Positions 1-64,000 of a DNA stretch of 64,000 nt are shown here, piece by piece. The first letter of the stretch is position 1; each line of letters begins with the position of its first letter. The position numbers and the translations under genes are program-made. Origin of the DNA: an uncultured Pseudoxanthomonas sp. (GTDB taxonomy: Bacteria > Pseudomonadota > Gammaproteobacteria > Xanthomonadales > Xanthomonadaceae); the NCBI GenBank assembly GCA_946479745.1, contig CAMLGZ010000017.1:14437-78436 (forward strand), in the 5' to 3' direction. The notes below the pieces were generated by a model, which saw nothing but the letters and a program-made list of their open reading frames with translations, was not told where the DNA came from and did no database searches.

Positions 1-319
1 CCTGGTCATCCAGTTTCACCGCGATGCCGCTGCCCAACCATCCGCCCAGCAACAATCCCGGCACCATCCATTTCACCGTGGGCCACAACACACTGCCGCG
101 ACCGTGATGGGCGTATGCCGACGAAGCGGCGGTCAATACGATACTGGCCAGCGAGCTGGCCAAGGCCGCATGCATCGCCGCCTCTTTGGGAATGCCGTAC
201 AGGGGCAGCAACCAGGCCAACGCGCCGACCAGCACCAATCCGCCGCCGACGCCGAGCAACCCCGCCAGCACGCCGGCGACCGCGCCCAGCAAGGGGAACA
301 TCCAGATTCCTTCGAACAC
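1..319 (-). CDS. TauE/SafE family permease, N-terminal part (cut by window edge)
   Basis: This reads leftward off the window, so only the first ~106 residues are present. They begin MFEGIWMFPLLGAVAG and continue with the glycine-rich segment GLLGVGGGLVLVGAL, then IPKEAAMHAALASSLASI, which is typical of the first half of TauE/SafE (sulfite exporter/anion permease) membrane proteins. At least three hydrophobic segments are visible. The start is taken as the GTG at 319 because GGAGAG lies just upstream; an ATG at 301 is the alternative. It is divergent from slt across an 87-bp gap. The substrate cannot be told from sequence; the family moves sulfite, sulfoacetate and other anions. Confidence 0.82.
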   Translation of the reverse strand, partial: MFEGIWMFPLLGAVAGVLAGLLGVGGGLVLVGALAWLLPLYGIPKEAAMHAALASSLASIVLTAASSAYAHHGRGSVLWPTVKWMVPGLLLGGWLGSGIAVKLDDQ

Positions 320-338
320 GTTCTCTCCAATATCAATA

Positions 339-353
339 GTGACGCGTCGTCAC
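339..353. promoter_or_regulatory. Short inverted repeat in a divergent promoter region
   Basis: GTGACG and CGTCAC form a perfect 6-bp inverted repeat around a 3-nt centre in the 87-bp gap between the TauE/SafE gene and slt. An operator role is inference from position only. Confidence 0.25.
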
Positions 354-406
354 ACGCCCGTGCGGCGGGTCATGCGATTCATCCGCCATCCTTTAGTATT
401 TCGGCC

Positions 407-2386
407 ATGACAAGAGCTAGCTTCGCTATCGTACTCGTTGCCGCCTGCGGCCTATTGCAGTCCTGCGCCGCGCAAGCGCAAAACCTGGACGCGCAACGTC
501 CGCAAATCCAGGCAGCGTTGCAGGCGGCTGAAAGCGGCCGCTTCGACGCCTCCCAGTATTCCGCGAGTCTCACCACGCATCCGCTTTATGGCTGGGTGGA
601 ATTCGCCGACCTCAAACGCGACATCGACACCTTGCCCACCGCTCGGGCGCAATCCTTCCTGAAGCGTTACGACGGCCAGGCCGTGGCCGAAGCTTTCCGT
701 GGCGTCTGGCTGCCGGCTCTGTCCCGGCGGCAGGACTGGCCCACGCTGCGCGCGGTGTGGAAACCGACTTCCAATGTCGGCCTGCAGTGCGCCGAACTCA
801 ACGCACGCCAGGCCCTGGGCAAAGCCGATGCGCAATGGACGCAGGACGCGCAGAAGATCTGGACCAGCACCGGCAAGCCTTTGCCGGACAGTTGCGATCC
901 CGTGTTCGCCCTGCTCGGCGCCAACGGCGGTTTGACGCCCGCACTGCGCTGGGAGCGCATCGACAAGGCCGCCGCCGAACAGCAACCGGCCGTCATGCGC
1001 GGCGCAGCGCGCGGATTGCCCGCAGCCGAGGCCGCACTGGCCAACGATTACGCCGCATTCCTGGACAGCGTGCATACGCGCGCGCTTGGCTGGCCGAAAA
1101 CCGAACGCAGCCGCAAGATGGCGATGTACGGGTTGGTGCGCCTGGCCAAAGCTTCGGCGGCAAGCGCGGAGACGCAATTGCCGCAGTACGCGGCGGCGCT
1201 GGGCATGAGCGAAGCCGAGCGCGGCAAAGTGCTGTACGAAGCGGCGCTGTGGACTGTGGCGTCCTACGAATCCGATTCCGCGCGCCGCCTCAATGCCGTG
1301 CCCGAAGCGGTCTACGACGAAAAACTGCACGAATGGCGCGTGCGCGAAGCCATGGCCCGCGGCGACTGGCGCGCCGCGCTGGCAGCGATACGCAAGATGC
1401 CCAAAGCCCAGCGCGAGGATTCGCGCTGGCGTTATTTCGAAGCGCGCCTGGCGGAAAAAACCGGCGACAACGCCGAAGCCCAGCGTCTGTTCCGCGAAGC
1501 CGCCAAGTCGACCACCTTCCACGGTTTCCTGGCCGCCGACCGGGTGGACCAGAGTTACGCGCTGTGCGCCTGGATTCCCAACGACAGCGCACAGGCCCGC
1601 GCCGTAGTCGCCAAGGATCCGGCGATCGTCCGCGCGATGGAGTTGTGGAAGCTGGACCGCGCCGGTTGGGCCACCAGCGAATGGAACAGCGCGCTGGCGC
1701 GCTTCGACGACGCCCAGAGACGCCTGGCGGTGGAAGTGGCGCGCGACAACGGCTGGTTCGACCGCGCGGTGTTTTCGCTGGGCAGCGTTGGCGGTCAAAG
1801 CCGGCCGGACGAGCAGCGTTTGTACGAATTGCGCTTTCCTCTGCATCACGGCGAAACGATCCGTCGCGAAGCGGCGAAGAACGCCATCGATCCTGCCTGG
1901 GTGGCGGCGGAAATCCGCGCAGAGAGCATCTTCAATCCCAAGGCGCGTTCTGGCGCCAATGCCATGGGCCTGATGCAGGTCCTGCCGACCACAGGAGCGG
2001 CCACCGCCAAAAGTCTGGGCCTGCCCTGGGGCGGCGCCAACAGCCTCTACGATTCGGACACCAACATCATGCTGGGCACCGCCTATCTGCGGCAGATGGA
2101 GAACAAATACGGCACGCCATACGTGGCCATCGCCGCCTACAACGCCGGCCCGGCGCCCACCGCGCGCTGGCAGTCGCAGCGCCCCAACTACGACCCGGAT
2201 TTCTGGATCGAGACCATCAGCTACAAGGAAACCCGCGAGTACGTGGCGCGCGTGCTGGCCTTCAGCGTGATCTACGACTGGCGCTTGAACGGCAAAGCCT
2301 TGCCGGTGACCGACCGCATGCTGGGGCGCGTGGATGCGAAGCGGAAATCCTTCTCCTGCCCGACCGCGCAGGTGCCGAAGAGCTGA
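407..2386 (+). CDS. slt: Soluble lytic murein transglycosylase (Slt70 type), predicted lipoprotein
   Basis: The 659-aa protein cleaves the MurNAc-GlcNAc bond of peptidoglycan, leaving 1,6-anhydro ends. The N-terminus has a hydrophobic segment followed by LLQSC, a plausible lipobox, so a periplasmic lipoprotein is predicted. A long alpha-helical superhelix region (about residues 40-480) precedes the C-terminal SLT domain. That domain has AEIRAESIFNP with the likely catalytic Glu near residue 506, then GLMQVLPTTG, IMLGTAYLRQM and VAIAAYNAGP. The reading frame is open from 104, but the ATG at 407 starts directly at the signal peptide. A palindromic repeat begins 9 bp after the stop. Confidence 0.93.
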   Translation: MTRASFAIVLVAACGLLQSCAAQAQNLDAQRPQIQAALQAAESGRFDASQYSASLTTHPLYGWVEFADLKRDIDTLPTARAQSFLKRYDGQAVAEAFRGVWLPALSRRQDWPTLRAVWKPTSNVGLQCAELNARQALGKADAQWTQDAQKIWTSTGKPLPDSCDPVFALLGANGGLTPALRWERIDKAAAEQQPAVMRGAARGLPAAEAALANDYAAFLDSVHTRALGWPKTERSRKMAMYGLVRLAKASAASAETQLPQYAAALGMSEAERGKVLYEAALWTVASYESDSARRLNAVPEAVYDEKLHEWRVREAMARGDWRAALAAIRKMPKAQREDSRWRYFEARLAEKTGDNAEAQRLFREAAKSTTFHGFLAADRVDQSYALCAWIPNDSAQARAVVAKDPAIVRAMELWKLDRAGWATSEWNSALARFDDAQRRLAVEVARDNGWFDRAVFSLGSVGGQSRPDEQRLYELRFPLHHGETIRREAAKNAIDPAWVAAEIRAESIFNPKARSGANAMGLMQVLPTTGAATAKSLGLPWGGANSLYDSDTNIMLGTAYLRQMENKYGTPYVAIAAYNAGPAPTARWQSQRPNYDPDFWIETISYKETREYVARVLAFSVIYDWRLNGKALPVTDRMLGRVDAKRKSFSCPTAQVPKS

Positions 2387-2394
2387 GCTTGAGC

Positions 2395-2587
2395 TTTTCC
2401 TTCTCCCTCCGGGAGAAGAGCCCGCCCCGTACTTGATACGGGGTGGCGCGCAGCGACGGACGCTGCGAAGCAAGCACCCTTGGGTTGTGAGGGCATGGCA
2501 ATGACTTGCCATCCACCTATCACTACAAACTGACAATCCATGCCCTCATCCGCCCTTCAGGCACCTTCTCCCGAAGGAGAAGGAAAA
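2395..2587. repeat. Dispersed palindromic element, CCTTCTCCC-ended family, copy 1
   Basis: The left end TTTTCCTTCTCCC is mirrored at the right end by GGAGAAGGAAAA. Further in, GGCGCGCAGCGACGGA on the left pairs loosely with CCTCATCCGCCCTTCAGGC on the right. A small extra hairpin, CCCCGTACTTGATACGGGG, sits in the left arm. The element fills the slt-cca gap. Related copies lie at 34530-34737 and inside putA at 40945-41087. Confidence 0.75.
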
Positions 2588-2605
2588 CAAGGCATCATCC
2601 CCTCC

Positions 2606-3832
2606 ATGAAAACCTACCTAGTCGGCGGCGCCATACGCGATAGGTTGCTGGGCCTTGAACCCGGCGACCGCGACCATGTCGTGGTCGGCAGTACGCCAGA
2701 GGAAATGCTGGCGCAGGGCTTCAAGCCGGTCGGGCGCGATTTCCCGGTATTCCTGCATCCACGCACCGGCGAGGAATACGCGCTGGCCCGCACCGAACGC
2801 AAAAGCGGGCGCGGTTATCGCGGCTTCGTGGTGGATACCGACCCGTCGGTGACGCTGGAAGAAGACCTGGCACGGCGCGACTTCACCATCAATGCGATCG
2901 CGCAGGACGAACAAGGCGATCTGATCGATCCACTGGGCGGCGCGCGCGATGTGCAAGCGCGCGTATTGCGGCATGCGGGGCCGGCCTTCGTCGAGGACCC
3001 GTTGCGCGTGCTGCGCGCCGCGCGGTTCATGGCGCGCTTCGCGGGACTCGGCTTCACGGTGGCGCCAGAGACGATGGAACTGATGCGGGGAATGGCCAAA
3101 GGCGGCGAGCTGACCGAGCTGGTGCCCGAGCGCGTCTGGCAGGAACTGGCGCGCGCGCTGCGTTCGGCCACCCCCTCGGCCTTCCTGCGCACCCTGCGCG
3201 AATGCGATGCGCTGGCCCAGGTACTGCCCGAAGTAGACGCGCTGTACGGCGTGCCGCAGCGCGCCGAGTTCCATCCGGAAGTGGACACCGGCCTGCACCA
3301 GGAAATGGTCAGCGACATGGCCGCACGGCTTGCGCCTGGCGATGACGCGATCGGCTTCGCCGCGCTGACTCACGACCTGGGTAAGGCGCTGACGCCCGCG
3401 GAAGTGTTGCCGAAACACATCGGCCACGAACACGCCGGTGTGGCTCCGCTGAAGGTGCTGTGCGAACGCCTCAAGGTACCGGCCGCACATCGCGAGCTGG
3501 CGATCATGGCCTGCAGGGAACACCTCAACGTGCATCGGCTGGATGAGCTGCGCGATGCCACTGTGCTGGAGCTGCTGGCGCGTTGCGATGCATTCCGTAA
3601 ACCCGAGCGCATTGCGCAACTCGCCCTGGTCTGCGAAGCCGACAAACGTGGCCGCTTGGGCAGCGAGGATGCCGACTATCCGCAGAGCCGCGAACTGGCG
3701 CGCCTGCACGCGGCCGCAATGGCAATAACCGCTCGCGACATCGACGATGAAACGATCAGCGGCCCGGCGATGGGGGAAGCGTTGCGCAAGGCCCGCATCG
3801 TCGCCATCGGCAAAGCCCGAAGCCCCGCGTAG
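2606..3832 (+). CDS. cca: Multifunctional CCA-tRNA nucleotidyltransferase with HD domain
   Basis: The 408-aa enzyme adds or repairs the 3'-CCA of tRNAs in the cytoplasm without a nucleic acid template. The nucleotidyltransferase core shows [10 protein letters not shown] at residues 7-16, the DRDHVVVG metal-binding segment and [10 protein letters not shown]. The C-terminal half has an HD phosphohydrolase signature, [10 protein letters not shown], so this is the long gammaproteobacterial type with added phosphatase/phosphodiesterase activity. The frame is open upstream through the end of a repeat, but the ATG at 2606 gives the canonical [12 protein letters not shown] start. The TAG stop is formed by the first bases of a palindromic repeat (GTAGGAGCG). 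Confidence 0.95.
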
Positions 3833-3900
3833 GAGCGCCCCATGGGCGCGAGCTTTTCCTTTTATCGAGAAAAGAGCTCGCGCCCATGGGGCGCTCCTAC
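3829..3900. repeat. GTAGGAGC-ended palindromic repeat overlapping cca stop
   Basis: The arms GTAGGAGCGCCCCATGGGCG (3829 on) and CGCCCATGGGGCGCTCCTAC (to 3900) are perfectly inverted; the match runs further inward, to GCGAGC and GCTCGC. The loop is about 22 nt. Each arm contains its own near-palindrome, GCGCCCCATGGGCGC. A sister copy with the same arm word is at 55139-55211. It may also act as a bidirectional transcription stop between convergent genes. Confidence 0.85.
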
Positions 3901-3911
3901 GATGCGGGGTT

Positions 3912-5210
3912 TTAGGTCGGCGTCAGCTTCAGCAGGCGCGCATTGGCGCCGTCCTCCAGCAACCAGATCGCGCCGTCCGGACCCTGTTCCACCTCGCGGA
4001 TGCGCTGGCCCATCGGATAGCGCGACACTTCCCTGCCCGTGTTGCCGTCGAACTGGATGCGGATCAGCGCCGTCGATGCCAACCCGCCGATGAAACCGTT
4101 GCCGCGGAAATAGGGAAACAGATTACCGTCGTAGATGATGAAACCGGCCGGCGCGATCACCGGCGTCCACCATGCCTCCGGTGCGTTGAATTCCGGTCGC
4201 GTGGAGTGATCGGGAATGTCGCTGCCGTCGTAGTTGCTGCCGTTGGAAACGATGGGCCATCCATAGTTGGAGCCGCGTTCGATCAGGTTGAGTTCGTCGC
4301 CGCCCGCCGGGCCCATCTCATGCGTCCACAGCTGACCCTGCGCATTAAAAAAGATACCCAGCACATTACGATGGCCCAATGACCACACCTGCGCGGCGAC
4401 TCCGCCCTGATTGGCGAACGGGTTGTCGGCCGGAATCGAACCATCGGCGTTGAGGCGGATGATCTTGCCCAGATTGGATTGCAGGTCCTGCGCCGGCGTG
4501 CCCTTCTGGCGTTCGCCGGAACTGATCCACAGCTTGCCGTCGCGGTCGAAGGCGATGCGGTGGCTGTAGTGTGCGTCGCCGCTCACCTTGATCTGCCGCC
4601 ACAGCACCTGCAGGTTGGACAGGCTGCCGTTGTTGCCGCTGGCATCCAGGTTCAAGGTGGCGCGCGCCACTGCAGCGCCGCGTCCGCCGGTCCCTTCTTC
4701 GGCATAGCTCAGATACACCAGCCGATTGCTGGCGAACTGCGGATGCAGCACCACATCGCCCAAACCGCCTTGTCCACCGTAAGCGACGGCGGGCACGCCG
4801 ATGATTTCGCCGATCTGCTTGGTGGTGACATCGATCAATCGCAACTTGCCCGGCTTCTCGGTGACCAGCAGGCGCCCATCGGGCAGGAAGGTCATCGCCC
4901 AGGGCTGATCGAACCGCGCGACCTCGGTGCTCTTGAAAGCGGGATTGGGAATCTGCCGGGCAGGCAGATTGCCGCCCATCGAGGGAGGCTGCCCGGCAGC
5001 TTGCGCGACTGCGTTGGCCTGGACACCGGCCGGCCGATTCGCCGGCATGCCCGCCGGCATGAGGCGCGGGGAAACCAAAAGCCGCGGCCCGGGGCGTTCG
5101 GGCGCCGCCTGTGCGGAACGTTCGCTTTCGCTATCGTCCGCAACCCAGGGCAAATCGCACGCGGTCAACAGCAACAGGCAGCAGGCAAACAGGTACCGAG
5201 ACGGGCTCAT
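3912..5210 (-). CDS. PQQ-dependent aldose sugar dehydrogenase, lipoprotein
   Basis: The 432-aa protein belongs to the soluble glucose/sorbosone dehydrogenase (GSDH, YliI/Asd) family. These proteins oxidise aldose sugars in the periplasm using PQQ. The start [18 protein letters not shown] has a clear lipobox (LTAC) after a short hydrophobic stretch, followed by a Pro/Ala-rich linker of about 70 residues. Propeller motifs include [16 protein letters not shown], the [18 protein letters not shown] region, [24 protein letters not shown] and [14 protein letters not shown] four codons upstream is the alternative start. The natural substrate and the presence of a PQQ synthesis pathway cannot be judged here. 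It converges on cca. Confidence 0.88.
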
Positions 5211-5298
5211 GACGGCACTCACACCGGGGGATGCCCGTCTTTCTACTCCAGTGCGGCGCAGAAAGCTGTGATCGGAAGCAGAACGATGCGGTGAACCG

Positions 5299-6375
5299 TC
5301 AGAGCTTGAGGTACCACCGGCGGTGATCCATCCAGCGCACCACTGCCCACCACAAGCCCACGAACGCCAAGGCGAAAGCCAGCGACGGCAGGTACGGCCC
5401 GAAGCGCGGCGTCATCCAATGGCTGAAGCCGACGCGGTAGATCGGTTCCCACCCACCCAATCCTGCCAGCACATACACCATCGCCGCCGATCCGACATAG
5501 GCGGCAATGGCATTGACCCCAAAACGGCGGCCGAGCGCAGGCCACTTCCGGACATCGATCAGCACATGGCACAGGACCAGCGCCAGCATGGCCCAGCCCG
5601 CCGTCCACAACACATAGGAAGACGTCCACAGGTTCTTGTTGAACGGGAACCAGAGCGACCAGGCGAATCCGACCGCCAACGCGATCAACCCGGCCAGCAG
5701 CAACCGCTTCACCTCGCCGCCGCGCAGCCATTGGCCCGCGCGTACGCCCAGCAGCGTGGTGGCGATGGCGGGCAGCGTGCTCAACAAGCCTTCCGGATCG
5801 TGGCCCCGGCCGCTGGCCGCATCGAACTGATAGGCCATCGGCCCCAGCAGCGCGGTATCGATGAGGCTGGCCAGATTGTCCCAGGGCGCGAACGAACCAC
5901 CCGCGACCAGCAAGGCCCAATAGCCCAGCAACACGGTCGCGATGATCGTCCACTGCGCTTTGGCGCCGGTAAAAGTCGCCAGCAAACCCGCCGCCGCAAA
6001 ACACAGGCCGATGCGCTGCAGCACGCCCCACGGCCTGAACGACGGCTTGTCCAACAGCCAGAACGCCAGCAGGTGCAACAGCAATCCCAGGCCGATGATC
6101 TTCGCGGCGCGCAGCATCACCGCGCGGCGCAGCGGAGCGATATCGGTGCCCGCTTCCACGCGCGGAGCGATGCCCAGTGCGATCGACACGCCGACGATGA
6201 AGAGAAAGAACGGGAACACCAGGTCGGTCGGCGTGCAGCCGTTCCATTCCGAATGCAGCAGCGGCGCGTACACGTGGCCCCAATCGCCCGGGTTGTTGAC
6301 CAGCAGCATCGCCGCGACGGTAATGCCGCGCAGCGCGTCGACGGAGGCGAAACGTGTCTGCCGGATCACTGCCAT
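5299..6375 (-). CDS. nagX: NagX-type inner-membrane acyltransferase-like protein
   Basis: The 358-aa multi-pass membrane protein begins [20 protein letters not shown] and continues [20 protein letters not shown] and [14 protein letters not shown]. This is the DUF5009/heparan-alpha-glucosaminide N-acetyltransferase-like signature (NagX in GlcNAc clusters), with about ten hydrophobic segments. The ATG at 6375 follows AGGAAAGGT, a good ribosome site, although the frame is open further upstream through a palindromic repeat. It is the last gene of the leftward nag unit, separated from nagA by that repeat. In related clusters NagX is proposed to act on or transport amino sugars at the inner membrane; its exact reaction is not established. 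Confidence 0.85.
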
Positions 6376-6388
6376 ACCTTTCCTGTCG

Positions 6389-6464
6389 AAGGAGCGGGCC
6401 CTGCCCGCGACCGCTCTTGGCGGATATTGCGTGAACGGCGGTCGCGGGCAGGGCCCGCTCCTAC
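6389..6464. repeat. GTAGGAGC-ended palindromic repeat between nagA and nagX
   Basis: The arms GGAGCGGGCCCTGCCCGCGA and TCGCGGGCAGGGCCCGCTCC are inverted around a ~25-nt loop. On the minus strand the right end reads GTAGGAGCGGGCC and supplies the TAG stop of nagA. Copies of the same subtype are at 20566-20642 and 54592-54656. Confidence 0.85.
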
Positions 6465-7621
6465 AGTGCTTCGCCGCCGATCCATGTGTTGACCACCTGC
6501 AGATCGGAATCGAGCGATACGAAATCGGCCGAATAACCCGGCGCGATCCGTCCGAAGCGATCGCCAAGCCCCAGGAACTCCGCGGGATAAGTCGACGCCA
6601 TGCGCGAGGCTTCTTCCAGCGGTACGCCGAGCATCGTCACGCTGTTGCGCACTGCGGTCACCATGTCCAGCGCCGATCCGGCAAGCACACCGGCCGCATT
6701 GCGCAACACGCCATCGCGCGCGGTGATCACTTCGCCATACAGCTCGTAACTGGGATCGTCCGCACCGACCGGCGGCATGGCGTCTGTGACCAGAAAAAGT
6801 TTGCCGCGCGGCTTGGCCATCAATGCCACCCGCAGGCTGGCAGGATGCACGTGCACGCCATCGACGATGACGCCGCACCAGGTGTTGCGATCTTCCAGCG
6901 CCGCGCCCACTGCACCCGGTTCGCGGCCCTGCAGCGGCGACATGGCGTTGTACAGATGGGTGAAGCCGCGGATGCCGGACTCGATACCGGCGCGCATTTC
7001 GTCATACGAGGCGGCGGTATGCCCGGCCACGACGATTGCGCCGCGCGCCGCCAGCGCCTGGATATCTGCCGCCGAAACGCGCTCGGGTGCCAACGTGATC
7101 ACGGTGACGCCATTGTCCAGAGAAGTGGCCAGTTCGATCTCGCGCGCATCGGGCGTGCGGAACTTGGCTGCGTCGTGCGTGCCCTTGCGTGCGGGTGCGA
7201 TGTACGGACCTTCGAGATGGATACCGAGTACCCCAGGCACGTTTTCCGCGATCGCCTGGCGCGTCGCGGCAATGGCCTTGCCCATCACTTCGACATCGTC
7301 GCTGATCAGCGTCGGCAGAAAACCGGTGGTGCCGAAACGACGATGCGCGCGGCCTATGGCGCGTAGCGCGGCCACATCGGGTGCGTTGTTGAACAGCACT
7401 CCGCCGCCGCCATTGACCTGGCAATCGATGAAACCCGGCAGCAGGATCGCGCCTTGCAGGTCGTACGCATCGTCGGCGCGCTGCAAAGCTTCGTGCTCGG
7501 GAATCACCGCGACAATACGCCCCGCCTGTACCAGCACCGCAATGCCCTCCTCGATCCGGTGATCGGTGAGGACGCGGCCGTTGACCAGGGCCAGGGTGCT
7601 GTCGGTCGGATTGCCGTTCAT
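6461..7621 (-). CDS. nagA: N-acetylglucosamine-6-phosphate deacetylase
   Basis: The 386-aa amidohydrolase converts GlcNAc-6-P to glucosamine-6-P and acetate. It shows LPGFIDCQVNGGGG, LGIHLEGPYIAPARKGTH, the metal/substrate histidines in VAGHTAAS and FTHLYNAMSP, and the catalytic Asp in LVTDAMPPVG, in the normal NagA order and length. The ATG overlaps the nagB-II stop by 4 bp (ATGA), which suggests translational coupling. The TAG stop lies inside the adjoining palindromic repeat. Confidence 0.95.
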   Translation of the reverse strand: MNGNPTDSTLALVNGRVLTDHRIEEGIAVLVQAGRIVAVIPEHEALQRADDAYDLQGAILLPGFIDCQVNGGGGVLFNNAPDVAALRAIGRAHRRFGTTGFLPTLISDDVEVMGKAIAATRQAIAENVPGVLGIHLEGPYIAPARKGTHDAAKFRTPDAREIELATSLDNGVTVITLAPERVSAADIQALAARGAIVVAGHTAASYDEMRAGIESGIRGFTHLYNAMSPLQGREPGAVGAALEDRNTWCGVIVDGVHVHPASLRVALMAKPRGKLFLVTDAMPPVGADDPSYELYGEVITARDGVLRNAAGVLAGSALDMVTAVRNSVTMLGVPLEEASRMASTYPAEFLGLGDRFGRIAPGYSADFVSLDSDLQVVNTWIGGEAL

Positions 7622-8670
7622 ACGGTTTCGGTGACTTTATTCAAATGCGGCGGCACATCGGGATTGTGCCCGCGGCGCAGCGCCAATGCATTGATGGCGC
7701 GATAGAAACTCTGGATGGTCAGCAATGGGGCGCAGGCCGGATGCGATGCTTTCACCAGCGGAAGGTCGCCGTGCGCCGACGAAACCCAGACCTCCGCGCC
7801 GCGCGTCCGGAACTCTTTCGCCAGCGCCAGCGTGCCGGCTTCGGTTTCATCCGGTTGCGCGAAACACAGCACCGGAAACCCCGGCCCCACCAGCGCCATC
7901 GGCCCGTGCTTCACTTCCGCCGAGCTGTAGGCTTCAGCGTGCAAGCCGCAGGTTTCCTTGAATTTGAGCGCGGCTTCCTGGGCGGCGGCGAGCCCCAGTC
8001 CGCGCCCCAGTACGAACAGGTTGTGCGCATCGACCAGGCCTTCGGTCAGCGGCGACCAGTCGGCCTGCCACGCGGCGCGCAGACTGTCGGGCAAGGTGTC
8101 CAGCGCGTCGAGCAGCGGCGCCTGGTTCTTCCAATGCGCGGCCAGTTGCAGGATGGCCGACAGCGAGGACAGATAACTCTTGGTCGCCGCCACGCTGCGT
8201 TCGGGACCGGCATGCAGCGGAACCACGGTGTGCGCCAACTGCGCGAGTGGGGAATCCTCCACGTTCACCAGCGCCACCACGCGCGCGCCGGCTTCGCGCG
8301 CGGCCTCGGCGTTGCGCAGCAGGTCGGGGCTTTTGCCCGATTGCGAGATGACCAGATACAGCGCGCCTTCCAGCTTCTGTTTCGCCTCGTAAACCGAGCC
8401 GACCGAGGGCGAAGCCGACGCGGTGACGATGCCCAGCTGCGTCTCGAACAGGTATTTGGCATAGGTGGCCGCATGGTCGGAACTGCCGCGCGCGCAGGTC
8501 GCCACGAACGGTGGCGGATTGCGGCGCAGGTCTTCGGCCAGCGCGGCGATGACCGGTTGGTTGCGCGCGAACTGCGCCGCGACCACTTCGGCGGTCTGCG
8601 CGGCTTCGGCGTACATCAGGGTTTCGTGGGGCGCGGGTAAACCGGCCTGGTGGGTTGCTGCGGTGTTCAT
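7618..8670 (-). CDS. nagB-II: SIS-domain glucosamine-6-phosphate deaminase (NagB-II type)
   Basis: The 350-aa protein has two SIS (sugar isomerase) domains and no glutaminase domain: FVATCARGSSDHAATYAKY and LYLVISQSGKSPDLL in the first, and GRGLGLAAAQEAALKFKETCG with KHGPMALV in the second. In nag clusters of Shewanella and xanthomonads this architecture replaces classical NagB, converting glucosamine-6-P to fructose-6-P and ammonia. The first in-frame start is a TTG at 8688, which would overlap the regulator stop. The ATG at 8670 (MNTAATHQAG) is preferred. It overlaps nagA by 4 bp. Confidence 0.92.
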   Translation of the reverse strand: MNTAATHQAGLPAPHETLMYAEAAQTAEVVAAQFARNQPVIAALAEDLRRNPPPFVATCARGSSDHAATYAKYLFETQLGIVTASASPSVGSVYEAKQKLEGALYLVISQSGKSPDLLRNAEAAREAGARVVALVNVEDSPLAQLAHTVVPLHAGPERSVAATKSYLSSLSAILQLAAHWKNQAPLLDALDTLPDSLRAAWQADWSPLTEGLVDAHNLFVLGRGLGLAAAQEAALKFKETCGLHAEAYSSAEVKHGPMALVGPGFPVLCFAQPDETEAGTLALAKEFRTRGAEVWVSSAHGDLPLVKASHPACAPLLTIQSFYRAINALALRRGHNPDVPPHLNKVTETV

Positions 8671-8684
8671 GGGGTGGCTTGGCT

Positions 8685-9746
8685 TCAATCGTTGCGCGGG
8701 CGTACCGGCGCGGTGGAGCCGCGCACCACCAGTTGCGGCACGAAGCCCTGGTTGTGCAGCGGCGTGGGGTTTTCGTCGTAGGCGTCGTGGCGCAGGCCGG
8801 CGATCAGCAGCCGCGCGGCCTGCCGGGCGATGTCTTCGGTGGCTTGTTTGGCGGTGGTCAGCGCGGGCCAGGACTGCTTGGAGAACGGGCTGTCCTCGAA
8901 CCCTGCGATGGAAAGATCGTAGGGTACGTTCATGCCCGCCGATTTCGCCGCGGCCAGCACACCGGCGGCGATTTCATCGTTGGACCCGAAGATCGCGGTG
9001 GGCGGTTCGCGTAAGGCGAGCAAGCGCCGGGCGCCGCGGAAACCATCGTCGAACGTGTAGTCACCGGGCACGATCAAGTGCTTGTCCAGGGTGATGCCGT
9101 AATCCTTCAGCGCCTTCTCATAGCCGTTGTAGCGTTCGATGCTGGACCGGTGCGCCAACCCGCCCCACAGGAAGCCGATGCGCTGGTGGCCGAGTTGGAT
9201 CAGGTGTTCGGTGATTTCGTAGGCGGCATCGTGGTCGTCCACGTAGACGCAGGGGTAGCCGTCGTTGGGATCTTCGGTGGCGGCGATGATGCGCACCAGC
9301 TTCACGCCGCGCGCGGCCAGCGCCTGCACCAGTTCCATGCTTTCGGACATGGGCGCGGTCAGCACCAGCCCGGCCAGGCGCGAGCGCTGCACCAGTTCCG
9401 ACAACTCTTCGGCCAGCAATGGCGAGGTGGAATCGCAGGGGTGGATCTGCAGGCCGAAGCCAGTTTCCCGGCACGCGGCCAGCACGCCGTTCTGCACGCC
9501 GATGATGTGGTACGGGTTGGGGTTGTCGTAGATCAGGCCGACCACGAACGGCGTGCCGCTGCGCAGGTTGCGCGCGGACTGGTCGGGTTCGTAATCCAGT
9601 TCGGCGATGGCGTGCAGCACGCGCGCGCGCGTGCCCTGCATGACCGAAGGTTCGTTGTTGATGACGCGCGATACGGTCTTCAACGAGACCTTGGCGCGTT
9701 CGGCGACGTCCTTGATGGTCGGTCTGCGCATATTCGGCTCAGCCAT
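8685..9746 (-). CDS. nagR: LacI-family transcriptional regulator of the nag locus
   Basis: The 353-aa regulator has an N-terminal LacI helix-turn-helix (TIKDVAERAKVSLKTVSRVIN, residues ~9-29) with a YEPDQSARNLRSG hinge region, then a periplasmic-binding-protein-like effector domain (VVGLIYDNPNPYHI through GFEDSPFSKQSWPALT). It lies inside the leftward nag unit, 27 bp after nagP. By analogy with xanthomonad NagR it would repress the cluster until a GlcNAc-derived inducer appears. Perfect and near-perfect palindromes at 11393-11406 and 11149-11162 are candidate operators. The name nagR is by context. Confidence 0.88.
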   Translation of the reverse strand: MAEPNMRRPTIKDVAERAKVSLKTVSRVINNEPSVMQGTRARVLHAIAELDYEPDQSARNLRSGTPFVVGLIYDNPNPYHIIGVQNGVLAACRETGFGLQIHPCDSTSPLLAEELSELVQRSRLAGLVLTAPMSESMELVQALAARGVKLVRIIAATEDPNDGYPCVYVDDHDAAYEITEHLIQLGHQRIGFLWGGLAHRSSIERYNGYEKALKDYGITLDKHLIVPGDYTFDDGFRGARRLLALREPPTAIFGSNDEIAAGVLAAAKSAGMNVPYDLSIAGFEDSPFSKQSWPALTTAKQATEDIARQAARLLIAGLRHDAYDENPTPLHNQGFVPQLVVRGSTAPVRPRND

Positions 9747-9773
9747 GTCCTGTGATTCCCGGTGACGTGCGCA

Positions 9774-11066
9774 TCATGCCTGCTTCGTCTTGCCCACGCG
9801 GTGTCCACGCAAGGCGAAGAACAGGATGTAGAGGTAGCAAGGCACGGCGAGCAGCACGAACACCAGTTGGAAATCGTGATGCTGCTTCAGGATGGCGAAC
9901 GCCTGCGGGATGATCGCACCGCCGGCGATGCCCATGACCAGCAACGCCGAACCGGTCTCGGTGAAGCGACCCAGGCCCTTGATCGCCAGCGGGAAAATCG
10001 CCGGCCACATCATCGCGTTGGCGAAACCCAGCGCCGCGATGAAACCGACTGAGACATAACCCTTGGTCAGGAACGCGCAAAGGGCAAACACCATGCCCAG
10101 CGCCGCCGAAACGCTGAGGTAGCGCTGCTGCGAAATGAACCGCGGAATCGCCGCCAGTCCGATCAGATAGCCCAGCAGCATCGCGCAGAGGGTGAAAAAG
10201 GTGAAGAACTTGGTTTCATCCAGCGGCAGTCCGAAGCCGTTGCCATAGGTGCCGATGGCGTCGCCCGCCAGCACTTCCACGCCCACGTACACGAACAGAC
10301 ACAGCACGCCCAGCCACAGGTGCGGGAACTGGAACACGCTGCCCTTGCCGCCGTGGGCGCCATCGGCGCGTTCGGCATTGACGTCGGCGGGTTTGATCTC
10401 GGGCAGCGAAGAAAACAGGATCGCAATCGCCACCAGCACCAGCACACCGGCCATCACCAGGTAGGGGGTATGGATCTTGGCCGCGAACTCGTTCAACAGC
10501 GTCGCTTTGGTCGCCGCATCGGCGGCGCTGACCTGTGCGGCCAGGTCGCCGATACCGTGCAGCACCAGCGAACCGATCAGCAGCGGCGCCAGCATGCCGG
10601 CGACCTTGTTGCAGATGCCCATCACGGCGATGCGCTGCGCCGCACTTTCGATCGGGCCCAGGATGCTGATGTAGGGATTGACCGCGGTCTGCAGCATGGC
10701 CAGGCCGCCGCCGATCACGAACAGTCCGGTCAGCGCACCGGCATAAACCCGTTGCGTGGACAGTTCGCCGAACAAAGCCGCGCCAATGGCCATGACGAAC
10801 AGACTGAACGCCAATCCCTTCTTCAGGCCGGTGCGCTTCAGCACCCAGGACGCGGGCAAGGCCAACATGAAATAGGAAATGTAGAAAACGAAAACAACGA
10901 AGAACGCCTTCACCTCATCCAGGTCGAAGGCCAGCTTCACGAACGTGATCAGCGGCCCGTTGATCCAGGTGAAGAACCCCATGATGAAGAACAGCACGCC
11001 GATGATGGCGATGGAACCGGCGTGCCGATTGGCAGCGACAGCGGCGGTGACAGGTACTGCAGTCAT
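9774..11066 (-). CDS. nagP: MFS (FHS-family) N-acetylglucosamine transporter
   Basis: The 430-aa major facilitator has about 12 membrane segments. IIGVLFFIMGFFTWINGPLI at the start, YISYFMLALPASWVLKRTG and LGPIESAAQRIAVMGICNKVAG are typical of the FHS subgroup (FucP, glucose/galactose permeases, NagP). First in the leftward unit with regulator, nagB-II, nagA and nagX, it most likely moves free GlcNAc across the inner membrane after outer-membrane uptake by the TonB receptor. CAGGGAG lies upstream of the ATG. Specificity for GlcNAc rests on context, because close homologues carry other hexoses. Confidence 0.9.
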   Translation of the reverse strand: MTAVPVTAAVAANRHAGSIAIIGVLFFIMGFFTWINGPLITFVKLAFDLDEVKAFFVVFVFYISYFMLALPASWVLKRTGLKKGLAFSLFVMAIGAALFGELSTQRVYAGALTGLFVIGGGLAMLQTAVNPYISILGPIESAAQRIAVMGICNKVAGMLAPLLIGSLVLHGIGDLAAQVSAADAATKATLLNEFAAKIHTPYLVMAGVLVLVAIAILFSSLPEIKPADVNAERADGAHGGKGSVFQFPHLWLGVLCLFVYVGVEVLAGDAIGTYGNGFGLPLDETKFFTFFTLCAMLLGYLIGLAAIPRFISQQRYLSVSAALGMVFALCAFLTKGYVSVGFIAALGFANAMMWPAIFPLAIKGLGRFTETGSALLVMGIAGGAIIPQAFAILKQHHDFQLVFVLLAVPCYLYILFFALRGHRVGKTKQA

Positions 11067-11148
11067 GACGATGGACTCCCTGAGGGCGGTGGCCGCAACG
11101 ACGCCGGTGAACCAGCGATGCCGGAGGCAGATCTGCGGCTCTGGCTGG

Positions 11149-11162
11149 GAATAACGTTGTCA
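11149..11162. promoter_or_regulatory. Candidate LacI-family operator upstream of nagP
   Basis: GAATAACGTTGTCA matches 11 of 14 bases of the perfect palindrome at 11393-11406, including an intact AACGTTGTCA half. It lies about 85 bp upstream of the nagP ATG. The central CG and pseudo-twofold symmetry fit LacI-family sites. Confidence 0.6.
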
Positions 11163-11392
11163 TACTTTTCTCCCCGGGGCCACTTTGGAGTCGCGCCGGC
11201 GCTGTTGGGATCGCCAAATCCTTGCCTGGATTTTCTTGCGCCGCAACACGATGACCGTATGGAAGACCGCCATATGTGCATGAATATGAACATAAATCCA
11301 CGAAAATGGGTGCAATTGGTCAGAATTGTTACCGGCATCGATACCGTTGCAACCATTTCGGGCCGCCCTGCCATTTTTTCATGACTGGCTGT

Positions 11393-11406
11393 TGACAACG
11401 TTGTCA
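11393..11406. promoter_or_regulatory. Perfect palindromic LacI-family operator upstream of the kinase
   Basis: TGACAACGTTGTCA is a perfect 14-bp palindrome with a central CG, the usual form of LacI-family operators. It overlaps a TTGACA -35-like hexamer at 11392-11397, so bound repressor would block RNA polymerase. It is about 62 bp upstream of the kinase start. Confidence 0.7.
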
Positions 11407-11467
11407 GGCCAATCTCACACTCCGGCGCAATGGCCCTGCGGATTACTGCGCCGCGGCCCGCGAAGAC

Positions 11468-12511
11468 ATGGGGAGATGTGTGGTCGCAAACGCCAATCCA
11501 ATGCCGGTTAGTCCCCAGAACGCGTTGCACGAGCGGTTCATTGCCGCCGATGTCGGCGGGACCCATGTACGCATCGGCCTGGTACAGGGTAGCGGCGATC
11601 CTGCCCACCCGGTCACCGTGCTCCAGTACCGTAAATACGTCTGCGCCCAATACCCGGGGCTGACCGAAATCATCGAGGATTTCCTCGGCACGCTCGAAGG
11701 CGAGAGCATCGGCCGCGGCGTGATCGCCAGCGCCGGTTATCCGCTGGAGGACGGCACGGTCATCACCGCCAACCTGCCGTGGCGCCTGTCGCCGCAGGAA
11801 ATACGCGAACGGCTCGGCTTCCGCGAGTTCCGCCTGGTCAACGATTTCGAAGCCGTGGCCCACGCCGCCGCTTATGTGGACGCCAGCGAAGTGCTGCGCC
11901 TGACCGGGCCGGAGATCGCCCCGGTGGCCGGACCGACGCTGGTGCTGGGCCCCGGCACCGGCCTGGGCGCGGCAGTGTGGATTCCTACCGGCAAGCGCGC
12001 CGTGGTGCTGGCCACCGAAGCCGGCCAGGCCGCGCTGACCGCCGGCAACGCCACCGAAATGGCGCTGCTGTCCGAAATGCTGAAGCACCGCAGCCACGTG
12101 CCGGTCGAATACGCTCTATCCGGCCCGGGCCTGATGAACCTGCACACCGCTTTATGCGCGCTGCGCGGTTCGCGCAACGACTACAAGACGCCCGGCGAGA
12201 TCACCGCTGCCGCGATCTCCGGCAGCGATGCATTGGCGCGCGAAAGCCTGGAGATTTTCTGCGGCTTGCTGGGCAGCGCGGTCGGCGACTTGGCGCTTCT
12301 GTACGGCGTGCAGGGCGGCATCTACCTGGCCGGCGGCATCCTGCCGCAGATCCGCGAATTCCTTTTGAACAGCAGCTTCGTCGAACGGTTCCTCAACAAG
12401 GGACCGATGCGCGCGGCGCTGGAACGCATACCCGTGCGGTTGGTCGAGCACGGACAACTCGGCGTCATCGGCGCCGCGAACTGGTACCTCGGCCAATGTG
12501 AGGGTGGGTAG
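11468..12511 (+). CDS. Glucokinase-family kinase, probable GlcNAc/glucose kinase
   Basis: This ~347-aa protein belongs to the Glk (not ROK) glucokinase family: FIAADVGGTHVRIGLV at the ATP-binding start, IASAGYPLEDGTVITANLPW, EFRLVNDFEAVAHAA with the catalytic Asp, and LGPGTGLGAAVW. In the nag locus it is the only sugar kinase, so it probably phosphorylates GlcNAc to GlcNAc-6-P, the NagA substrate; xanthomonads are known to use Glk-family kinases here. The ATG at 11468 has no clear ribosome site, whereas the GTG at 11480 follows GGGGAG closely and may be the true start. Confidence 0.88.
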   Translation: MGRCVVANANPMPVSPQNALHERFIAADVGGTHVRIGLVQGSGDPAHPVTVLQYRKYVCAQYPGLTEIIEDFLGTLEGESIGRGVIASAGYPLEDGTVITANLPWRLSPQEIRERLGFREFRLVNDFEAVAHAAAYVDASEVLRLTGPEIAPVAGPTLVLGPGTGLGAAVWIPTGKRAVVLATEAGQAALTAGNATEMALLSEMLKHRSHVPVEYALSGPGLMNLHTALCALRGSRNDYKTPGEITAAAISGSDALARESLEIFCGLLGSAVGDLALLYGVQGGIYLAGGILPQIREFLLNSSFVERFLNKGPMRAALERIPVRLVEHGQLGVIGAANWYLGQCEGG

Positions 12512-12610
12512 GAGAAGAGTCGTCGGAGCGACCACGGGCCACCTGCTTGGGCAGGCGCGGTCCAACTGCAAACGATCAGCAACAACAGGCATAGGCACGG
12601 CAGCGGTCTT

Positions 12611-12618
12611 CGTTGTCA
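12611..12618. promoter_or_regulatory. Operator half-site upstream of the TonB receptor
   Basis: CGTTGTCA, the right half of the nag palindrome, lies 28 bp before the receptor ATG. The left half is poorly conserved, so regulation by the same LacI protein is only suggested. Confidence 0.35.
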
Positions 12619-12645
12619 CAACTCAATCAGCGATGGGGAAGCATC

Positions 12646-15375
12646 ATGAACTGTAAGAAATCAATCCTTTCGGCTGCGATCGTGGCGAGCCTCAGCTTCG
12701 CTGCGCAGTTGCACGCGCAGGAAACGCAGACCACGGCGCAAGCCGAAGAAACCGAAACGACCGATGCGACCGATCTGGGTACGGTCACCGTCGTGGGTAT
12801 CCGCGGCAGCCTGGAGAAATCCCTGGATGCCAAGCGCGACTCCAATTCGCACGTCGAAGTGCTCACCGCCGAGGACATCGGCAAGATGCCCGATAAGAAC
12901 GTGGCCGACTCGCTGCAGCGCCTGCCCGGCGTCACCATCAGCTCTGCCGGCGCGACCGAAGGCGGCTTCGACGAGAACGACCGCGTGTCCATGCGCGGCA
13001 CCAACCCCAGCTTGACCCTGACCCAGATCAACGGCCACCCGGTCTCCTCGGGCGACTGGTTCGTGCTGAACCAGAGCGACAATGCCGGCCGCAGCGTCAG
13101 CTACACCCTGCTGCCGTCGAGCCTGGTCAGCCAGGTGGTGGTGCACAAGACCTCGCAGGCCAAGCTGCCCGAGGGCGGCGTCACCGGCACCGTCGACATC
13201 ATCACCCGCAAGCCGACCGAGTTTGCCAAAACCTTCACCGCCAGCGGTTCGGTAGGCGCGGTCTACTCCACCCTGCCCGGCGAGACCGACCCGCAGATCA
13301 ACGCGCTGGTCAACTACCGCAACGAGGCCTCGACCTTCGGCGTGCTGGTGCAGGCCTTCTCCGAAGACCGCACCCTGCGCCGCGATGGCGTGGAAGTGCT
13401 GGGCTACGACCAGATCGCCGCCGGCAGCGCCATTGCGACGAGCAATCCGGATCTGGCCGGCGTCTGGTACCCGCGCATGATCGGCGCCGCGTTCTTCGAA
13501 CAGAAACGCAAACGCCGCGGCGGCCTGGTCGAAGTCCAGTTCAAACCCACCGACAACTTGAGTTTCGACCTGTCCGGTTTCTCCTCCAAGCTGGACGCCT
13601 CCAACTACAACCGCAACTACCTGCTGTACAACCCGCGCATCCTTAATGGCGGTGCGGGGCAGGCGCCGCTGGCCGGCTACGTCGTGCGCAACAACACCCT
13701 GGTATCGGCCGATTTCGCCCCGGTGGCGGGCACGAACTACGGCCTGTACGACATGATCTCGCGCCCCGACGAAAGCGCCAGCACCACCTACGTGGCGTTC
13801 GAGGCCGACTGGAAGGCGAGCGATAGGCTGAACTTCGACTTCAAGCTCGGCACCTCCACCGGCCATGGCGAGACGCCGAACCAGGACGTCGCCGAATGGA
13901 CCGTCGGGCAGGGCACCGGTGCCTCTTACAATCTCAACGGTATCGGCCAGGCCGCCTCGTTCACCCTCAACGATTCCATCACCGCACCGCCCGCGAATCT
14001 GGCACTGGACTGGATCTTCGGCCTGCAGAACCTCGATATCGAGGACAAGGACACCTGGGGCCAGATCGACTCCCAGTACTTCATCGACAGCGGCGTGTTC
14101 GAATCGCTGGAGTTCGGCGTCCGCGTGGCCAACCACGACCGCGAGTCGGCGAACGTAGTCGCGCAGGGGCCCAACTGGGCCGCCACGCCATTCGATCCGA
14201 CCACCTTCCCGCAGGACTACAGCAATTATCCCGGCGACTACGGCAGCGGCCTGGGTGGCAACTTCCCGCGCGGCGTCTGGTACTTCACCGCCGAGCAGAT
14301 GGCCGACTGGAATGCCGTACAGGCCAATCGCGACCCAGTCGTACGTCGTTACCCGTTCTACGACTTCCGCCTGAAGGAAGAAACCAAGGCCGCGTACGCC
14401 CAGCTCAACCTGCAGGGCGAGCGCTGGAGCGGTAACGTCGGCGTGCGCATGGTCAAGACCAACACCGAAGTGCTGCAGTACGTGCCAGGCGGCACGGCGA
14501 CCACGCCGGGCGCCATCCTGGGTTCGGCCTTCGGCATCTTCTCGCCGTTCACGATCAAGAACGACTACACCGACTTCCTGCCCAGCGCCAACTTCAAGTT
14601 CGACCTGAGCGACACCCTGGTCGCACGCGTGGCCGCCACCCGCACCATGGCCCGGCCCGACTACTCGGCGCTGGCCGGCGGCCTGAACCTCTCGCCGCCC
14701 GCGGACGAAGATGACTTCGGCGGCGGCAATTCCAGCAACCCGAACCTGAAGCCGATCTATTCGAACAACTACGACGTGGCCTTGGAATGGTATTACGCGC
14801 CGCGCTCGCTGTTGTCCGCCAGCGTGTTCTACATGGATATGTCGAGCTACGTCAGCCAGGGCGTGAGCGAGCAGCAGTTCCTGACCTTCGACGCGGCCCA
14901 CCCGAACGGCTACATGGGCAACTATCTGGTCACCACGCCGATCAACACCCAGGCCTCGGCCAAGGGCATCGAGCTGTCGTGGGAGCAGCCGCTGGGCGAT
15001 CATTTCGGTTTCAACACCAACTACACCTACACCGATGCAAAGGAAGAAGACGGCAGCCCGGTGGTGGGCGCCTCGCGCAACACGTTCAACTTGGTCGGTT
15101 ACTTCGAGAACGACCACCTGAACGCCCGCGTGGCCTACAACTACCGTTCGCACTTCTATAGCGGCTTGGATCGCCGGTCCGCGTTCAACCAGGACGACAC
15201 CCAGTCGGTGTCGGCCTCGGTGGGCTGGACGTTCAACGATATGGTCAGTCTCTCGCTGGACGGCATGAACCTGACCAACGAGAAATTGAAGTACTACGCG
15301 GACAACAAGGACCAGCCGCGCGGAATCTACAACAATGGCCGTCAGTACTACTTGAACCTGCGCTTCAAGTTCTAA
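12646..15375 (+). CDS. TonB-dependent outer-membrane receptor, GlcNAc/chito-oligosaccharide type
   Basis: The 909-aa receptor begins MNCKKSILSAAIVASLSFAAQ (residues 1-21 of a signal peptide). A TonB-box-like segment (DLGTVTVVGIRGSLEKS) and a plug domain follow, with NVADSLQRLPGVTI and VSMRGTNPSLTLTQINGHPV. The C-terminal ~700 residues form the barrel and end in the aromatic YYLNLRFKF. GGGGAAGC precedes the ATG. Plug and barrel resemble the TonB-Xanth-Caul receptors that import glycans. Position between the kinase and GH20 genes argues for GlcNAc or short chito-oligomers as ligand. Confidence 0.92.
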   Translation: MNCKKSILSAAIVASLSFAAQLHAQETQTTAQAEETETTDATDLGTVTVVGIRGSLEKSLDAKRDSNSHVEVLTAEDIGKMPDKNVADSLQRLPGVTISSAGATEGGFDENDRVSMRGTNPSLTLTQINGHPVSSGDWFVLNQSDNAGRSVSYTLLPSSLVSQVVVHKTSQAKLPEGGVTGTVDIITRKPTEFAKTFTASGSVGAVYSTLPGETDPQINALVNYRNEASTFGVLVQAFSEDRTLRRDGVEVLGYDQIAAGSAIATSNPDLAGVWYPRMIGAAFFEQKRKRRGGLVEVQFKPTDNLSFDLSGFSSKLDASNYNRNYLLYNPRILNGGAGQAPLAGYVVRNNTLVSADFAPVAGTNYGLYDMISRPDESASTTYVAFEADWKASDRLNFDFKLGTSTGHGETPNQDVAEWTVGQGTGASYNLNGIGQAASFTLNDSITAPPANLALDWIFGLQNLDIEDKDTWGQIDSQYFIDSGVFESLEFGVRVANHDRESANVVAQGPNWAATPFDPTTFPQDYSNYPGDYGSGLGGNFPRGVWYFTAEQMADWNAVQANRDPVVRRYPFYDFRLKEETKAAYAQLNLQGERWSGNVGVRMVKTNTEVLQYVPGGTATTPGAILGSAFGIFSPFTIKNDYTDFLPSANFKFDLSDTLVARVAATRTMARPDYSALAGGLNLSPPADEDDFGGGNSSNPNLKPIYSNNYDVALEWYYAPRSLLSASVFYMDMSSYVSQGVSEQQFLTFDAAHPNGYMGNYLVTTPINTQASAKGIELSWEQPLGDHFGFNTNYTYTDAKEEDGSPVVGASRNTFNLVGYFENDHLNARVAYNYRSHFYSGLDRRSAFNQDDTQSVSASVGWTFNDMVSLSLDGMNLTNEKLKYYADNKDQPRGIYNNGRQYYLNLRFKF

Positions 15376-15408
15376 GGCGCACAGAAACCTTTTGATGTGT
15401 TTCCCTCA

Positions 15409-15440
15409 CGGGCCTGGACTTGTCCGGGCCCGATTTTTTT
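15409..15440 (+). terminator. Rho-independent terminator after the TonB receptor gene
   Basis: An imperfect GC stem around CGGGCCTGGA / TCCGGGCCCG is followed by a run of seven T (15434-15440), 34 bp after the receptor stop. Confidence 0.75.
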
Positions 15441-15518
15441 GAGGGATGATGAATGCCAACGATTGATTCGGATGCCGGACCAGTCGGGTAGGATCGACAA
15501 TATTGCGAGGAGGAAGTG

Positions 15519-17825
15519 ATGACGATTTCGGATTGCCTGCGACCTGTTGCATCGAAAGCGCTGATGTTGCTGGCCATGGGCTCGCCCGGTGCGATGGCCG
15601 CGACCGGCGCGCCATCGGATCCGATGTTGATCCCCGCGCCCGCATCGATGCAGCGCAACGAAGGTAGCTTCGCGGTGGATCCGGCCACGCAGATCATGGC
15701 GCTGGATCCGCAGGCGCGTGCCGCTGCGGAGCAGTTCGCCGGCTTCGTCGCCAAGAGCCATGCATTGACGCTTAAGGTGCGCGACGCAAAAGGCGCCAAC
15801 AAAGGCGCTATCCACTTCCGCATAGATCCGAAGGCGGCGGGCGAGTCGCCTGAAAGCTATACGCTGGAGATCGATCCGCAACGCACGGTGGTATCGGCGC
15901 GCGACCCACGCGGCCTTTTCTACGGGGCGGTGACGCTATGGCAGCTGCTGCCGCCGGGCGACGCCGGATCGTTCTCGTTGCCGGCGCTGCGCATCGACGA
16001 CACGCCGCGTTTCGCCTGGCGCGGGCTGATGCTCGACTCGGCCCGCCATTTCCAAACCGTCGATCAGATCAAGCAGATGCTCGATGCGATGGCGTTGCAC
16101 AAGCTCAACACCTTCCACTGGCACCTGACCGACGACCAAGGCTGGCGGATCGAGATCAAGCAATATCCCAAGTTGACCGAGGTCGGCGGCTGCCGCATTC
16201 CCGCAGGCGATGCCGGCCTGGATGTCGCGGGGAAACCGAAACCCTATTGCGGTTATTACACGCAGGAGCAGATTCGGGACGTGGTGCGTTACGCGGTCGC
16301 GCTGCATATCACCATAGTCCCGGAAGTCGACGTGCCCGGCCACGCGACCGCCGCGATAGCCGCCTACCCGCAACTGGGCGTGCTGGATACGCCGCCGGTG
16401 GTTTCCAACGAATGGGGCGTCAACACCAATCTGTTCAACGTGGAGGAGAGCACTTTCGTCTTCCTGGAGAACGTACTGGGCGAAGTGGTCGATCTGTTTC
16501 CGGGCGCCTACGTCCACGTGGGCGGCGACGAGGCGGTGAAAGACCAGTGGAAAGCCTCGGCGCGCGTGCAGGAGCGGATTCGCGAACTGGGCGTCAAGGA
16601 CGAAGCCGGCATGCAGAGCTACCTGATCAAGCGGCTGGAGAAATATCTGGTCGCCAAACACCGGCGCCTGATCGGCTGGGATGAGATTCTGGAAGGCGGC
16701 CTGCCCGAAGAAGCAACGGTCATGTCCTGGCGCGGTATCGAAGGCGGCATCGCCGCCGCCAACCAGGGTCACGACGTGGTCATGTCGCCCTCCTCCGAAC
16801 TGTATCTGGACTACCTGCAAACCGATTCGCCGAATGAACCACCGGGACGCCCGGCGACCATTCCACTGAAGCAGGTATACGCGTTCGAGCCCGTGCCCGC
16901 CGCGCTGGCCGCGGACAAGCGCTCGCACATCCTGGGCCTGCAGGCCAACGTATGGACCGAGCACATGCGCACCTTTGCGCGGATGCAGCACGCCATTTTC
17001 CCGCGCATCGCGGCCTTGGCCGAAACGGCATGGTCGCCGGCGCAGAAAAAGAACTGGCCGGGTTTCGTTGCCCGCCTGCCCGCGCAGCTGCAGCGTTACC
17101 AGGCGATGGGTATCGGCTATGCGCAGACGCCGTTCGAAGTGCGCAGCGCCTTGGTGGAAGACCGCAAACAGGGCCGCGTGGAAGTCAGCCTGTCCAATTC
17201 GCTGGGCTATCCGGATATCCGTTACACCACCGATGGCAGCGAACCTTCCGCTGGTTCGACTGCATACGAAGGCCCCTTCTCGCTGGCGCTTCCCGCGGAT
17301 CTGCGCGCATCGGTGTTCGTGGACGGCAAACCGCTGACCAAGGCCGCCGATCGCAGGTTGGACGCTGCGTCGCTGTTGACCCGCAGCGATGAGGAACTGG
17401 CGATGTGCACCGGTGCGCTGATGCTGCGGCTGGAAGACGACGGCCCGTCCGAAGGCGAGCGAGCCATCTTCAACGCGGACATTTTCAATCCCTGCTGGGA
17501 ATGGAAAAACGCCGATCCGGGCGGCATCGCTTCGATCGAAGTGCGCGCCGGACGTCTGCCGTACTATTTCCAGCTGGCGCACGATGAGCCATCGCGCAAG
17601 TTCAAGCCGGCGAAGAGCGCGAACGGCGAACTTGAGATTCGCGCAAGCTGCGGCGGCGCTGTGCTGGCGACGGTGCCGTTGCCCGCCGCGCCGGACGCCG
17701 ATGGTTTCGTGACCTTGAAAGCGCCACTGCAAGCGACCACCGCGCCGCAAAACCTGTGCATCTTCTTCACCGGCGATACGCGCCCGGCGATGTGGGTTCT
17801 GGATCGGGTAACGCTGCGTCCATGA
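15519..17825 (+). CDS. Beta-N-acetylhexosaminidase, GH20
   Basis: The 768-aa protein releases terminal GlcNAc/GalNAc from chito-oligosaccharides or glycans. A signal-like N-terminus (residues 1-28, ending SPGAMA) is followed by the GH20b domain and the catalytic barrel: RGLMLDSARHF, HWHLTDDQGWRIEIK, VPEVDVPGHATA, then YVHVGGDEAV with the Asp337-Glu338 pair, and GLQANVWTEHM. About 200 residues beyond the barrel form a chitobiase C-terminal-like region and an uncharacterised tail. AGGAGG precedes the ATG. It supplies substrate for the receptor and transporter upstream. Confidence 0.93.
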   Translation: MTISDCLRPVASKALMLLAMGSPGAMAATGAPSDPMLIPAPASMQRNEGSFAVDPATQIMALDPQARAAAEQFAGFVAKSHALTLKVRDAKGANKGAIHFRIDPKAAGESPESYTLEIDPQRTVVSARDPRGLFYGAVTLWQLLPPGDAGSFSLPALRIDDTPRFAWRGLMLDSARHFQTVDQIKQMLDAMALHKLNTFHWHLTDDQGWRIEIKQYPKLTEVGGCRIPAGDAGLDVAGKPKPYCGYYTQEQIRDVVRYAVALHITIVPEVDVPGHATAAIAAYPQLGVLDTPPVVSNEWGVNTNLFNVEESTFVFLENVLGEVVDLFPGAYVHVGGDEAVKDQWKASARVQERIRELGVKDEAGMQSYLIKRLEKYLVAKHRRLIGWDEILEGGLPEEATVMSWRGIEGGIAAANQGHDVVMSPSSELYLDYLQTDSPNEPPGRPATIPLKQVYAFEPVPAALAADKRSHILGLQANVWTEHMRTFARMQHAIFPRIAALAETAWSPAQKKNWPGFVARLPAQLQRYQAMGIGYAQTPFEVRSALVEDRKQGRVEVSLSNSLGYPDIRYTTDGSEPSAGSTAYEGPFSLALPADLRASVFVDGKPLTKAADRRLDAASLLTRSDEELAMCTGALMLRLEDDGPSEGERAIFNADIFNPCWEWKNADPGGIASIEVRAGRLPYYFQLAHDEPSRKFKPAKSANGELEIRASCGGAVLATVPLPAAPDADGFVTLKAPLQATTAPQNLCIFFTGDTRPAMWVLDRVTLRP

Positions 17826-17832
17826 TGATCCC

Positions 17833-17918
17833 GTAGGTCGGCCCTACGTGGCCGAGGGGCACGGGGAAGTTCCGGATTCTTGTTCGTTGGGAGCGTCGGG
17901 GGCGTAGCCCCGACCTAC
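17833..17918. repeat. GTAGGTCGG inverted repeat after the hexosaminidase gene
   Basis: GTAGGTCGG (17833-17841) is inverted as CCGACCTAC (17910-17918). It resembles the GTAGGAGC family in form but has a different arm word. It lies immediately left of the 17938 copy. Confidence 0.6.
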
Positions 17919-17937
17919 CTACTGGATAGGGCGCGTT

Positions 17938-18003
17938 GTAGGAGCGACATAAGTCGCGAAGAGGATTTACCGGTAACCCGTTCGCGACTTACGTCGCTCC
18001 TAC
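17938..18003. repeat. GTAGGAGC-ended palindromic repeat (AAGTCGCGAA subtype)
   Basis: GTAGGAGCGACATAAGTCGC and its mirror GCGACTTACGTCGCTCCTAC flank a ~26-nt loop. The same subtype occurs at 23928-23983. It lies between the convergent hexosaminidase and VanZ-like genes. Confidence 0.85.
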
Positions 18004-18026
18004 ACGCGCGGTGAATAAGCCTGCTG

Positions 18027-18422
18027 CTAGGGCAACAGGCGCTTCTCCATGCGCAACAGCAGATCGCGCCACGGCGTCAACGCCGTGGCCATGCCCAGCA
18101 ACACGCCAAGCGTATTGGCCAGCGCGTCGACAGGGTCGGAAGAACGGTAGGCGGTGAAACCCTGCGCAATCTCGACGCCGATACCCAGCGCGACCAGACC
18201 CACAGTCGCCACCAGCAATGCACGGCGGCTGCCGAACAACTGCACCGCGGCGGCGGACAGCGCAAAATAGCCGAACAGGTGTTCCAGCTTGTCGCTGTTT
18301 TCCGGTAGCGGCGGCAGCGAATCCAGCGGCACCAGGCAGACCACCACCAACGCCACGATGGCCACGATCCACAGCCCCAGCCACAGTCGTGGCCGGCGCA
18401 GCGGTTTCAGCGCTGCGCTCAC
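18027..18422 (-). CDS. VanZ-family membrane protein
   Basis: The ~131-aa protein has about four hydrophobic segments and the VanZ-like signature DKLEHLFGYFALS in the middle, with GIGVEIAQGFTAYRSSDPVDALANTLGVLLG after it. VanZ-like proteins are small membrane proteins of mostly unknown role; the namesake gives low-level teicoplanin resistance. The GTG at 18422 overlaps the midA TGA (GTGA), suggesting coupling. An in-frame GTG at 18431 is the alternative start. Confidence 0.82.
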   Translation of the reverse strand: MSAALKPLRRPRLWLGLWIVAIVALVVVCLVPLDSLPPLPENSDKLEHLFGYFALSAAAVQLFGSRRALLVATVGLVALGIGVEIAQGFTAYRSSDPVDALANTLGVLLGMATALTPWRDLLLRMEKRLLP

Positions 18423-19600
18423 AGCCGCCACGACAGATCGCCGGACAGGAATGCGGCGCCGAACTCCACGTCACGGGAAAACCCCATGACCTGGAATCTT
18501 TCGCCCATTTCGCTAGGCAAAGTCAGTTGCTTGGCTTCATTGCGCAGGCGCTGCAATTGCGTTTCGGTTGCGCGTGCTTCGGCTTCCTGCAACAGCTGCG
18601 GCAGGCCGTTGCCCAGCAGAAAGCTGGCCTGCGTGCAGTAGCCGGCCAGATCGAAGCCGGCATGCGTACCCGCTTCGGCCAGTGCGGTGAAATCGACCGA
18701 GGCGGTGAGGTCCTGCAAACCCGGCCAGGCATAGAGGTCGTTGTGTGTCTGGTGCCGATAGAACGCGCGCAGCGTGCCTTGGTCGCGTTGCGGCAGGTAA
18801 TACTCGCGGCGCGGATGACCGTAATCGACGAACAGCATCGCGCCGGCCTCCAGACCACCCATGACCGCCTGCACCCAGTAAGGCAGCTGGGGCAGCAGTT
18901 CGGAGCGATAGCCGTCGGGGAAAGAAATGCCCAGGGTGCGCTCGAGATGGCGTACCGCCGCGGCCAGCAGCGCATCGGCGGGCCGGTCGCTGCGCACGAA
19001 ACGCCCATCCTCCCCCAGCGCAACGCCTTCCTCGAATACTTCCCCATCACGCAGGGTGAAGCGCGGGGTCGGCAAGGCGTCGATCACTTCATTGGCGAAC
19101 AGCACTCCGTTCCAGGAATGTTCCGGTGGGCCGTCCAGCCATTCCACCAGAGCGAAGACCGGTGGAATCAGGCTGCGTCCCAGGCGTTCCCGCTGGCGTT
19201 CGCGCAGATCCGCGCTCGGTTCCAGGATCGCGTAGCGCGCGGGCAGCGCATCCATCGCCAGCAGGCGCTTGAGCATGATCTCGGCGAAAGCGCCGCTGCC
19301 GCCGCCGATTTCCAGAAACTCCGCCTCCGGTCCCAGCTGCTGCAGTACCGGGGCCACGGCAGTGGCGAGGCAGCCGGCGAACAGGGGACCAAGCTCGGGC
19401 GCGGTGACGAAATCACCGGCGGCGCCGAATTTGGCGCTGCCTGCGCTGTAGTAGCCCAGCCCGGGCGCGTACAGGCACAGCTCCATGAAACGCGAAAACG
19501 GGATGCCGCCGCCGGATCCGGTAACTTCGCCGCGGATCAACGTCGCCAACCCTTCGCTATGGCGGGCCGCATCCGGATCGGGTGGAGGAAGATCTGACAT
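18419..19600 (-). CDS. MidA/NDUFAF7-type SAM-dependent methyltransferase
   Basis: The 393-aa protein belongs to the COG1565 class I methyltransferases (human NDUFAF7, Dictyostelium MidA), which methylate an arginine of a complex I subunit in mitochondria; the bacterial target is uncertain. Visible motifs are IPFSRFMELCLYAPGLGYYS, GDFVTAPELGPLFAG, the SAM-binding loop FLEIGGGSGAFAEIM, and VDYGHPRREYY. The ATG at 19600 (MSDLPPPDPD) is preferred over an upstream in-frame start at 19630. The stop overlaps the VanZ-like start. Confidence 0.88.
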   Translation of the reverse strand: MSDLPPPDPDAARHSEGLATLIRGEVTGSGGGIPFSRFMELCLYAPGLGYYSAGSAKFGAAGDFVTAPELGPLFAGCLATAVAPVLQQLGPEAEFLEIGGGSGAFAEIMLKRLLAMDALPARYAILEPSADLRERQRERLGRSLIPPVFALVEWLDGPPEHSWNGVLFANEVIDALPTPRFTLRDGEVFEEGVALGEDGRFVRSDRPADALLAAAVRHLERTLGISFPDGYRSELLPQLPYWVQAVMGGLEAGAMLFVDYGHPRREYYLPQRDQGTLRAFYRHQTHNDLYAWPGLQDLTASVDFTALAEAGTHAGFDLAGYCTQASFLLGNGLPQLLQEAEARATETQLQRLRNEAKQLTLPSEMGERFQVMGFSRDVEFGAAFLSGDLSWRL

Positions 19601-19718
19601 GGGACAGGAATGTGAGAGCAAGCGCCACATCTTACGCGGCCGGCGGCAGCGCTAGCCAAGCGCGGATAGCGCGCATAGAATCATTGGTGCACAGCACAAC
19701 GGCAGCACAAACCGCCAC

Positions 19719-20549
19719 ATGACCTATTGCGTCGGCATAGAAACGGACGAAGGCCTGGTCTTCGCGGCGGATACGCGCACCAGCGCCTCCTTCGACGACG
19801 TACGCGTGTACCGCAAGATGCATGTGTTCGAATATCCCGGCGACCGCGTGTTCGTGATCATGTCGGCGGGCAACCTGGCGACCACGCAACTGACTATTTC
19901 CCGGCTGATGCACGATGCCGAGGACCCCGACGCCAAGCGCAGCCTGCGCGCCTTCACCCACTTGTACGAAGTGGCCGAATACGTGGGCGAAGTGCTGGTG
20001 GCCAGCCAGGTCAGGATGGCCGGAGAAGCCCAGCAGAACGGCGTCAGCGTGCAGTCCACCTTGATCCTGGGCGGGCAGATAGCCGGCGAACGGCCGGGCC
20101 TGTACATGGTCTACCCGCTGGGCAACTGCATCGCCACTTCGCCCGAAACGCCCTACCTGCAGATCGGCGAATCGAAGTACGGCAAGCCCATCCTGGACCG
20201 CATCCTGCGCCCGCAGACCACGCTGGAAGATGCCGCGCGCTGCGCGCTGGTGTCGCTGGATTCCACCATCCGTTCGAATCTGTCGGTGGGTTTGCCCATC
20301 GATATCGCCCTGGTCCGAGCGGGCGATCTGAAGATCACCCAGAAGATGCGCATGGAAGGCGATACGCCGCTGTATTCGGAAATCCACGAAACCTGGTCGC
20401 GCAAACTCGAAGCGGCGGTGCACAGCCTGCCGCGGTTCCCATGGGAACCGGCGCTTGCGCCGGAAGAGCGGACCGATGCGCTGCCCCCGCTGCCGCCGCG
20501 TCGCGTGGCGCTGCGGCCCGATCCGGGCGATGCCTCGGGTCAACAGTAG
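19719..20549 (+). CDS. Anbu (bacterial proteasome homologue) peptidase
   Basis: The 276-aa Ntn-hydrolase of the proteasome beta/HslV superfamily begins MTYCVGIETDEGLVFAADTR. Thr2 would become the N-terminal nucleophile after Met removal, and FAADTR is the conserved segment with the catalytic-region Asp. Further blocks are VFVIMSAGNLATTQLTISRL and STLILGGQIAGERPGLYMVYP. A Pro/Arg-rich tail of ~40 residues follows the domain. Anbu forms large ring or lock-washer assemblies, and its natural substrate is unknown. Its classic partners, an alpha-E protein and a circularly permuted ATP-grasp protein, lie immediately downstream on the opposite strand. Confidence 0.92.
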   Translation: MTYCVGIETDEGLVFAADTRTSASFDDVRVYRKMHVFEYPGDRVFVIMSAGNLATTQLTISRLMHDAEDPDAKRSLRAFTHLYEVAEYVGEVLVASQVRMAGEAQQNGVSVQSTLILGGQIAGERPGLYMVYPLGNCIATSPETPYLQIGESKYGKPILDRILRPQTTLEDAARCALVSLDSTIRSNLSVGLPIDIALVRAGDLKITQKMRMEGDTPLYSEIHETWSRKLEAAVHSLPRFPWEPALAPEERTDALPPLPPRRVALRPDPGDASGQQ

Positions 20550-20565
20550 CCCAGCAGCAACCTTT

Positions 20566-20642
20566 GTAGGAGCGGGCCCTGCCCGCGACGCTTTTGCTCT
20601 TGATGGAGAAGAAGAGCGGTCGCGTGCAGGGCCCGCTTCTAC
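20566..20642. repeat. GTAGGAGC-ended palindromic repeat between Anbu and alpha-E genes
   Basis: GTAGGAGCGGGCCCTGCCCG on the left and GCAGGGCCCGCTTCTAC on the right are inverted with minor mismatches. It sits in the 108-bp gap between convergent genes. The arm word is the same as at 6389-6464 and 54592-54656. Confidence 0.82.
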
Positions 20643-20657
20643 ATCCGCACAAGCGAT

Positions 20658-21599
20658 TCAGCCGCGGAAATAGCCATCCGCAAGCGCTGTGTGAAAGGTG
20701 CCCAGGTGCACCTGGATCTCATCCATGAACTCCGCCGGATTCTTCGCCGCCAACGACACCGGATCCGCGTTGCGGATCAGCCCGACCACACGGTTCAGAC
20801 CACGGTCCACGCCGGGACGCGGCGGCATGGCCGGCAGGATGCGTTGCGCGCGGGCCAGACAGAACTGCACGCTGCGCGGGAATTCGTTGTTCTGCAGCAG
20901 AAAACGCAGCGCATGTTCGGCAGTCACGCGCTGGCGGATGTGCCTGCGGTACATCTGGTAGGCCGCCAGCGAGCGCAGCACCGCCATCCACTGCATGTTC
21001 TGGAAAGCCTCGCGGTCCTCTTCGTTGCGCGGCGTCACCAGTCCCGATGCGCCGGCGTCGATGATGCGCGTGGTCATATCGGCTTGTTCTATGGCGGTGC
21101 CCAGACGCAGGAACTGGAAACCGATGTCGCGGCTGACGTTCGCGGTCAGCAAGCCGGAGACCTTCAGGCAGCCGTCGGCGATGCGGGTGATGAACTCCAT
21201 GCGGTAGCGCCGGCTGACGCCGCGTTCGCCATTGGCATCTATGTACAGATACAGGTCGTTGATCGCTTCCCACACCTCGCCCGGCAGAGTATCGCGGATG
21301 CTGCGCAGGATCTCGCGCGCGCCGTCGACCGAGCTGCGCAGCGAGGACGGGTTGCGTTCGTCCAGCAACAGGAAGCGCACCACGTCGGCATCGGCGGCGT
21401 CTTCGCCGGTGCTGGGAAACAGTTCGGCGAAGGGGTCGCCCGCGCCCACCGTATCCACCATCGGCCGCCAGGCGAAACGCACCGAACGCGGCAGATCCAA
21501 TTGCAGCTGGCTACCGACACCAACCAACCGCGCGGTGTTCTCCGCGCGGCGTACGTAGCGGCTGAACCAATAGAGATTGCTGGCGACGCGGGAAAGCAT
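20658..21599 (-). CDS. Alpha-E (DUF403/COG2307) protein of the Anbu system
   Basis: The 313-aa mostly alpha-helical protein starts MLSRVASNLYWFSRYVRRAENTAR (residues 1-24), the hallmark of the alpha-E family, and has FLLLDERNPSSLRSSVDGAREILR and RLGTAIEQADMTTRIID later. Comparative genomics (Iyer and colleagues) places alpha-E with ATP-grasp COG2308 proteins, Anbu and transglutaminase-like proteins in a predicted peptide synthesis/modification system. Its own reaction is not known. Its ATG shares one base with the ATP-grasp stop (TGATG). The open frame upstream inside the ATP-grasp gene is a shadow. Confidence 0.92.
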   Translation of the reverse strand: MLSRVASNLYWFSRYVRRAENTARLVGVGSQLQLDLPRSVRFAWRPMVDTVGAGDPFAELFPSTGEDAADADVVRFLLLDERNPSSLRSSVDGAREILRSIRDTLPGEVWEAINDLYLYIDANGERGVSRRYRMEFITRIADGCLKVSGLLTANVSRDIGFQFLRLGTAIEQADMTTRIIDAGASGLVTPRNEEDREAFQNMQWMAVLRSLAAYQMYRRHIRQRVTAEHALRFLLQNNEFPRSVQFCLARAQRILPAMPPRPGVDRGLNRVVGLIRNADPVSLAAKNPAEFMDEIQVHLGTFHTALADGYFRG

Positions 21600-23047
21600 C
21601 AGTCGGCCTCCTCGTCCAGATCGACGACCCACGTATCCTTCGCCCCGCCGCCCTGCGAGGAATTCACCACCAGCGAACCCTTCTCCATCGCCACGCGCGT
21701 AAGCCCGCCGGTGGTGACGTAGATGTCCTCGCGCGACAGCACGAATGGCCGCAGATCCAGGTGTCGCGGCGAGGGACCGTCGTCGGTGACGATGGGCGCG
21801 GTGGACAGCGACAGCGTGGGTTGCGCCATGTAGTTGCGCGGATCGGCCTCGATCAGTTTCTTGAACTTGTCGCGCTGGCGCTTGGTGGAGCGCGGCCCGA
21901 TCAGCATGCCGTAGCCGCCCGATTCGTTGGCCGGCTTCACCACCAGTTTCTCGATGTTCTCCAACACGTACTTGCGTTCCTTCGCGTTGTGGCAGAGATA
22001 GCTGGGTACGTTGGGCAGGATCGGGTCCTCGTCCAGGTAGTACTTGATCATCTTCGGCACGTAGGCGAACACCACCTTGTCGTCGGCCACGCCTGCCCCT
22101 GGCGCATTGGCCAGCGCCACCTTGCCCGCGCGCCAGCTGCGCATCAGGCCCGGTGCTCCCAACGTGGATTCGGGATGGAACGCCTCCGGATCGATGAACA
22201 GATCGTCCACGCGCCGGTAGATCACATCCACGCGCTGCGCGCCGTACACGGTGCGCATGTAGGTGCAGTCGTCGTCGGCCACGAACAGGTCGTTGCCTTC
22301 CACCAGTTCGATGCCCATCGCCTGGGCCAGATAGGCATGCTCGAAGTACGCACTGTTGAACACGCCCGGAGTGAGCAGGGCGATGGTCGGCGTGTCGCCC
22401 GGCCGCGGTGAAAGAGCGGCCAGTGTGTCGTAGAGCTGCGACGGATATTCGTCCACCGGCAGGATCGAGCTGGTTTCGAACAGTTCCGGGAACACGCGCT
22501 TGGCCACCATGCGGTTTTCCAGCATGTAGGACACGCCGCTGGGGATGCGCAGGTTGTCTTCCAGCGCGTACAAGGTGCCGTCGCCATCGCGCACCAGGTC
22601 CGAGCCGCAGATGTGCGCCCAAACGCCGAGCGGCGGCTTCACGCCTGCGCACTGCGGACGGAAATTGACCGAGTCCTTCAACAGCATCGCCGGGAACACC
22701 TTGTCCTTGACGATCTGCTGCCTGCCGTAGATGTCGCCGATGAAAAGGTTCAGCGCGCGCATGCGCTGCTTGAGTCCGGCTTCGGTACGCACCCATTCGG
22801 TGCGCGGGATCACGCGCGGGATCAGGTCGAACGGCAGCGTGCGATCCACGTTGCGGCCGTCGGTATATACGGTGAAGGTGATGCCCATGACCCGGGCGAT
22901 GACGTCGGCGGCGAGCTGGCGCTCGGCGATCTCGCGGCCGGACAGGCCACCCAGATATTCGACCAGACGGCGCGCCGCCGGTCGTGGCCGACCATCAGCC
23001 TGGATCAGCTCGTCGAAAGTGGTGGTGCGGTACTTCGCCCAGTCCAT
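21599..23047 (-). CDS. Circularly permuted type 2 ATP-grasp protein (COG2308)
   Basis: The 482-aa predicted amidoligase starts MDWAKYRTTTFDELIQADG after a GGAG ribosome site; the open frame extends further upstream but without family sequence. Motifs of the family are GITFTVYTDG, RTLPFDLIPRVI, LALENPxR-like LYALEDNLRIPSGVSY, LTPGVFNSAYFEHAYLA, YRRVDDLFIDP, KLVVKPANESGGYGMLIGP and LSLSTAPIVTDDG. It is predicted to ligate amino acids or peptides using ATP. It is the first gene of the two-gene unit with alpha-E and converges on the Anbu gene. Substrate and product are unknown. Confidence 0.92.
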   Translation of the reverse strand: MDWAKYRTTTFDELIQADGRPRPAARRLVEYLGGLSGREIAERQLAADVIARVMGITFTVYTDGRNVDRTLPFDLIPRVIPRTEWVRTEAGLKQRMRALNLFIGDIYGRQQIVKDKVFPAMLLKDSVNFRPQCAGVKPPLGVWAHICGSDLVRDGDGTLYALEDNLRIPSGVSYMLENRMVAKRVFPELFETSSILPVDEYPSQLYDTLAALSPRPGDTPTIALLTPGVFNSAYFEHAYLAQAMGIELVEGNDLFVADDDCTYMRTVYGAQRVDVIYRRVDDLFIDPEAFHPESTLGAPGLMRSWRAGKVALANAPGAGVADDKVVFAYVPKMIKYYLDEDPILPNVPSYLCHNAKERKYVLENIEKLVVKPANESGGYGMLIGPRSTKRQRDKFKKLIEADPRNYMAQPTLSLSTAPIVTDDGPSPRHLDLRPFVLSREDIYVTTGGLTRVAMEKGSLVVNSSQGGGAKDTWVVDLDEEAD

Positions 23048-23193
23048 TCGCTCCGTCCGTTGTCCTGCGCCGGTGCGTGCGTCCTGGCAGGTGATGCAAT
23101 GCAACATGCCCGGAACCACGATGGCCGTCAAGCATTCGCGCGCCGTACGGGATTGGAGACACAATGCGGTCGGTCTTCAACGTCAGGAATCCC

Positions 23194-23931
23194 ATGTCCC
23201 CGACCTCTGTCGCTCTGATCACCGGCGGCGCCCGCCGTATCGGCGCGGCCATCGCCCGACGCCTGCATGCACAGGGTTACGATCTGGCGTTGCATTACCG
23301 CGGGTCGGCTGCGGAAATGCAGGCGCTGGCGGACGAACTGGAATCGGTGCGCAGCGGCAGCGTGCTCACTCTGCAAGCGGACCTGTCTGAGTTCGACCGC
23401 CTGCCCGAACTCGTGGCCAGGACGGTCGGGCGCTTCGGACGGCTCGATGCGCTGGTGAACAATGCCTCCGCTTTCCAACCGACGGCCATCGGAACCACCA
23501 CGCCGCAGCAGTGGGACGCGCTGTTCGCTTCAAATGCGCGCGCGCCGTTCTTCCTCGCCCAAGCCGCCGCACCGCACCTGAAGGCGTCGCAGGGCGCCAT
23601 CGTCAACCTGGTCGACATCTACGCGGAAAAACCGTTGGCCGGGCACACCGTTTACTGCATGGCCAAGGCGGCCCTGCTGATGGCGACGAAATCGCTGGCG
23701 CTGGAACTGGCGCCGGAAGTGCGCGTCAACGGCGTCGCACCGGGCGCGATTCTGTGGCCGGAGCAGGATCACAGCGATACCGCGAAGCAGACCATGCTCG
23801 GACGCACGCCGCTGGCGCGCACCGGCACGCCGGAGGAGATCGCCGAAGCCGTGCGCTGGTTGTTGCAGGACGCCACCTACACCACCGGCCAGGTGATCCG
23901 CATCGACGGCGGGCGCACGCTCGCCGGGTAG
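23194..23931 (+). CDS. folM: SDR-family pteridine reductase (FolM/PTR1-like)
   Basis: The 245-aa short-chain dehydrogenase has ALITGGARRIGAAIARRLH, where the arginine in GGARRIG fits NADPH-dependent pteridine reductases, then NNASAF, the catalytic Tyr/Lys in VYCMAKAALL and GVAPGAILWPE. Family members reduce dihydrofolate or dihydropterins. Location next to folK and folB supports a folate/pterin role. The ATG at 23194 follows AGGAA; an in-frame ATG at 23164 also has a fair GGAG site, so ten more residues are possible. The TAG stop lies in the first bases of a palindromic repeat. Confidence 0.87.
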   Translation: MSPTSVALITGGARRIGAAIARRLHAQGYDLALHYRGSAAEMQALADELESVRSGSVLTLQADLSEFDRLPELVARTVGRFGRLDALVNNASAFQPTAIGTTTPQQWDALFASNARAPFFLAQAAAPHLKASQGAIVNLVDIYAEKPLAGHTVYCMAKAALLMATKSLALELAPEVRVNGVAPGAILWPEQDHSDTAKQTMLGRTPLARTGTPEEIAEAVRWLLQDATYTTGQVIRIDGGRTLAG

Positions 23932-23983
23932 GAGCGACGTAAGTCGCGAACACGTTCTGCATCGCGACTTACATCGCTCCTAC
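23928..23983. repeat. GTAGGAGC-ended palindromic repeat forming the folM stop
   Basis: GTAGGAGCGACGTAAGTCGC is mirrored by GCGACTTACATCGCTCCTAC around a short 16-nt loop. The TAG at 23929-23931 is the folM stop. The same subtype is at 17938-18003. Confidence 0.85.
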
Positions 23984-23990
23984 AGCGCAT

Positions 23991-24500
23991 CTACAACGCC
24001 AAGTGCGATGAATCGGCGGATATGGCTACTATTTCCAGTGAAACCCCGCGCTCCGGCGACTGTGCCCAGAGCTCGCTCAACGTCTTCTTCGAAACTGGAT
24101 CGACGAAACCAGGCGCGATATCGGCCAGCGGTTTGAGCACGAACGCATGCTTCAACTCCGGGCGCGGGATACGCAGGCTACCCGTCCCTTCGATCACCAG
24201 ATCGTCGTAGAACACGATATCGATATCCAACGGGCGGTCACCGAAGCGCGGGCCGCTGCGGTCGCGCCCGTGCGCCTCCTCCAGGGCATGCAGCCAGTCG
24301 TTGAGCGCATGCACGTCAAGGTCTGATTCGATGATCGCGGCCGCGTTGAGGAAGTCGTGGCCTTCGAAGCCGATCGCGGCAGTACGGTAGACCGGCGACA
24401 GGACCAGCGCGCCGAAGCGCACGCGCAATGCGGACACCGCGGAGGCGAGATTCCTTTCCGCTTCCATGTTGCTGCCTAGGCTGAGATAAGCCTTGCCCAC
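23991..24500 (-). CDS. folK: 2-amino-4-hydroxy-6-hydroxymethyldihydropteridine pyrophosphokinase
   Basis: The 169-aa HPPK transfers pyrophosphate from ATP to hydroxymethyldihydropterin in folate synthesis. It starts at a GTG giving MGKAYLSLGSNM. It contains SPVYRTAAIGFEGHDFLNAA, the magnesium/ATP motif RFGDRPLDIDIVFYDD and IPRPELKHAFVLKPLADIAP, all in usual order and spacing. It lies 21 bp downstream of folB on the same strand, so the two enzymes that follow one another in the pathway are probably co-transcribed. Confidence 0.94.
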   Translation of the reverse strand: MGKAYLSLGSNMEAERNLASAVSALRVRFGALVLSPVYRTAAIGFEGHDFLNAAAIIESDLDVHALNDWLHALEEAHGRDRSGPRFGDRPLDIDIVFYDDLVIEGTGSLRIPRPELKHAFVLKPLADIAPGFVDPVSKKTLSELWAQSPERGVSLEIVAISADSSHLAL

Positions 24501-24521
24501 TACCTTGTCATCCCGAGCACA

Positions 24522-24875
24522 TTATTCCCGCGAGCGCTCGATGATCACGCCCACCGCCACCGCGCCTCGCACCGCACCCGGCTTGCTGAGTTTCAGGCGC
24601 AGCCAGGACACGCCGAATTCTGCCAGCACTATTTCCGCACAGCGCTCGGCCAGCGTTTCCACCAGGCCGTAGTCGGATTGGGAAACGAATTCGATCAACC
24701 GCTTGCTGACCGCCTTGTAGTTGAGCGTATCGGCGATGTCGTCGCTGGCCGCGGGTTTGCGGTTGTCGAAACCCATCTCCAGGTCGAAACGCAGCGTCTG
24801 GCGGATGCGCCGTTCCCAGTCGTAGATGCCGATGAGGGCGTCTATTTCCAGACCTTCTATGAAGACTTTGTCCAT
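24522..24875 (-). CDS. folB: Dihydroneopterin aldolase
   Basis: The 117-aa enzyme converts dihydroneopterin to 6-hydroxymethyldihydropterin and glycolaldehyde, the step before FolK. It starts MDKVFIEGLEIDALIGIYDWERRIRQ, shows DTLNYKAVSKRLIEF and LVETLAERCAEIVL, and ends with the usual strand KLSKPGAVRGAVAVGVIIER. The frame is open upstream, but the ATG at 24875 gives the canonical start. It is transcribed with folK. Confidence 0.93.
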   Translation of the reverse strand: MDKVFIEGLEIDALIGIYDWERRIRQTLRFDLEMGFDNRKPAASDDIADTLNYKAVSKRLIEFVSQSDYGLVETLAERCAEIVLAEFGVSWLRLKLSKPGAVRGAVAVGVIIERSRE

Positions 24876-24925
24876 GGGAAAGCAAGGGAAAATATGAGTG
24901 GGTAAGCGTAACCGCTTTCCTAGGC

Positions 24926-25055
24926 TGTCATCCCAGCGGTTTTCAACGGCCGCATGGCTGGTCAAGCCGGGATCCATTTTGACGTTGCCCGCAGTGGCCG
25001 ACGCTCGCATCGAGAAAGATCAAGATGGATCCCAGCGTTCGCTGGGATGACGACA
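24926..25055. repeat. TGTCATCCCAGCG inverted repeat
   Basis: TGTCATCCCAGCG (24926-24938) is mirrored by CGCTGGGATGACGACA near 25040-25055. The inner parts also match: GGGATCCATTTTGA against CAAGATGGATCCC. It fills the folB-tsaD gap. A partial TGTCATCCCGAGCA also occurs near 24507-24520. Confidence 0.7.
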
Positions 25056-25070
25056 TCTATTTTCCGCGAC

Positions 25071-26123
25071 TTAAGGTTGGAACTCCGGCTTCGTCTCGCC
25101 CACCACCGGCAACGTCGCCATATCCCATCTCGGCGTGACCTTCACCGCAGCGGTTTCGTGCTGCCCCGCCTGTAGGCGCAAGGCACCAGCGAAAGCGATC
25201 ATCGCGCCGTTGTCGGTGCACAACTCCGGGCGCGGGAAGCAGGCGCGGCCGCCGCGCTTGGCGCAGATGTCGTGCAGCTTGGCGCGCAGGCGCTTGTTGG
25301 CGCCCACGCCGCCGGCGATCACCAGGGTGTCGCTGCCTGCCGCCTCCAGCGCGCGCTCGCATTTGATGGCCAAAGTGTCGACCACCGCATCCTCGAAGCC
25401 GCGCGCGATATCGGCGCGGGTGGCATCGGACTGGTCGCTGTCGCGCCAGGCCAGCATCACCTGGGTCTTCAGGCCGCTGAAACTGAAATCCAGGCCGGGC
25501 CGGTCGGTCATTGGCCGGGAGAATTTATAGACGCCCGGGCGGCCGGTCGCCGCCAGCGCCGCCAGCTGCGGCCCGCCGGGATAAGGCAGGCCCATGACCT
25601 TGGCGGTCTTGTCGAAGGCTTCCCCGGCCGCATCGTCCAGGGTTTCCCCCAATAACCGGTAGCTGCCGATGGCATCCACCGCCACCAGTTGGGTATGCCC
25701 GCCTGAAACCAACAGAGCTACGAAGGGCGCTTCGGGCGGGTCGTCTTCCATCAAAGGCGCCAGCAGATGGCCCTCCATGTGGTGCACGGCCACCGCCGGG
25801 ACCTCCAGCGCCCAAGCCAGGGAACGGGCCATCCCCGCCCCGACCAGCAGCGCGCCGACCAGCCCTGGGCCGGCGGTATAGGCCACCCCGTCGAGGTCTT
25901 CGAGCTTCAGATCCGCCTCGGCCAGGGTCTGCCTGACCAACGGCAACAGCTTGCGGACGTGGTCGCGGCTGGCCAGTTCCGGCACCACGCCGCCGTATTC
26001 GGCATGCAGGGCGATCTGGCTGTAGACCGCATGGGCGCGCAGTCCGGCGCTGCCCGTAAGGGCCGTGTCGTAGACGGCCACACCGGTTTCGTCGCAGGAG
26101 GTTTCAATGCCAAGGACGCGCAT
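25071..26123 (-). CDS. tsaD: tRNA N6-adenosine threonylcarbamoyltransferase
   Basis: The 350-aa enzyme completes t6A37 in ANN-decoding tRNAs with TsaB and TsaE. It starts [19 protein letters not shown], has the iron-binding [23 protein letters not shown] and [13 protein letters not shown], and the ASKHA ATP site near [13 protein letters not shown] with [12 protein letters not shown] after it. The ATG at 26123 is preferred to the longer frame up to 26201, which extends into the rpsU promoter region. It is divergent from rpsU, as in many gammaproteobacteria. Confidence 0.96.
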
Positions 26124-26248
26124 GGGACTCGAAATGGGGGCTTGTGGGCGGTAATCCAGCGCCCGGGCGGCTTGCAGGCAGCCCCGGGGTGCCGTTATCA
26201 TACGCGGCTCGCCGGGACTGACCCGGTTGTTTGTGTCCCGGAGATTCC

Positions 26249-26464
26249 ATGCCCAGCGTCAAAGTCCGCGAAAACGAGCCTTTTGAGTTTGCTCTGCGTC
26301 GCTTCAAGCGTACCTGCGAAAAAGCCGGTGTTCTGGCCGAAACCCGCAAGCGCGAGTTCTACGAGAAGCCGACCCAGGAACGCAAGCGCAAGGCCGCCGC
26401 TGCGGTGAAGCGTCAGCTGCGTCGCAGCTCGCGCGACGTCACCAAGCGCCAGCGCCTGTACTGA
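26249..26464 (+). CDS. rpsU: 30S ribosomal protein bS21
   Basis: The 71-aa basic protein is the full-length bS21: [20 protein letters not shown] at the start and [13 protein letters not shown] at the end. It binds 16S rRNA in the small subunit and aids mRNA base pairing. CCGGAG lies upstream of the ATG. It heads the conserved rpsU-yqeY-dnaG region. A strong terminator 20 bp after the stop suggests much of its transcription ends before yqeY. Confidence 0.97.
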
Positions 26465-26483
26465 GCCGCGTCGCTTCGCCAGA

Positions 26484-26522
26484 AGCCGGCACGCGCGAGC
26501 GTAGCCGGCTTTTTGTGTTTTT
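26484..26522 (+). terminator. Rho-independent terminator after rpsU
   Basis: AGCCGGC (26484-26490) and GCCGGCT (26504-26510) form the stem, followed by TTTTTGTGTTTTT. Confidence 0.88.
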
Positions 26523-26528
26523 GGGCCC

Positions 26529-26593
26529 GTAGGGCGGGCAGTGCCCGTCCGCGGGGTTCGAGCAAAGAGCATGGCGGGCACTGCCCGCCCTAC
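26529..26593. repeat. GTAGGGCGGGCAGTGCCC palindromic repeat before yqeY
   Basis: GTAGGGCGGGCAGTGCCCG (26529-26547) is mirrored by CGGGCACTGCCCGCCCTAC ending at 26593. It is a relative of the GTAGGAGC family with a different arm word. The yqeY ribosome site (CGGAG) begins directly after it. Confidence 0.82.
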
Positions 26594-26603
26594 GGAGATC
26601 GTC

Positions 26604-27050
26604 ATGAGCCTTAAAGAACAGTTGGTCGCAGACATGAAGGCCGCAATGAAGGGCGGCGACAAGCACACCCTGGGCGTGGTGCGCCTGATCAACGCTGCCA
26701 TCAAGCAACGCGAGGTGGACGAGCGCATCGAGCTGGACGACGTTGCGGTGATCGCCGCGATGGAAAAAATGGTCAAGCAGCGCAAGGATTCGGTCAGCCA
26801 GTTCGAGGCCGCCAACCGCGAAGACCTGGCCGCCATTGAGCGCGCGGAGATCGTGGTGATCGAGAAGTACCTGCCGGCCAAGCTGGGCGAAGCCGAGATC
26901 CTGGCCGCCATCGATGCCGCCATCGCTGAAACCGGTGCCACCGGCCCGGCCGACATGGGCAAGCTGATGGGCGTGCTGAAGCCTAGGCTGGCTGGACAGG
27001 CCGACATGGGCCTGGTGTCGGCGCTGGTGAAGAAGAAGTTCGCGAGCTGA
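26604..27050 (+). CDS. yqeY: GatB/YqeY domain-containing protein
   Basis: The 148-aa protein starts MSLKEQLVADMKAAMKGGDK and is a stand-alone version of the GatB C-terminal helical domain, with LGVVRLINAAIKQREVD and the end GADMGKLMG-like region PADMGKLMGVLKPRLAGQAD. It usually sits between rpsU and dnaG. The domain may contact tRNA, but a function for YqeY itself is not established. GGAG lies 8 bp before the ATG. Confidence 0.94.
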   Translation: MSLKEQLVADMKAAMKGGDKHTLGVVRLINAAIKQREVDERIELDDVAVIAAMEKMVKQRKDSVSQFEAANREDLAAIERAEIVVIEKYLPAKLGEAEILAAIDAAIAETGATGPADMGKLMGVLKPRLAGQADMGLVSALVKKKFAS

Positions 27051-27056
27051 GTTTTT

Positions 27057-27169
27057 CTCCTTCCCCTTCAAGGGGAAGGCCGGGATGGGGATGGTTTTCC
27101 CGTCCGATCCCATTGATTCACTTTCGCAGCTACACCATCCCCACCCAACCCTCCCCTTGAAGGGGAGGG
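27057..27169. repeat. CCTTCCCCTTCAAGGGGAAGG inverted repeat element
   Basis: The left end CCTTCCCCTTCAAGGGGAAG is followed by GGGATGGGGATGG. The right end is CCATCCCCACCCAACCCTCC and then CCCTTGAAGGGGAGGG. Each end is itself a hairpin and the two ends are mutually inverted. It fills the gap before the GNAT gene. Confidence 0.75.
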
Positions 27170-27185
27170 CTATGCTGCTCCGGCC

Positions 27186-27704
27186 ATGACTGAATCCATC
27201 ACCTCCCCGAATGTCGAACTACGTCCCGCGACGCGCGCCGACATTCCCCAAATCCTATCCTTCGTCCGCGAACTCGCCGAATACGAAAAACTCGCCCACG
27301 AAGCGGTGGCCGACGAAGCCACGCTCGCGACGCAGCTTTTCGGCGACCGCCCCGCTGCGGAAGTCGTGATAGCCGACGTCGACGGCCAACCCGCCGGTTT
27401 CGCCCTGTTCTTCCACAATTTCTCGACCTTCCTCGGCAAGCGCGGCCTGTACCTGGAAGATCTGTTCGTCCGTCCGCAATACCGCGGCCTGGGCCTGGGA
27501 AAACGCCTGATGATCCACCTGGCCAAACTGGCGACGGAACGCGATTGCGGCCGCTTCGAGTGGTCGGTGCTGGATTGGAACGAGCCGGCCATCCGTTTCT
27601 ACCGCAGCTTGGGCGCAGTGGGCCTGGAGGAATGGACGGTGCAACGGCTCAGCGGGCCGGCCTTGCGTGCGCTGGCAGCGCAGTCGGACCGACCCGATCG
27701 CTAG
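27186..27704 (+). CDS. GNAT-family N-acetyltransferase (diamine-acetyltransferase-like)
   Basis: The 172-aa protein is a single GNAT domain: LRPATRADIPQILSFVRELA at the start, GFALFFHNFSTFLGKRGLYLEDLFV, the acetyl-CoA loop RGLGLGKRLM and WSVLDWNEPAIRFYRSLGA. The FHNFSTFLGKRGLYLEDLFV block resembles spermidine/spermine acetyltransferase (SSAT)-like enzymes, so polyamines or diamines are possible substrates, though this is not certain. It interrupts the usual yqeY-dnaG adjacency, along with the next gene. Confidence 0.88.
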   Translation: MTESITSPNVELRPATRADIPQILSFVRELAEYEKLAHEAVADEATLATQLFGDRPAAEVVIADVDGQPAGFALFFHNFSTFLGKRGLYLEDLFVRPQYRGLGLGKRLMIHLAKLATERDCGRFEWSVLDWNEPAIRFYRSLGAVGLEEWTVQRLSGPALRALAAQSDRPDR

Positions 27705-27744
27705 GACAGGGTCGAGTCCGCATCGCAAACGATTGACGCTGGGC

Positions 27745-28656
27745 TCAGTTGGCCTGACGGCAATCCCGAAGTTCCATGCTTTCGGGGTCGATCTTGTCTA
27801 CCGTACCTGCCAATTTCACCCAATCCCCCTCGGACAGGGTGAGGAAGAACTTCGCCTGATCCGGGGCGAGCACGCACTGAATCATGAAGTTGTTGCTGTT
27901 GTACGTAGAACTCTGACGAATCTTCAGTAAACCGCGGGTCTGCGTGACCAGGTAGGCGACCACCAGTTCGCCGCTGAACTCGTTCCTCGACACCGTGTAG
28001 ATCTGCCCGTCGATCCGGTATTTGCGTCCCTTGTACTTGGCGACGATAGGCGCGAACGCTTCCTTGTGCTCGCCCGCGGTCGCGTAATTGGTGGAACCGA
28101 TGAGGAGATTGCCAAGCGTCCCCTTGCTTTTCACCCCCGCCATCGTCTTCTGGATCTCGCGGCCGATTTCCGCCGACAGCTTCGGGGCCTCCGCGTCGAT
28201 AACCTGGCCTGCACCGCTCTTCTTGCGCACGGCGGCCGCGATCGCCTCGCCTTCCTTGCCGGTCTTGAGCATGGCGAGCATCGAACAGATCTCCTTGCGC
28301 GCGGCCGGGATTTCCACGTTCTGGCCCCGGGCCAGCTTCGTGCCCAGCGACACCCGCCCGGAGCTATCGGCCTGCGCCCGCATCACGATCGGCGGCTTGA
28401 GGTTGGTCTGGGAGAAAAAGAGTTCGCCGGAATTGCCGACGATCGATTCGTTGCCAACCTGGTAGCTTTTATCGAGGGCGATTTGCTGCAGCTGTCCCAG
28501 AGCGCTGCTGACGCTCAGCCCGGGCTTGGTCACCTCGCCCATGAATACCAGACCGTTGCGCGGGTCGCCAACCGCCTCGAAACTGTCTTCGCAGGTGCCG
28601 GCGCGCGCGGCTGCGGACAGGGCCAGCAGGCCCACAAAACACAAAATCCTATTCAC
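27745..28656 (-). CDS. Secreted protein with C-terminal tRNA_anti-like (OB-fold) domain
   Basis: The 303-aa protein starts at a GTG preceded by a strong GGGAGGTT ribosome site. The first 19 residues (MNRILCFVGLLALSAAARA) look like a cleavable signal peptide. The middle has no recognised family. Residues ~205-300 (KYRIDGQIYTVSRNEFSGEL, then FMIQCVLAPDQAKFFLTL and GDWVKLAGTVDKIDP) fit the tRNA_anti-like OB-fold family, which is known mostly from secreted proteins of unknown role. It lies on the opposite strand between yqeY/GNAT and dnaG, so it is an insertion in a conserved neighbourhood. Function is not assigned. Confidence 0.75.
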   Translation of the reverse strand: MNRILCFVGLLALSAAARAGTCEDSFEAVGDPRNGLVFMGEVTKPGLSVSSALGQLQQIALDKSYQVGNESIVGNSGELFFSQTNLKPPIVMRAQADSSGRVSLGTKLARGQNVEIPAARKEICSMLAMLKTGKEGEAIAAAVRKKSGAGQVIDAEAPKLSAEIGREIQKTMAGVKSKGTLGNLLIGSTNYATAGEHKEAFAPIVAKYKGRKYRIDGQIYTVSRNEFSGELVVAYLVTQTRGLLKIRQSSTYNSNNFMIQCVLAPDQAKFFLTLSEGDWVKLAGTVDKIDPESMELRDCRQAN

Positions 28657-28883
28657 ACTACAACCTCCCTATGCCTGTGCTTTAGCTTGAGCGGAACCCG
28701 CTCGTCCTGGACTAACCGCCGCGCACACGATTCCGGTGTGAACCCGCGGCGGATCGATCATACTTGAATTGCCGAAAACCCTTAATGCCCGCAATTGCGA
28801 TGCGCCCCCTGCATCCACCGCGGCAGACCTTATCCTAACGGGCCGGTATCGCCGGCCCCGCAACCGAGGCTTCCTACCCCAGC

Positions 28884-30611
28884 ATGGCGCGCATTCCCGA
28901 CGCCTTTATCGACGACCTCCTGGCGCGCACCGACATCGTCGAGGTGATCGGCACGCGCGTGCCACTGAAACGGCAGGGCAAGGAGTATTCGGCGCGCTGC
29001 CCGTTCCACGACGAGCGTTCGCCGTCGTTCACTGTGTCGCAGACCAAGCAGTTCTACCACTGCTTCGGTTGCGGGGCGCACGGCACGGCTATCTCGTTCC
29101 TGATGAACTACGACCGCCTGGAATTCCTGGATGCGGTCGACGAGTTGGCCAAGCGCGTGGGCATGGAAGTGCCCAAGGAAACGCGCACGCGCAACGAGAC
29201 CGACGATGGCCGCGACATGTACGCGGCATTGGATGCGGCCGCGAAGTTCTTCCAACGGCAATTGGAAAGCAACGAGAAAGCGAAGGCCTATCTCGATCAG
29301 CGCGGCGTGGACGAAAGCATCCGCACGCAGTTCTCCATCGGCTATGCGCCGGATGGTTTTTCCGGACTCAAGGACGCGCTGGGCACGGACGAACGCAGGA
29401 TCAAACTGCTGGACAAGACCGGCATGCTGTCCAGGAGCGACAACGGCCGCGTTTACGACAAGTTCCGCGACCGGGTGATGTTCCCCATCCACGACCGCCG
29501 CGGCCGCGTGATCGCTTTCGGCGGCCGCGTGCTGGCCAAGGACGACGGCCCCAAATACCTCAACTCGCCGGAAACCCCGCTGTTCCACAAGGGCCGCGAA
29601 CTCTACGGCCTGTGGCAGGTGCGCCAGGCCAACCAGAAGATCGAGCGGCTGGTGGTGGTGGAGGGCTATATGGATGTGGTGTCGTTGTTCCAGTACGGAG
29701 TGACGCAAGCCGTCGCCACGCTGGGCACGGCGACTACGCCCGATCACGCGGAATTGCTGTTCCGCAATTCGCCTGACGTGTATTTCTGTTTCGACGGCGA
29801 CGCCGCCGGCCAGCGCGCCGCCTGGAAGGCGCTGGAATCGGTGCTGCCGCGCATGAAGGACGGGCGCCAGGCGTTCTTCCTGTTCCTGCCCGATGGCGAA
29901 GATCCGGACAGCATCGTGCGCAGCGAAGGCGCGCCTGGTTTCGACACGCGCCTGCAACAGGCCACGCCGTTATCGCAGTTCTTCTATGACGAGCTGGGTA
30001 AGGACGTGAAGTTGTCCACGCTGGATGGCAAAGCGCGCCTGGCCGAGCGCGCCAAGCCCTTGCTGGCGCAGATTCCGGACGGTGCGTTCGGTGACCTGAT
30101 GCGGCAGCGGCTGGGTGAAATCACCGGCGTAGGCGTGCAACGCCAGGCCGCGCTGCCCGAGAAGCCAAAGACCGTCTCGCGCCTGCCGGCGCAGGCGCAG
30201 AAACGCAGTCTGGTGCGCGCTGCGATCTCGGTATTGCTGCAACAACCCTCCCTGGCGCTGGCGCTTGAGCCGCCCTACGCGTTCAAGGATCTCAAGCATC
30301 CCGGCATTGAATTGCTGGTGGAACTGCTTTCGCTGGTGCATGCACGCCCCGAGATCACCACCGGCGCGCTGCTGCAGCACTTCGCCGAACGCGAAGAACT
30401 GGTCGCCTTGCAGAAGCTCGCTTCGCATGCGCTCCCCGGCAACGATGCGACCTGGCGCATGGAGTTGCAGGACGCCGCTGCGCAGCTGGAACGGCAGACC
30501 GTGGAGCAACGCATCGAGGAGCTGCAGGCCAAGAACCGCGATGGCGGCCTGGACGAAACCGATAAATACGAATTGCGCGCCCTGCTGCAGGCCCGCATCG
30601 GCCGAGGTTGA
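28884..30611 (+). CDS. dnaG: DNA primase
   Basis: The 575-aa enzyme makes RNA primers at the replication fork. The N-terminal zinc finger is CPFHDERSPSF...HCFGCG (about residues 40-65). The RNA polymerase core includes GYAPDGFSGL and RVIAFGGRVL. The Toprim domain has VVVEGYMDVVSLFQYG and the acidic CFDGDAAGQRAAWKA. The C-terminal ~150 residues would bind the DnaB helicase. The 227-bp upstream gap, divergent from the secreted-protein gene, probably holds the promoter. rpoD, usually next, is not in this position; a haem/oxidase cluster follows on the other strand. Confidence 0.96.
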   Translation: MARIPDAFIDDLLARTDIVEVIGTRVPLKRQGKEYSARCPFHDERSPSFTVSQTKQFYHCFGCGAHGTAISFLMNYDRLEFLDAVDELAKRVGMEVPKETRTRNETDDGRDMYAALDAAAKFFQRQLESNEKAKAYLDQRGVDESIRTQFSIGYAPDGFSGLKDALGTDERRIKLLDKTGMLSRSDNGRVYDKFRDRVMFPIHDRRGRVIAFGGRVLAKDDGPKYLNSPETPLFHKGRELYGLWQVRQANQKIERLVVVEGYMDVVSLFQYGVTQAVATLGTATTPDHAELLFRNSPDVYFCFDGDAAGQRAAWKALESVLPRMKDGRQAFFLFLPDGEDPDSIVRSEGAPGFDTRLQQATPLSQFFYDELGKDVKLSTLDGKARLAERAKPLLAQIPDGAFGDLMRQRLGEITGVGVQRQAALPEKPKTVSRLPAQAQKRSLVRAAISVLLQQPSLALALEPPYAFKDLKHPGIELLVELLSLVHARPEITTGALLQHFAEREELVALQKLASHALPGNDATWRMELQDAAAQLERQTVEQRIEELQAKNRDGGLDETDKYELRALLQARIGRG

Positions 30612-30625
30612 CCGCCCTTGCGCGT

Positions 30626-30712
30626 GTAGGAGCTGCGTAAGCTGCGATCGCAACAATTCCGCACATGTGTCGAGTGGCCCGCGATTTCGGTCGCAGCTTA
30701 CGCAGCTCCTAC
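30626..30712. repeat. GTAGGAGC-ended palindromic repeat (TGCGTAAGCTGCGATCG subtype)
   Basis: GTAGGAGCTGCGTAAGCTGC is mirrored by GCAGCTTACGCAGCTCCTAC. Inner bases GATCGC and GCGAT also fit, and the loop is ~40 nt. It lies after dnaG. Confidence 0.85.
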
Positions 30713-30800
30713 GTGCAAGGCAGATGCCGGCGGCGCCGCAGCACGACAAGCTTGGGCATCGAGCATAGGCCATACGGACAATGGGCGGAGGGCGTATTGC

Positions 30801-31733
30801 TCAGGATTGCGGCACGAACTCGATCAGCGAAGCCGGCTGCAGCAACGGCATCAGCCAGTGGTCGACCAGCAGGAAGGCGAACAGCGCCATCAGGTAGACG
30901 ATGGAATAATTGAACACACGCATCGGGAAGTAGTCGTCGGGTGGGTCCAGCAACCGCCACGCGTACCACAGGAACACCGCCCCCAGCACCAGCGCCCCGC
31001 CCAGGTAGAAGAATCCGCTCATGCCGATGATGCACGGCAGCACCGTCACTTCCACCAGCAGCACCGTGTAGAACAGAATCTGCCAGCGCGTGTAGGTCAC
31101 GCCGTGGGTGACCGGAAGCATCGGCACCAGCGCACGCGCGTAGTCTTCGCGGCGGAAGATAGCCAACGCCCAGAAATGCGGCGGCGTCCACACGAAGATG
31201 ATCAGCACCAGCAACAACGCATGCGCCCAATCCCACTGCCCGGTCATGCCGGTCACCGCAGCCCAACCCAACAGCGGCGGCGCCGCGCCGGCAATGCCGC
31301 CGATGACGATGTTCTGCGGCGTGGCGCGTTTCAGGAACACGGTGTAGACCACCGCATAGCCGATCAGCGAAGCGAAGGTCAGCACAGCAGTGATCGTGTT
31401 GACCCATAGCAGCAGCACTGCCATTGAAATCGCCGCCAGCACCAGCGCGAATATCAACGCCTGCCAAGGCTGCAGTTCTCCCACCACCAGCGGACGCCAC
31501 GAAGTGCGCGCCATCTTGGCGTCGATGCGCGCGTCCAGAATCTGGTTGATCGCGGCCGCGCTTGAGGCGGCCAACCAGATGCCGAGGAAGCCGAGTGCGC
31601 CGTGCTTCAGCTGCTGCGCATCGGGCATGCCGTCGATGGCCAGCAGCATGCCCACCAGCGCGGTGAACACGATCAGCGCGACGACGCGCGGCTTGGTGAG
31701 GCTCCAGTACTGGCGCACGACCGACATCTTCAT
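30801..31733 (-). CDS. ctaB: Protohaem IX farnesyltransferase (haem O synthase)
   Basis: The 310-aa UbiA-family membrane prenyltransferase converts haem B to haem O for the terminal oxidase. It starts [20 protein letters not shown], has the Asp-rich motif [19 protein letters not shown] and the second loop [20 protein letters not shown], with about nine hydrophobic segments. The ATG overlaps the ctaA stop by 4 bp (ATGA). It is the last gene of the leftward oxidase/haem A series. Confidence 0.96.
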
Positions 31734-32893
31734 TCCAACTTGCGCAGGCGCGCCAGCAGCGAGACCAAAGCGAACAACAGCAGTGCGGCGCCGGCATTGT
31801 GGGCGACGGCCACATGCAGCGGCAGCGCGAGCTTGACGTTGAGTATGCCCAGTGAGACCTGGCTTACCACCAGCACGATCAAAGCCGTGGACCAACTGCG
31901 CATACCAGGCGTGCGCAGCAGGCGTACGGCGAACGTCAGCAGATACAGCGCCAGGATCACGGCGACGATGCGGTGCGCCATCTGGATGGCGATGCGCGAG
32001 GCGCCGTCCAGCACGCCGCCTTCATAATCCACGCCGACGCCGCGCCAGAGCACGAAACCTTCGCGGAAATCGTGCGGCGGCCACCATTGGCCCACGCACT
32101 TGGGGAAATTGTCCGCCGACCAGCTGCCCGCGCCGCAGGACAACGCCGCGTAGTTGGCGCTGACCCAGCCGCCGAGTGCGATCTGCAGCCCCAGCAGCAC
32201 CAGTCCGGCGATCACCCATCGCTTCAGCGCGATCGCTTCGACCACGATGATCGGCCGGTCGATCGCGCGCCACGCCATCCAGGTCAGCAGCGCGAAAGTG
32301 GTCAGACCGCCGAGCAGATGGCCCATGACCACGATGGGCTTGAGCAGCCAGGTCACCGTCCACATACCCAGCAATGCCTGGAAGATGATGACCGCCAAGG
32401 TCAGCGCTCCGACGCGCGCAAGGTCGACATTGGACCAGCGCAACGCTGCGAATAGCAGGATGATTTCACCCAGGATCGCCAGCGCCGACGCGGCCTGATG
32501 TTCACCGCGCATGTACAAAGGAATCGCGGCCGCCACCAGCAAAGAGGCGACGACGATCTGCGCGATGCCGTAGCGGCGCTTGCGCGCGGCCAGTACCGCC
32601 AGCAGCAACACCAGCACGCCCAGCGAACCGGCCAGCATCCTGTGCACCTGCTCGCGCCAGGCTTTGTTCGTTTCGAACGGACGTATCGCACTGGCGGCGT
32701 GATCGTTCACTTCGCTGGCGGCCTGCGGCCACGCGGCGCGGCCGTAGCAGGTCGGCCAGTCGGGACAGCTCAGGCCGGCATCTGACAAGCGCACGAAGGC
32801 GCCGAATACCACCACGCACAAGGTGAGCGCGACGGCGAGCCAGGCGAAGCGGTGGAAATGCTTGTAGACGGCGGGACGGGCGAGCAGGTTCAT
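31730..32893 (-). CDS. ctaA: Haem A synthase (COX15/CtaA)
   Basis: The 387-aa eight-helix membrane protein hydroxylates haem O to haem A. It begins [20 protein letters not shown] and has [69 protein letters not shown] and [15 protein letters not shown], with the four expected haem-ligating histidine regions. The start shares one base with the stop of the SCO-like gene upstream (TGATG). It is translationally linked to ctaB. Confidence 0.95.
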
Positions 32894-33489
32894 CAGATCA
32901 ACTTGAGCAATTTCGAAACGTCGGTGCGGATGAAGCCCGGATCGGTGCCCGGTGCATAGCGCAGGATCACGAAACCGTTGGGGTCGATCACATAGACCGG
33001 CACGCCGGCGGGATCGTTCACGCGGGGCAAGGCGGCCAACAGCTCGGGCGTGGGCTGCAACTGGCGCAGCGATACGGTGTCGGGCGCACCGGCGGGACGC
33101 GGGCCGATCCACAGGATTTCGACATGGTCGGCGTTGTTGCCGAACAGCTGCCACACCACGTCCAGGTCCTTGGCCAGTTTCAGGCAGTCGCTGGTGCAGT
33201 CGGTGGGCGGCGCGACCGCGATCCGCCACATGCGTTCGGCGGGGCGCCATGCATAGTCGCCTCCGTCCTTCAGCTTGGGCACCACTGCGCGCGCATCCAC
33301 CGCCGGGCGCAGCATCTCGCCATGGGCCTTGGTCCCGTGCGGCTGCCAGCCGCTGAAGCGCAACACGCCGGCACCGAAGATCGTGCCGAAGAACAGCAAA
33401 AAGATCAGCACCAGGATCCAGCGTCCGCGGCGGATCCGTGCCGCCTCGGAGGGAGTCGGATGAGGGGGGGTCGAATTCATGTCCGGCAT
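32893..33489 (-). CDS. Membrane-anchored SCO-like (thioredoxin-fold) oxidase assembly protein
   Basis: The 198-aa protein has one N-terminal membrane anchor (RRGRWILVLIFLLFFGTIFG) and a periplasmic domain. APPTDCTSDCLKLAKDLDVVW keeps the CxxxC spacing of SCO copper chaperones. VPVYVIDPNGFVILRYAPGT corresponds to the SCO strand after the conserved histidine, but no histidine is present just before it. Position between SURF1 and ctaA points to cytochrome oxidase assembly, perhaps thiol or copper handling. The ATG at 33480 is an alternative start. Confidence 0.75.
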   Translation of the reverse strand: MPDMNSTPPHPTPSEAARIRRGRWILVLIFLLFFGTIFGAGVLRFSGWQPHGTKAHGEMLRPAVDARAVVPKLKDGGDYAWRPAERMWRIAVAPPTDCTSDCLKLAKDLDVVWQLFGNNADHVEILWIGPRPAGAPDTVSLRQLQPTPELLAALPRVNDPAGVPVYVIDPNGFVILRYAPGTDPGFIRTDVSKLLKLI

Positions 33490-33507
33490 TTTCTCATGCG
33501 CAGCGGT

Positions 33508-34248
33508 TCAACGCCGCCGGCGCCGGCGCAACGTCAGCACCAGGGCCGTGATCAACACCGCCAGCGCCAGCCCGAACCATTGCACCGCGTAGCCGAGGTG
33601 GCGTTCCGGCGGCAGCGTGTTGGGCAGGATGTGCAGGTCGCGGAGGTAGCCGACCTTGAGCGCGGGATCCAGGCGCAGCACGCGCGGAGCGAGCGTCGGC
33701 AGTTTGAGCACGCTGGCAAGCATCGCATGGTCAAGGCTGGTCGCCAGCAGTGTGCCGTCTGGCTGCGGCGAGACGACTGCGGCGGCCAGGCCCGCCGATG
33801 GCGGTGGCGCCAACAAGCCAGACACCTGCATGGTGGCCGCAAAATCGTCGACGTGGGGAAGGGTGCGGTCGCCCGGAAGCGGTAGCCACCCCAGCTCGAC
33901 CAGCACGGGCGGCGTAGCGGCGGCATCGGCCTGGGGCACACTGGGTTGGAACACGCGGTAGACGCGCACGCCCGAACGCCCTTCGCTGATCTGGTTATCC
34001 AGCAATATCGCGGGCTTGTCCAGAAAACGGCCCTCGCCTTGCGTCCAGTCGTATGCGTTGGCACGCGATGGATCGGCTGCAGCACGTAGCGGCAGAGGCT
34101 TGCGTGCGGCCAGCACGCCCTGCGATTGGGTCAGCATCGCCTGCTTCTGTTTGCCGCGATCCAGCTGCCAGACACCGAGGCCGCAAAACAACGCCATCGC
34201 CAGCACGGCAAGCCCCCAACCGAACAGACCGTTGCTGGTCCGCCTCAC
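33508..34248 (-). CDS. SURF1-family cytochrome oxidase assembly protein
   Basis: The 246-aa protein has membrane segments at both ends (GWGLAVLAMALFCGLGVWQL and YAVQWFGLALAVLITALVL) and a periplasmic domain, the SURF1/Shy1 layout. GLGVWQLDRGKQK, VRVYRVFQPS and LVELGWLPLP are typical. SURF1 assists insertion of haem A into oxidase subunit I. It starts at a GTG. It faces the divergent DUF2909 gene only 54 bp away. Confidence 0.9.
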   Translation of the reverse strand: MRRTSNGLFGWGLAVLAMALFCGLGVWQLDRGKQKQAMLTQSQGVLAARKPLPLRAAADPSRANAYDWTQGEGRFLDKPAILLDNQISEGRSGVRVYRVFQPSVPQADAAATPPVLVELGWLPLPGDRTLPHVDDFAATMQVSGLLAPPPSAGLAAAVVSPQPDGTLLATSLDHAMLASVLKLPTLAPRVLRLDPALKVGYLRDLHILPNTLPPERHLGYAVQWFGLALAVLITALVLTLRRRRRR

Positions 34249-34302
34249 GCGTGCTTGCCCCGCGCCTGCGATAATGGGCGTCTACCGCTGGACGAAAGCA
34301 CC

Positions 34303-34521
34303 ATGAACGACTCGCTGAAAACCCTGCTGATCATCGCGTTCCTGATAGTGATCCTGTGGAACCTGGGCGCCGGCCTGTACTACCTGCTGGTCGACAAGGG
34401 CCAGAGCAAGCGTACCGTCAATGCACTGACCCGGCGTATCGCCTTTTCGGTTGCGCTGATCCTGCTGGTGGCGCTGGGCATCTATACCGGGGTGATCAGG
34501 CCGCACGGCATCGGCGGCTGA
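34303..34521 (+). CDS. DUF2909 twin-transmembrane protein
   Basis: The 72-aa protein has two hydrophobic segments (TLLIIAFLIVILWNLGAGLYY and SVALILLVALGIYTGVI) joined by the basic loop DKGQSKRTVNALTRRI. It matches the DUF2909 family, which is found in cytochrome oxidase operons. Unusually for the cluster, it is on the opposite strand, inserted between SURF1 and ctaE. A role in oxidase assembly is guessed from context. Confidence 0.85.
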   Translation: MNDSLKTLLIIAFLIVILWNLGAGLYYLLVDKGQSKRTVNALTRRIAFSVALILLVALGIYTGVIRPHGIGG

Positions 34522-34529
34522 TATTTTTT

Positions 34530-34737
34530 CCCTTCTCCCACCGGGAGAAGGTGGCGCGTAGCGCCGGATGAGGGAATGGGTTATCAGCTTGTAGTGGAGT
34601 TTCAGCAAGTAGGTTTTTGAACCTAGCTCTGATACTTCGATAACTCTCTTGAATCAATCCAGACTTCCAACTTGCACTAACGCGGATAAGCCATTCCCTC
34701 ATCCGCCCTTCGGGCACCTTCTCCCGAAGGAGAAGGA
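34530..34737. repeat. Dispersed palindromic element, CCTTCTCCC-ended family, copy 2
   Basis: The left arm is CCCTTCTCCCACCGGGAGAA, then GGTGGCGCGTAGCGCCGG and ATGAGGGAATGG. The right arm is CCATTCCCTCATCCGCCC, then TTCGGGCACCTTCTCCCG and AAGGAGAAGG. The arms are ~45 bp each with a ~115-bp centre. It fills the convergent gap between the DUF2909 gene and ctaE. Confidence 0.8.
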
Positions 34738-34743
34738 AGTGCA

Positions 34744-35622
34744 TCAAAGCACGTAGACGAACAGGAACAACCCCAGCCACACCACGTCGACGAAGTGCCA
34801 GTACCACGCGGCCGCCTCGAATGCGAAATGGTTGTCCTTGGTGAAATGGCCCTTGGCCACGCGCAGCCACATGATCAACAGCATCAGCGTGCCCAGGAAC
34901 ACGTGCGCGCCGTGGAAGCCGGTGAGCATGAAGAAGGTGGAACCGTAGATGCCCGAACCCAGGGTCAGGTTCAATTCCTTGTAGGCGTGGATGTACTCCT
35001 CCGCCTGGAAGGTCAGGAACAGGCAGCCCAGCACCACGGTCAGGCCCAGCCAGATCAGCACCTGCTTGCGGTTGGCCGCTTTCAGCGCGTGGTGGGCGAT
35101 GGTCAGGGTCACGCCCGAGCTCAGCAGGATCAGGGTATTGACCAGCGGCAGGCCCCAAGCCGGGATGGTCTGGAACGCACCGCCGACCTGCGCCGGGCCC
35201 GAGGTCGGCCAAGCCGCGCTGAAACCGTCCCACAGCAGTGCATTGGTCATCACGCCGTCGCCTTCGCCGCCCAGCCACGGCAGCGCCAGGTTGCGTGCGT
35301 AGAACAGCGCGCCGAAGAACGCGCCGAAGAACATCACTTCGGAGAAGATGAACCACACCATGCCCATGCGGAACGACACATCGACCTGCTTGTTGTAATG
35401 GCCGTGGATCGATTCGCGGATCACATCGCCGAACCACATGAACAACGTGGCGCAGAGCATGACGATGCCGGCGAAGAACGCCCATTTGCCCCACACCGTC
35501 TCGTTGAGCCAGCTGGCCACGCCCAACATGGTGGTGAACATGGCGATGGAGCCCACGAACGGCCACTTGCTGTGGTGCGGTACGTAGTAGACGTTGGCGT
35601 CCGGCGAATGCGATTGGGCCAT
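34744..35622 (-). CDS. ctaE: Cytochrome c oxidase subunit III
   Basis: The 292-aa subunit III of an aa3-type oxidase starts MAQSHSPDANVYYVPHHSKW. It shows GMVWFIFSEVMFFGAFFGAL with the conserved Glu, HHALKAANRKQ, FQAEEYIHAYKEL and GFHGAHVFLGTLML, ending AWYWHFVDVVWLGLFLFVYV. Seven membrane segments are visible. It is downstream of ctaG in the ctaC-ctaD-small protein-ctaG-ctaE series. Confidence 0.96.
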   Translation of the reverse strand: MAQSHSPDANVYYVPHHSKWPFVGSIAMFTTMLGVASWLNETVWGKWAFFAGIVMLCATLFMWFGDVIRESIHGHYNKQVDVSFRMGMVWFIFSEVMFFGAFFGALFYARNLALPWLGGEGDGVMTNALLWDGFSAAWPTSGPAQVGGAFQTIPAWGLPLVNTLILLSSGVTLTIAHHALKAANRKQVLIWLGLTVVLGCLFLTFQAEEYIHAYKELNLTLGSGIYGSTFFMLTGFHGAHVFLGTLMLLIMWLRVAKGHFTKDNHFAFEAAAWYWHFVDVVWLGLFLFVYVL

Positions 35623-35656
35623 GGCGGGCTCGTTCCTGTTGCTGATCTTGTGGTGT

Positions 35657-36250
35657 TTACGGGGCCGCGAGCGGCGATGACGAAGTCTTGCCCGAACCCA
35701 GACGCGCGGTCAGGGCATCGTTCTTGAAGAAGGTATACGACAACGTGATGGTTTTCACGTCGGCCGGCAGATCGGGATCGACGATGAAACGCACCGGCAT
35801 GTCGCGCTTCTCGCCGGCCTGCAGGGTCTGGGCGGTGAAGCAGAAACATTCGGTCTTGGTGAAGTAGCCCGAGGCGCGCGCCGGCGCCACCGAAGGCACC
35901 GCGCTGCCGACGATGGCGTTTTTGCCGTCGTTGCGCGCGAAATACAGGGCTTCGTTCAACTCGCCCGGCACCACCTGCATGGTCAGCTGTTCCGGATGGA
36001 ACGCCCACGGCAGTTTGGAATTCACGCCGCCATCGAACTGCACGGTCACCGTGCGCGCTTTCTTGTCCAGCGCGGCAGCGCGGGCTTCGCCGGGTCCCTG
36101 TTCCAGACGGATTCCGAATACCTTTTCGCAGGCGATGCGGTACAGCGGCACCAGCGAAAAGGTGAAGGCGAAGGCCGCCAGCGAAACGCCCACCAGCTTG
36201 AACAACCCGGCCGTGTTGGACCTGGCTATGTTGGGCTTGTCCATACTCAT
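35657..36250 (-). CDS. ctaG: Cytochrome c oxidase assembly protein CtaG/Cox11
   Basis: The 197-aa copper chaperone delivers Cu(I) to the CuB site of subunit I. One N-terminal membrane anchor ([20 protein letters not shown]) is followed by the conserved [12 protein letters not shown] and the periplasmic copper-binding motif [10 protein letters not shown], with [10 protein letters not shown] after it. The ATG overlaps the stop of the 44-aa gene by 4 bp (ATGA). The Ser/Pro-rich last residues extend slightly beyond the usual end. Confidence 0.95.
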
Positions 36251-36381
36251 TGCGCGAGCACGCCGGACAGGATGAAGGCCAGGTAGATCACCAACGCGAT
36301 CCCGCCGATCACCAACGCCGTACGCCCCGCGCGCTTGCGGCGCAGGGCGAGGTCATCAGCGGGGCGCACCGGATCGGCCAT
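36247..36381 (-). CDS. Small single-span oxidase assembly protein (44 aa)
   Basis: Translation gives [20 protein letters not shown] followed by one membrane helix ([20 protein letters not shown]) and a short VLAQ end. The frame was found by reading the 137-bp gap between ctaD and ctaG. Its ATG lies 6 bp after the ctaD stop, and its TGA overlaps the ctaG ATG (ATGA). Such small proteins occur at this place in cta operons of related bacteria and are named cytochrome oxidase small assembly proteins; a mechanism is not established. The basic cytoplasmic N-terminus predicts N-in topology. Confidence 0.82.
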
Positions 36382-36387
36382 GGCGGA

Positions 36388-37998
36388 TCAGTGGGTGACG
36401 TCGTCGTGGGCCAGGTCGCCCGGACGGATCACCGGCGGCGTGGTGAAGGTGTGATGCGGCGCCGGCGAAGGCACCGTCCATTCCAGGCCGCGCGCATGTT
36501 CCCAGGCGCGCGCTTCGGCCTTGGCGCCGTTGCGCAGCGAACTCAACAGAATCGCCGCCATCAGGAACGGAGTGACGAACATGCCGAACGCGCCGATCGA
36601 GCTGATCATGTTCCAGTCGGCGAACACCGGGTTGTAGTCCGGGATGCGGCGCGGCATGCCGGCCAGGCCCAGGAAGTGCTGCGGGAAGAACAGCAGGTTG
36701 ACGAACACCATCGTCCACCAGAAATGCACCTTGCCCCAGAACTGGCTGTACATGCGGCCCGACCACTTCGGCCACCAGTAGTAGACCGCGGCGATGATGC
36801 CGAACAAAGCGCCGGTGACCAGCACGTAGTGGAAGTGCGCGACCACGAAATAGGTGTCGTGATATTGGAAGTCCGCCGGCACGATGGCCAGCATCAGCCC
36901 GGAGAAGCCACCGATGGTGAACAGGATCACGAAGGAGATCGCCCACAGCATCGGCACTTCGAACGACAGCGAACCGCGCCACATGGTGCTGACCCAGTTG
37001 AACACCTTCACCCCGGTGGGGATGGCGATCAGCATGGTCGCGAACATGAAGTAGATTTCGCCGCCCAGCGGCATGCCCACGGTGAACATGTGGTGCGCCC
37101 AGACGATGAACGACAGGAACGCGATCGACGCGGTGGCGTACACCATGGCCTGGTAGCCGAACAGCGGCTTGCGGCTGAAGGTCGGCAGGATCTCGCTGGC
37201 GATGCCGAACGCCGGCAGGATCATGATGTAGACCTCCGGATGGCCGAAGAACCAGAAGATGTGCTGGAACATCACCGGGTCGCCGCCGCCGGCCGCGTTG
37301 AAGAACGAGGTGCCGAAGAACTTGTCGGTCAGCAGCATGGTCACCGCGCCAGCCAGCACCGGCATCACCGCGATCAGCAGGAACGCGGTGATCAGCCAGG
37401 TCCAGCAGAAGATCGGCATCTTCAGCAGGTCGACGCCCGGGGCGCGCATGTTGAGGATGGTGGCGATGATGTTGATCGCGCCCATGATCGAGCTGATGCC
37501 CATCATGTGGATGGCGAAGATCGCCATCGCGACGTTGGCGCCGCCCTGCAGCATCAGCGGCGGATACATGGTCCAGCCGCCCGCGGGCGCGCCGCCGGGG
37601 ACGAACAGCGTCGACAGCAGCAGGGTGAAGGCGAACGGCAGGATCCAGAACGACCAGTTGTTCATGCGCGGCAGCGCCATGTCCGGCGCGCCGATCTGCA
37701 GCGGCACCATCCAATTGGCCAGGCCCACGAACGCCGGCATCACTCCGCCGAAGATCATCACCAGCGCATGCATCGAGGTCATCTGGTTGAAGAACTCGGG
37801 CTTCACGTACTGCAGGCCCGGGGTCATCAGCTCCAGACGGATCATCACCGACATGGCCGCGCCAATCAGGAACATGACGAAGCTGAAGATCAAATACAGC
37901 GTGCCGATGTCTTTGTGGTTGGTCGAGAAGAACCAACGCTCGACGAAGCTTTGCTTGTGGCCGTGATCGTCATGGTGGGCGACTTCGGAATAGGCCAT
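36388..37998 (-). CDS. ctaD: Cytochrome c oxidase subunit I
   Basis: The 536-aa haem-copper subunit has twelve membrane segments. MTSMHALVMIFGGVMPAFVG carries a haem a ligand, FWFFGHPEVYIMILPAFG the CuB His and cross-linked Tyr (His-Pro-Glu-Val-Tyr), WAHHMFTVGM the CuB histidine pair, and VVAHFHYVLVTGALFG the haem a3 and second haem a ligands. GHPEVY identifies the A-type (cytochrome c-using) oxidase. It lies 56 bp after ctaC. Confidence 0.97.
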   Translation of the reverse strand: MAYSEVAHHDDHGHKQSFVERWFFSTNHKDIGTLYLIFSFVMFLIGAAMSVMIRLELMTPGLQYVKPEFFNQMTSMHALVMIFGGVMPAFVGLANWMVPLQIGAPDMALPRMNNWSFWILPFAFTLLLSTLFVPGGAPAGGWTMYPPLMLQGGANVAMAIFAIHMMGISSIMGAINIIATILNMRAPGVDLLKMPIFCWTWLITAFLLIAVMPVLAGAVTMLLTDKFFGTSFFNAAGGGDPVMFQHIFWFFGHPEVYIMILPAFGIASEILPTFSRKPLFGYQAMVYATASIAFLSFIVWAHHMFTVGMPLGGEIYFMFATMLIAIPTGVKVFNWVSTMWRGSLSFEVPMLWAISFVILFTIGGFSGLMLAIVPADFQYHDTYFVVAHFHYVLVTGALFGIIAAVYYWWPKWSGRMYSQFWGKVHFWWTMVFVNLLFFPQHFLGLAGMPRRIPDYNPVFADWNMISSIGAFGMFVTPFLMAAILLSSLRNGAKAEARAWEHARGLEWTVPSPAPHHTFTTPPVIRPGDLAHDDVTH

Positions 37999-38054
37999 GG
38001 GGTGTTACCTCAAAAAAATCGAATGCGGACTGGCGGAGGTCGAGCGCAGAGCGC

Positions 38055-38996
38055 TCAAACCTTGGCGGGTTCTGGGGTGGCGGGAACGGCTTCGACCGGC
38101 GCAGTAGCGGGGGCCGCTTCCGTCGGCGCCGGCTCGGCGACAGGGGTCGGAGCGGCAGGCGCAGGAGCGGCCGGCTTGCGCGAAGCGATCCACTGCTTGA
38201 ATTCTTCCTTCGACACCGCGCGCACCACGATCGGCATGAAGCCGTGGTCCTTGCCGCACAGTTCGGCGCACTGGCCGCGGTAGATGCCCGGGGTCTGGAT
38301 GTCGGTCCAGGCCTCGTTGATGATTCCCGGAATGGCGTCCTGCTTCCAGCCCAGCGCCGGCACCCACCACGCGTGGATCACGTCGTCGGCGGTGATGACG
38401 AAACGGATCTTGGTGTTGACCGGCAGCACCAGCTGATTGTCGACATCGAGCAGGTAGTGCGGATTAGCCGCAACGGTCGGCTTCGCGCCGCTCTGGCGGA
38501 TGCGGTCCGATTCGTGGTCCAGGCGGCTGGTGAACTGCACGTTTTCGCCCAGGTACTCGTATTTCCACAGCCACTGCACGCCGGTGATCTTCACCGTCAT
38601 TTCCGCATCGCGGGTGTCGTACATGGCGATCAGCTTGGCGGTGGCCGGCCAGGCCATCACGATCAGGATCACGATCGGGATCACCGTCCAGATGATTTCG
38701 GCCGTGGTGTTATGGCTGAACTGCGCGGCGACCGCGCCCTTGGAATGGCGGAACTTGAACATGGCGTAGGCCATGGCGCCGAACACGATGATGCCGATAA
38801 CCACGCAGACGTACAGCGCGATCATGTGCGCGTCGTAGGCGTGCTGCGCGGACGTGGTGACGCCCTTGCCCATGTTGAGCTGCCAGGGTTTGGGATCGGC
38901 CGATTGCGCCCAGGCCAGCGCTGGCGCCAGCAACAATGCGCAGGCCGCACCCAGAAACCGCGTGACCCGCTTGAAGAAACCTTTCGCTTGCGTCAT
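38055..38996 (-). CDS. ctaC: Cytochrome c oxidase subunit II
   Basis: The 313-aa subunit has a signal-like N-terminus (to about residue 31, LAPALAWAQ), two membrane helices and the periplasmic CuA domain. CuA ligands are visible in DVIHAWWVP and GQCAELCGKDHGFM. The last ~45 residues are an Ala/Pro/Glu-rich tail (PAAPAPAAPTPVAEP and on) with no haem-binding CxxCH, so it is not a caa3-type fusion. It is the first oxidase gene, just downstream of the DUF2244 gene start region on the same strand. Confidence 0.95.
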   Translation of the reverse strand: MTQAKGFFKRVTRFLGAACALLLAPALAWAQSADPKPWQLNMGKGVTTSAQHAYDAHMIALYVCVVIGIIVFGAMAYAMFKFRHSKGAVAAQFSHNTTAEIIWTVIPIVILIVMAWPATAKLIAMYDTRDAEMTVKITGVQWLWKYEYLGENVQFTSRLDHESDRIRQSGAKPTVAANPHYLLDVDNQLVLPVNTKIRFVITADDVIHAWWVPALGWKQDAIPGIINEAWTDIQTPGIYRGQCAELCGKDHGFMPIVVRAVSKEEFKQWIASRKPAAPAPAAPTPVAEPAPTEAAPATAPVEAVPATPEPAKV

Positions 38997-39014
38997 TGCC
39001 TAGACCCTTGTGCG

Positions 39015-39503
39015 TCATCGGTAGCGGCGTGCCGCCGCCAGTAAATCCTGCAACTGCCTTGCCAGTTCCCGGCGTTCGGCCGGTCCGAGGAAGTTGCCCA
39101 CCTCGACCCGCCTGCCGCTGGAAACCAGCGAAATCCTTTCGCCTTCTTCTTCGATAAGCAGGCGCACCCAGTAGGGATGCGCCCGGAATATCGCCTGTGC
39201 CTCCGCCGCGGTTCCGGCGCTGCGGCTCACTTCCACCACCTCAGGATCGATGGAGATGCATTCGCCGCGCTCGCCGCTGCGCCACAACCAGCGCAGCGCC
39301 GCCGCCACGATCGCGCTATGCAGCAGCGCGAAAGCCGGCGCGAACACATTGCCGGCCAGCCAGCCCGCGCTGGCCACCAACCACATCGCTCCGGCCAGCA
39401 CTGCGAACAGCGCCCTGAACTGAGGGGCCGTCAACGCCCGGGGCGGTCGCAGCCTGAGCCGCGCGCCATGCCCAACCGGGAAAGACGGAACCACTTCGAT
39501 CAT
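39015..39503 (-). CDS. DUF2244 membrane protein
   Basis: The 162-aa protein starts MIEVVPSFPVGHGARLRLRP and has two hydrophobic segments (ALFAVLAGAMWLVASAGWLAG and FAPAFALLHSAIVAAALRW), then a soluble part with HPYWVRLLIEEEGERISL and VEVGNFLGPAERRELARQL. This matches DUF2244, often found beside cytochrome oxidase genes. It ends 18 bp before ctaC and is probably co-transcribed. Function unknown. The frame is open to 39563, but the ATG at 39503 fits the family. Confidence 0.85.
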   Translation of the reverse strand: MIEVVPSFPVGHGARLRLRPPRALTAPQFRALFAVLAGAMWLVASAGWLAGNVFAPAFALLHSAIVAAALRWLWRSGERGECISIDPEVVEVSRSAGTAAEAQAIFRAHPYWVRLLIEEEGERISLVSSGRRVEVGNFLGPAERRELARQLQDLLAAARRYR

Positions 39504-39641
39504 GTCGCCACCCGCGCCGTAGCTGTCGCGGAAAACCGCTAAATGGTAGCTCCCGTGCCGCAATGCGGCAAGCCGAAGGGGGTTCTCGCGGGTTCGCCAC
39601 GCACTACACTAGGCGGCTCCGACACGCGCACTGCGGGCCCC

Positions 39642-42600
39642 ATGACCGCCATTCCCCAAGCCGCCAGCGGCCTCGCCGCCGACGCACCGATCCTCTCCGC
39701 CGAAATGCCGGGCGAACCGGCGCCTCTGCGCCGCGCCATCACGGCGGCGTGGATGCGCGACGAAACTGAACATGTGCGCGAACTGCTTGAGCAGGCCCGC
39801 CTGCCCACCGAGGACCAGGCCAAAGCCCAGGCGCTGGCCGCCGACCTGGTGGGCCGGGTCCGCGCACGCGCGCAGGACCAGGGCGCCATCGAGGCCTTCA
39901 TGCGCCAGTACGACCTGGGCAGCGAGGAAGGCGTACTGCTGATGTGCGTGGCCGAGGCGCTGCTGCGCATCCCCGACCAGGACACCGCCGACAAACTTAT
40001 CCGCGACAAGCTGGGCGACGCGGACTGGAAGAAGCACATGGGCGAAAGCGACTCGCTGCTGGTCAACGCCTCCACCTGGGGCCTGATGCTGACCGGCAAG
40101 CTGGTCAGCCTGAACGACCTGACCCGCCACGACGTGCGCGGCGCCTTCAAGCGCCTGGTCGGCCGGGTGGGCGAGCCGGTGATCCGTCTGGCCGTGCGCC
40201 AGGCGATGCGCATCATGGGCCACCAGTTCGTGATGGGCCGGACCATCGCCGAGGCGCTGACCCGCAGCCGCAAGGGCGACAACGCCAACTACCGTTATTC
40301 GTTCGACATGCTGGGCGAAGGCGCGCTGACTTCGAAGGATGCGGCGCGTTATCTGGAGGCTTATCGTCAAGCCATCCATGCGATCGGCAAGAGCGGTCCG
40401 TTCGCCGATGTCTTCGCCGCCCCGAGCATCTCGATCAAGCTGTCCGCCCTGCACCCGCGCTACGAACACGCCAAGCGCGCGCGCGTCATGGCCGAACTGG
40501 CCCCGGGCGTCCTGGAACTGGCGCAACTGGCCAAATCCTACGGCATCGGTTTCACCATCGACGCCGAGGAAGCCGATCGCCTGGAACTGTCGCTGGATCT
40601 GATCGAGGCGACCTTCTCGGACAAATCGCTGGATGGCTGGGAAGGCTACGGCCTGGCCGTGCAGGCTTATCAGAAACGCACGCCGTACGTGATCGACTTC
40701 CTCGCCGACCTGGCCCGCCGCGTCGGCCGGCGCATGCCGGTGCGCCTGGTCAAGGGCGCGTACTGGGACGCGGAAGTGAAGCGCGCGCAGGTGGAAGGCC
40801 ATCCGGGCTATCCGGTGTTTACGCGCAAGCCGAATACCGATGTTTCTTACTTGGCGAATGCGCGAAGGATGTTTGCCAATATCGATGCTTTGTATCCGAT
40901 GTTCGCTACGCATAACGCGCAGACGATTGCGGCGATCCGCAGCCTTTCCCTTCTCCCATCGGGAGAAGGTGCCCGTAGGGCGGATGAGGGCATGGATCGT
41001 CAGCCTGTAGCGAAACTTTCCGGACAAGTTATTCCCCCTCCCTCATCCGTCGCTTCGCGCCACCTTCTCCCGGAGGGAGAAGGGAAACCAAGCTTTGAAT
41101 TCCAGAAACTCCACGGCATGGGCGATGACCTCTATGCCGAAGTGATTCCCGCCGACCGCCTGGGCGTGCCGTGCCGCGTATACGCGCCGGTAGGTTCGCA
41201 CGAGGACCTGCTGCCCTACCTGGTGCGGCGCCTGCTGGAAAACGGCGCCAACTCCAGTTTCGTCAACCGCATCACCGACGAAAACGTGGCCATCGAAGAC
41301 CTGATCCGCGACCCGGTGGAAACCGTGTCCGCGTTCGACTCCATCCCGCATCCGCGCATCCCGCTGCCGGTGCAACTTTTCCAGAACCAGGCGCCAAGCC
41401 TGAGCACCAACAGGAAGAATTCCATGGGCGCCAACCTCGCCAACGATCAGGATCTGCGCGCGCTCGCCGAACAGGTCAACGCCGCCTTCGCACAGGCCGG
41501 TCCGCACGGCTGGCGCGCTGCGCCGCTGGTGCCGGGCGCGGTGCTGTCCACGCGCGCGCTGCCGGTGACCAACCCCGCCGACCGCCGCCAGACCGTCGGC
41601 GAATGGCATGCTGCCGATGCCGCCATCGTCGAAAAAGCCCTGCAGAACGCGGTTGCCGCGCAAGCCGGCTGGGACCGCACGCCGGCCGCGGGACGCGCCA
41701 CGATCCTGGAGCACGCCGCCTCGCTGCTGGAAGCGCGCATGCCCGAATACATCGCGCTGTGCGTGAAGGAAGCCGGCAAGACCATTCCCGACGGCGTGGC
41801 CGAAGTGCGCGAGGCGGTCGACTTCCTACGCTACTACGCTGCCCAGGCGCGCGCGCAGTTCGGCGCGCCCGAACGCTTGCCCGGCCCCACCGGCGAATCC
41901 AACGAACTGCAGCTGCACGGCCGCGGCGTGTTCGTATGCATCAGTCCGTGGAATTTTCCGCTGGCCATCTTCCTGGGCCAGGTCGCAGCCGCACTGGCCG
42001 CCGGCAACAGCGTGATCGCCAAGCCGGCAGAGCAGACCAACCTGATCGGCCATGCGGCGGTGAAGCTGCTGCACGAAGCCGGCGTGCCGGAGAACGTGGT
42101 CCAGTTCCTGCCCGGCGACGGTACCGTGGTCGGCGCGGCGCTGACCAAGGATCCGCGCGTGGCCGGCGTGGCCTTCACCGGCTCCACCGACACCGCGCGT
42201 GCCATCAACCGCGCCATGGCCGCACGCGACGCGGCTATTGGCGTGCTGATCGCCGAAACCGGCGGCCAGAACGCCTTCATCGCCGACTCCTCCGCGTTGC
42301 CGGAACAATTGGTCAAGGACGCCATCGGTTCGGCCTTCACCTCCGCTGGCCAGCGCTGTTCGGCCGCGCGCGTGCTGTTCGTACAGGAAGACATCGCTGA
42401 CAAGGTGATCGGCATGCTGGCCGGCGCGATGGACGAATTGAAAGTCGGCGACCCCGGTTTGCTCTCCACCGACGTGGGCCCGGTGATCGACGCCGACGCC
42501 TTGCAGCTGCTGCAAGACCATGCCGCGCGCATGGACAAAGAAGCCAAGCCGATCCGGCGCGCGCATACCGACGCCTCGGTCGCTCACGGCACCTACTTCG

Positions 42601-42995
42601 CGCCCGGCGCCTGGGAACTGCATTCGCTGGACCAGCTGCACAAGGAAGTCTTCGGCCCGGCCCTGCATGTGGTGCGCTGGAAAGGCGAGGAGCTGGACAA
42701 GGTCATCGATGCCATCAACGCCACCGGCTACGGCCTGACCCTGGGCGTGCATTCGCGCATCGACGAGACCATCGACCGTATCGCCGCACGGGTGAACGTC
42801 GGCAACGTCTACGTCAACCGCAACCAGATCGGCGCGGTGGTCGGGGTGCAGCCGTTCGGCGGCCAAGGCCTTTCCGGTACCGGTCCCAAGGCCGGCGGCC
42901 CGCACTACCTGCCCCGTTTCGCTACCGAGAAGACGGTCACCGTGAACACCACCGCAGCCGGCGGCAACGCCTCGCTGCTGACCTTGGGCGATTGA
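39642..42995 (+). CDS. putA: Bifunctional proline dehydrogenase / P5C dehydrogenase with in-frame repeat insertion
   Basis: The 1117-aa enzyme oxidises proline to glutamate. After a helical arm there is no ribbon-helix-helix DNA-binding domain. The FAD-linked PRODH barrel spans residues ~150-560 (SIKLSALHPRYEHAK, VRLVKGAYWDAEVK, FATHNAQTIAAI, EFQKLHGMGDDLY). The aldehyde dehydrogenase domain spans ~620-1100 (SPWNFPLAIFLGQVAAALAAG, LIAETGGQNAFI, and AGQRCSAARVLF with the catalytic Cys). Residues ~435-482, between AAIRS and FEFQ, come from a palindromic repeat (40945-41087) that reads through in frame; relatives have only a short loop here. The start follows no strong ribosome site. Confidence 0.95.
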   Translation: MTAIPQAASGLAADAPILSAEMPGEPAPLRRAITAAWMRDETEHVRELLEQARLPTEDQAKAQALAADLVGRVRARAQDQGAIEAFMRQYDLGSEEGVLLMCVAEALLRIPDQDTADKLIRDKLGDADWKKHMGESDSLLVNASTWGLMLTGKLVSLNDLTRHDVRGAFKRLVGRVGEPVIRLAVRQAMRIMGHQFVMGRTIAEALTRSRKGDNANYRYSFDMLGEGALTSKDAARYLEAYRQAIHAIGKSGPFADVFAAPSISIKLSALHPRYEHAKRARVMAELAPGVLELAQLAKSYGIGFTIDAEEADRLELSLDLIEATFSDKSLDGWEGYGLAVQAYQKRTPYVIDFLADLARRVGRRMPVRLVKGAYWDAEVKRAQVEGHPGYPVFTRKPNTDVSYLANARRMFANIDALYPMFATHNAQTIAAIRSLSLLPSGEGARRADEGMDRQPVAKLSGQVIPPPSSVASRHLLPEGEGKPSFEFQKLHGMGDDLYAEVIPADRLGVPCRVYAPVGSHEDLLPYLVRRLLENGANSSFVNRITDENVAIEDLIRDPVETVSAFDSIPHPRIPLPVQLFQNQAPSLSTNRKNSMGANLANDQDLRALAEQVNAAFAQAGPHGWRAAPLVPGAVLSTRALPVTNPADRRQTVGEWHAADAAIVEKALQNAVAAQAGWDRTPAAGRATILEHAASLLEARMPEYIALCVKEAGKTIPDGVAEVREAVDFLRYYAAQARAQFGAPERLPGPTGESNELQLHGRGVFVCISPWNFPLAIFLGQVAAALAAGNSVIAKPAEQTNLIGHAAVKLLHEAGVPENVVQFLPGDGTVVGAALTKDPRVAGVAFTGSTDTARAINRAMAARDAAIGVLIAETGGQNAFIADSSALPEQLVKDAIGSAFTSAGQRCSAARVLFVQEDIADKVIGMLAGAMDELKVGDPGLLSTDVGPVIDADALQLLQDHAARMDKEAKPIRRAHTDASVAHGTYFAPGAWELHSLDQLHKEVFGPALHVVRWKGEELDKVIDAINATGYGLTLGVHSRIDETIDRIAARVNVGNVYVNRNQIGAVVGVQPFGGQGLSGTGPKAGGPHYLPRFATEKTVTVNTTAAGGNASLLTLGD
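40945..41087. repeat. Dispersed palindromic element, copy 3, inside the putA coding sequence
   Basis: TTTCCCTTCTCCCATCGGGA begins the left arm and GGTGCCCGTAGGGCGGATGA continues it. CCCTCATCCGTCGCTTCGCG, CCACCTTCTCCCGGAGGG and AGAAGGGAAA form the right arm. Length is 143 bp. It belongs to the same family as 2395-2587 and 34530-34737 and is translated in putA without a stop codon. Confidence 0.88.
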
Positions 42996-43095
42996 TCGGT
43001 CTGCGAACCTCTGCTTGGCCGCATTGGGCGGCTTGCGGCCCCATATCGGCCGCAGCACTGACGGTCAGCCATAACCGCCGATACTATCGGCGGCA

Positions 43096-44256
43096 ATGAC
43101 CACGGACTTCTACAACCTGCTGCTGAGCGACTGCGGTCTGGCGGTCGTTCTGCTGGGCCTGTTCTGGTACCTGGAACGCATTTCGCGCGGTCTGCGCGGC
43201 ATCGCCCTGTGGGGCGCGGCGCACCTGGTGTATTCGCTGGGCGCCGCGATGCTCGACGGCACCACCCAGGAACTGGAACGTTCGGGCGAGTGGCATTCGG
43301 CGTACTGGACTGCCGGCATCGGCGGCCTTCTGGCCTGTGCGGGACTGGTGGGTCTGGCGTGGTCGATGATGCAGTTCGTGGGCCAGCGCCGGTTGCGCAC
43401 CTACGAATGGGCGCTGATGCCGCTATGCCTGGGCCTGTCTTTGGCGGGTTGGTGGTTCTGGGGCACGGTGGATGCGCAGGGCGCGGCCATGAGCGCCACC
43501 GAAGTGCTGGTGCTGGTGCTGGTGATCGCGCAGCTGCGCCATCTCAATACCGCGCCCGACCGCGTGCCCGCGCGCATCATGATGCTGGGCTGCGCCGTAC
43601 TGCTGGCGTTGTACACGCGGGATCTGCTGCACGCGTTCACCGCCCAATACGGGCCGAACGACGCCTGGGTCAATCTGGATCTCTCGATCTGGTTCCTGCT
43701 CAATTTCTGCATGCTCATGCTGACCAGCTTCCGCGCCAGCGAATCGCTGCGGCTCAGCGCGCTGTTCGACCCGTTGACGGGCGCCCTCAACCGGCGCGGC
43801 CTGAGCAGCGAATTGCGCACGCACGTGGAAGCCGCGCCGGTCGGCAAGGGCCTGGCGGTGATCGTAATGGACCTGGACAACTTCAAAGTCATCAACGACG
43901 CGCACGGCCATGAAACCGGCGATGAAGTGCTGCAGGGCTTCTCCGACACAGTGCGCGCCTGCATCCGCAACGACGATTTGTTCGCGCGGATCGGCGGGGA
44001 GGAATTCGTGGTGGTGCTGCCCGACAGCAGCGCCGAAAGCGCGCAACACATGGCCGAACGCATCCGCGCCGAAGTGGCGGCGCTGGAGTTCGCCGCGCAC
44101 GATTCGTCGGAGAAGGTGAAAGTGACGGTCAGTGCGGGGGTAGGCGCATCCCGCGAACCGCAGGTGTTCCCGGCGCTGATGCGCATCGCCGATCAGGCGT
44201 TGTACGAAGCCAAGCGCTTGGGGCGCAACCAGGTGCAGGTGCGTCTGCATTCCTGA
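43096..44256 (+). CDS. Membrane diguanylate cyclase (GGDEF)
   Basis: The 386-aa protein has an N-terminal ~220-residue membrane region with six or seven hydrophobic segments and no recognised sensor family, then a GGDEF domain. That domain shows DPLTGALNRRGL, VIVMDLDNFKVINDAHGHETGDEVL, the active site RIGGEEFVVVLP, and an RNDD inhibitory-site (RxxD) five residues before it, so active c-di-GMP synthesis with product inhibition is expected. KVTVSAGVG and ADQALYEAKRLGRNQV complete the domain. It stands alone between putA and the fadL gene; the signal sensed is unknown. Confidence 0.92.
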   Translation: MTTDFYNLLLSDCGLAVVLLGLFWYLERISRGLRGIALWGAAHLVYSLGAAMLDGTTQELERSGEWHSAYWTAGIGGLLACAGLVGLAWSMMQFVGQRRLRTYEWALMPLCLGLSLAGWWFWGTVDAQGAAMSATEVLVLVLVIAQLRHLNTAPDRVPARIMMLGCAVLLALYTRDLLHAFTAQYGPNDAWVNLDLSIWFLLNFCMLMLTSFRASESLRLSALFDPLTGALNRRGLSSELRTHVEAAPVGKGLAVIVMDLDNFKVINDAHGHETGDEVLQGFSDTVRACIRNDDLFARIGGEEFVVVLPDSSAESAQHMAERIRAEVAALEFAAHDSSEKVKVTVSAGVGASREPQVFPALMRIADQALYEAKRLGRNQVQVRLHS

Positions 44257-44318
44257 GAAATCGTCGGCAGAAATAAATGGCTATTCGGATTCCGGCATGA
44301 GATGCCGCCGTTGTTTTT

Positions 44319-44470
44319 CCTCTCCCCTTGTGGGAGAGGATGCCCGGAGGGCAGGAGAGGGGAGCGTGAGCGCAGCGAGCGTGCTTTTTCGCTTCCGCTT
44401 CAAAGGTACCGAGTGCAGACCAGAAGATTAAAAGTCGACCCCTCCCCCAGCCCTCGGCCACCCTCTCAGC
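44319..44470. repeat. CCTCTCCCCTTGTGGGAGAGG repeat element
   Basis: The left end is a hairpin, CCTCTCCCCTTGTGGGAGAG, followed by GGCAGGAGAGGGG. The right side has CCCCTCCCCCAGCCC and CCACCCTCTC in inverted orientation. It is a weaker, degenerate member of the palindromic element group. Confidence 0.55.
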
Positions 44471-44542
44471 CTTGCACACCCATAGGGCGCCACAAGGAGG
44501 GATAAAATTGGCTGTAACAACCCGCACTGGATTCCGGAACAT

Positions 44543-44575
44543 AAAAAAACCCCGCCGAAGCGGGGTTTTTCTTTT
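44543..44575. terminator. Bidirectional terminator between GGDEF and FadL genes
   Basis: A run of seven A, the stem CCCCGCCGAAGCGGGG and then TTTTTCTTTT. It can end transcription in both directions; it lies 16 bp past the fadL-type stop. Confidence 0.88.
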
Positions 44576-44591
44576 ACCGGACAGACCGCGA

Positions 44592-45977
44592 TCAGAAGCG
44601 GTACTGCGCGGAGATGCCGTACAGGTCGGCGCCGCCGTCGTATTCGCCCACCAGGCGCGAACCGCTGGTGGACAGCAGGTCCACTTCCGGCGTATCGACC
44701 AGATCGATCTTGACGTAGCTGGCGCTCAGCTCGAAGTTCTCGGTCGCGTTCCAGGTCAGGCCCAGCGAGTACCACATGCGGTCCTGATCGGGCATGCGCG
44801 GAGTGCGGTACGGACGGCTGATCGGGGAGTCGTCGCGGGCCACGCCGGCACGGAAGGTGAACTTGTCGTTGAACGCGTATTCGCCACCGATGGAATAGAA
44901 CCAGCTTTCCTTCCAGTTGTAGTTCTCGGCCGAATCGGGCTGCGCAGCGTTGTCGAAAGTGATGCGGATTTCCTTCAGCGAGGTCCAGTCGGTGCGCGAG
45001 GCTTCGGCCATCAGGGCCAGGCGTTCGCTGGCCTGCCAGGTGCCGCTGAAAGTGTCGATGGTGGGCGTGGTCAGCTTGGCGCCGGCGTCGCCGTCCAGGA
45101 ACTGGCCCGGAGCGCCGACCGCCAACACGGGGACCACGTTGGCCGGCACGGTAAAGTCGCCGCTGCCTTCCAGCTCATGGTCGATTTCCGAACGGTGCGA
45201 GTAGCCGAACGACAGGTTGTCGGTCGGACGCCAGTTCATGCCGGCGATCCAGCCCAGGCCGTTGTTGGTGCCGTGGATCTTGACCATGCCGTCGTTCTTC
45301 TGCGGACCGTACGGGGCGCTAACCGGGTTCGGGGTGATGCAGGCGGCGATGTTGATGCGGCAGATGGCCGAACCGAAGTCGATGGCGTTGGACAGGGTCA
45401 CGTCCGCGCGCTCGTACACCAGGCCCAGGCCGACCGAGAACGAATCGCTCAGCTCGAGCGAGGCGGCAAGGGTCAGGTCGACCAGCTTCACGTCCGACTG
45501 CAGCGCGTGGTAACGGCCGACCCAGTCGTTGTCGTAATCGGTCTTCAGGCCGAACGGCGCGCTGATCATTGCGCCCAAAGTGAGGTATTCGAAGTCGCCG
45601 CTCAGCGGCACGATGAACGAGGCGGCCGGCACGGCGGTCACGCCGCCGGCGTTGCCGCCATCGCCGCCGGTGAGCGGACGTGCGAGCGGGCTACCGGCCG
45701 CAGCGGTGCCGCCACCGGTGAATTCGAACGACAGATCGATGGCGGTGACGTCGGCCTGCACCGTCTTTTCGGTGAAGGTGGACATGACGGCGGGGTTGTT
45801 GACCACGACCGAGGCGTCGCCCTTGGCCGATGCCGAACCGGCCATGGCACGGCCCTGCGCCTTGACGCTGTTTTCTTTCAGCTGGAAAGCCGAGGCCTGG
45901 GCCTGGCCACACGCGAGGGCGCCGGCGATGCCGAGGGCCAATGCTGAGATGCGGATTGCTTTGCTTGCGAATTCCAT
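44592..45977 (-). CDS. FadL/OmpP1/TodX-family outer-membrane transporter
   Basis: The 461-aa porin has a signal peptide ending near residue 29 (ALACGQAQASA). The mature start AFQLKENSVKAQGRAMAGSA is the FadL N-terminal hatch, and VVVNNPAVMSTF is the conserved NPA segment. The rest is beta-rich (FSFGYSHRSEIDHELEGSGD-like strands) and ends in aromatic QYRF. The family imports long-chain fatty acids or hydrophobic compounds. An AT-rich upstream region with a palindrome over a -10-like box suggests its own promoter. Confidence 0.92.
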   Translation of the reverse strand: MEFASKAIRISALALGIAGALACGQAQASAFQLKENSVKAQGRAMAGSASAKGDASVVVNNPAVMSTFTEKTVQADVTAIDLSFEFTGGGTAAAGSPLARPLTGGDGGNAGGVTAVPAASFIVPLSGDFEYLTLGAMISAPFGLKTDYDNDWVGRYHALQSDVKLVDLTLAASLELSDSFSVGLGLVYERADVTLSNAIDFGSAICRINIAACITPNPVSAPYGPQKNDGMVKIHGTNNGLGWIAGMNWRPTDNLSFGYSHRSEIDHELEGSGDFTVPANVVPVLAVGAPGQFLDGDAGAKLTTPTIDTFSGTWQASERLALMAEASRTDWTSLKEIRITFDNAAQPDSAENYNWKESWFYSIGGEYAFNDKFTFRAGVARDDSPISRPYRTPRMPDQDRMWYSLGLTWNATENFELSASYVKIDLVDTPEVDLLSTSGSRLVGEYDGGADLYGISAQYRF

Positions 45978-46089
45978 GGTGTCTCTGCTCCGGAAGGACG
46001 TGGGAAAAGTTCACTGCGCCGCTCAGAGGACGATGTTGCGCCCTGCGACCACGTGCCGGAATCCCCTCCCGACATACGACGCCGTATGC

Positions 46090-46108
46090 AGTATACCTTC
46101 AGGGTATA
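46090..46108 (-). promoter_or_regulatory. Possible promoter/operator upstream of the FadL-type gene
   Basis: On the minus strand TATACT (46095-46090) resembles a -10 box. It overlaps the inverted repeat TATACC-TTCAG-GGTATA (46092-46108). No clear -35 is visible, so this is tentative. Confidence 0.35.
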
Positions 46109-46211
46109 ACCAAAAGCTAACAATCCCGGGTAGCGCCGGTTAGTCTTGGGTTCATCATTGTGATGCAAGTCCCTGGCAGCGCTGGATTTACGGAACAGGT
46201 ACATTTCCGCC

Positions 46212-46904
46212 ATGTTCGTCTCGCTCCCCTCGCGCAAGAAACCCTCCCTACGCTGGGCCACGCCTGCTCTGTTCGCGGCACTGTGGGTGGTCTTCCTGTG
46301 GGCCGCAACGCGGCCGGTGGCCGCGCACGACAGCCTGCTGCTGAATTGGGGGGCGCTGTCCGGCGGCCTGTCCACGCCCCAGGACTGGGTGGCCGCGGTG
46401 CGCGACGGCAGTGCTTTGCGCCTGTTCACTGCGTTGTTCCTGCATGCCGACTGGGCGCACCTGCTGGGCAATCTGGTGTTCCTGCTGATCTTCGGACTGC
46501 CCGCCGAACGCACCATGGGCCCGTGGCGGTTCCTGATTCTTTTTCTGCTGGGCGGAGCTTTCTCCAACCTGGCCGCCGTCCTGGCGATCGGCGCGCCGGA
46601 CCGGGTGATCATCGGTGCCAGCGGTGCGGTGTCGGCGGTGATCGGCGCTTATCTGGCGCTGTTTCCGCGCGCCAAACTGGGGGTGGTGGTGCCGCTGGGC
46701 CTGTTCCTGGAGTTCGTGAAAGCGCCTGCTTCGTTGTTGATCGGAATCTGGGCGCTGCTGCAGGTGATCTTCGCCTACATCGGCCCCGCCTTCGGCGCTG
46801 TGGCATGGTCGGCGCACATCGCCGGCTTCCTGTTCGGCATCGTGTTCGCGTTGTTCGTGCGTGCGGCGATTGCGCGGCGATTGCGTAAGCGGCAGGGGTA
46901 TTAA
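46212..46904 (+). CDS. Rhomboid-family intramembrane serine protease
   Basis: The 230-aa membrane protease has about six helices. FLHADWAHLLGNLVFLLIFG is the family loop with the oxyanion-region His/Asn, IIGASGAVSAVIGAYLALFP carries the catalytic Ser (GASG), and WSAHIAGFLFGIVFAL the catalytic His. It cleaves membrane proteins within or near their helices; the substrate is not known. It is flanked downstream by an inverted repeat and then the DUF1820 gene. Confidence 0.93.
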   Translation: MFVSLPSRKKPSLRWATPALFAALWVVFLWAATRPVAAHDSLLLNWGALSGGLSTPQDWVAAVRDGSALRLFTALFLHADWAHLLGNLVFLLIFGLPAERTMGPWRFLILFLLGGAFSNLAAVLAIGAPDRVIIGASGAVSAVIGAYLALFPRAKLGVVVPLGLFLEFVKAPASLLIGIWALLQVIFAYIGPAFGAVAWSAHIAGFLFGIVFALFVRAAIARRLRKRQGY

Positions 46905-46932
46905 GAAAACAACTAAGAAAACAACTTTGAAT

Positions 46933-47036
46933 CCGTTCGTGGTGAGCCTGTCGAACCACGCTTTTCGAGGGAGAGCGGGTTGCTGATCTCCGAAAATCAC
47001 GCCAAGAGTGTGGTTTGACAGGCTCACCACGAACGG
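46933..47036. repeat. CCGTTCGTGGTGAGCCTGTC inverted repeat
   Basis: CCGTTCGTGGTGAGCCTGTC followed by GAACCA (46933-46958) is mirrored by TGGTTTGACAGGCTCACCAC and GAACGG (to 47036), one mismatch, with a ~52-bp centre. It lies in the 249-bp gap after the rhomboid gene, which otherwise shows no gene. Confidence 0.85.
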
Positions 47037-47153
47037 GGAAAGAGATTCAGAGCGAATGGTTCGGAAATTCACCGCGAACGGGATACCGGACTCGGCATGA
47101 ACGAAGTTTCTGTCCCAATCAAGCTTCCATCGACCAGCTCCTATAATCGCCCC

Positions 47154-47474
47154 ATGGCCAAGTCCCTCTACAAAATCACTTTCCTCAACCACGGCAAGAT
47201 CTACCAGCTGTATGGCCGGCATGTCGCCGCCAGCAGCCTGTGGGGATTCACCGAAGTGGGCGAACTGGTGTTCGACGTACACGACGGCATTGTGGTGGAC
47301 CCGACCGAGGAACGCCTGCGCGACGAATTCGCCGGCACCAAGGTGCTGCACCTGCCGATGCAGAGCATCGTGCGCATCGAGGAAGTGGAGCGTAAGGGGC
47401 AATCGGTGATCCGCGACGCGGAAAGTGGCGAACGCGTGGTGACCCCTTTTCCGCTGCCGGCCAAGCCCCGCTGA
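47154..47474 (+). CDS. DUF1820 protein
   Basis: The 106-aa protein starts MAKSLYKITFLNHGKIYQLY and continues VAASSLWGFTEVGELVFD and LPMQSIVRIEEVERKG, the full DUF1820 family domain. It has no signal or membrane segment, so it is cytoplasmic. The function is unknown. The ATG at 47154 fits the family start; the upstream open frame is not family sequence. It converges on ctpA. Confidence 0.88.
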   Translation: MAKSLYKITFLNHGKIYQLYGRHVAASSLWGFTEVGELVFDVHDGIVVDPTEERLRDEFAGTKVLHLPMQSIVRIEEVERKGQSVIRDAESGERVVTPFPLPAKPR

Positions 47475-47540
47475 TAGAAGGCGAAAACGCCGTCCGGTGC
47501 AAGCGGCGTCCCACAGGATGTCGCTCCGACAGACCGCAGC

Positions 47541-48854
47541 TCAGGGCTTCGTGGATGCCGTCGGTGCCGTAACCGGAATCTTCTTCTTCAGCTCTGCCAG
47601 CGCCGCATCGATCGGCTTGTCGCCGTCCAGCACATCGCCTGCACTGTAGCCTTCGGCGCCTTCGTCGTCGCCGCGCAGGTGGCCGGGCAAGGTGGCTTCG
47701 CTGTAGTCGTAGGGCGAGGCTGGCTCCTTGGCCGCCGGCGCGTCGGGCTTCAGCACCACGTCCGGCACGATGCCGCTGGCCTGGATCGACTTGCCGCTGG
47801 GCGTGTAGTAGCGCGCGGTGGTCAGTTTCACCGAGTCGCCGTTGTCCAGGGGCAGCACGGTCTGCACCGAGCCTTTGCCGAAAGTGCGGCTGCCGATCAC
47901 CCGAGCGCGCTGGTTGTCGCGCAGCGCGCCCGCCAGCACTTCGGCGGCGCTGGCCGAACCCGCATCGACCAGCACGACCAGAGGGGCGCCCTGCAACCGG
48001 TCCCCGGGGGTAGCGTCGAACTTGGAATCGCTGATCGCGATGCGTCCGCGGGTGCTGACGATGTTGCCTTTCTCCAGCAGATCGTCGGCCACCTGCACCG
48101 CGGAGATCAGCAAGCCGCCTGGATTACTGCGCAAGTCCAGCACCAACCCCTTCAACTTTCCATTTGCCTGCAGCTTGTCCAGATTGCTCTGGAAATCGGC
48201 GCCGGTGTCGGCCTGGAAGCTGTTGATGCGCACGTAGCCATAGCCCGGCTCCAGCACCCGGCTGTGTACGCTGGCCACACGGATGGTTTCGCGGGTCAGG
48301 GTGACGTCGAAGGGCTTCGGTTTGCCTTCGCGCGCGATGGTCAGGGTGAGCTTCGAGCCCGGCTCGCCGCGCAAGGGTTCCATACCGTCTTCGCCGCTGA
48401 TCGGCTTGCCGTCGATGGCGATGATCACATCGCCGGACTTGATGCCGGCCTTGGCCGCGGGCGTGTCGTCGATGGGCGCGATTACGCGCAAGGTGTTGTC
48501 GGGCTGCTGCAGCAGCTCCACGCCCACGCCGTCGTAGGCGCCGGTGGCTTGTTCGTCGAAAGCCTCCGCATCTTCCTTGTCGAAATAGGTGCTGTGCGGA
48601 TCCAGGTCCAGCAGCAGCCCGCGGATCGCCGAGTGCATCAGTTTCTTGTCGTCCACCGGTTCGACATAGGCATCCTTGACCGCGTTGTACACCGCCACGT
48701 AGCGGCGGATTTCGTCCAGCGGCACTTTCGAAGGCGCGGTCTCGGCCGCATCGGGGTCGTCGCTGGAAGCGGCCAGCGGCGGCTCTTTCTCCGCTTCCTG
48801 CGCGAAGGCGGGCATGCAGCACAAGGCTAAAAACAGAACCAGGGGAAAACGCAT
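47541..48854 (-). CDS. ctpA: C-terminal processing protease, S41 family
   Basis: The 437-aa periplasmic protease has a signal peptide (MRFPLVLFLALCCMPAFAQ), a PDZ domain at ~110-190 (APIDDTPAAKAGIKSGDVII) and the S41 core. The catalytic Ser is in VLVDAGSASAAEVLAGAL and the Lys in SRTFGKGSVQTVLPL. An Ala/Pro/Lys-rich tail follows. The ATG at 48854 is preceded by GGAG; an in-frame ATG at 48878 is the alternative. Order ctpA-envC-gpmI is conserved in many gammaproteobacteria. Confidence 0.94.
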   Translation of the reverse strand: MRFPLVLFLALCCMPAFAQEAEKEPPLAASSDDPDAAETAPSKVPLDEIRRYVAVYNAVKDAYVEPVDDKKLMHSAIRGLLLDLDPHSTYFDKEDAEAFDEQATGAYDGVGVELLQQPDNTLRVIAPIDDTPAAKAGIKSGDVIIAIDGKPISGEDGMEPLRGEPGSKLTLTIAREGKPKPFDVTLTRETIRVASVHSRVLEPGYGYVRINSFQADTGADFQSNLDKLQANGKLKGLVLDLRSNPGGLLISAVQVADDLLEKGNIVSTRGRIAISDSKFDATPGDRLQGAPLVVLVDAGSASAAEVLAGALRDNQRARVIGSRTFGKGSVQTVLPLDNGDSVKLTTARYYTPSGKSIQASGIVPDVVLKPDAPAAKEPASPYDYSEATLPGHLRGDDEGAEGYSAGDVLDGDKPIDAALAELKKKIPVTAPTASTKP

Positions 48855-48966
48855 GCAATCGCTCCGGCGAGGCTTCATAGGATCGACCCCGCACAGCGTG
48901 CGAAGTTTCCACGGATTATGCGCGAAAGCCTGTTAACGATTTCCCCAGCGGGCGATCGTCGCTTCT

Positions 48967-49074
48967 GCCTCCCCCTTTGAAAAAGGGGGACTGAGGGGGA
49001 TTTGCTCTTGCTTCTGCCCCAGGAAAGATCAAGAGCAAATCCCCCGTAGCCCCCTTTTGCAAAGGGGGCAAGGC
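48967..49074. repeat. CCCCCTTTG inverted repeat element between envC and ctpA
   Basis: CCTCCCCCTTTGAAAAAGGG and GGGATTTGCTCTTG on the left are mirrored by CAAGAGCAAATCCCCCGTAG and CCCCCTTTTGCAAAGGGGG on the right. Terminal hairpins and inner arms both pair. It fills the gap between the two same-strand genes and could attenuate read-through. Confidence 0.82.
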
Positions 49075-49088
49075 AAATCATCCGCGAT

Positions 49089-50357
49089 TCAGCGGCGCTG
49101 CAGCCAGGAGGAAGGGTCCACCGGCTGGCCGTTGCGGCGTAGTTCGAAATACAGCGCCGGCGTGCCCTGGCCGCCGGAGGTGCCGACCTTGGCCAGCGCG
49201 TCACCGCGTTTGACCCGGTCGCCGGCGTCGCGCAACAGGCTTTCGTTATGCGCATACAGGCTCATGTAGCCATTGCCGTGGTCGATGATCAGGATCAGAC
49301 CGTAGCCGGTCATCCACTCGGAAAACACCACGCTGCCATCGGCCACCGCGGTGACCGTGCTGCCGGCGGGCGCGCCGATCAATACGCCCGAACTGGTGCG
49401 CCCGTCGGGCATGCGGCCGCCGAAGCGCGCCAGCAGATTGCCCGACAGCGGCCAACCCAGGCCGCCGACTTTCAGCGCCGGCGCATTGGCCACGACAGGA
49501 CGCGGTGGCGTGCGCGCGGCCGCGGACGATCTGTCGCCCGCGCTACGCGGCGATGAGGCAGCGGCCCTTTTCTCGGCAGCCTCCTGCGCCGCCAGGCGCT
49601 TCGCCTCCGCGCGGCGCTCTCTCTCTGCGCGGGCGGCAGCAGCGCGCAGGTTGGCCAGCAGGGTTTCCAGCGAACGCGCATCCTGGCCCAGCGCTTTTTC
49701 GCGCGCGCTGCGGTCCTGGTAACGCTCATCCAAGTCGGCGGTCAACGCGGCATTGGCCTTTCGGTCCTTGGCCAACGCGACGACCTGGGCGCGCTGTTGG
49801 TTGCGGGTGGCATCGAGCTGCGCGCGACGCGCGGCGATCTCGCGCTCCACTTCGTCCAGCGCCTGGAGTTCGGTGGAGAGCGCGGCGATACGCTGAGCGC
49901 GGTCGCGTTGCAGATAGCGGTGATAGGCCAACGCGCGGTTGGCATCGGCCACTTTGTCCTGCGACAGCAGCACCTTCAACGGCGCATCGCCACCCAGCTG
50001 ATAAGAAGCGCGCACCAGCGCGGTCAATTGCCGGCGCTGTCCGTCCAGACGCGTTCGCATGTCGTCGCGCTGCTTTTGCAATTGCGCAAGCGCGGCTTCT
50101 TCGCGCTGGAGCGCGGTTTCGGTGTCGTTGAGGGAACGGCTGGACTTGCCCACTTGTTCGTCGGCTTCGCGCAGCTTGCGGGCTGCTTCGCCGCGCGCGT
50201 TCTCAAGTTTGCGGCGTTCCTGGGCGATGCTCTTCAGTTCGCCGCGCAGCTTCTGCAGTTTCTTCTCGGCTTCGCGCTGGCTCTGTGCGGGCGACGGCGA
50301 GACGGCCAGCAGGCCGATCGCCAGCGCCAGGCAGGCAAGGACGAAGCGAGATCTCAT
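49089..50357 (-). CDS. envC: Murein hydrolase activator EnvC (degenerate LytM domain)
   Basis: The 422-aa periplasmic protein has a signal peptide (to about SPAQS), a long coiled coil (residues ~27-260, rich in Arg, Glu, Ala, Gln) and a C-terminal M23/LytM domain (~300-420: LPSGNLLARFGG-like start, VVFSEWMTGYGLILIIDHGNGY, YAHNESLL). Zinc ligands are missing: SSGVLIG replaces the HxGxD motif and LYFELRR replaces the HxH motif. Such domains activate the AmiA/AmiB amidases at the septum rather than cut the wall themselves. It is 10 bp downstream of gpmI. Confidence 0.93.
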   Translation of the reverse strand: MRSRFVLACLALAIGLLAVSPSPAQSQREAEKKLQKLRGELKSIAQERRKLENARGEAARKLREADEQVGKSSRSLNDTETALQREEAALAQLQKQRDDMRTRLDGQRRQLTALVRASYQLGGDAPLKVLLSQDKVADANRALAYHRYLQRDRAQRIAALSTELQALDEVEREIAARRAQLDATRNQQRAQVVALAKDRKANAALTADLDERYQDRSAREKALGQDARSLETLLANLRAAAARAERERRAEAKRLAAQEAAEKRAAASSPRSAGDRSSAAARTPPRPVVANAPALKVGGLGWPLSGNLLARFGGRMPDGRTSSGVLIGAPAGSTVTAVADGSVVFSEWMTGYGLILIIDHGNGYMSLYAHNESLLRDAGDRVKRGDALAKVGTSGGQGTPALYFELRRNGQPVDPSSWLQRR

Positions 50358-50367
50358 GAGCTAGATC

Positions 50368-51915
50368 TCATCCGGCGTTGTCGAACAGGCTGCGGCCCGT
50401 CATTTCCGCAGGCTTCGGCATGCCCAGCAGATCGAGCAGGGTCGGAGATACATCGCGTAACGCGCCGCCAGCGCGCAGCGTCGCATCGGCGCGCGCGCCT
50501 ACATACACCAACGGCACCGGCCCCACGGTGTGGGCGGTATGCGGCTGTCCGGTATCCGGATCGCGCATCATCTCCAGGTTGCCGTGATCGGCGGTGATGA
50601 TCAGTGCGCCGTGCTGCGCGCGCACCGCCGCATCCACGGCCCCTATGGCGATGTCCACCGCCTGCGCGGCCAGGATCGCCGCCTGCAGGTCGCCGCTGTG
50701 GCCCACCATGTCCGGATTGGCGATGTTGCAGACGATCACGTCGAAGCGCCCGGAACCGATGGCGTCCACCAGCTTGCCGGTGAGCTCGGGCAGGCTCATC
50801 GCCGGCTGCAGATCGTAGGTGGCGACCTTGGGACTGGGCACCAGGATGCGTTCCTCGCCGGAGAAAGGCTCTTCACGTCCGCCGCTGAAGAAGAAGGTGA
50901 CGTGCGCGTATTTTTCGGTTTCGGCGATGCGCAGCTGGGTCAGGCCTGCTTCTTCCAGCAGTTCGCCCAGCGTGTGGCGCAGATCGTCGGGTCCGAAAGC
51001 GACAGCCGCCGGCAGCTTGGCGTCGTATTCGGTCAGGCACACGAAGCGCGACAGTTTCGGCCGGCGCGCGTCGAAACCATCGAAAGCCGGCGATACGAAC
51101 GCCGAAGTGATCTGGCGCGCGCGATCGGCGCGGAAATTCATGAACACCACCGCATCGCCGTCGCGCATGGGCTGGGTGCCGTCGATTACCGTGGGCAGCA
51201 CGAACTCGTCGTTCTCGCCACGCGCGTAAGCGGCCTGCAGGGCGGTCAGCGCGTCGGGCGCATGGTGCTCGCTCTTGGCTTCCACAATGGCGTCCCAGGC
51301 AAGACGCAGGCGGTCCCAGCGCTTGTCGCGGTCCATGGCGTAATAGCGGCCGCTGACCGAGGCGATGCGCGCGTTGCCCAGCTTGTCGCATACCGATTGC
51401 AAGGCCTGCAGGCTTGCTTCGGCCGAGCGCGGAGGCGTGTCGCGGCCATCGAGGAAAGCATGCACGGCTACCCGCGCCACGCCGTGACGCGCAGCCAGCT
51501 CGAGCATCGCGAAGATATGGGTCTGGTGGCTGTGCACGCCGCCCGGCGACAACAGCCCGAACACGTGAAGTGTGCGGCCGTCGGCCTCGGCGTCTTCGCA
51601 GGCGCCAACCAGTTCCGGATTGTCGAAGAAGCTGCCGTCCTCGATCGCGGCATCGACGCGGGTCAGGTCCTGATAGACGATGCGGCCGGCGCCCAGGTTC
51701 ATATGCCCGACCTCGGAATTGCCCATCTGCCCATCCGGCAACCCGACATGGCGGCCTTCGGTATGGATCAGCGTATGCGGCGCGGTGGCCAGCAGGCGCT
51801 GCCAGTTCGGCAACGTGGCCTGGGCCAATGCATTGTCGGCAGGATCCTCACGGTGGCCCCAACCATCGAGGATCAACAGGACGACAGGCTTGGGACGCGC
51901 GGGGGAAGCGGACAC
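50368..51915 (-). CDS. gpmI: 2,3-bisphosphoglycerate-independent phosphoglycerate mutase
   Basis: The 515-aa manganese enzyme interconverts 3- and 2-phosphoglycerate in glycolysis. [15 protein letters not shown] carries a metal-binding Asp, and [17 protein letters not shown] the catalytic Ser. [26 protein letters not shown] [14 protein letters not shown] and [19 protein letters not shown] complete the domains. The start is a GTG at 51915 (SASPARPKP follows) with CCGGAG upstream; the frame beyond it is open but out of family length. Confidence 0.95.
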
Positions 51916-52112
51916 GATAGAACTCCGGTGGCAGGCCAGTGACTTCGACCAAGCGGAGATTGTAGCGAAGCGTGGCTTACTGGACGTCGGCGGGATTTCC
52001 GGAGGGCCGGTTCCGGATCTCGGTCCCGTCACGCGGAAAATACCGAACGGGGTTTAAACCCTGGCAACGCCAGAAGCATCACAATCGTCATCACCCAGAC
52101 AGGAAACCCGTC

Positions 52113-52775
52113 ATGTCCCCAGCACGCACCGCACTTTTCCTCACCTTGGCCCTGAGCGTGGGCAGCGCATTGGCCGCCGAGGACGTCTCCAAGGTCAACG
52201 GCAGCATCACTGCCGAAGCCGGCCAGACCTACGGCGACCTGGAAACGGTCAACGGCAGCATCAACATCGGCAACGGCGCCACCACCGACGACGCTGGCAC
52301 CGTCAACGGCAGCATCAACGTGGGCGACAAGGCCGTTACCGGGAAACTGGAAACGGTGAACGGAGCCCTCAAGCTGGGGCGCGAGGTCACCGTCAACGGC
52401 GGATTGGAAACCGTAAACGGCAGCATCTTCGTGGACCACGGCGGCAAGGTGAAGGGCGGCGCAGAAACCGTCAACGGCGCGATCGGCCTGGTCGCCACGC
52501 AGCTGGGCGGCGGCATAGAAACCGTGCGCGGCAACGTCACAGTGGGCATCGACTCGCATGTACGCGGCGGCCTGGCGGTGCGTAAATCGCAAGGCATGTT
52601 CAACATGGAACCCAAGCGCGACCCGGTGATCATCATCGGCCCCAACGCCGTGGTGGAAGGCTCGCTGGTGTTCGAACGCCCGGTCACGCTGTATGTGCAC
52701 AAGACCGCCAAGATCGGCCCGGTGACCGGCGCCACCGCCAAAACCTTCGACGGCCCCACCGCGCCCAAGGATTGA
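52113..52775 (+). CDS. Secreted protein built of degenerate VNGSI repeats
   Basis: The 220-aa protein has a signal peptide (MSPARTALFLTLALSVGSALA). Residues ~26-155 are tandem degenerate repeats centred on (E/G)TVNGSI: VNGSITAEAG, ETVNGSINIGNG, GTVNGSINVGD, ETVNGALKLGR, ETVNGSIFVDHGG, ETVNGAIGLV and ETVRGNVTVG. The spacing is about 17-22 residues. Regular Val/Ile and Asn-Gly turns suggest a beta-solenoid (beta-helix). The C-terminal part (DPVIIIGPNAVVEGSLVFER) looks like one more coil set. No enzyme motif is seen. It is divergent from gpmI; the role is unknown. Confidence 0.8.
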   Translation: MSPARTALFLTLALSVGSALAAEDVSKVNGSITAEAGQTYGDLETVNGSINIGNGATTDDAGTVNGSINVGDKAVTGKLETVNGALKLGREVTVNGGLETVNGSIFVDHGGKVKGGAETVNGAIGLVATQLGGGIETVRGNVTVGIDSHVRGGLAVRKSQGMFNMEPKRDPVIIIGPNAVVEGSLVFERPVTLYVHKTAKIGPVTGATAKTFDGPTAPKD

Positions 52776-52812
52776 CCGATAGAGGGACGGATCTCCGGTC
52801 CGTCCCTATCGG
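52776..52812 (+). terminator. Hairpin after the VNGSI-repeat gene
   Basis: CCGATAGAGGGACGG is mirrored by CCGTCCCTATCGG. No T-run follows, so it is only a possible terminator. Confidence 0.45.
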
Positions 52813-52888
52813 CACCTACGCGCCAGGATCGCAGGCGCTGGAATCGGGCTGGCGTTAGAATCGGGGCTCCTGAAACGAGGAACCCTGA

Positions 52889-54586
52889 ATGCGATCCCCT
52901 CTTCTGTTGTCCCTCGCCCTGCTGGCCGCTTTATCGGCCTGCAAGCGCGAAACGCCCGCAACCGCGACGCCCGAACCCGCTGCGCCGGCCGCCCCCGCGG
53001 CGCCCGGGCACGCTTTCGCCGCCGACATCAACGCCGCCGATTTCTCCGAACTGGTGAAGACGCTGGCCTCCGACGAGTTCGAAGGCCGCGGCCCGGGTAC
53101 TCCTGGCGAAGACAAGACGGTCGAATACATCCAGGCGCAGATGAAGCGCATCGGCCTGAAGCCCGGTAACGGCGACAGCTATTTCCAGACCGTGCCGATG
53201 ATGGAAACCACCGCCGACGAAAACACGGCGATGACCATCGACGTCAAGGGCAAGGCGCACACGCTGAAGTTCGGCACCGACATGGTGGTGGGCACGCGCA
53301 CCGGCCAGCCTGAAGTGAAAGTGGAAGCCAGCGACATGGTGTTCGTCGGCTATGGCGTGGACGCGCCGGAGCAGAAGTGGAACGATTACGCCGGCCTCGA
53401 CGTCAAGGGCAAGACCGTGGTGATGTTCGTCAACGACCCGGGCTTTCACGCCAAGGACGAGTCCTTGTTCGAAGGCAAGCGCATGACCTATTACGGGCGC
53501 TGGACCTACAAGTTCGAGGAAGCCGCGCGCAAGGGCGCCGCCGCCGCGATCATCATCCACGACACCGAAGGCGCGTCCTACGGTTGGGATGTGGTGAAGA
53601 ATTCGTGGTCGGGCACCCAGTACGACCTGCGCGCCGCCGACGATCCGGCGCCGCGCGTGCCGCTGCAGGGCTGGATCACCGGCGACCAGGCCAAGACCTT
53701 GTTCGCCGACGCTGGTCTGGACCTGGACAAGCTGCGCGCCGACGCCAACAAGCGCGGCTTCAAGGCCGTGCCGCTGCCGGCCAAGATGAACGTGGATCTG
53801 AAGAGCGTCAGCACCGAGAAACAGTCGCGCAACGTGGTCGGCATCCTGCCCGGCAGCGAGAAGCCCGACGAAGCGGTGGTGTACATGGCGCACTGGGACC
53901 ACCTGGGCAAGCACCCGGACGAGACCGGCGACAACATCTACAACGGCGCCGTGGACAACGCGACCGGCGTGGCCGGCATTCTGGAAATCGCCGACCAGTT
54001 CGCCAAGCTCGGCAAGCCGAAGCGCTCGGTGGTTTTCCTGGCGGTGACGCTGGAAGAATCCGGCCTGCTGGGCTCCAAGTATTACGTCGCCCACCCGGTG
54101 GTGCCGTTGGACAAGACCGTGGCGGTGATCAACCTGGATGCGATGGGCGTGGCCGGCAAGACCCGCGACATGACCGTGGTCGGCATGGGCAGCTCGGAGC
54201 TTGAAGACATCCTCAAGCCCATCGCCGAGAAACAGGGCCGCACCCTGCATTCCGAATCGCGTCCGGAAGCCGGCAGCTATTTCCGCTCCGATCACTTCAA
54301 CTTCGCCAAGGCCGGCGTGCCGGCACTTTACGTGGACGCAGGCGACGATCTGGTCGACGGCGGCAAGGCTGCAGGCGATGCGGCGGCCAAGGATTACAAC
54401 GAGAACCGCTACCACAAGCCCGGCGACCAATTTGATGCGGCGACCTGGAAGCTGGAAGGCACCATGGACGAACTGTCCGCGGTCTACGGCGTCGGCCTGG
54501 AAATCGCCGATGGCGATCGCTGGCCGAACTGGTATGCCGGCAATCCGTTCAAGAGCGCGCGCGACGCGATGTTGAAGGCCAAGTGA
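52889..54586 (+). CDS. M28-family metallopeptidase lipoprotein with PA domain
   Basis: The 565-aa protein has a lipobox (LLAALSACK; Cys at about 18) and a Pro/Ala linker. A PA insert (~150-260, GKTVVMFVNDPGFH) splits the catalytic domain. Zinc ligands and catalytic residues are visible as YMAHWDHLG, AVDNATGVAGILEIA, TLEESGLLGSKYY, INLDAMGVAG and the late His in RYHKPGDQF. The family includes aminopeptidases and carboxypeptidases, so it probably degrades periplasmic or secreted peptides. The cleavage preference cannot be assigned. Confidence 0.92.
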   Translation: MRSPLLLSLALLAALSACKRETPATATPEPAAPAAPAAPGHAFAADINAADFSELVKTLASDEFEGRGPGTPGEDKTVEYIQAQMKRIGLKPGNGDSYFQTVPMMETTADENTAMTIDVKGKAHTLKFGTDMVVGTRTGQPEVKVEASDMVFVGYGVDAPEQKWNDYAGLDVKGKTVVMFVNDPGFHAKDESLFEGKRMTYYGRWTYKFEEAARKGAAAAIIIHDTEGASYGWDVVKNSWSGTQYDLRAADDPAPRVPLQGWITGDQAKTLFADAGLDLDKLRADANKRGFKAVPLPAKMNVDLKSVSTEKQSRNVVGILPGSEKPDEAVVYMAHWDHLGKHPDETGDNIYNGAVDNATGVAGILEIADQFAKLGKPKRSVVFLAVTLEESGLLGSKYYVAHPVVPLDKTVAVINLDAMGVAGKTRDMTVVGMGSSELEDILKPIAEKQGRTLHSESRPEAGSYFRSDHFNFAKAGVPALYVDAGDDLVDGGKAAGDAAAKDYNENRYHKPGDQFDAATWKLEGTMDELSAVYGVGLEIADGDRWPNWYAGNPFKSARDAMLKAK

Positions 54587-54591
54587 TTCCT

Positions 54592-54656
54592 GTAGGAGCG
54601 GGCCCTGCCCGCGACGCTTTTGCTTGAGGAGCGTCGCGGGCAGGGCCCGCTCCTGC
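54592..54656. repeat. GTAGGAGC-ended palindromic repeat after the M28 gene
   Basis: GTAGGAGCGGGCCCTGCCCG and CGGGCAGGGCCCGCTCCTGC are inverted around a ~17-nt loop. It begins 6 bp after the stop codon. The subtype is shared with 6389-6464 and 20566-20642. Confidence 0.85.
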
Positions 54657-54738
54657 AAAACCCGGACGGCGCCGGAAGGCGCCGTCTCCATTTGCGGGCG
54701 CTTGGGCTAGGCTATGGCGCAACCTCAAGGAGAAAGAC

Positions 54739-55128
54739 ATGTCCATCGCCTATTGGTGCATCCTGATTGCCGCTCTGCTGCCGTATCTGTGGGTGTCGGT
54801 CGCCAAGAAATCCGGCGAGCGCTACAACAACCGCGATCCGCGCGACTGGCAGGCCAAGCAGACCAATCCCCGCTCCAATCGCGCGCATGCGGCACATCTC
54901 AACGGCTTCGAATCCTTCCCGGCGTTCGTCGCCGGCGTGTTGATGGCGCAGCTGGCCGGCGTGACCCCGACGACCATCAACCTGCTCGCCATCGTCTTCG
55001 TCGTCGCGCGCGTGCTGCATGGCGTGTTCTACGTCGCCAACGTACAGGCGTTGCGCAGCCTGGTGTGGCTGATCGCCTTCGCCAGCGCCATCGCCCTGAT
55101 CGTGATGGCCGCGCTGAAGATCGCCTGA
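54739..55128 (+). CDS. MAPEG-family membrane protein
   Basis: The 129-aa protein has four hydrophobic segments, with the family region NNRDPRDWQAKQTNPRSNRA and HLNGFESFPAFVAGVLMAQ between the first two. MAPEG members are glutathione-linked membrane enzymes in eukaryotes; the bacterial activity of this branch is unclear. AAGGAGAAAG precedes the ATG. It converges on truC across a palindromic repeat. Confidence 0.9.
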   Translation: MSIAYWCILIAALLPYLWVSVAKKSGERYNNRDPRDWQAKQTNPRSNRAHAAHLNGFESFPAFVAGVLMAQLAGVTPTTINLLAIVFVVARVLHGVFYVANVQALRSLVWLIAFASAIALIVMAALKIA

Positions 55129-55138
55129 TTCGCATGGT

Positions 55139-55211
55139 GTAGGAGCGCCCCATGGGCGCGAGCTTTTATTCTGCGGGGGAGCAAGAGCTCGCGCCCATGG
55201 GGCGCTCTTAC
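55139..55211. repeat. GTAGGAGC-ended palindromic repeat forming the truC stop
   Basis: GTAGGAGCGCCCCATGGGCG is mirrored by CGCCCATGGGGCGCTCTTAC. It has the same subtype as 3829-3900. On the minus strand the end reads GTAAGAGCG; its TAA is the stop of the RluA-family gene. Confidence 0.85.
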
Positions 55212-55951
55212 AGGATGCTTTCGTCCCAGCCGAACAAGGCGAATGCCTTCTTGCATTCCACATCCAGCGGCGCCGAGACGGCAATACGCTCGCCGGTCGT
55301 GGGATGCGTGAACGACAGACGCGAGGCATGCAACAGCATGCGATGCACGCCGCGCATCCGGAATTGCATGTTGTGGCGACCATCGCCATGGCTGGTGTCG
55401 CCGATCATGTGATGAAACGAGTGCTTGAGATGCCGGCGGATCTGACGGAAGCGCCCGGTCTCCAGACGGCACTGCAGCAAGGCATAACGCGAGGTCTCGA
55501 ATCCGTTCGAGGGAACCGGCAGCTCGCCGGTCGCCAGGCGGGTGAAATGCGTCACCGCCGGTTTCTTTTCCGGCTTGCCCGGCCCGCCATCCAGCGGGTG
55601 GTCCACGGTGAAGGCCGGCTCGGGCCAGCCGCGGCATACGGCCAGATATTCCTTGTCCACGTCCTGCGACATCAGCGTCTTGCCCAGGGCGCTGGCCGTT
55701 TCGCGGTCGAACGCCAGCAACAGGCAACCGCTGGTGGCCCGATCCAGCCGATGGATCAGGAAGATCGGTCTGCCGAACTGCTCGCGCAGGCGGTCGGCGG
55801 CGAAATCGGTTTCACCGCGTGCCAGCTTGCTGTCGTGAACCATCAGCCCGGCCGGCTTGTCGACTACGGCCAGCCATTCATCGGAGAACAGCGCTCCTAT
55901 CTGTAGTTCTCGCCGTACTGTCACGAACCTAGGGGCACAAGCAATGCGCAC
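55208..55951 (-). CDS. truC: RluA-family tRNA/rRNA pseudouridine synthase (TruC-like)
   Basis: The ~247-aa enzyme isomerises uridine to pseudouridine. WLAVVDKPAGLMVHDSKL and the catalytic-Asp motif FLIHRLDRATSGCLLLA are clear, and LLQCRLETGRFRQIRRHLKH with HRMLLHASRLSFTHP fits the TruC group (tRNA U65), without an S4 domain. The GTG at 55951 has AAAAGG just upstream, overlapping the last codons of the preceding small gene; a GTG at 55924 would give a shorter protein. It appears to be the last gene of a three-gene leftward unit. The TAA stop is inside a palindromic repeat. Confidence 0.88.
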   Translation of the reverse strand: MRIACAPRFVTVRRELQIGALFSDEWLAVVDKPAGLMVHDSKLARGETDFAADRLREQFGRPIFLIHRLDRATSGCLLLAFDRETASALGKTLMSQDVDKEYLAVCRGWPEPAFTVDHPLDGGPGKPEKKPAVTHFTRLATGELPVPSNGFETSRYALLQCRLETGRFRQIRRHLKHSFHHMIGDTSHGDGRHNMQFRMRGVHRMLLHASRLSFTHPTTGERIAVSAPLDVECKKAFALFGWDESIL

Positions 55952-55953
55952 GA

Positions 55954-56187
55954 TTACCTTTTGTAGGTAATACGTCCGGTGACGCTCGGCCGCTTCCTTT
56001 TGTGTAGGTACAACCCAAAGGCCGCAACCAACGGCCCCGCCCAACCAAATGCGAGCAGGTATTCACGTGTGGATGCCGGAGCAGCGTGTGTCCAACTGAG
56101 GAATCCGGAAGTAGCAATCACTGCGAGCCACAATACTGAAAGGGAAAGCAGTAAAGAAAGCAGCAATATTTGCTTTGAGATGATCAT
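55954..56187 (-). CDS. Small two-helix membrane protein, possible immunity protein
   Basis: The 77-aa protein has two hydrophobic segments (ILLLSLLLSLSVLWLAVIAT and LLAFGWAGPLVAAFGLYL) and a basic tail HKRKRPSVTGRITYKR. AGGT lies 5 bp before the ATG. No family is recognised. It is 71 bp downstream of a bacteriocin-like precursor gene and 2 bp upstream of the truC start, all on the minus strand. Small membrane proteins next to class II bacteriocin genes are often immunity proteins, which makes that a reasonable but untested guess. The region is visibly more AT-rich than its surroundings. Confidence 0.65.
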   Translation of the reverse strand: MIISKQILLLSLLLSLSVLWLAVIATSGFLSWTHAAPASTREYLLAFGWAGPLVAAFGLYLHKRKRPSVTGRITYKR

Positions 56188-56258
56188 AAATACCTAGTGT
56201 TCCGGAGAGAGCAGCTTGCCATCCTTTGAGGCGGCACGGCAAGCTGCGAATCTACGAG

Positions 56259-56468
56259 TTACTTCTCCATCCTAGAATCGGCCCACGCGAGCGCCACGCT
56301 TAGTACGCCAGTTATGACCGCAAAACCAGCAAGAGCAGGGGTTGCAGGCGTCGGGATGCATGCCAGGCCGCCACCGATAACAGACGCCGCGCCGAGCGCA
56401 AGGGATGCGTCGCCAAGCGGGCCAGCGCCATCAACCACCAAAATTTCATTAACTGTTAGTTCTCTCAC
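56259..56468 (-). CDS. Bacteriocin-like precursor peptide with double-glycine-type leader
   Basis: The 69-aa product starts at a GTG with AAGGAG 8 bp upstream. Its N-terminus MRELTVNEILVVDGA matches the double-glycine leader pattern: Leu4 (-12), Thr5 (-11), Glu8 (-8), Ile9 (-7), Val12 (-4), Gly14-Ala15 (-2,-1). Cleavage by a C39 peptidase-ABC exporter would release a 54-residue hydrophobic core starting GPLGDASLALG, rich in Gly/Ala with GxxxG-like spacing and a single Cys. This is the usual form of class II bacteriocins and microcins. No exporter or C39 peptidase gene is in the window. Confidence 0.7.
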   Translation of the reverse strand: MRELTVNEILVVDGAGPLGDASLALGAASVIGGGLACIPTPATPALAGFAVITGVLSVALAWADSRMEK

Positions 56469-56778
56469 TGTTACGGCTCCTTAAGCAAGATAAGCGCAAG
56501 GCCGAGTGACCTACGCTGCTGATTACCATCAGCAAGTCATGCTTGCATAGCTTTCGCGCAAATGACCATGCGTGAAACAGAAACTCTCAGTTCGCGTTTT
56601 ACGACCAGGTATCGCACGGCCTTCGACTCACTCTCACAAGGATTTTTATGTTTGTCATTGAACAATTTCTTCGGTCCAGGCTACGGGGCGTTGGAATTTG
56701 AGACACTCGCGGGTGGCGCACGGAAGCGATGGACGCAACCGGCGCTGTCTGTCCATGAAGATTCCCAAGGAAACCCGC
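56469..56778. other. 310-bp gap between the bacteriocin-like gene and the M16 peptidase gene
   Basis: These divergent upstream regions are AT-richer than average. They probably hold promoters for both directions. No further small gene with a leader-like start was found on either strand. Confidence 0.5.
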
Positions 56779-59565
56779 ATGCAAACGCTTCGCTCTATTC
56801 TCGCATTCGCCCTGGCATTGACGCTGGGGCTGTCGGCGACCGGCCCCGCCCATTCCCGCGCCGCGCCGCCCGCCATTGGGGGCATGGTCGCTGGCCCCAG
56901 CATCGAGGGCATCAGCGAGTACACGCTGGCCAACGGCCTGCGCGTGCTGTTGTTCCCGGACGCCACCAAACCCACCGTCACCGTCAATCTGGTCTACGGC
57001 GTGGGCTCGGTGAACGAAAACTACGGCGAAACCGGCATGGCTCACCTGCTGGAGCACCTGCAGTTCAAGGGTACGCCCACGCAAAGCGACATCAGCGGCG
57101 AGATGAAGAAGCGCGGCATCGATTTCAACGCCACCACCTCGTTGGACCGCACCAACTATTTTTCCTCGTTTCCGGCCAACGACGACACCCTGACCTGGGT
57201 GCTGGGCATGGAGGCGGACCGCATGGTCCATTCCAACATCGCCAGGAAGGATCTGGACAGTGAAATGACCGTAGTGCGCAACGAGCTGGAAAGCCGGGAA
57301 AACAATCCCGGCGGCGTGCTGTTCGAGCGCGTCCGCTCCACCGCCTTCCTGTGGCACAACTACGGCAAGAGCACCATCGGCGCGCGCTCGGACGTGGAAG
57401 GCGTGCCGATAGACCGCTTGCAGGCGTTCTACCGCCAGTGGTACCAGCCCGACAACGCCACGCTGATCGTCGCCGGCCGCATCGAAGCGGAAAAGACATT
57501 GCAGCTGGTCGCCGAACGTTTCGGCAAGATCGCCAAACCGTCGCGTGTGTTGCCGCGCTACTACACGGTGGAGCCGACCCAAGACGGCGAACGCGAAGTG
57601 ACCGTGCGGCGCGTGGGCGACTTGAGCCTCACCGCCATCGCCTACCACGTCCCGGCCGTCGCCCATGCCGACAACGCGCCGCTGAGCGTGCTTGGCGATC
57701 TGCTGGGCCATACGCCCGGCGGACGCCTGCATAAAGCACTGGTGGAAACCAAGCTGGCTGCGGGCGCGGGCGCCTTCGTCGAATCCATGCGCGATCCGGG
57801 TCTGTTCGGCGTTTATGTAGTGGTACCCAAGGACGGCGACAGCGCCAAGGTGCAAGCCGAACTGTTGAAGCAAGTGGAAAAACTGACCGAACGACCGGTC
57901 ACCCAGGCCGAAGTCGACGAATCGCGCCAGCGCATCGCCAACTCCTTCGATCTCTACTTCACCGACGTCAACGCAGTAGGCATGGGCTTGTCCGAATATC
58001 TGGCGGCGGGCGACTGGCGCCTGCTGTTCGCCACGCGCGATGCCATCGACAAAGTCACCGCGGCCGATGTGAACCGCGTGGCTGCCGCTTACCTGAAATC
58101 GAGCAACCGCACGCTGGGCCGTTTCGTGCCGACCGAGAAGCCGGACCGTGCCGAGATCCCCGCCGCACCGGATGCCGCCAAGGTGGTGGAAGGCTACAAG
58201 GGCCGTGCCGTCGTGGCCGCGGGGGAGAACTTCGATCCGTCGCCGCAGAATCTGCAGGCGCGCACGCAGACCTTCACCCTGGGCGATGGCCTGAAAGTAT
58301 CCTTGCTACCCAAGAAGACGCGTGGCGAAACCGTGGTGGTCAACGCGCAGTTCCGTTTCGGCGACGTGGCATCGGTCACCGGCCGTCAGACTGCGGCCGG
58401 TATGGCGGGCGCCATGCTGATGCGCGGCAGCAAATCCATGAGCCGCCAGCAGATCGACCAGCGCTTCGAAGCGTTGAAGACCCAGGCCAATATCGGCGGC
58501 GGTCTGCAGGGCGCGGGCATTAACCTGCAGACGCGCAGCGCGCAATTGGCCGATGCATTGACGCTGGCGGCCGATGTGCTGCGCAATCCCGTTTTCCCGG
58601 AAAGCGAATTCGAACAGCTGCGCCTGCAGGCCATCACCGGCATGGAAGCTTCGCGCAAGGAACCCGGCAGCATCGCCGGCATGGCGCTGGCGCAGCACTT
58701 CGATGCCTGGCCGGTCGGCCATCCGCTGCATGTGCAGACGCTGGACGAATCGCTGGCCGCGACCAAGGCACTGAAGCTGGAGGAACTCGTCGCCTTCCAC
58801 CGCGATTTCTACGGCACGGCCGAAGGCGAGATCGCCATCGTCGGCGACTTCGATCCGGTCGCGGTCAGAAAGCAATTGGAAGGCCTGTTCGCGGGCTGGA
58901 AATCACCGAAGCCGTACGCACCCATCGATACCCGTTTCACCGAGGTGGCGGCCAAACGCGAGCGCTTCGAAACTCCCGACAAGCCCAATGCGGTGTTGCT
59001 GGCCCGGCACAACCTGCCGCTGAAAGTGACCGACGAGGATTACCCCGCCTTGATGGTGGCCAACCGTGTGTTCGGCGGCGGAGCGCTCAAGTCGCGGCTG
59101 GGCGATCGTATCCGCCAGAAGGAAGGCCTGAGCTATGGTGTGGCCAGCGGCATCCGTGCCGACGACAGCCGCGACCGCAAGGACGACGACGGCAACTTCA
59201 GCATCCAGGCCATCGCCGCGCCGCAGAACATGGACAAAGTAGAAGCAGCGATACGCGAGGAATTGGTCAGGCTGGTCAAGGACGGCATCACCGCCGAGGA
59301 ATTGCGCGATGCAGTGGCTGGCACTCTGACCGAGCGCCAGCAGGGGCGTGCCGAAGACGGCAGCGTGGCCGACATGCTGGCCGACCAGCTTCACTACGGC
59401 CGCGACATGAAGTTCACCGAAGCGCTGGACGCGCGTTACCGGGCGCTGACCCTGGAACAGGTGAATGCCGCCATACGCAAATATCTGAAACCGGAAGCGC
59501 TGAGCGTCTACAACGCCGGCGACTTCGCCAAGGCGGCGCAGGCCGCTCCCGACGCCGCCAAGTAA
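56779..59565 (+). CDS. Two-domain M16 zinc metallopeptidase, secreted
   Basis: The 928-aa pitrilysin-family protein has a signal peptide (~residues 1-30, SATGPAHSRA). The first M16 unit has the inverted zinc motif GMAHLLEHLQFKG (HxxEH) with the distal Glu in VVRNELESRENNP. The second, inactive unit begins near residue 490 and has RIRQKEGLSYGVASGI, as usual. AAGGAAA precedes the ATG. A start 24 bp upstream at 56755 is the alternative. Such proteins degrade peptides in the periplasm. Confidence 0.93.
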   Translation: MQTLRSILAFALALTLGLSATGPAHSRAAPPAIGGMVAGPSIEGISEYTLANGLRVLLFPDATKPTVTVNLVYGVGSVNENYGETGMAHLLEHLQFKGTPTQSDISGEMKKRGIDFNATTSLDRTNYFSSFPANDDTLTWVLGMEADRMVHSNIARKDLDSEMTVVRNELESRENNPGGVLFERVRSTAFLWHNYGKSTIGARSDVEGVPIDRLQAFYRQWYQPDNATLIVAGRIEAEKTLQLVAERFGKIAKPSRVLPRYYTVEPTQDGEREVTVRRVGDLSLTAIAYHVPAVAHADNAPLSVLGDLLGHTPGGRLHKALVETKLAAGAGAFVESMRDPGLFGVYVVVPKDGDSAKVQAELLKQVEKLTERPVTQAEVDESRQRIANSFDLYFTDVNAVGMGLSEYLAAGDWRLLFATRDAIDKVTAADVNRVAAAYLKSSNRTLGRFVPTEKPDRAEIPAAPDAAKVVEGYKGRAVVAAGENFDPSPQNLQARTQTFTLGDGLKVSLLPKKTRGETVVVNAQFRFGDVASVTGRQTAAGMAGAMLMRGSKSMSRQQIDQRFEALKTQANIGGGLQGAGINLQTRSAQLADALTLAADVLRNPVFPESEFEQLRLQAITGMEASRKEPGSIAGMALAQHFDAWPVGHPLHVQTLDESLAATKALKLEELVAFHRDFYGTAEGEIAIVGDFDPVAVRKQLEGLFAGWKSPKPYAPIDTRFTEVAAKRERFETPDKPNAVLLARHNLPLKVTDEDYPALMVANRVFGGGALKSRLGDRIRQKEGLSYGVASGIRADDSRDRKDDDGNFSIQAIAAPQNMDKVEAAIREELVRLVKDGITAEELRDAVAGTLTERQQGRAEDGSVADMLADQLHYGRDMKFTEALDARYRALTLEQVNAAIRKYLKPEALSVYNAGDFAKAAQAAPDAAK

Positions 59566-59582
59566 CGCGCTTTATGCTTGCG

Positions 59583-59612
59583 ACAACGGCCCGGATTCGG
59601 GCCGTTGTTGTT
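59583..59612 (+). terminator. Terminator after the M16 peptidase gene
   Basis: ACAACGGCCCG and CGGGCCGTTGT form a strong stem, followed by the T-rich TGTTT. Confidence 0.78.
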
Positions 59613-59628
59613 TGCACGGGTCCATCGC

Positions 59629-60006
59629 TCAGCTCAGGCCGTGCCGCAACCACAAGACCGCCTCCGCCTCGTCGGTGAAAACGCGCGCGTTCATACCGGC
59701 TTCCAAAGCAAATATCTCGCAGTACTCGATTCTTTCCAGCCCCATCGGCTTGACGTGCGCGATCCGTAATTTCTCCAGCGGTCCGCCCTTCATCATTTCG
59801 ACCAGCTGCCGCCAGTGCTCCTCGGATAAAGGAGCGCCGGTCATCTCGTCTATCAGCAACAGCCCGGCCGATGGCCGCTTGTCCAGCTCCGCCACGATGG
59901 CGTACCAATAGGCCACGGTACTCTCGAACGTGGCCTCGCCCCTGACCCGCGCCTTCAATCCGAACGGATGCGTGGAAAACACGATCTGGAAGGACGCCTG
60001 GGCCAT
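59629..60006 (-). CDS. STAS/SpoIIAA-like protein
   Basis: The 125-aa cytoplasmic protein has no membrane segment. Alternating strands and helices ending IFALEAGMNARVFTDEAEAV and LWLRHGLS resemble the SpoIIAA/STAS-like fold of small proteins of unknown function. AGGGGA lies upstream of the ATG at 60006; a TTG seven codons earlier is less likely. It lies between the M16 and ubiB genes and converges on the former. The fold assignment is by eye. Confidence 0.65.
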   Translation of the reverse strand: MAQASFQIVFSTHPFGLKARVRGEATFESTVAYWYAIVAELDKRPSAGLLLIDEMTGAPLSEEHWRQLVEMMKGGPLEKLRIAHVKPMGLERIEYCEIFALEAGMNARVFTDEAEAVLWLRHGLS

Positions 60007-60110
60007 CGCGACGATCCCCTGGAGCAAGGGCGCAATGCTATACCCATATTTCGGGGCGGTGATGAAATTCGTTGCCCGCGGAACGCCTCCTCAGCGCGCT
60101 CCGGAAAGGA

Positions 60111-61769
60111 TCAACGCCGCGGCCAGGCCGCCAGCAGCGCCCACAGCCCGCCCAGACCGGCGATCCACGAGGAGGCGGGGATCGAGAGGATGCTTGGGCC
60201 GCCCGCTTCGAAGCCGTACAGCACCGCCGCCACGATCAGCAGGCCGGTGCCGAGGATGGCGGCGACGATGCGCCGCTGCATGCCTTTCATGGTCTGCGAA
60301 AGTTCGTTGAGATCGTGCGAGCGCATGGCGAGCTCGTGCTTGCCTTCCACCTGCTGTTTCAGCCAGGCGTGCACCAGGCGCGGCATGTCGGGCGCGTGGG
60401 TCATGATTTCCGGCAGCCGCTTGCGCAATTCCTGCACGGCGCGCTGCGGGCTGTAGCGTTCCAGCAGGATGCGTTCCAGCACTGGCTTGGCCACGGCCCA
60501 GATGTCCAGCTGCGGATCCAGCTGGCGGCCGACGCCTTCGATGTTGAGCAGCGTCTTCTGCAACAGGATCAGTTGCGGCTGCAGGGTGAGTTCGTACTTC
60601 TGCGCGACGCGGAACAACTTCACCAGCACTTCGGCCAGGGAGATTTCCGAGAGAGGACGGGTGAAGTACGGCTCGCACACCGAGCGCGCTGCCGCTTCCA
60701 GTTCGTCGATACGCACGGTAGCCGGCATCCAGCCCGCTTCCACGTGCAGCTCGGCGATGCGCCGGTAGTCCTTGTTGAAGATGGCCATGAAATTCTCGGC
60801 CAGGTAGTACTGATCTTCCTGCGACAGCTGGCCCATGATGCCGAAGTCCAACGCAATGAAGCGTGGATTCGACTTGCGCGCGGGGTCGCTGTCGACCCAG
60901 ATATTGCCGGCGTGCGCGTCGGCGTGGAAGAAATTGTCGCGGAACACCTGGGTGTAGAAAACGCGCACGCCCTTTGCAGCGAGCGCCTTGCGGTCGATGC
61001 CGGCGGCGTCGAGGGCGGCGATGTCGTCGGAGGGAATGCCACGCACGCGCTCCATGGTCAGCGCACGCTCGGCGGTGTGGCTCCAGATGATCTCGGGTAC
61101 GTACAGATCGTCCGAGTCCAGCCACATGCGCCGTATCACGCTGGCGTTGCCGCCTTCGCGCTGCAGGTCGAGCTCGGCAGCCAGCGTGGTTTCGATCTCT
61201 GCCACTATTTCGCGCGGGCGGATCTTGTCGGCGCTGGGATGGGCGCGGTCGACCAGCGCGGCGACCGAATTGAGCAGCGAGATGTCCGCGGCAATCTGCT
61301 TCTCGATCTTGGGGCGCAGCACCTTCACCACCACCTCGCGCCCGCCAACCAGCGTCGCCGCGTGCACCTGGGCGATGGAGGCGGACGCTAGCGGCGTGGT
61401 GTCGAAGGATTCGAAGGCTTCGGTGACCGGCATTCCCAGCGCCTGCTCGACGATGGCGCGTGCGGTTTCTCCGTCGAAGGGCTTGACCCGGTCCTGCAAT
61501 TGGGAGAGTTCGTCGGCCACGTCCGGCGGCACCAGATCGCGGCGCGTGGACAGGATCTGTCCGAACTTCACGAAGATCGGGCCGAGCTCCTGCAACGCAA
61601 GGCGCAGACGCGCGCCGCGCGATTGCGCGGCGATGGCCGCGGAAGCGCGCGGCACGAACGGGCGCGCCAGTTTCAGCCAACGCTCGGCCGGCGTGTCGTC
61701 CAACAGATCGTCCAGCCGATACCTCAATAGCACCCGGCCAATCTTGCTGGCACGCAGCGCGGCCTTCAC
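60111..61769 (-). CDS. ubiB: UbiB/ABC1 atypical kinase for ubiquinone biosynthesis
   Basis: The 552-aa protein has the KxGQ motif ([21 protein letters not shown]), the Ala-rich nucleotide loop [16 protein letters not shown], the catalytic [11 protein letters not shown] and [10 protein letters not shown], and two C-terminal membrane helices ([18 protein letters not shown] and [15 protein letters not shown]). UbiB is an ATPase needed for coenzyme Q synthesis, probably for lipid precursor handling. The start is the GTG at 61769 with GAGGG upstream. It follows ubiJ by 10 bp. Confidence 0.95.
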
Positions 61770-61779
61770 GCGGCAGCCC

Positions 61780-62427
61780 TCATACGACGCTCCCGCGCAG
61801 GCGATCGACCTTGGCTTGCAAACGCTCCACATCGTCGCGCAAAGCATCGACATCGTCGTGGAAGGCATTGAGTTCCGCACGGCCGACTACGTCGCGGGAC
61901 TCCTCGGTGACGAATTCGGCAGCATTCTGGGCCAGGTTCGCGCCCGTGCTGCGCAACTGGCGCAATGCGCCGCGCGCGGCGTTGGCGATCTGCACGCCGA
62001 CGATTTCGCCGAACACGGAAACGAACGGCTGCTGCCAGTCCGGATCGAAACGGTTCGCCAGGGTCTGCAGGCGGCGGGCCAGTTCGGCATCTCCGGAAAC
62101 ACGCACGCGCCCGACCGGGGCGGCGTTGTCCTTTCGAAGCGCATTCCCCATAAAGGCCGGCAATTGTCCCAGCAAACCGCCCAATGTGCTGCGGACCGCC
62201 AGATCGGGCTCCTCACTGGGCTCGACCGGCCCCACCTCCAGGCGTTCGCCCGCCACGGCAATCCGCAATGCCAGTGCAGGGGCCTCTAGCGAGAGCGCGA
62301 TCTTTCGGCCGTCCAGCGGCTTCAACGCCTCGCGCGTATCGGGGTCCAGCGCCAGAGCGCGGTTGAGCGCGGCTTCGAGCGCACGGCCCGCAAGCGGTTT
62401 GAGGGAGTCGAAAGGAGAAGTCGCCAT
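61780..62427 (-). CDS. ubiJ: UbiJ ubiquinone biosynthesis accessory protein (SCP2 domain)
   Basis: The 215-aa protein has an N-terminal SCP2 lipid-binding domain ([50 protein letters not shown]) and a C-terminal coiled coil ending in [15 protein letters not shown]. UbiJ and UbiK organise the soluble complex that hydroxylates and methylates the ubiquinone ring. It forms a two-gene unit with ubiB; ubiE, often upstream, is absent here. Confidence 0.93.
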
Positions 62428-62506
62428 GCCGGCATTCTAACCGGCCGGCGCGGTTGACCGTGGCGCGCCGTCTGGCCGAACGCACCACGGCCGCCATGGC
62501 GGCGCC

Positions 62507-62662
62507 TCAGGCGCGTTTGCGGAAGAACGAAACCGCCGCCAGGATCAGGAAAACGACGAACAGGATCCAGGCGATGTTGCTGGCGGCGCCGGCGATACCG
62601 CTGAAACCGAGCACAGCGGCGATGAGCGCGATGACGAGGAAGATGACGGCGTAGTGCAGCAT
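62507..62662 (-). CDS. DUF1328 small membrane protein (51 aa)
   Basis: Translation gives [20 protein letters not shown], then [20 protein letters not shown] and [11 protein letters not shown]: two membrane helices and the basic end typical of DUF1328/YtjA. CGGAG lies 7 bp before the ATG. These proteins are common, often stress-induced and of unknown function. The gene stands alone between ubiJ and the oleD-like gene. Confidence 0.9.
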
Positions 62663-62747
62663 GGGACACTCCGTTGATCGGCGCGCCGGATCGGCAGCGC
62701 GCTCATCATCGGTAGGCGAAAGTTGTTTTCAGGTGATGGAGGCGCTT

Positions 62748-63737
62748 TTATTTCAACGCGCGCTTCATCCTTGTGAGGCCTTCGTCAAAGCTCACCCGCG
62801 GCCGATAACCGAAGTCGCGCGTGGCCGGCGCCATGTCGTACCAGTGCGCGGTGCTGAGTTGTTCGGCGAGGAAGCGCGTCATCGGCGGTTCGCCTTTCAA
62901 CGGCAGTATTTTCCACAGCGTCTCGCACACCGCGCCGATGCGGTAAGCGGCCTTGAACGAAAGATGCTTTTCAACGCGCGGTGCGCCGGCGGCATCGAGC
63001 AGCGCATTGAGCAGTTCGCCCATCGGCTTGGGTTCGCCGTTGGAAATGAAATACGCGCGGCCGGCGCACGCCGCACCGACGGCAAGATACTCGAAGGCAT
63101 CGAAGTGCGCCTGCGCGGCGTTGTCGATGTAAGTGGTGTCCACACGGTTGCTGCCATCGCCGACGATACGCAGGCGGCCGGCTTTGGCGCGTTCGATCAG
63201 ACGCGGCAGGATCTGCTGGTCGCCCGGGCCCCAGATCAGGCGCGGACGCAGAGCGATGGTGGCGAGCGCCGGACCGTTGGCGGCGAGCACCGCTTTTTCC
63301 GCGATCGCTTTGGTTTCGGCATAAGGCGCCTGGAAATTCTCGCCGTACGGCACATCGTCCGCGGTGCCGCCCTCCACCGGATGCGTGGCGCGGTGGGTGA
63401 CGCTGGGAGTGGAGGTGTAGACCAGCTTGCCGATGCCGTGCGTGCGACAGGCATCGAGCACGTTCTGCGTGCCGGTCACGTTAGCCGAGTAGTAACTTTT
63501 ATAGCTGCCCCATGCGCCTGCCTTGGCTGCATTGTGGAAGATCGCCTCCACCCCATCGGCCGCATGCGTCAACGCATGCGCATCGGCCAGATCGCCCTGC
63601 ACCTGGCCGACACCCAGGTCGGCCAGCACCGGATAGTGGCCGCGGTTGAAGCTGATGACTTTGTGGCCACGCTCGATCAGGCCGCGGCAGAGCGCCTGCC
63701 CGAGGAAACCGCCGCCGCCGGTGACAAGGATTTTCAT
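62748..63737 (-). CDS. oleD: NAD(P)-dependent epimerase/3-beta-HSD family reductase, OleD-like
   Basis: The 329-aa extended SDR has the N-terminal cofactor loop [18 protein letters not shown], the catalytic [17 protein letters not shown] (YxxxK), [10 protein letters not shown] and [19 protein letters not shown]. This resembles OleD (2-alkyl-3-oxoalkanoate reductase) of xanthomonad long-chain olefin synthesis. OleA, OleB and OleC are not in the window, so the pathway role depends on what lies right of the edge; a 3-beta-hydroxysteroid dehydrogenase-like enzyme is the alternative. Confidence 0.78.
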
Positions 63738-63797
63738 GGGTCGTTTCTGCCTTTGACTCCCTCAGCTGCAAAAGCAGTCAAGGGTTGGAGAGGATTG

Positions 63798-63888
<91 letters not shown>

Positions 63889-63896
63889 CTCTAGCC

Positions 63897-63923
63897 TCCT
63901 CCCTTGCGCGCAGCGCAGGGGAG
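63897..63923. repeat. Hairpin CCTCCCTTGCGCGCAGCGCA region
   Basis: CCTCCC...GCGC pairs with GCGC...GGGGAGG around a short loop, followed by a GAGGAGGGG tract. It lies between the two hexanucleotide arrays and resembles the ends of the other palindromic elements. Confidence 0.5.
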
Positions 63924-63941
63924 GATTGAGGAGGGGTGCCT

Positions 63942-64000
63942 TTGATCTTGATCTTGATCTTGATCTTGATCTTGATCTTGATCTTGATCTTGATCTTGAT
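63942..64000. repeat. TTGATC hexanucleotide tandem repeat running off the window
   Basis: At least nine perfect copies of the 6-bp unit (TTGATC) are seen and continue past the right edge. No gene covers them in this window. Confidence 0.92.

Follow-up and report, generated by a model that had tools for sequence, protein, structure and literature searches.

Introduction

How does a palindromic repeat come to lie in frame inside the proline dehydrogenase domain of PutA, and is it a single accident or one state of a site that is filled again and again? The question is raised by 64,000 nucleotides of DNA from an uncultured Pseudoxanthomonas sp. (GCA_946479745.1, contig CAMLGZ010000017.1), the whole of which is called the window below. 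In-frame palindromic repeats are mostly described gene by gene in the parts of the literature available to us (PMC3733652, PMC10969869, PMC2229807). Here dozens of genomes show the states of a single loop, which is empty in some and holds fresh, half, swapped or worn-looking inserts in others, and a second protein shows a like pattern. We consider it very probable that selfish repeats enter a tolerant loop and are translated there, and that they later decay and give way to others through insertion or recombination; this is the explanation that we prefer.

Features of the window:

39543..42995, + strand: putA, bifunctional proline dehydrogenase / P5C dehydrogenase (ORF, Pfam and PDB alignment)
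40945..41087, + strand: family A palindromic element, in frame; element and edges together give about residues 468-517 of the ORF
40949..40969, + strand: left terminal hairpin, CCTTCTCCC-ATC-GGGAGAAGG
40971..40990, + strand: left second hairpin, GCCC-GTA-GGGC, then GGATGAGGG; belongs to the end module of 75 ends
40991..41039, + strand: element core; closer to family A copies elsewhere in the genomes than to the four other putA inserts compared
41063..41083, + strand: right terminal hairpin, CCTTCTCCC-GGA-GGGAGAAGG
2395..2587, no strand assigned: family A copy, intergenic by the ORF list; two-ended element at 2399-2583
34530..34737, no strand assigned: family A copy, intergenic by the ORF list; two-ended element at 34531-34736

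Results

The insert occupies a helix-to-strand loop of PutA

The putA ORF (39543-42995, + strand) encodes 1150 amino acids without a stop codon across the element. The initial annotation, which had reported a palindromic element at 40945-41087 in frame within the proline dehydrogenase domain, was right in coordinates and in frame. The residues that it gave for the insert, 435-482, do not suit the 1150-aa ORF, in which the insert lies at about 468-517, and would fit a start 33 codons downstream. It gave about 48 extra residues; the net gain over an empty loop is 44 codons (58 versus 14 residues).

The insert lies in the proline dehydrogenase barrel, after a helix and before the next strand. The Pfam Pro_dh match is split in two, with the better stretch ending at residue 468, and in the best PDB alignment (3haz) the query passes from 468 to 510 while the chain passes from 408 to 407. 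Hence the solved chain has no residues for that stretch, which is most of the insert, in agreement with the earlier statement that known PutA enzymes are short here. In the AlphaFold model, which is of moderate quality (mean pLDDT 67, pTM 0.67) and has PutA structures, including S. meliloti PutA, as its top Foldseek matches, the insert stands between helix 459-469 and strand 519-522, with pLDDT <50 at residues 474-513. However, pLDDT is <50 at 285 PutA residues in all, and low confidence is therefore not particular to this loop. In a beta/alpha barrel, helix-to-strand loops lie on the face opposite the active site. The PutA loop probably tolerates extra residues, so that insertions would survive there.

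Among 64 aligned PutAs, lengths between invariant residues 463 and 519 spread over up to 85 residues, and the second most variable stretch, counted from the first invariant residue on, is 609-624 with a spread of 27. The invariant residues of this alignment, including R562, R563 and E566, are retained in the window PutA, whose best relatives in the genome collection are from Pseudoxanthomonas and then Xanthomonas. An assembly error or a pseudogene is hardly credible as a source of the insert, since the frame is open over 1150 codons, the invariant residues are kept, and loops of this sort recur in many sequences obtained independently, among them the genome of the isolate P. japonensis DSM 17109; on the open frame and the conserved residues we reject a frame error or pseudogene. 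Judged from the sequence, the putA insert is probably translated.

Family A is a dispersed palindromic repeat

The inverted arms of the putA element (40945-40971 and 41061-41087) are 27 nt each and 93% complementary, and arm to arm the element measures 135 nt, a multiple of three. Folding of the strand gave -84 kcal/mol; shuffled sequences averaged -50.2 (z = -7.8), and none of 200 folded as well. Five Rfam matches were found within 40800-41200 of the window, all below the gathering score, and a known structured RNA was accordingly rejected. The two further copies reported by the initial annotation, at 2395-2587 and 34530-34737, are both real and two-ended, and the three copies share their ends as claimed: the window holds five exact copies of CACCTTCTCCC, all within these three elements. 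With up to one mismatch the motif occurs seven times in the window against 0.9 expected, and 0 of 100 shuffles had as many.

From the window and 76 loci (L081-L108, L139-L186), which are best-scoring matches and not a random sample, 75 ends were compared. Their end module reads, in order, TT(C/T), CCTTCTCCC-N3-GGGAGAAGG, a short stretch and GGATGAGGG. The short stretch is mainly T-GCCCGAAGGGC, or T-GGCGCGAAGCGCC and variants; a stem of at least 4 bp is possible in 68 of the 75 ends, a count made without a shuffled control, so pairing is seemingly kept while the sequence varies. Before the ends, T has a frequency of 0.96 at -2 and 0.85 at -3. A GTAG or CGTC tag at the hairpin end is not conserved among the 75 ends, and a hairpin pattern with a four-base loop had no match in the window, the actual loops being of three bases. 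In common with MITEs, family A has terminal inverted repeats, is shorter than about 300 bp and is too short for a transposase gene.

Matches to family A (E <= 1e-4) were found in 36 of 38 genus genomes, up to 48 per genome, many of one end only; these counts depend on the candidates scored and include self-matches. The 49 two-ended copies measure 106-211 nt, and their length is divisible by three in 15. Of their 294 frames, 129 are open, and 35 are both open and in a copy of length divisible by three. Thus some copies, though fewer than half, could keep a reading frame with no repair needed, among them the 135-nt putA copy.

Relatives carry empty or otherwise filled putA loops

We took 30 putA loci of the genus, representing 30 of the 38 genomes, and 29 gave a loop, the exception being a distant PutA (L138). 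The alignment of related PutAs proposed with the initial annotation did yield empty sites: the loop is short, with 14 residues, in 22 of the 29 loci, and L114, L003 and L027 are examples of relatives with a short loop. A recognisable element is present in five, of family A in L109, L110, L112 and L137 and of family B in L111; the remaining two loops are degenerate (L113) and mid-length (L136). The loop of L114 is empty though its protein is 97% identical to that of the window over query residues 517-1150. Between L001, with an insert, and L003, which is empty, flanks on both sides are 83-100% identical per 100 nt, and the short loop alone differs. Some 30 nt of the empty loop itself are also different, which indicates a replaced stretch, not a clean insertion or duplication. 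The net length had been held to be a multiple of three, which is correct, and to have been brought into frame by a target duplication or small indel; no such event is needed, because the element measures 135 nt and a stretch is replaced at the empty sites.

Family B has no arms in common with family A and is a separate dispersed repeat. Among the candidates scored, those matching the family B query numbered 79 in G040 and 96 in G002, and G013, G008 and G033 gave none; a shorter query matched in 12 of 38 genomes. A typed family B pattern had no match in the window. The genome with family B in its putA (G040) is rich in B, as is G002, whose degenerate loop has the 3' end of the B insert; among other B-rich genomes, the loop is empty in G025 and mid-length in G011. 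Abundance of family A does not predict filling either, as A matches (1-46 per genome) are present in 21 of the 22 whose loop is empty.

In a wider protein search, 7999 candidates were scored, and among the best 120 of 7892 matches the 119 readable loops had 14 to 99 residues; the query contained the insert region, and hence this list of homologues is biased to filled loops. The A-type loop peptides read LLPxGEGARRADEG...SVASRHLLPEGEGK and LLPxGEGARRADEG...PSPQPLSRGERG, others are single hairpins (LLPxGEGK) or PSPxGRG forms, and the family B peptide, EKRETRNEKRVEAG...SSFLSTRSS, is unrelated to those of A. At the same PutA loop, other Lysobacteraceae have other A forms, half-elements, family B, degenerate stretches or nothing, and a loop of more than 14 residues is common to several lineages. 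With different repeats or none at this place in relatives, the loop resembles a slot that is repeatedly filled by such repeats. The initial annotation had proposed that unrelated but equally long segments in all close relatives would speak against an insertion; unrelated segments of similar length do exist in some relatives (L111, family B), and since segments of the L111 type are dispersed repeats themselves, they widen the finding and do not refute it.

Insertion and recombination probably both contribute to the mosaic

A PutA tree was built with the loop cut out, by a quick search and with SH-aLRT support only. From 201 rows, 196 remained after removal of 5 without a readable motif, 179 after removal of 17 with a core of <=600 aa, and 149 after merging of near-duplicates. 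On this tree the A label requires 26 changes (18 forced by starred branches), a count that mixes subfamilies and remnants and also includes allele transfer, because label A is set by broad peptide motifs. The short label requires 10 changes (6 forced), B 5 (3 forced) and mid 15 (12 forced). Clustering on the tree exceeds that in shuffles for the labels A, short and B; it does not for mid (68 of 500 shuffles as low). The clade around the window is mixed for A and B.

Cores of the elements were compared by raw alignment scores, the cores of L109 and L024 still containing part of the end module. The window core scores 33 against the IcmF copy of G040, 31 and 28 against two other genomic copies, 26 against its own copy at 2399, and no more than 15 against any of the four other putA inserts compared. 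Moreover, the best protein match over the window insert region (P0002) is not the nearest relative on the tree. These scores and this match indicate that the window lineage acquired its own copy, or an allele from elsewhere; recombination may thus have brought in the window insert, or the insert may predate its lineage.

If one old insertion had been inherited and had diverged, all loops would descend from a single element. The inserts of L109 and L110 are indeed mutual best matches and the two best for L001, and loops longer than 14 residues recur in several lineages. Such a history is nevertheless highly improbable, given that the tree places empty sites within groups of filled ones and forces 18 changes for A and 3 for B, that family B is unrelated in its arms and separately dispersed, and that the window core is closer to other genomic copies than to the putA inserts compared. 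We rejected a single inherited insertion on the forced tree changes, the dispersal of B and the core matches.

The flanks bear on another reading, namely that the mosaic is mostly allele exchange: after a few insertions, short putA segments would have passed between species by homologous recombination. Across the window and the 29 genus loci, the filling always goes with the flank, YEH standing at 22 of 22 empty loops and FEF at 8 of 8 others. The empty L114 has outer flanks nearest to the filled L109 and window (0.91-0.97), and in the 100 nt left of the site the six loci nearest to it are all empty (0.83-0.85), which suggests that its empty allele was brought in by recombination. Likewise, L111 (family B) has L113 as its nearest locus in these 100 nt (0.91) and L110 beyond them on the left (0.92); the degenerate loop of L113 has its 3' end in common with B, and the B-like loops of both may be one insertion that moved. 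According to these flank data, filled and empty alleles move by local recombination, and true insertions will therefore be fewer than the changes on the tree. However, allele exchange alone is unable to make inserts as unlike as A forms, half-elements and B, and the best matches of the window core among the copies compared lie outside putA. Hence we regard exchange as the main source of the mosaic as a serious but less probable reading, and prefer repeated entry of repeats into the loop, with recombination contributing to their replacement.

Composition of the inserts

GC3 of the inserts in the window, L001, L109, L110 and L111 is 0.50-0.66, against 0.80-0.91 in their flanks, and values of 0.50-0.60 were also found in L137, L078 (a single hairpin) and L002. 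It is 0.67 in L062, which has no clear element, and 0.68 in L024 against a flank of 0.77. In ten other loops without an intact element it reaches 0.79-1.00, against 0.85-0.97. The series is compatible with a possible course in which inserts, once in place, become shorter and approach host codon use without loss of frame. The ten host-like loops would then descend from elements, and the loops could be placed in an order of age.

In-frame repeats in other proteins and a second slot

Around copies of the element, 20 long open frames were searched for Pfam domains. Six further proteins of related genomes have in-frame repeats, namely PurL, FolC, a YheS-like ABC-F protein, IcmF, HrpA and Mfd. Of the 46 two-ended family A copies outside the window, which again come from best-scoring matches, five are in frame within conserved proteins: FolC (L106), YheS-like ABC-F (L108), IcmF (L159) and Mfd (L166 and L170). 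The PurL insert (L092) is a further A copy, and that of HrpA (L145) is a B copy. Alignments to PDB chains break around the element at query residues 491|562 in PurL, 116|162 in FolC, 498|548 in IcmF, 439|498 in Mfd (L166) and 333|373 in ABC-F, and that of HrpA has a gap over the B peptide; the Mfd insert of L170 was assessed by comparing its sequence with that of L166. As seen by eye, the hairpin is read in at least three frames, giving LLPxGEG (PutA, PurL, IcmF), PSPxGR (FolC, Mfd) and LSPRERG (ABC-F).

In the Mfd proteins of G031 and G037 (L166, L170), the element is seemingly at the same place, in another frame (PSPSGRRWREA...). Open frames with no Pfam match, such as L088, L093, L098 and L100, were left out of the count of genes; a GC3 frame scan lent no support to these four. 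In a GH35 gene (L086), two aminotransferase genes (L089, L103) and lpdA (L182), the element lies upstream of the domain, and these were not taken as in-gene copies.

The IcmF loop, the linker preceding DRSLLTLRQRY, is a second slot. Among 29 loci (L188-L216) it is shortest in L214 and L216, and most others have varied repeat-like peptides, as judged by eye. Besides the IcmF copy, the insert of L201 has 3, 3 and 2 near-full-length matches in G001, G023 and G031; its total matches, many of them one-end, are 47, 41 and 27, and some of the one-end matches are family A ends because the L201 insert has an A-type end module. The insert of L206, by eye a GTAG-type inverted pair, has 16 matches each in G036 and G022. 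Together with family A, these two inserts indicate at least three dispersed kinds in the IcmF loop, two of them related.

Repeated filling of two proteins, together with the very strong fold of the element, could be taken to mean that the insert is kept for a function, as an RNA hairpin tuning putA expression or as a peptide altering PutA activity or partners. This is very improbable: 22 of 29 related loci do without an insert, the same place is taken by unlike peptides and half-elements, and GC3 is host-like (0.79-1.00) in the ten longer loops that lack an intact element.

Discussion

In the explanation that we prefer, that of selfish repeats in a tolerant loop, the 143-bp element would be one copy of a dispersed repeat that is palindromic and non-autonomous, of the REP/MITE kind. 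Lying in frame in putA, it is most likely translated, and would give the proline dehydrogenase barrel a disordered loop on its surface. The PutA slot of Lysobacteraceae would have been filled, emptied and refilled by A forms and at least one unrelated repeat family, partly through new insertion and partly through recombination with other alleles, and old inserts seem to shorten and drift to host codon composition with the frame kept. The repeats would be neutral and would be moved by a mobilising enzyme, and turnover would divide between transposition and recombination.

Rickettsia palindromic elements (RPEs), to which the initial annotation had likened the element, were reportedly described by Ogata et al. 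in 2000 and 2002. In the parts of the reviews available to us, RPEs are palindromes of about 100-150 bp, found in frame in unrelated conserved genes and between genes, with inserts thought to be tolerated (PMC10969869, PMC2229807, PMC3733652). The comparison holds for the mode of action: family A is a palindrome of 143 bp in the window, dispersed over 36 of 38 genomes, with A-like inserts in PutA, PurL, FolC, ABC-F, IcmF and Mfd and family B in HrpA. The likeness is one of mode, and we claim neither kinship in sequence nor membership for family A. In contrast to RPEs, its host belongs to a free-living gammaproteobacterial lineage, and here one loop is filled by unlike families in different species.

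In-frame repeats had been called unusual for free-living gammaproteobacteria. This does not agree with REPs reported inside ORFs of free-living bacteria: the part of the source available to us lists REP singles and dimers in Opitutus terrae, Thioalkalivibrio, Thauera, X. oryzae, S. maltophilia and others, and points to recB, in which X. campestris and X. oryzae have different REPs at roughly one position (PMC3733652). Together with RPEs, these precedents mean that the kind of phenomenon is already known, as far as the portions of these papers at hand indicate. Unlike GTAG/CGTC REPs, family A has no conserved GTAG or CGTC end, although one IcmF insert (L206) resembles them in its inverted pair. 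The present case differs from intragenic REPs in the refilling of two proteins over dozens of genomes, with PutA states placed on a tree. In the sections of the sources available, ERIC, Correia elements and the QMITEs of Coxiella are likewise described as short repeats that are non-autonomous, have open frames and are fused to genes in frame (PMC2229807, PMC5896051). For family A, comparison with empty putA sites shows a replaced stretch and no clean duplication. A limited search of open-access literature returned no report of translated palindromes in Pseudoxanthomonas or Lysobacter. What is new here is the host group, an element without GTAG/CGTC tags, and two fixed loops whose filling, emptying and replacement are densely documented.

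These natural orthologues make an old question testable, namely whether a repeat peptide is tolerated noise or a source of new protein sequence. Some loops in Lysobacteraceae might be cassette slots, in which resident hairpin ends serve as a target or recombination handle for in-frame swaps between unlike repeat families, feeding new disordered peptides to core enzymes such as PutA and IcmF. We hold this to be a speculative possibility and rather doubtful; if true, it would supply peptides at a rate visible between sister species. For annotation, the present inserts are a warning that LLPxGEGARRADEG and PSPQPLSRGERG repeats exist inside real enzymes.

Other repeats were noted beside family A. 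The PurL of G001 (L092, P0122) contains, besides its family A insert, a second stretch, GNRESGIGSGQ...FSIPHSPLPIPG. GNRESGIG is (GGGAATC)n translated, and thus a second repeat family is seemingly in frame in the same PurL. GGGAATC repeats of Xanthomonas, in the same bacterial family, are given in the available part of the source as dispersed, mostly intergenic, quadruplex-forming and under-represented in coding DNA (PMC4692102); they are a different repeat from family A.

Within the window, positions 17935-18003 and 23928-23991 have short matches, on both strands, to the IcmF insert of L211. At 27054-27169, between two ORFs, 9-bp hairpins CCTTCCCC...GGGGAAGG and CCCTCCCC...GGGGAGGG stand about 70 nt apart and partly match the IcmF insert of L190. 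Another hairpin, TCCTCTCCC...GGGAGAGGA, stands by itself at 44318-44340, also between two ORFs, and may be a lone repeat end.
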